Source: Desulfonatronospira sp. (GTDB lineage: Bacteria > Desulfobacterota > Desulfovibrionia > Desulfovibrionales > Desulfonatronovibrionaceae). From it: 10,301 nt of DNA. The notes under the pieces are model-generated. The model made no database searches and had not been told where the DNA came from. It worked only from the letters and a program-made list of their open reading frames with translations. The stretch is taken from assembly GCA_003554505.1 (NCBI GenBank), contig PWGS01000008.1, positions 1 through 10,301 on the forward strand, given 5' to 3'. The position numbers and the translations under genes are program-made. Shown here one piece after another: positions 1 to 10,301 of the stretch; position 1 is the stretch's first letter; the number at the start of each line of letters is the position of its first letter.

Positions 1-163
1 CATTCCCATGCAGGGCATGGTCCAAAGCCTGAATGTATCCGTGGCGGCGGCTGTTATTCTTTACGAGGCCTTCAGGCAAAGGCACCAGGCCGGACTCCTG
101 GAAGAAAGGGCCCTGCCCGGGGACAGACAGGATGAATTATACCATGAGTGGATTCAGAAATAA
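1..163 (+). CDS. trmH: TrmH-like tRNA (guanosine-2'-O)-methyltransferase, C-terminal fragment
   Basis: The gene enters from the left edge; in-frame codons begin at base 2 and end at a TAA at 161-163, leaving 53 visible residues. They open with [17 protein letters not shown], which matches the C-terminal signature of SPOUT-class TrmH/SpoU methyltransferases (family form [15 protein letters not shown]), the part of the knot that binds S-adenosylmethionine. It is followed by ILYEAFRQR, the usual helix. Known members methylate the 2'-OH of a tRNA guanosine, typically G18. The tail after this motif is short and charged and ends soon after the helix, as in many short TrmH proteins. The last 32 bases overlap the start of the shikimate kinase gene, suggesting co-transcription. 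The N-terminus is outside the window, so the substrate class (tRNA or rRNA) cannot be fixed. Confidence 0.85.
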
Positions 164-698
164 AAAGGGAAATATTTATCTTATCGGACCCAGGGCCAGC
201 GGCAAGACCACACTGGCTGAGGATATTGCCGGCAGGACAGGACTTAAGGCCGTGGACGCGGATAAGGCCCTGCAGGAGGAACAGGGGCAAAGCATTCAGG
301 AGATAGTCTCGGGCCAGGGCTGGGAGTATTTCAGGGACCTGGAGAGCAAGTTCCTGCAGCGCACGGCCGGGTCCGGGCCCATGGTAGTAGCCACCGGCGG
401 CGGGGTGGTGCTGGGAAGTGCCAACAGGGAACTGCTTAAAGATTTTCGGCATTTGACGGTGTATCTGCAGGCAGACCCTGATCTCATCTGTTCCAGACTT
501 GCAGAGGATCCCAAACCGGGACAGAGACCGGCGCTTTCGGATCTGGATTTCAGGGAAGAGATACGCGCTACACTGGAAAAACGCCAGAAACTTTACATGG
601 AGTGCGCGGATATTGTCCTTGCTGCGGACCAGCCCCTGGAACTGCTGGCTGAAGAAGTTTACCGGGTCTATGTGGACAAAAAGCAGGAAGGGCAGTGA
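132..698 (+). CDS. aroK: Shikimate kinase
   Basis: Phosphorylates shikimate at the 3-OH with ATP in the cytoplasmic chorismate (aromatic amino acid) pathway. From the ATG at 132 the protein is 188 residues, close to the usual 170-190. Visible motifs are the Walker A loop GPRASGKT (19-26), the shikimate-binding DAD (42-44, Asp42 and Asp44), FRDLE (67-71, with Arg68 and Glu71), the GGG substrate loop (89-91), a lid with GQRPAL (130-135) and RQKLY (151-155) near the adenine site. All key residues look intact. The frame stays open upstream to an ATG at 33, but that extension has no family resemblance and lies inside trmH. ATG 132 has GGGGA nine bases upstream; ATG 144 is a possible alternative. 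The overlap with trmH points to translational coupling. Whether aroK or aroL is the better symbol is arbitrary here. Confidence 0.93.
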
Positions 699-744
699 AA
701 GGCGGGATTTTCCCGGATACAGCAGAGCCTGCAGGGTCCGGCTG

Positions 745-1041
745 TTATCTGCGTTCTCTCTTCAAGGACTCTATAGCCTTGTTCAGACACCATTTTCTGG
801 ATTTTTCAGGATTCCTGGACTGCTCCAGCTCAACAAGCCTGCGGGCCACATCTTCGCGTCCATGTACCAGGCCGAGAAGTCTTTTTGCTAGTTCCTGCTC
901 TTTTTTCGAGCTTTTTTTACCTGTCTGCAGTCCAGGAAAAAACATTTCATGCATGCGTGCGGAGCGCCTGACCTTGATGCCCAGCAGTGCAAGTGCAATA
1001 CCTAGAAGAATGGCCAGAGAGGCAATGGTCCAGAGGGTCAT
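745..1041 (-). CDS. Small single-pass membrane protein, unknown function
   Basis: A 98-residue protein on the minus strand, convergent with shikimate kinase (46 bases between the stops). Residues 2-23 form one hydrophobic segment (LWTIASLAILLGIALALLGI) followed by KVRRS, a typical N-terminal anchor with a positive cytoplasmic flank. The rest is hydrophilic, rich in Lys, Arg, Glu and Leu, and probably helical (for example KKEQELAKRLLGLVHGRED and a C-terminal KAIESLKRERR). I recognise no family. The Shine-Dalgarno sequence is weak, a GAG about six bases before the ATG. Reality is supported by the sensible membrane topology and the amphipathic composition, whereas the overlapping plus-strand reading is Ser/Cys/Arg-rich and looks random. 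A small anchored regulator or scaffold is conceivable, but nothing shows it. Confidence 0.65.
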   Translation of the reverse strand: MTLWTIASLAILLGIALALLGIKVRRSARMHEMFFPGLQTGKKSSKKEQELAKRLLGLVHGREDVARRLVELEQSRNPEKSRKWCLNKAIESLKRERR

Positions 1042-1161
1042 AATGGCTCAGCAGATGGCATATCCATCATTTTCGCATCTTCTGATGTCTGTTCATGGGT
1101 TTTCCCGAAGGCATTGGCAGATGTTGTTCATTGTTGCCTTAACAGGCTGGCTATCAGTGAC

Positions 1162-1190
1162 AATATACTGTAAAAAACTGTCGGGCACAA
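1162..1190 (-). promoter_or_regulatory. Candidate promoter for the small membrane protein
   Basis: Read on the minus strand, TTGTGC (1190-1185) is separated by exactly 17 bases from TATATT (1167-1162). The -10 box is good but the -35 box matches only TTG. It would give a leader of about 115 bases before the ATG at 1041. This is consensus matching by eye only. Confidence 0.22.
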
Positions 1191-1455
1191 CTCAAAATCA
1201 TGCTGCAGGGCTCCCTACAGGCAAGAGAAAATGTCCAGGACAAGACGTCTCTCATGGATTCAAGTGCGGTCCTGTGCCAGAGTGAAGAAAAAGCAGTCCG
1301 ACAGACAAGCAAACAACCCGGGGCTGTGTCATTGATCCGGCGGCAAAGTTCTCAAAAAAATCACATCTGAATTCTGCACCTGCAAGCTTCCAGCCGGGAT
1401 GCATTTTCCCGGATGAAATCCAGATATTCGGCCAGTACTGACCTGATCGCAATAA

Positions 1456-1467
1456 TCAATACATTGA
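1456..1467. promoter_or_regulatory. 12-bp inverted repeat, possible operator
   Basis: TCAAT-AC-ATTGA is a perfect 5+5 inverted repeat in the AT-rich patch upstream of the degenerate KS gene. Its right arm overlaps a TTGACA (1464-1469). A direct repeat of AATAATCA (1451-1458 and 1502-1509) brackets the patch. The placement suits a repressor or activator site, but a match of this length can arise by chance in AT-rich DNA. Confidence 0.2.
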
Positions 1468-1498
1468 CAAGTTCACTATGTTTGTGCCAGATTATACT

Positions 1499-1504
1499 TA
1501 TAAT
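1499..1504 (+). promoter_or_regulatory. Candidate -10 box upstream of the degenerate KS gene
   Basis: A consensus TATAAT lies about 139 bases before the ATG at 1643, with an overlapping TATACT at 1493-1498. The clear TTGACA at 1464-1469 is too far away (23-29 bases) to be a standard -35 partner, so this would need an activator or a weak -35. Start mapping would decide. Confidence 0.25.
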
Positions 1505-1642
1505 AATCATCAATGGTTATTTGCAAAGTCAGACGGCATTGCAATAGCTGAAGATGCCGGCTAAACATTCATGTGGCAGCAGGGGCATACAATATTTTTT
1601 GCCTGAGCAGCCTGCACAACGTATACTTATCCAGCAGAAGAA

Positions 1643-2779
1643 ATGACCTGTTATTCAAAGCAAACCTATCAGGCAGATGCAGGCTCTTCAGGAGCGGCAT
1701 TTTTGCCTGTCTATATCCGGGGTATAGGAGTTCTGGGCAGCTTCGGCACAGGCGTGCATGATCTGAGGAAGGCTCTGGAGGAAGACAGGGCGGCAGAAAC
1801 TTCTTTTACCAGCCATGACCTGGACAATGCACAGAAAGACCTGCCTGTCGCGACCGCGGATACAGGTGCTTTGGGCAGATATCTGCCCAGGAAAGTGTTG
1901 CGTCGTATTGACCATTATTCACGCATGGCTGTGCTCGGGTCGTTTCTGGCCCTGGAAGACGCAGGCATGCTGGATAACCCCCGGGAAAGAATGGGTATTG
2001 TAATTGCCACGAGCTACGGTGCCGCGGCAACCACTTTTTCCTTTCTGGATTCTGTGATCAATGACGGCGATGCCTGCGCCTCTCCTACATATTTTTCCAA
2101 TTCTGTGCACAATGCAGCTGCTGCACACATTTCGATTCTCCTGAACATCACCGGGCCGAGTCTCACTGTCAGCCAGTTTGAACTGTCTGTTTCTTCGGGG
2201 TTGATTACAGCCAGGCAGTGGCTGCTGGAAAACAGGGTTGATTATGTTCTTTTTGGAGCAGTTGATGAGTACTGTGCATTGCGCGGTTATAGCTGGCTGA
2301 GGCTTTGCGTTCCTGGCAGCAAAGATATTTCGGGCAATCTCGCTGGGGATGATCAAGGGAGTGTTATGGGCGAGGGTGCTGCTTTTTTTCTCTTGTCTTC
2401 TGAAAAAACAGTCGATGATTATGGCTGCATCACCGATATCCAGCAGGGCAGATGGCATGAATGCAGCTTATCATTTTCTGGACCAGCACCCCTGATTCTT
2501 AACAGCGGTTCAGAACTTGCTTGCAAAAGCAACGCCGATCTGATTCCCGGACAAAGCTCACAGGGAGCAGCGCATGCACATATTTTCGGCGGACTGCCCG
2601 CAAGCCAGGCCTTTGACCTCGCTGTTGCCGGGCTGAAAATACAACAGGGGCAACTGTTTCCATGCTCTGAGGAGCCAGGTACATCCATCGCAGAAAACTG
2701 TATGCAGCAGGATCCCGGGATAGTCTGCTTGCAAATCGGGAAAGGGGGTGATTTTGGCGCAGTCACACTGGTCGATTGA
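1643..2779 (+). CDS. Degenerate beta-ketoacyl synthase, chain-length-factor-like
   Basis: A 378-residue protein with a thiolase-fold KS layout. The N-terminal strand VYIRGIGVLGSFGTG (23-37), SVHNAAAAH (154-162), GPSLTVSQFELSVSSGL (171-187), GAVDEY (205-210) and GEGAA (243-247) are recognisable, with a C-terminal FGGLPASQAFDLA segment (315-327). The nucleophile loop has no cysteine: S-Q-F-E stands where active KSs have A-C-S/A. Both catalytic histidines, normally in HGT/AHAT and KS-x-x-GH, are also missing, and that stretch is shortened. This pattern is known for chain-length factors and other KS-like partners that dimerise with an active KS, as in type II PKS and aryl polyene clusters. It probably pairs with one of the KSs encoded downstream (inference). 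The ATG at 1643 has only a poor purine-rich ribosome site (agaagaa). The last 32 bases overlap the next gene. It could instead be a stand-alone KS-like protein with another role. Confidence 0.85.
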   Translation: MTCYSKQTYQADAGSSGAAFLPVYIRGIGVLGSFGTGVHDLRKALEEDRAAETSFTSHDLDNAQKDLPVATADTGALGRYLPRKVLRRIDHYSRMAVLGSFLALEDAGMLDNPRERMGIVIATSYGAAATTFSFLDSVINDGDACASPTYFSNSVHNAAAAHISILLNITGPSLTVSQFELSVSSGLITARQWLLENRVDYVLFGAVDEYCALRGYSWLRLCVPGSKDISGNLAGDDQGSVMGEGAAFFLLSSEKTVDDYGCITDIQQGRWHECSLSFSGPAPLILNSGSELACKSNADLIPGQSSQGAAHAHIFGGLPASQAFDLAVAGLKIQQGQLFPCSEEPGTSIAENCMQQDPGIVCLQIGKGGDFGAVTLVD

Positions 2780-3374
2780 CAGATTGCGTGATGCATGGCT
2801 TTATGTACCGCTTTTGTGTCTTTTTGCTGTGTTCAGCATGATTGTTGCCCCCGGGCTGGCTAATGCTGAAGAACAGGAACGCAGTGAGGTTGTAGAGCCA
2901 CGTTACGGAATGGGGCTTGGGGTAGCACTTGCCTATGATCCATCAGATGCCAGAGACTTCGCCACTGTTACCGGGTTTGCTCTTTATGATTATGATGCCA
3001 TCTGGCCCCACAGAGCCCCTGAGTCCCTGCGTTTCAAGGTGGAGGGCAGCCTGGGAGGAACCCTGCGTTCTCCTCCAGAGATTCTGGCTTCAGTCGGATT
3101 TTTGGCCCTGTACTATCTTGACGGTTTGAGCAGCAGGTTTGTTCGTCCTTATATTGAAGGTGGTGTAGGGCTTATCTATACAGAATACAAGGTCAAAGAG
3201 CAGGGCACGCGATTGAATTTCAATCCTCAGGCAGGAGTTGGGATTGAGTTTGCCGGGGACCACAACCTGCAGCCCTGGATGTCCGTTCGCTTACATCACC
3301 TTTCCAATGCAGGGTTGAGCAGTGATAACCGAGGGGTTAATTCCCTTGTCATTAATATGGGATGGTTTTTTTAA
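2748..3374 (+). CDS. PagL/acyloxyacyl-hydrolase-like outer-membrane protein
   Basis: A 208-residue protein with an N-terminal signal peptide (hydrophobic core about 18-36, likely cleavage after ANA at 40) and alternating beta-barrel strands ending in GWFF, with the C-terminal aromatic typical of outer-membrane barrels. The segment RLHHLSNAGL (181-190) matches the PagL family (lipid A 3-O-deacylase) catalytic His-x-Ser-Asn motif, with His184 and Ser186. The family's third catalytic residue, Glu, lies 12 residues after the Ser in Pseudomonas PagL; here that position is Asn198 in RGVNSL. So it may be inactive, use another residue, or act on a different acyl substrate. The GTG start at 2748 has GGGA six bases upstream and overlaps the KS stop; a TTG at 2784 would give a more compact signal peptide. 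Placement inside a fatty-acid cluster suggests a role in moving or trimming acyl groups at the outer membrane (inference). Confidence 0.75.
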   Translation: MILAQSHWSIDRLRDAWLYVPLLCLFAVFSMIVAPGLANAEEQERSEVVEPRYGMGLGVALAYDPSDARDFATVTGFALYDYDAIWPHRAPESLRFKVEGSLGGTLRSPPEILASVGFLALYYLDGLSSRFVRPYIEGGVGLIYTEYKVKEQGTRLNFNPQAGVGIEFAGDHNLQPWMSVRLHHLSNAGLSSDNRGVNSLVINMGWFF

Positions 3375-3415
3375 GCACTGTTTTTTTGTCTAAACTAAAT
3401 AACAGGAGTAAAGTT

Positions 3416-4045
3416 ATGACCAGGAACATCCTTTCTTCTAAATCTTTTTCTCTGGCCAAGTTGTTGCTCTATCTTTGTCTGCCTTTTATTCTTGCCACCC
3501 TGGCTCTGGGCTGCCGCGGAGCAAGCAGTAACCTGCATGCAATATATGCAGATGAACCGGAGGTATATACCAAGTATAATATCCATGCCCAGGACAGCGG
3601 GCGTGATATTAAAGCCAGCTATGCCGGATTTGTTGATCCGGGAGATGGGCATATCATCATTCCAGCTGGATCCGAAATAGAATTTCCTGATAGGCGCGCC
3701 AGAAGAAACGGGTTTTATTTCAAGGTAATGGATACAGGCCAGATGGTGTTTTTTGAATATCACAGTGGACGCATGGAAATGAGTGAAGAACAATATGTGG
3801 AACTGATCACCTCGGATGAGCCGGTTTCTATTGAGGGTTTTTCCGAGATTGATCAGAAAGGCATTGAAGCCGGCAAGGCTTTGGAAGGCATGAGCAAAGA
3901 CGGAGTACTCACTGCACTGGGTTACCCTGCAAAACATAGAACACCTTCTCTGGAGAGTTCGAGCTGGACCTATTGGCGCAACAGATTTGTTACAAGTGTA
4001 GTTGAGTTTAATGCTGAAGGATATGTAGAGAATGTAAGACAGTAG
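3416..4045 (+). CDS. Lipoprotein with a SmpA/BamE-like C-terminal segment
   Basis: Starts at the ATG at 3416, which has a strong AGGAGT ribosome site at 3404-3409; an in-frame GTG at 3362 lies too close to the previous stop and lacks a ribosome site. The 209-residue protein has a hydrophobic signal segment (about 15-31) and a lipobox LALGC with the acylated Cys at 33. It is followed by a mixed, mostly hydrophilic domain. The C-terminus (about 153-208) reads G-K-A-L-E-G-M-S-K-D-G-V-L-T-A-L-G-Y-P and ends with a tryptophan/tyrosine patch and a VVEF strand. This resembles the SmpA/BamE fold (helix G-x-s-x-x-x-V-x-x-x-l-G-x-P, then beta strands), often found in small outer-membrane lipoproteins. 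The +2 residue is Arg, so inner-membrane retention is not predicted by the Asp+2 rule. The function is unknown; an envelope helper of the neighbouring barrel or lipid system is plausible. Confidence 0.8.
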   Translation: MTRNILSSKSFSLAKLLLYLCLPFILATLALGCRGASSNLHAIYADEPEVYTKYNIHAQDSGRDIKASYAGFVDPGDGHIIIPAGSEIEFPDRRARRNGFYFKVMDTGQMVFFEYHSGRMEMSEEQYVELITSDEPVSIEGFSEIDQKGIEAGKALEGMSKDGVLTALGYPAKHRTPSLESSSWTYWRNRFVTSVVEFNAEGYVENVRQ

Positions 4046-4204
4046 TTATAGTATATGCTGCTGTGTTTGTGAACCGTATATCAGTTTAAAGCAACAGCGG
4101 AAATCAGGCAACAACAAAGTCTAGCTCAAAAATAAGCAAGCTTTTTTAGGCTTGTCAGATATATTTGTTGCTGCCTGCTCTGCTCCAATCATCAAGGGAT
4201 TGCC

Positions 4205-4945
4205 ATGCATGCACAAAACAAACCGCGTACTGCCCTGGTTACAGGCGGCAGCAGGGGGATAGGAGCGGCTACAGCAATAATGCTGGCCCGGGACGGATTC
4301 GATATATGGCTGAACTACAGAAGCAATCATCAAAAAGCGTCTGTAGTCAAGGATTCGATTGAAATCCTGGGGCGAAAATGCCAGCTGCTGCCTTTTGATG
4401 TGGCGGACCCGGAAGCTGCCTTTTTAGCTCTGGAGCCTGTTTTGGAAAAGGAAACTCCTTTTGCCGTGATCAACAACGCCGGGTATGCAGCTGACAAGTT
4501 GATGCTGACTATGGATTATCATGATGACTGGAGAAAAGTTTTGGATGTCCATCTGGACGGATTTTTCCTGGTGACAAAGCTGGCCTTGGAAAAAATGCTC
4601 CGCAAGCGCAGTGGACGCATAGTCAACATTGTTTCTACCGCAGGTCAATCTGGAATGCCCGGCCAGACTAACTATGCAGCAGCCAAATCAGGGCTGATTG
4701 GGGCTACAAAGTCTTTAGCTCAAGAGATGGGAAAACGAAATATCCTGGTGAATGCAGTAGCCCCAGGATTTATTGAAACCGACATGACTACAGATCTGCC
4801 CTGGAAAGAGATGCTGCCGCGAGTGCCGCTGAACAGGATCGGGCAGCCGGAGGAAGTTGCAGGCGCAGTATCCTTTCTTTGTTCGGACAAAGCTTCATAT
4901 ATCACAGGGCAAGTTATTGCTGTCAATGGAGGCATTTATATGTGA
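4205..4945 (+). CDS. fabG: 3-oxoacyl-ACP reductase, FabG-type SDR
   Basis: NADPH-dependent reduction of 3-oxoacyl-ACP to 3-hydroxyacyl-ACP in type II fatty acid or polyene synthesis. The 246 residues match the usual FabG length. It has the classical SDR cofactor motif TGGSRGIG (13-20), NNAG (90-93), catalytic Ser144, Tyr157 and Lys161 (YAAAK), and the NAVAPGFIETDM loop (183-194). NYRS (37-40) after the second strand agrees with NADPH preference. The usual tetrad Asn of the helix-4 segment (VNL in most FabGs) is His116 here (VHLDGFF). The ATG at 4205 has AAGGGA at 4194-4199, five bases upstream. This is probably a pathway-dedicated reductase, because it sits among KS and envelope genes and not beside fabD, fabF or acpP. 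Substrate chain length cannot be told from the sequence. Confidence 0.92.
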   Translation: MHAQNKPRTALVTGGSRGIGAATAIMLARDGFDIWLNYRSNHQKASVVKDSIEILGRKCQLLPFDVADPEAAFLALEPVLEKETPFAVINNAGYAADKLMLTMDYHDDWRKVLDVHLDGFFLVTKLALEKMLRKRSGRIVNIVSTAGQSGMPGQTNYAAAKSGLIGATKSLAQEMGKRNILVNAVAPGFIETDMTTDLPWKEMLPRVPLNRIGQPEEVAGAVSFLCSDKASYITGQVIAVNGGIYM

Positions 4946-4951
4946 TTTTTA

Positions 4952-4964
4952 ATATTTAAAATAT
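4952..4964. repeat. AT-rich inverted repeat between fabG and the second lipoprotein
   Basis: ATATTT-A-AAATAT is a perfect 6+6 inverted repeat in the 36-base gap before the lipoprotein at 4982. All pairs are A-T, so a terminator is unlikely; it could be a protein-binding site or simply AT-rich sequence that also serves as a weak promoter. Confidence 0.3.
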
Positions 4965-4981
4965 ATTGCAGGAGAAAAGTC

Positions 4982-5623
4982 ATGAAAACCTTAATTCGTA
5001 TGGTATCGATTGTAATTTTATCGACAGTCTTATTAGGGTGTGCATTTGGAAATAAACATAGTTACCATGATGCTATTGCAAACATTAATATTGAGAATAC
5101 TATAGCAGTTGCTGTAACTGCCCACGATCAAAGAGCATATATAGTCTCTGGTAATAAAGACCCCGATTTTGTTGGACTGCAGCGAGGCGGATATGGTAAT
5201 CCTTTTGATGTAAAGACTGAAAGCGGTAATTCCCTTGCCGATGATATGTCAAAGTCATTAGCGAATTCTCTTGTAGAGAGAGGTTTCGAGGTCCAATATA
5301 TATCTGTTTCATCCAACATGGATAAAGACTCTGTTATTGATAAGTTAAAGGAAAAAGGATCAGACAGATTGTTAGTTATGACAATAAATGAGTGGAAAAG
5401 TGATACATATAACAATACCGCGCTTATATATGATATGAAAGTTTCGATATTGGATGGCGCAGGAATGCAACTAGCAAGTAACAGTATTAAAGGGAGAGAT
5501 AATTTAGGTGGAAGTTTCATTAATCCTGCTGGGCATGCTAAACAAGTCATTCCTAAAGCATTCACAGATAAAATTGAACTTCTTATTAATGATAAAGAGA
5601 TACGTAATGTTCTTCAATATTGA
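4982..5623 (+). CDS. AT-rich lipoprotein of unknown function
   Basis: A 213-residue protein with a short lipoprotein signal: a basic start (MKTLIR), a hydrophobic stretch (about 7-18) and the lipobox LLGC with acylated Cys20; the next residue is Ala, which suits outer-membrane sorting. Ribosome site AGGAG (4970-4974) lies seven bases before the ATG. Residues 40-75 hold an AVAVTAHDQR strand and a GLQRGGYGNPFDV loop. Later stretches alternate strands and helices, which recalls small alpha/beta lipoproteins such as YajG, but I cannot assign it to that family with confidence. The coding sequence is noticeably AT-rich (many ATA, AAT and TTA codons) compared with the GC-richer fabG and KS genes around it, which suggests separate acquisition. 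It may be a passenger and not a part of the pathway. Confidence 0.78.
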   Translation: MKTLIRMVSIVILSTVLLGCAFGNKHSYHDAIANINIENTIAVAVTAHDQRAYIVSGNKDPDFVGLQRGGYGNPFDVKTESGNSLADDMSKSLANSLVERGFEVQYISVSSNMDKDSVIDKLKEKGSDRLLVMTINEWKSDTYNNTALIYDMKVSILDGAGMQLASNSIKGRDNLGGSFINPAGHAKQVIPKAFTDKIELLINDKEIRNVLQY

Positions 5624-6046
5624 GTGATAAGTAGTGGCTTTTTTTCAAAATAAAAAATAATATTATAGCTTAGAATTAAATAATAATAGTTTACCATTCT
5701 ATCGATATGTACTCTGATGGTTCAGTTTTCCGGCAAACAGGTCTTAAATATTTGCTTTTATACCATAGAGTGACAGATAGATCAAAACCTTTACTCTGTT
5801 TTATAACATTTCATACTATTTAACACTTGCTTTGAATCAATTTCGGTGCATATCACATTAATGGCGTGATTTATTAATCAATCTTCAGGTGTGACTATGT
5901 CGTTAAGGCATTTTACTTTGATTTTCTTAACCCCATGACACTAGATCTTCGTCCGCGGGTTTCGATTGTCCAGCTCTCAGGTGGTAAACAGTTACTTTTT
6001 GAAAAAAACTGTTTCTCTATATAATAATAAAATATACAGGTTTTTT
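5624..6046. other. AT-rich intergenic region before the KS operon
   Basis: About 420 bases without a convincing gene. The base composition continues the AT-richness of the preceding lipoprotein. It holds AGAGT...ACTCT arms (5767-5771 and 5793-5797) too far apart for a clear terminator, an open frame of only 13 codons at 5897, and a promoter-like sequence at its right end. No RNA gene, insertion-sequence end or CRISPR is visible. This length is unusual between same-strand genes here and probably separates two transcription units. Confidence 0.6.
5999..6025 (+). promoter_or_regulatory. Candidate promoter of the KS-FAD-KS-ACP operon
   Basis: A TTGAAA (5999-6004) and a consensus TATAAT (6020-6025) lie just before the first KS. 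The 15-base spacer is short; TTTTTG at 5996-6001 would give 18. Transcription would begin near 6032, leaving about 15 bases with an AGG (6038-6040) six bases before the ATG at 6047. The compact layout supports it, but an AT-rich background makes chance boxes common. Confidence 0.4.
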
Positions 6047-7270
6047 ATGATGCATAGGGTCGTTGTAACCGGCGTGGGAATTATTTCCTGCCTGGGCAAT
6101 GATATAGATTCCGTAACCACAGCTCTTTACAAGGGGCAGTCCGGGATTGAAGTTGATCCGCAAAGACAGGAAATGGGTTTTATCAGCCCATTGACTGGAG
6201 TGATTCGAGGTTTTGAGCCTACCAGATACCTGGGCCGCAAGCAGCGTAAAACCATGCCCGATTTTGCTGTCCAGGCGCATGCCGCTGTCATGGACGCCCT
6301 GGAAATGGCTGGAATCGATCCTGAGCAGCTGCGCGATGAAGAGACCGGACTGATTTTCGGATGTGATTCCAGCTGCCAGGCAGCAGTGGAGCAGGTGGAC
6401 TATCTCCGCAGGCTCAGGGATACCCGTTCTCTGGGTAGCGGGCTGATTTTCAGGTCCATGACCTCCACCATCACCATGAACCTGAATACTTTGCTGGGTG
6501 CCCGGGGAGCTTGCTGGTCAATCAGTTCGGCCTGCTCCAGCGGCGGCCATGCCGTGGGCCAGGCAGCAGATCTGATCGCCCTGGGACGTCAGAAGAGAGT
6601 GATCTGCGGAGGCGCCCAGGAAATCAACTGGGAGTCCATGTGCAGCTTTGACGGCCTCGGCGCCTTTTCCGGCAGAACTGATGAGCCCGGGGGGGCAAGC
6701 CGACCGTTTGATGCTGGACGTGACGGCCTTGTGCCCAGCGGCGGAGCAGCTGCGATTATTCTGGAGCGTTATGACCTGGCCCGTAAACGAGGCGCCCTGA
6801 TCCTGGGAGAGGTCATGGGGTATGGTTTTTCCTCGGACGGGCAGCATATTTCATCCCCCAGTTCCGACGGTCTTGAACGGGCCATGCGTTCCGGCCTGCA
6901 TCAGGGGGGGCTGAAGCCTTCGGATATCGATTATATCTGTGCCCACGCAACCTCAACCCCCTCTGGAGATTCGGCAGAAGCCGGGAGCATCACAGCTATT
7001 TTCGGGGAACACACCCCGGCTGTTTCATCTTTGAAATCCATGACCGGCCATGAACTGTGGATGTCGGGCGCTGCCCAGGTTGTATACTGCATATTGATGG
7101 CCAGGAACGGATTTGTTGCCCCGAACATCAACTTTGAAGAGCCGGACGAGACCTCGGCCAAACTGGATATAGTAACAGAGTCCAGGCACGCCGAGCTTCG
7201 AAGTGTACTCTGCAACTCCGCCGGGTTCGGGGGCACCAATGCCTGCATTACCCTTGGTTTCGGAACATGA
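6047..7270 (+). CDS. Beta-ketoacyl-ACP synthase, FabB/KAS I-like
   Basis: Catalyses decarboxylative Claisen condensation of an acyl-enzyme with malonyl-ACP. The protein is 407 residues, normal for the family, and starts with VVVTGVGIISCLG. The catalytic set is intact: Cys163 in SSACSSGGH, His300 in AHATSTPSGD, and Lys330 and His335 in LKSMTGHELW. The last motif (TGHELWMSGA) is more like KAS I (FabB) and the KSs of bacterial polyene clusters than housekeeping FabF. The C-terminal GFGGTNA (394-400) is also intact. I chose the ATG at 6047 (or the adjacent ATG at 6050), with AGG six bases upstream; the frame stays open to 5966, but that extension is AT-rich and unlike the family. The stop overlaps the next start by four bases (ATGA). 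It probably forms homodimers or pairs with the degenerate KS at 1643 (inference). Confidence 0.93.
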   Translation: MMHRVVVTGVGIISCLGNDIDSVTTALYKGQSGIEVDPQRQEMGFISPLTGVIRGFEPTRYLGRKQRKTMPDFAVQAHAAVMDALEMAGIDPEQLRDEETGLIFGCDSSCQAAVEQVDYLRRLRDTRSLGSGLIFRSMTSTITMNLNTLLGARGACWSISSACSSGGHAVGQAADLIALGRQKRVICGGAQEINWESMCSFDGLGAFSGRTDEPGGASRPFDAGRDGLVPSGGAAAIILERYDLARKRGALILGEVMGYGFSSDGQHISSPSSDGLERAMRSGLHQGGLKPSDIDYICAHATSTPSGDSAEAGSITAIFGEHTPAVSSLKSMTGHELWMSGAAQVVYCILMARNGFVAPNINFEEPDETSAKLDIVTESRHAELRSVLCNSAGFGGTNACITLGFGT

Positions 7271-8751
7271 AATACGACTATGTAGTAATCGGATCAGGCA
7301 TTTCCGGCCTGGTTTCGGGAATAATCCTGAGTAAACAGGGGCTAAGTGTAGCTGTTCTGGAAAAGGCTGCCCAGCCTGCTCCCCTGCTGAGAGGGTTTAA
7401 GCGCCGGGGGATACATATTGATACGGGTTTTCATTATACTGGTGCCTTTGCACATGGCGAAGCCCTTGACAGTTATTTCCGCTATTTGAACATTGCCGAG
7501 GATCTGGAAAAAATCCCCTATGACAGTGAGTGCTTCGATTCGTTTTACTTCACAGACGATGATTACAGTTTTTCCTTCCCCTTCGGGTACGAGCGTCTCC
7601 GGGACCGTTTGTGCTCCGCCTTCCCCCATGAGAAGAAGGGGATTGATTCCTACCTGCACACGGTCAGCGAGGAGTTCAACAGGTCTCCGCATTTGAACCT
7701 GGACATCTCCTCGAACAATATATTCATGTACGACCCATACTCCAGCCAAAGCCTCAATTCATTCTTGCAGGGTCTTATCAGTAATCCCAGACTGCGCTCC
7801 ATTCTCTCCATGCATTACCTTCTGTACGGGACAGAGCCGGGCAGGTCTTCCGTGTCTGTTCATGCCCAGGTTGCGGGGTCCCTGTACAGTTCAGTACACG
7901 GGATCAAAGGGGGGGGGCGCACCCTGGCAAAGACGCTGCTGCAGCGTCTCAGGAATCTGGATGCCGACATTTTCAGCAGGAGTAATGTGGCCAAGGTCAT
8001 GGTCAGGGCAGGCGAATTTCAAGGTGTTGAACTCGCAAACGGGGAAACTGTTCAAGCAAAAGGGTGCATTTCCAGCATTCACCCCAGGGCATTATTGCCC
8101 CTGGTGGAAGAGACAGCTTTCCGTCCCGCAACCAGGCAACGCTTTCAGGCTTTTGAGGACACTACCTCGGCGTTCATGTTTTCTGCGGAGCTGGAGCAGC
8201 TGCCTGAGATGCTCAGCAGAAAAAATCTCTTTCTTTGTCCTGACGATGATCTGGATACCTATTGTCACCTGGAGCGTGCCATCGAAAAAAGGCCTTTTTT
8301 CTTTGCCTCTGCCGGCCTGGAGAATGAAAAGTCGCGACCGGGCATGATCATGCTTTGTCCGGCGTCAATGCAGGAGATGTACCCCTGGCGGGACAGCCTG
8401 CCCGAGCATCGACCGGAGTCGTATCTAGAAATGAAGCAGGCGCTGATGCAAAGAGTCCATGATCATGTCCTGCGCAAGGTTCCTGCGATCCATTCCTTAA
8501 CCATGCTGGATTGCGCAACTCCGCTCACGTTCAGGGATTACGCCAATGCGCCTTCAGGATGTCTCTACGGGATCAAACAGAAATACGGTCAATTAAACCC
8601 CACTCCCCTGAGCAAGATCAGAGGGCTGTATTTAACAGGTCAGGCCCTGACGGCGCCGGGTATTCTGGGGGGAACCATCTCAGCTTTTCTGACCTGCGGT
8701 GTCATTCTTGGCCAACAGAAACTTATCCAAGAGGTCCGGAAATGTCGCTGA
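7267..8751 (+). CDS. FAD-dependent oxidoreductase, RetSat/CrtI (phytoene desaturase-related) type
   Basis: A 494-residue flavoprotein. It begins with an FAD-binding Rossmann motif, VVIGSGISGL (GxGxxG at 9-14), and Glu32 at the end of the second strand (VLEK), which would bind the ribose. DTGFHYTG (52-59) resembles the D-x-G-x-H-Y-x-G motif of retinol saturases and carotene isomerases, and a KGGGRTLA stretch follows near residue 215. The C-terminal FAD motif is LYLTGQALTAPGILGG (455-470). The family (COG1233) includes phytoene desaturases, carotene isomerases and all-trans-retinol 13,14-reductase; members act on conjugated polyenes or lipid chains. The neighbours are KSs and an ACP rather than carotenoid genes, so the substrate is more likely an acyl or polyene chain made here (inference). 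Translationally coupled on both sides (4-base and 10-base overlaps). Contains a nine-G tract. Confidence 0.9.
   Translation: MKYDYVVIGSGISGLVSGIILSKQGLSVAVLEKAAQPAPLLRGFKRRGIHIDTGFHYTGAFAHGEALDSYFRYLNIAEDLEKIPYDSECFDSFYFTDDDYSFSFPFGYERLRDRLCSAFPHEKKGIDSYLHTVSEEFNRSPHLNLDISSNNIFMYDPYSSQSLNSFLQGLISNPRLRSILSMHYLLYGTEPGRSSVSVHAQVAGSLYSSVHGIKGGGRTLAKTLLQRLRNLDADIFSRSNVAKVMVRAGEFQGVELANGETVQAKGCISSIHPRALLPLVEETAFRPATRQRFQAFEDTTSAFMFSAELEQLPEMLSRKNLFLCPDDDLDTYCHLERAIEKRPFFFASAGLENEKSRPGMIMLCPASMQEMYPWRDSLPEHRPESYLEMKQALMQRVHDHVLRKVPAIHSLTMLDCATPLTFRDYANAPSGCLYGIKQKYGQLNPTPLSKIRGLYLTGQALTAPGILGGTISAFLTCGVILGQQKLIQEVRKCR
7909..7917 (+). repeat. Nine-G homopolymer inside the FAD oxidoreductase gene
   Basis: Nine consecutive G bases encode the KGGGR segment. 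Slippage by one base would cut the protein after about 217 of 494 residues. Shorter seven-G runs occur in the preceding KS gene at 6689-6695 and 6904-6910. Such tracts drive phase variation in some bacteria, but codon choice for glycine can also produce them. Confidence 0.6.
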
Positions 8752-9971
8752 ACCGAGTCGTGGTAACCGGGATGGGCGCTGTTTCTCCTTATGGGATGGG
8801 CGCCGACATCTTATATTCTTCGTTAAAAAAGGGTGCCAGCGCCATCAGGCAGGTGCCTGACCTGGAAACGGTCAAGGGTTTGCGGTGTCATATCGCCGGG
8901 GTGGTTCCGGACCTGGACGAAAAACAGATTCCCCGGAAGTTCAGAAGGTCCATGTCCAGGATGTCTGTTTATTCCACTCTGGCCGCCATGGAAGCCCTGG
9001 AAATGGCAGATGTCCGGGAAGAGCAGCGCCGTTCGGAACAGACTGGAGTCATTATCGGCACAACAGTAAGCAGCCCTCAGACTCTACAGGATTTTTTCTC
9101 CGATTATTTACAAGACTTCTCTGTTGAACGGGTCAAGTCATCTCTTTTCTTTAAAATCATGGGCCACAGCTGTGCCGCCAATGTCGCACAGTCCCTGGGC
9201 ATCACCGGCCGAATCCTGGCTCCCTCTGCAGCCTGTGCCACAGGAGTGCAGGCAATCGGCCTGGCCTTTGAGGCAATTGCACTGGGACGTCAGGATATTG
9301 TGCTCTGCGGCGGGGCTGAAGAACTGCATCCGTTGACAGTGGCCATTTTTGATATTATCAATGCAGCATCGACACAGTTCAATACCGTCCCTGACAGTTC
9401 TCCACGCCCCTTTGACGAAAGACGTGACGGAATAGTATGCTCCGAGGGATGTGGAATCCTCGTTCTGGAATCCCTTGATTCAGCTTTGAGCCGCGGGGCC
9501 TCGATACTGGCGGAAATTGTCGGGTTTGCTTCCAATACAGATACTTCGAACATCTCCACTCCCGACTCCGCCCGGATAGAGCAATGCATGCGCATGGCTC
9601 TGGCCAGTGCAGGAGTTGGTTCTGATGAAGTAGATTATGTCAATGCGCACGCCACGGCGACAACACTGGGAGACTCGGCCGAATGCAGAGCCATAGAACA
9701 TATATTCGGAGCAGATATTCCGGTAAGCAGTTTCAAGGGGCACTTCGGGCATTCGCTGGCTGCCAGCGGTTCCCTGGAAATGATCGGCATGCTCAATATG
9801 TTGCAGGAGGAGGTCTGCCTGCCGACTCTGAACCTGAACATTCCCAGTGAAGACTGTGCCATGGTCCGCCACGTACAAACGCTTGAGTCATGTGCCGTGA
9901 AAACGGCGCTCAAAAATAACTTTGCCCTGGGCGGAGTCAACACATCTCTGGTTGTAAGGAAATACGTATGA
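8742..9971 (+). CDS. Beta-ketoacyl-ACP synthase, FabF/KAS II-like
   Basis: Elongating ketosynthase of 409 residues, starting with RVVVTGMGAVSPYG. Catalytic residues are Cys165 in SAACATG, His303 in NAHATATTLGD, and Lys332 and His337 in FKGHFGHSLAASG; the glycine-rich C-terminal loop is FALGGVNTSL (394-403). The set is complete, so it should be active. The ATG at 8742 has GAGG seven bases upstream and overlaps the previous stop by ten bases; a longer frame back to 8511 lies within the FAD gene and is not family-like. The sequence is well diverged from the KS at 6047, so this is not a recent tandem copy. Two active KSs in one operon suggest division of labour, such as priming versus elongation, or different chain lengths (inference). 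It overlaps the ACP gene by four bases. Confidence 0.94.
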   Translation: MSLNRVVVTGMGAVSPYGMGADILYSSLKKGASAIRQVPDLETVKGLRCHIAGVVPDLDEKQIPRKFRRSMSRMSVYSTLAAMEALEMADVREEQRRSEQTGVIIGTTVSSPQTLQDFFSDYLQDFSVERVKSSLFFKIMGHSCAANVAQSLGITGRILAPSAACATGVQAIGLAFEAIALGRQDIVLCGGAEELHPLTVAIFDIINAASTQFNTVPDSSPRPFDERRDGIVCSEGCGILVLESLDSALSRGASILAEIVGFASNTDTSNISTPDSARIEQCMRMALASAGVGSDEVDYVNAHATATTLGDSAECRAIEHIFGADIPVSSFKGHFGHSLAASGSLEMIGMLNMLQEEVCLPTLNLNIPSEDCAMVRHVQTLESCAVKTALKNNFALGGVNTSLVVRKYV

Positions 9972-10222
9972 CGCAGCAGCAAATCATTGAAACCGTAAAC
10001 AGAGCTCTGAGCGAGGAGTTTGAGCTTGAACCGGCGGACATGAGTCCGGAAGCACATCTATACAACGACCTTGGGCTGGACAGCCTGGATGCCGTGGACA
10101 TGGTTATAGTGCTGGAAAATGCCTTTGGTTGTAAACTCAGGGATGAAAAAGCCATCCAGAACATACGGACAATGGGTGACCTATACGCATTTATCGAAGA
10201 GAAGAAAAAGGAACTGGAATGA
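9968..10222 (+). CDS. Acyl carrier protein
   Basis: An 84-residue, acidic, helical ACP that carries the growing acyl chain on a 4'-phosphopantetheine arm. The attachment serine is Ser39 in LGLDSLDAVDM (35-45), which matches the D-S-L motif. An acidic helix II (VDMVIVLENAF) follows, the usual docking surface for KS and other enzymes. The length is normal. The basic/acidic C-terminus (EEKKKELE) is slightly longer than in FabACP. The ATG overlaps the KS stop by four bases (ATGA), and the same arrangement joins it to the next gene. It is almost certainly a dedicated carrier for this operon and not the housekeeping acpP, which normally sits with fabG and fabF. It needs a phosphopantetheinyl transferase from elsewhere. 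Confidence 0.95.
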   Translation: MTQQQIIETVNRALSEEFELEPADMSPEAHLYNDLGLDSLDAVDMVIVLENAFGCKLRDEKAIQNIRTMGDLYAFIEEKKKELE

Positions 10223-10301
10223 CTGACCCTGTCAGGCCTTCCGGAACCGGCCCCTCCAGGACCGTGTTGCGAAGCAGCCGCAGCCGATTGAGCATACAGG
10301 C
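10219..10301 (+). CDS. Start of the next operon gene, truncated by the window edge
   Basis: An ATG at 10219 overlaps the ACP stop (ATGA), exactly like the previous junctions, and the frame stays open for 27 codons to the window end. The visible residues begin MTDPVRPSGTGPSRT and are Ser/Arg/Pro-rich, probably a disordered N-terminus. No family can be recognised. By analogy with related clusters it could be a dehydratase, acyltransferase, ligase or another carrier protein, but nothing in the visible sequence chooses between these. Confidence 0.55.
   Translation, partial: MTDPVRPSGTGPSRTVLRSSRSRLSIQ

What the first reader, a model, noticed from the sequence alone, without database searches (positions are those of the whole stretch)
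6047..10301. Dedicated type II acyl-chain operon pairing two ketosynthases with a RetSat/CrtI-like FAD enzyme
Seen: KS, FAD oxidoreductase, KS, ACP and a further gene, all coupled by 4-10 base overlaps. Known: aryl polyene clusters combine KSs, ACPs and FabG, and 'ladderane-like' clusters of anammox bacteria and some sulfate reducers combine FabF-type KSs and an ACP with phytoene-desaturase-like enzymes. Inferred: this operon makes an unusual, probably unsaturated or polyene-derived fatty chain that the flavoenzyme desaturates, saturates or isomerises. No carotenoid genes are present to explain the flavoenzyme otherwise.
Basis: partly seen in the sequence, partly recalled or inferred. Interest (0 to 1): 0.75.

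Follow-up and report, generated by a model that had tools for sequence, protein, structure and literature searches.

The report
Probable polyene-lipid gene cluster, product unknown
The window holds about a third of a 26.5-kb bacterial gene cluster that looks like a machine for building an unusual polyene-type outer-membrane lipid, a relative of both the aryl-polyene/flexirubin pigment pathways and the still unsolved 'ladderane-like' lipid clusters; this kind of cluster has been described before, but what it makes is not known.

Summary
Five genes (FabB-like KS, CrtI/RetSat-like flavoenzyme, ApeR-like KS, ACP, acyltransferase cut by the contig end) run on + and overlap by 4 bases each. They sit inside a 26.5-kb cluster: upstream in the window a half-size KS, PagL-like, lipoproteins and FabG; downstream, on two other contigs of the assembly and contiguously in genome G006, a FlxY-like ligase, one SPASM and three B12 radical-SAM proteins, two hotdog dehydratases, LolA/MMPL/DUF3261, thioesterase, two more full KSs, a second half-KS, glycosyltransferase, acyltransferase and second ACP. 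Of 27 cluster proteins, 20 have a match in a Persicobacter flexirubin-type cluster, the flavoenzyme included; the radical-SAM genes do not. One of those is the 'ladderane' marker TIGR04072 (662 bits, cut-off 360). KS-FAD-KS recurs across the phylum. Phytoene/squalene synthase was found in 1 of 12, ammonia-lyase and UbiC in 0 of 12 genomes tested. Best reading: a flexirubin/aryl-polyene-type type II polyene synthase whose chain is modified by the flavoenzyme and radical-SAM enzymes and exported. Similar clusters were published in 2009: a new member of a known, unsolved kind.

The parts
132..698 (+). Shikimate-kinase-like gene (AroL-like); neighbour, probably not part of the cluster
   Evidence: PF01202 126 bits; AroL model 153 vs cut-off 161
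1643..2779 (+). CLF1: half-size ketosynthase, active-site Cys replaced by Glu, no C-terminal KS domain; chain-length-factor-like (start codon unsure)
   Evidence: PF00109 65 bits, no PF02801 (scanned from 1706); E/S/A/gap at the four catalytic columns; matches in G011 and G015
2748..3374 (+). PagL-like lipid A 3-O-deacylase (start codon unsure)
   Evidence: PF09411 72 bits (scanned from 2790); 64% in G011
3362..4045 (+). putative lipoprotein (start codon unsure)
   Evidence: no Pfam match (scanned from 3416); 55% in G011, 49% in L019; lipoprotein by eye
4205..4945 (+). FabG-type ketoreductase (ApeQ/FlxB-like)
   Evidence: FlxB model 297 bits, cut-off 340; FabG model NF004200 274.6 vs 273; also PF13561; 71% in G011
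4982..5623 (+). putative lipoprotein
   Evidence: no family above cut-off; 57% in G011; lipoprotein by eye
6047..7270 (+). KS_A: FabB-like ketosynthase, Cys-His-Lys-His intact
   Evidence: 52% to a Persicobacter cluster KS
7267..8751 (+). CrtI/RetSat-like FAD oxidoreductase
8748..9971 (+). KS_B: ApeR-like ketosynthase, Cys-His-Lys-His intact
   Evidence: best solved matches 4EWG (289 bits) and 7F27 (283), next 231; joins ApeR 100/99
9968..10222 (+). ACP1, PRK05350 family, DSL motif present
   Evidence: NF003757 77 bits, cut-off 65; motif
10219..10301 (+). start of lysophospholipid (1-acyl-G3P) acyltransferase, cut by the contig end; complete in G006
   Evidence: PF01553 73 bits for the G006 copy

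Best explanation
The window carries part of a 26.5-kb cluster for a flexirubin/aryl-polyene-type (type II, ACP-bound) polyene lipid, extended by the radical-SAM genes typical of 'ladderane-like' clusters. Proposed working: the FlxY-like ligase activates a starter acid; KS_A, KS_B and the KS/half-KS pairs extend it with malonyl units; FabG and the two hotdog dehydratases turn each keto group into a double bond; no separate enoyl reductase was recognised among the cluster proteins, so the double bonds would stay. The FAD enzyme, translationally coupled to the two KSs it lies between, then changes the oxidation level or geometry of that polyene (saturase, isomerase or further desaturase), and the SPASM and B12 radical-SAM enzymes make C-C or C-methyl changes. 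Thioesterase, acyltransferases and glycosyltransferase anchor the chain in a lipid that LolA/MMPL/DUF3261 carry to the outer membrane. Shown: gene content, order, conservation, intact or lost catalytic residues of the KSs. Inferred: substrate, order of reactions, product.
For: Cluster content. 20 of 27 cluster proteins match the Persicobacter flexirubin-type cluster, e.g. KS_A 52%, ACP2 52%, FabG 51%, FlxY 40%, GT2 36%, FAD 29%. Counterparts by family, not by alignment, of E. coli ape C-F and H-R, 15 of 18 letters (table passage of PMC8253772). KS_B-ApeR clade 100/99. Two half-size KSs without the Cys; ApeC is half-size in PMC8358021. FAD beside KS/ACP/FabG genes in 23 of 27 phylum loci; the 24 FADs from such loci form one clade (100/99) apart from the one CrtI row. 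TIGR04072 662 bits; FAD found in 11 of 14 genomes with TIGR04072 over 480 bits against 17 of the other 233, Fisher p 1.5e-9.
Against: No aromatic ammonia-lyase and no UbiC in 12 of 12 genomes, so the usual aryl starters are unexplained. FlxB, FlxY, LolA2, LolB2, ApeI- and ApeP-like matches are below their curated cut-offs. KS_C and KS_E did not group with ApeO in the tree, and FlxY, GT2, DH2, LolB and the half-KS KS_D found no match in the Pseudoalteromonas aryl-polyene cluster at E<=1e-3. The FabG-type protein also hits PF13561, a family named for enoyl reductase. The 480-bit line was drawn after seeing the scores, the own genome is among the 14, and related genomes are not independent. No product measured; no anammox sequence compared.
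Confidence: 0.62

Rival explanations
1. A plain aryl-polyene/flexirubin-type pigment: an aromatic acid from an undetected source is the starter, and the radical-SAM genes only decorate it.
For: 20 of 27 proteins shared with the Persicobacter cluster, which has an ammonia-lyase; FlxY-like ligase 468 bits against a cut-off of 520, and C. pinensis FlxY is reported to be a CoA ligase specific for 4-coumarate (PMC3992019, passages).
Against: No PF00221 lyase and no UbiC in 12 of 12 genomes tested (other routes not tested); four radical-SAM genes have no counterpart in the Persicobacter or Pseudoalteromonas clusters nor in the E. coli gene table passage.
Confidence: 0.2
2. The cluster makes polyunsaturated fatty acids or long polyunsaturated hydrocarbons, as proposed for the related Desulfotalea psychrophila cluster.
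For: Rattray 2009 found C31:8/C31:9 hydrocarbons in D. psychrophila, which has a cluster syntenic with Kuenenia's (PMC2649909).
Against: Export, glycosyltransferase and ligase genes are not needed for hydrocarbons (inference); the 2009 link is by correlation only.
Confidence: 0.1
3. The radical-SAM enzymes cyclise the polyene, giving ladderane or another polycyclic chain outside anammox bacteria.
For: TIGR04072 'ladder' radical-SAM 662 bits vs 360; same kinds of genes as Kuenenia kuste3335-3352 and kuste3603-3608 (Table 2 of PMC4790861).
Against: No ladderanes found in D. psychrophila (PMC2649909); no methyltransferase family among the cluster proteins scanned, unlike kuste3338/3347; TIGR04072 is common in the phylum (84 of 247 genomes at E<=1e-80, 54 over cut-off); the anammox genes gave no ladderane in E. 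coli, though many proteins were insoluble there (PMC4790861).
Confidence: 0.06
4. Carotenoid-type pathway: the FAD enzyme is a true phytoene/carotenoid desaturase or isomerase.
For: By sequence the best solved relatives are 4REP (carotenoid desaturase) and 4DGK (CrtI); by fold 4REP ranks first and 4DGK fifth; the best NCBIfam models are carotenoid ones.
Against: All of these far below cut-off (CrtD 94.5 vs 550, isomerase 77 vs 587, CrtI 58 vs 238); phytoene/squalene synthase in 1 of 12 genomes; neighbours are KS/ACP; tree; anammox relatives failed to make lycopene (PMC4790861).
Confidence: 0.02

Closest known systems
'Ladderane-like' FASII + radical-SAM + phytoene-dehydrogenase-like clusters (Kuenenia stuttgartiensis, Desulfotalea psychrophila, Geobacter, Pelobacter; Rattray 2009)
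   Same: By gene kind: several KSs including forms with lost catalytic residues, ACPs, FabG, FabZ-like, phytoene-dehydrogenase-like FAD enzyme, radical-SAM enzymes, phenylacetyl-CoA-ligase-like enzyme, glycosyltransferase, large membrane protein; TIGR04072 member
   Different: One 26.5-kb locus here, several loci in Kuenenia; no methyltransferase found; sequence identity to the anammox or Desulfotalea proteins not measured
Flexirubin-type cluster on Persicobacter psychrovividus plasmid pPP6 (L072)
   Same: 20 of 27 cluster proteins have a match there, including FAD (29%), KS_A (52%), FlxY (40%), GT2 (36%)
   Different: It has an ammonia-lyase and C45 peptidase; no match there for the four radical-SAM proteins, PagL and the two lipoproteins; its best match for KS_B is the KS_A-type KS (32%); the curated flx models are not reached here
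Aryl polyene clusters (E. coli ape from literature; Pseudoalteromonas plasmid L071)
   Same: ApeR-like KS_B (39%), KR, ACPs, thioesterase, acyltransferase, LolA, MMPL; half-size KS as ApeC
   Different: KS_A, second KS/half-KS pair and radical-SAM genes added. L071 has a FAD enzyme too, but of another type (geranylgeranyl-reductase/halogenase-like; only 36 residues align with the window's)
RetSat / CrtI / CRTISO flavoenzymes
   Same: Fold and FAD-binding part; sources name homologues 'all-trans-retinol 13,14-reductase'
   Different: Below every curated carotenoid cut-off; own clade with FADs of such clusters. RetSat itself was not compared

Membership tests
Ladderane-like cluster | TIGR04072 rSAM_ladder_B12 member over its cut-off | tested here: met
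   661.9 vs 360 bits, L022:5344-6708:-
Ladderane-like cluster | FAS genes with several KSs, some lacking the catalytic Cys, plus phytoene-dehydrogenase-like FAD enzyme and radical-SAM enzymes | tested here: met
Ladderane-like cluster | SAM methyltransferase (kuste3338/3347 type) | tested here: not met
   no methyltransferase family among the cluster proteins scanned with Pfam; whether this gene defines the kind is not settled
Ladderane-like cluster | Orthology to anammox proteins by sequence | not tested
   no hit listed bears an anammox name; most hits bear none and lists are capped at 120
Ladderane-like cluster | Ladderane lipid made | not testable with these tools
   needs lipid analysis
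Aryl polyene cluster | ApeR-like KS | tested here: met
   KS_B
Aryl polyene cluster | Half-size CLF (ApeC-like) lacking the second thiolase domain and Cys | tested here: met
   two copies, window 1643-2779 and L022:8027-8773:-; kinship to ApeC by size and domain, not by tree
Aryl polyene cluster | ApeO-like KS partner | tested here: inconclusive
   KS_E best matches ApeO in L071 (36%) but the tree leaves KS_E and ApeO unresolved and puts KS_C elsewhere
Aryl polyene cluster | ApeI/ApeP dehydratase models over cut-off | tested here: not met
   ApeP-like 20.6 vs 27, ApeI-like 23.9 vs 28.5
Aryl polyene cluster | LolA, MMPL, DUF3261 transport genes | tested here: met
   73.8, 31.0, 43.6 bits, all over cut-off
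Aryl polyene cluster | Source of aryl starter (ammonia-lyase or UbiC) | tested here: not met
   0 of 12 genomes each; other routes not tested
Flexirubin cluster | flx models over cut-off | tested here: not met
   FlxY 468/520, FlxB 297/340, LolA2 90/125, LolB2 20/60
Flexirubin cluster | DarA/DarB dialkylresorcinol genes | not tested
   not searched
Carotenoid pathway | CrtI/CrtD/isomerase model over cut-off; phytoene synthase present | tested here: not met
   (synthase in 1 of 12 genomes, not in G000 or G006)
Housekeeping FabF/FabB | KS_B, KS_C, KS_E group with host FabF or E. coli FabF/FabB | tested here: not met
   host FabF with E. coli FabF 99/97, without them
Housekeeping FabF/FabB | KS_A groups with FabB | tested here: inconclusive
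   sister to E. coli FabB (97/92), the only FabB in the tree, but in its own clade (100/100) with a Persicobacter cluster KS; the host has no other FabB-like gene among its 7 PF00109 matches

The most novel reading that the evidence does not exclude
The 'ladderane-like' clusters are flexirubin/aryl-polyene synthases by descent: an ApeR/FabB-like and KS-half-KS engine makes a polyene on ACP, and the KS-coupled flavoenzyme plus B12 radical-SAM enzymes fold or cyclise it into a new strained or polycyclic acyl lipid in culturable sulfate reducers, giving a tractable model for the unsolved ladderane pathway.
Probability: 0.06. Interest if true: 0.9.

Novelty: new member of a known kind. Interest (0 to 1): 0.45.

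Why it matters
How ladderanes, and the many 'ladderane' clusters outside anammox bacteria, work is open. This locus shows such a cluster sharing 20 of 27 proteins with a flexirubin-type pigment cluster, with the flavoenzyme kept between two ketosynthases in loci across the phylum. Named homologues of its FAD enzyme are 60% identical in Desulfonatronum sp. SC1, D. zhilinae and D. thiodismutans (that these are cultured strains is recalled), so the product could be sought in pure cultures instead of anammox enrichments. No paper linking the two kinds turned up in the searches (8 papers listed, seen as a listing only; one, passages of its reference list; none in 24 and 83).

Tried and rejected
Carotenoid reading: rejected by model cut-offs, no phytoene/squalene synthase in 11 of 12 genomes, and the tree. 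Housekeeping FAS: rejected for KS_B, KS_C, KS_E; KS_A stays near FabB. Flexirubin membership: four flx models below cut-off. Plasmid carriage of this cluster: in 72,556 plasmid records only 3 hold a FAD relative at E<=1e-20, 25-27% identical; the Tistrella one lies in an unrelated neighbourhood. Direct anammox comparison: no listed hit bears an anammox name, and no anammox genome was reached. The Photobacterium locus L077 was fetched but its record has no annotation there and it was not used. A first script for active-site columns used a wrong motif and gave meaningless Cys and Lys columns; redone.

Rows dropped: the FAD tree left out L046, L049, L050, L054, L056 and L060 of the 27 loci (fragments, an internal stop, or not picked); it has one annotated carotenoid enzyme, on a long branch, two more outside rows from Rhizobium, and warnings on long branches and composition. 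Neighbours were named by the best match among 31 proteins of the G006 locus, so low-identity 'KS_A' or 'KS_B' there means a KS of some kind. One search scored only 7996 candidates.

The odds of the novel case went from 0.1 to 0.06 because it cannot be likelier than rival 3, which it contains.


Full report
Observation. The finding's four complete genes and the start of a fifth are where it says, on the + strand, each overlapping the next by 4 bases: KS_A 6047-7270, FAD 7267-8751, KS_B 8748-9971, ACP1 9968-10222, next ORF from 10219. Families.

Extent. Genome G006 of the same genus (5 contigs, 97% complete) holds the window at 99.74% identity over its full length, with the rest of the locus in one piece. 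After ACP1 come: lysophospholipid acyltransferase, FlxY-like ligase, SPASM radical-SAM, hotdog DH1, LolA, MMPL transporter, DUF3261/LolB-like, hotdog DH2, thioesterase, KS_C, half-KS (KS_D), three B12 radical-SAM proteins, glycosyltransferase, LpxL-like acyltransferase, ACP2, KS_E; then genes that look like TolC, a membrane-fusion protein and an RND pump (by eye). The own assembly has the same genes on contigs C306 (L023, 99.5% to G006) and C304 (L022, 99.97%). CLF1 (1643-2779), PagL-like, two lipoproteins and FabG upstream in the window are counted in because G011 has them in the same order. The cluster spans about 26.5 kb (positions 11435-37968 of the reverse complement of the fetched G006 stretch) with 27 proteins.

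Catalytic state. KS_A, KS_B, KS_C and KS_E keep Cys-His-Lys-His. CLF1 has Glu at the Cys (Glu in G011, Asp in G015); KS_D has Ser (Asn, Lys, Lys in G011, G015, L018) and no second domain. ApeC of aryl-polyene systems is likewise a half-size KS (PMC8358021, abstract and passages). The four radical-SAM proteins keep one CxxxCxxC motif each and both ACPs a DSL motif (meaning of the motifs recalled).

Placement of the KSs. KS_B's best solved relatives are 4EWG (289 bits) and 7F27 (283), the next 231; the paper deposits 7F27 as Acinetobacter ApeR and argues that 4EWG is a Paraburkholderia ApeR. In a tree of 23 full KSs, KS_B and three relatives join a Pseudoalteromonas ApeR (100/99); KS_A and three relatives join a Persicobacter KS (100/100) with E. 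coli FabB next (97/92); the host FabF joins E. coli FabF (99/97); KS_C and three relatives join another Persicobacter KS (100/98, long branch); KS_E and two relatives form a clade (100/100) whose tie to ApeO is unresolved. So the window pairs a flexirubin-type FabB-like KS with an aryl-polyene-type ApeR around the flavoenzyme.

The flavoenzyme. The NCBIfam carotenoid models it hits are far below cut-off. An AlphaFold2 model (40 sequences, pLDDT 92.8, pTM 0.92) matches a carotenoid desaturase (4REP, TM 0.74) best, then an unnamed oxidoreductase, amine oxidases and phytoene desaturases: a CrtI-type fold without a substrate clue. On plasmids the best two relatives are in Persicobacter (216 bits) and Aureispira (167). 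The Persicobacter one lies in a run with ammonia-lyase, KSs, CLF, LolA, FabG and AMP-ligase; the Aureispira one has MMPL-acyltransferase, C45 peptidase and AMP-ligase beside it as in Persicobacter, but no annotated KS in the 13.4 kb seen. An annotated crtI reaches only 59 bits. In a tree of 30 FAD proteins the 24 from such loci (Persicobacter and Aureispira included) form one clade (100/99), without CrtI, two Rhizobium rows and three phylum hits that have no KS neighbours; 14 of them, 13 with both KS_A and KS_B beside them and one (L045) with FabG and KS_B, form a subclade (99/96).

Comparison with two annotated clusters. Of the 27 cluster proteins, 20 match a protein of the Persicobacter cluster at E<=1e-3; the seven without are PagL, the two lipoproteins and the four radical-SAM proteins. 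Against a Pseudoalteromonas aryl-polyene cluster 14 match, not counting a 36-residue FAD-motif match: that cluster has a flavoenzyme of another type. Several proteins share one best partner, so these are homologies, not one-to-one orthologies.

Distribution. In 247 genomes drawn from the phylum (own included), TIGR04072 at E<=1e-80 is in 84 (54 over cut-off) and the FAD at E<=1e-40 in 28; 20 have both (expected about 9.5; Fisher p 2e-5). Of the 14 with TIGR04072 over 480 bits, a line drawn after seeing the scores, 11 have the FAD (p 1.5e-9). In 8 of the 20 the two genes are on one contig less than 13 kb apart, in 12 on different contigs. In 8 of 28 FAD genomes TIGR04072 was not found at that level, among them two (G126, G207) with the KS_A-FAD-KS_B triad. 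2152 TIGR04072-like proteins at E<=1e-60 were found, named ones from Desulfonatronovibrio, Desulfocurvibacter, Pseudodesulfovibrio and Desulfuromonas. KS_A relatives number in the thousands (7986 of 8000 candidates at E<=1e-60), so KS_A alone is no marker.

Starter and pathway tests. Twelve genomes were searched: five in which most of the cluster was read (G000, G006, G011, G015, and G264 holding L018) and seven in which only the FAD with a KS neighbour was seen (G218, G225, G233, G112, G257, G212, G249). Aromatic ammonia-lyase 0 of 12, UbiC 0 of 12, phytoene/squalene synthase 1 of 12 (G112). The same searches ring in 5, 1 and 7 of 14 control genomes. Ten of the twelve are at least 90% complete; G000 is not. 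Chorismatase-type and other routes to an aryl starter were not tested.

Mechanism. E. coli ape genes C-F and H-R (15 of 18; table seen as a passage of PMC8253772) have counterparts here by family, the ligase in FlxY style and ApeJ as two genes; the E. coli proteins themselves were not aligned. Aryl-polyene KSs, KR and dehydratases make polyenes on ACP, and LolA/RND/DUF3261 genes are proposed to carry the lipid to the outer membrane (PMC8358021, PMC8253772, passages). I infer the same here, with the flavoenzyme and radical-SAM enzymes as chain modifiers. In an anaerobe a reductase or redox-neutral isomerase is as plausible as a desaturase; nothing here decides.

Known or new. Rattray et al. 2009 (PMC2649909; abstract, first parts of Results and Discussion, passages) described such clusters in Kuenenia and Desulfotalea and mention Geobacter and Pelobacter. 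Javidpour 2016 (PMC4790861; abstract, Results and Discussion, passages with Table 2) tested the Kuenenia genes without success and found that the two phytoene-desaturase-like enzymes do not make lycopene. A 2023 survey (PMC9902471, passages) reports 'ladderane' clusters from nine groups including Desulfobacterota. So the kind is known and its product is not. Added here: the full gene list in this lineage, the test of the FAD-KS linkage, the search for the usual starters, and the overlap with a flexirubin-type cluster.

Caveat on the host. Contig C112 of the own assembly overlaps the first 217 bases of the window at 94.5% and is 91% identical to G006, while the window is 99.74% identical to G006; other own contigs (C103, C30) are mostly 86-92% to G006, one stretch 78%. 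The same place thus seems present twice in the bin. Contigs C290, C304 and C306 probably come from a G006-like strain binned into G000, or from a recent transfer. The cluster itself is in one piece in G006.

Noticed in passing
window 1-217 vs L073 (G000:C112) 3886-4102: The first 217 bases of the window occur a second time in the same assembly at 94.5% identity, while the window is 99.74% identical to another genome (G006): likely binning of a second strain, or recent transfer.
   Followed up: partly
window 2748-3374: A PagL-like lipid A 3-O-deacylase sits inside the cluster and is kept in G011 (64%), which may point to outer-membrane lipid remodelling linked to the product.
   Followed up: no
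L072 9004-31549 (Persicobacter psychrovividus plasmid pPP6): A whole flexirubin-type cluster with ammonia-lyase, KSs, a FAD enzyme related to the window's and a C45-family peptidase lies on a plasmid; Aureispira pAUEa carries a similar MMPL-FAD-C45-AMP-ligase run.
   Followed up: partly
L055 (G056:C2) 50-4304: A compact version: a KS, the FAD enzyme and a B12 radical-SAM gene directly adjacent, overlapping by 4 bases each.
   Followed up: no
window 5624-6046: A 423-base gap precedes KS_A, so the KS_A-FAD-KS_B-ACP unit may have its own promoter.
   Followed up: no
L030 positions 5984-6250 (G006) and many G000 contigs: A stretch of about 260 bases matches some 35 contigs of the own genome (76-98% identical; 40 of 105 candidates scored), probably a dispersed repeat or mobile element that breaks the assembly.
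   Followed up: no
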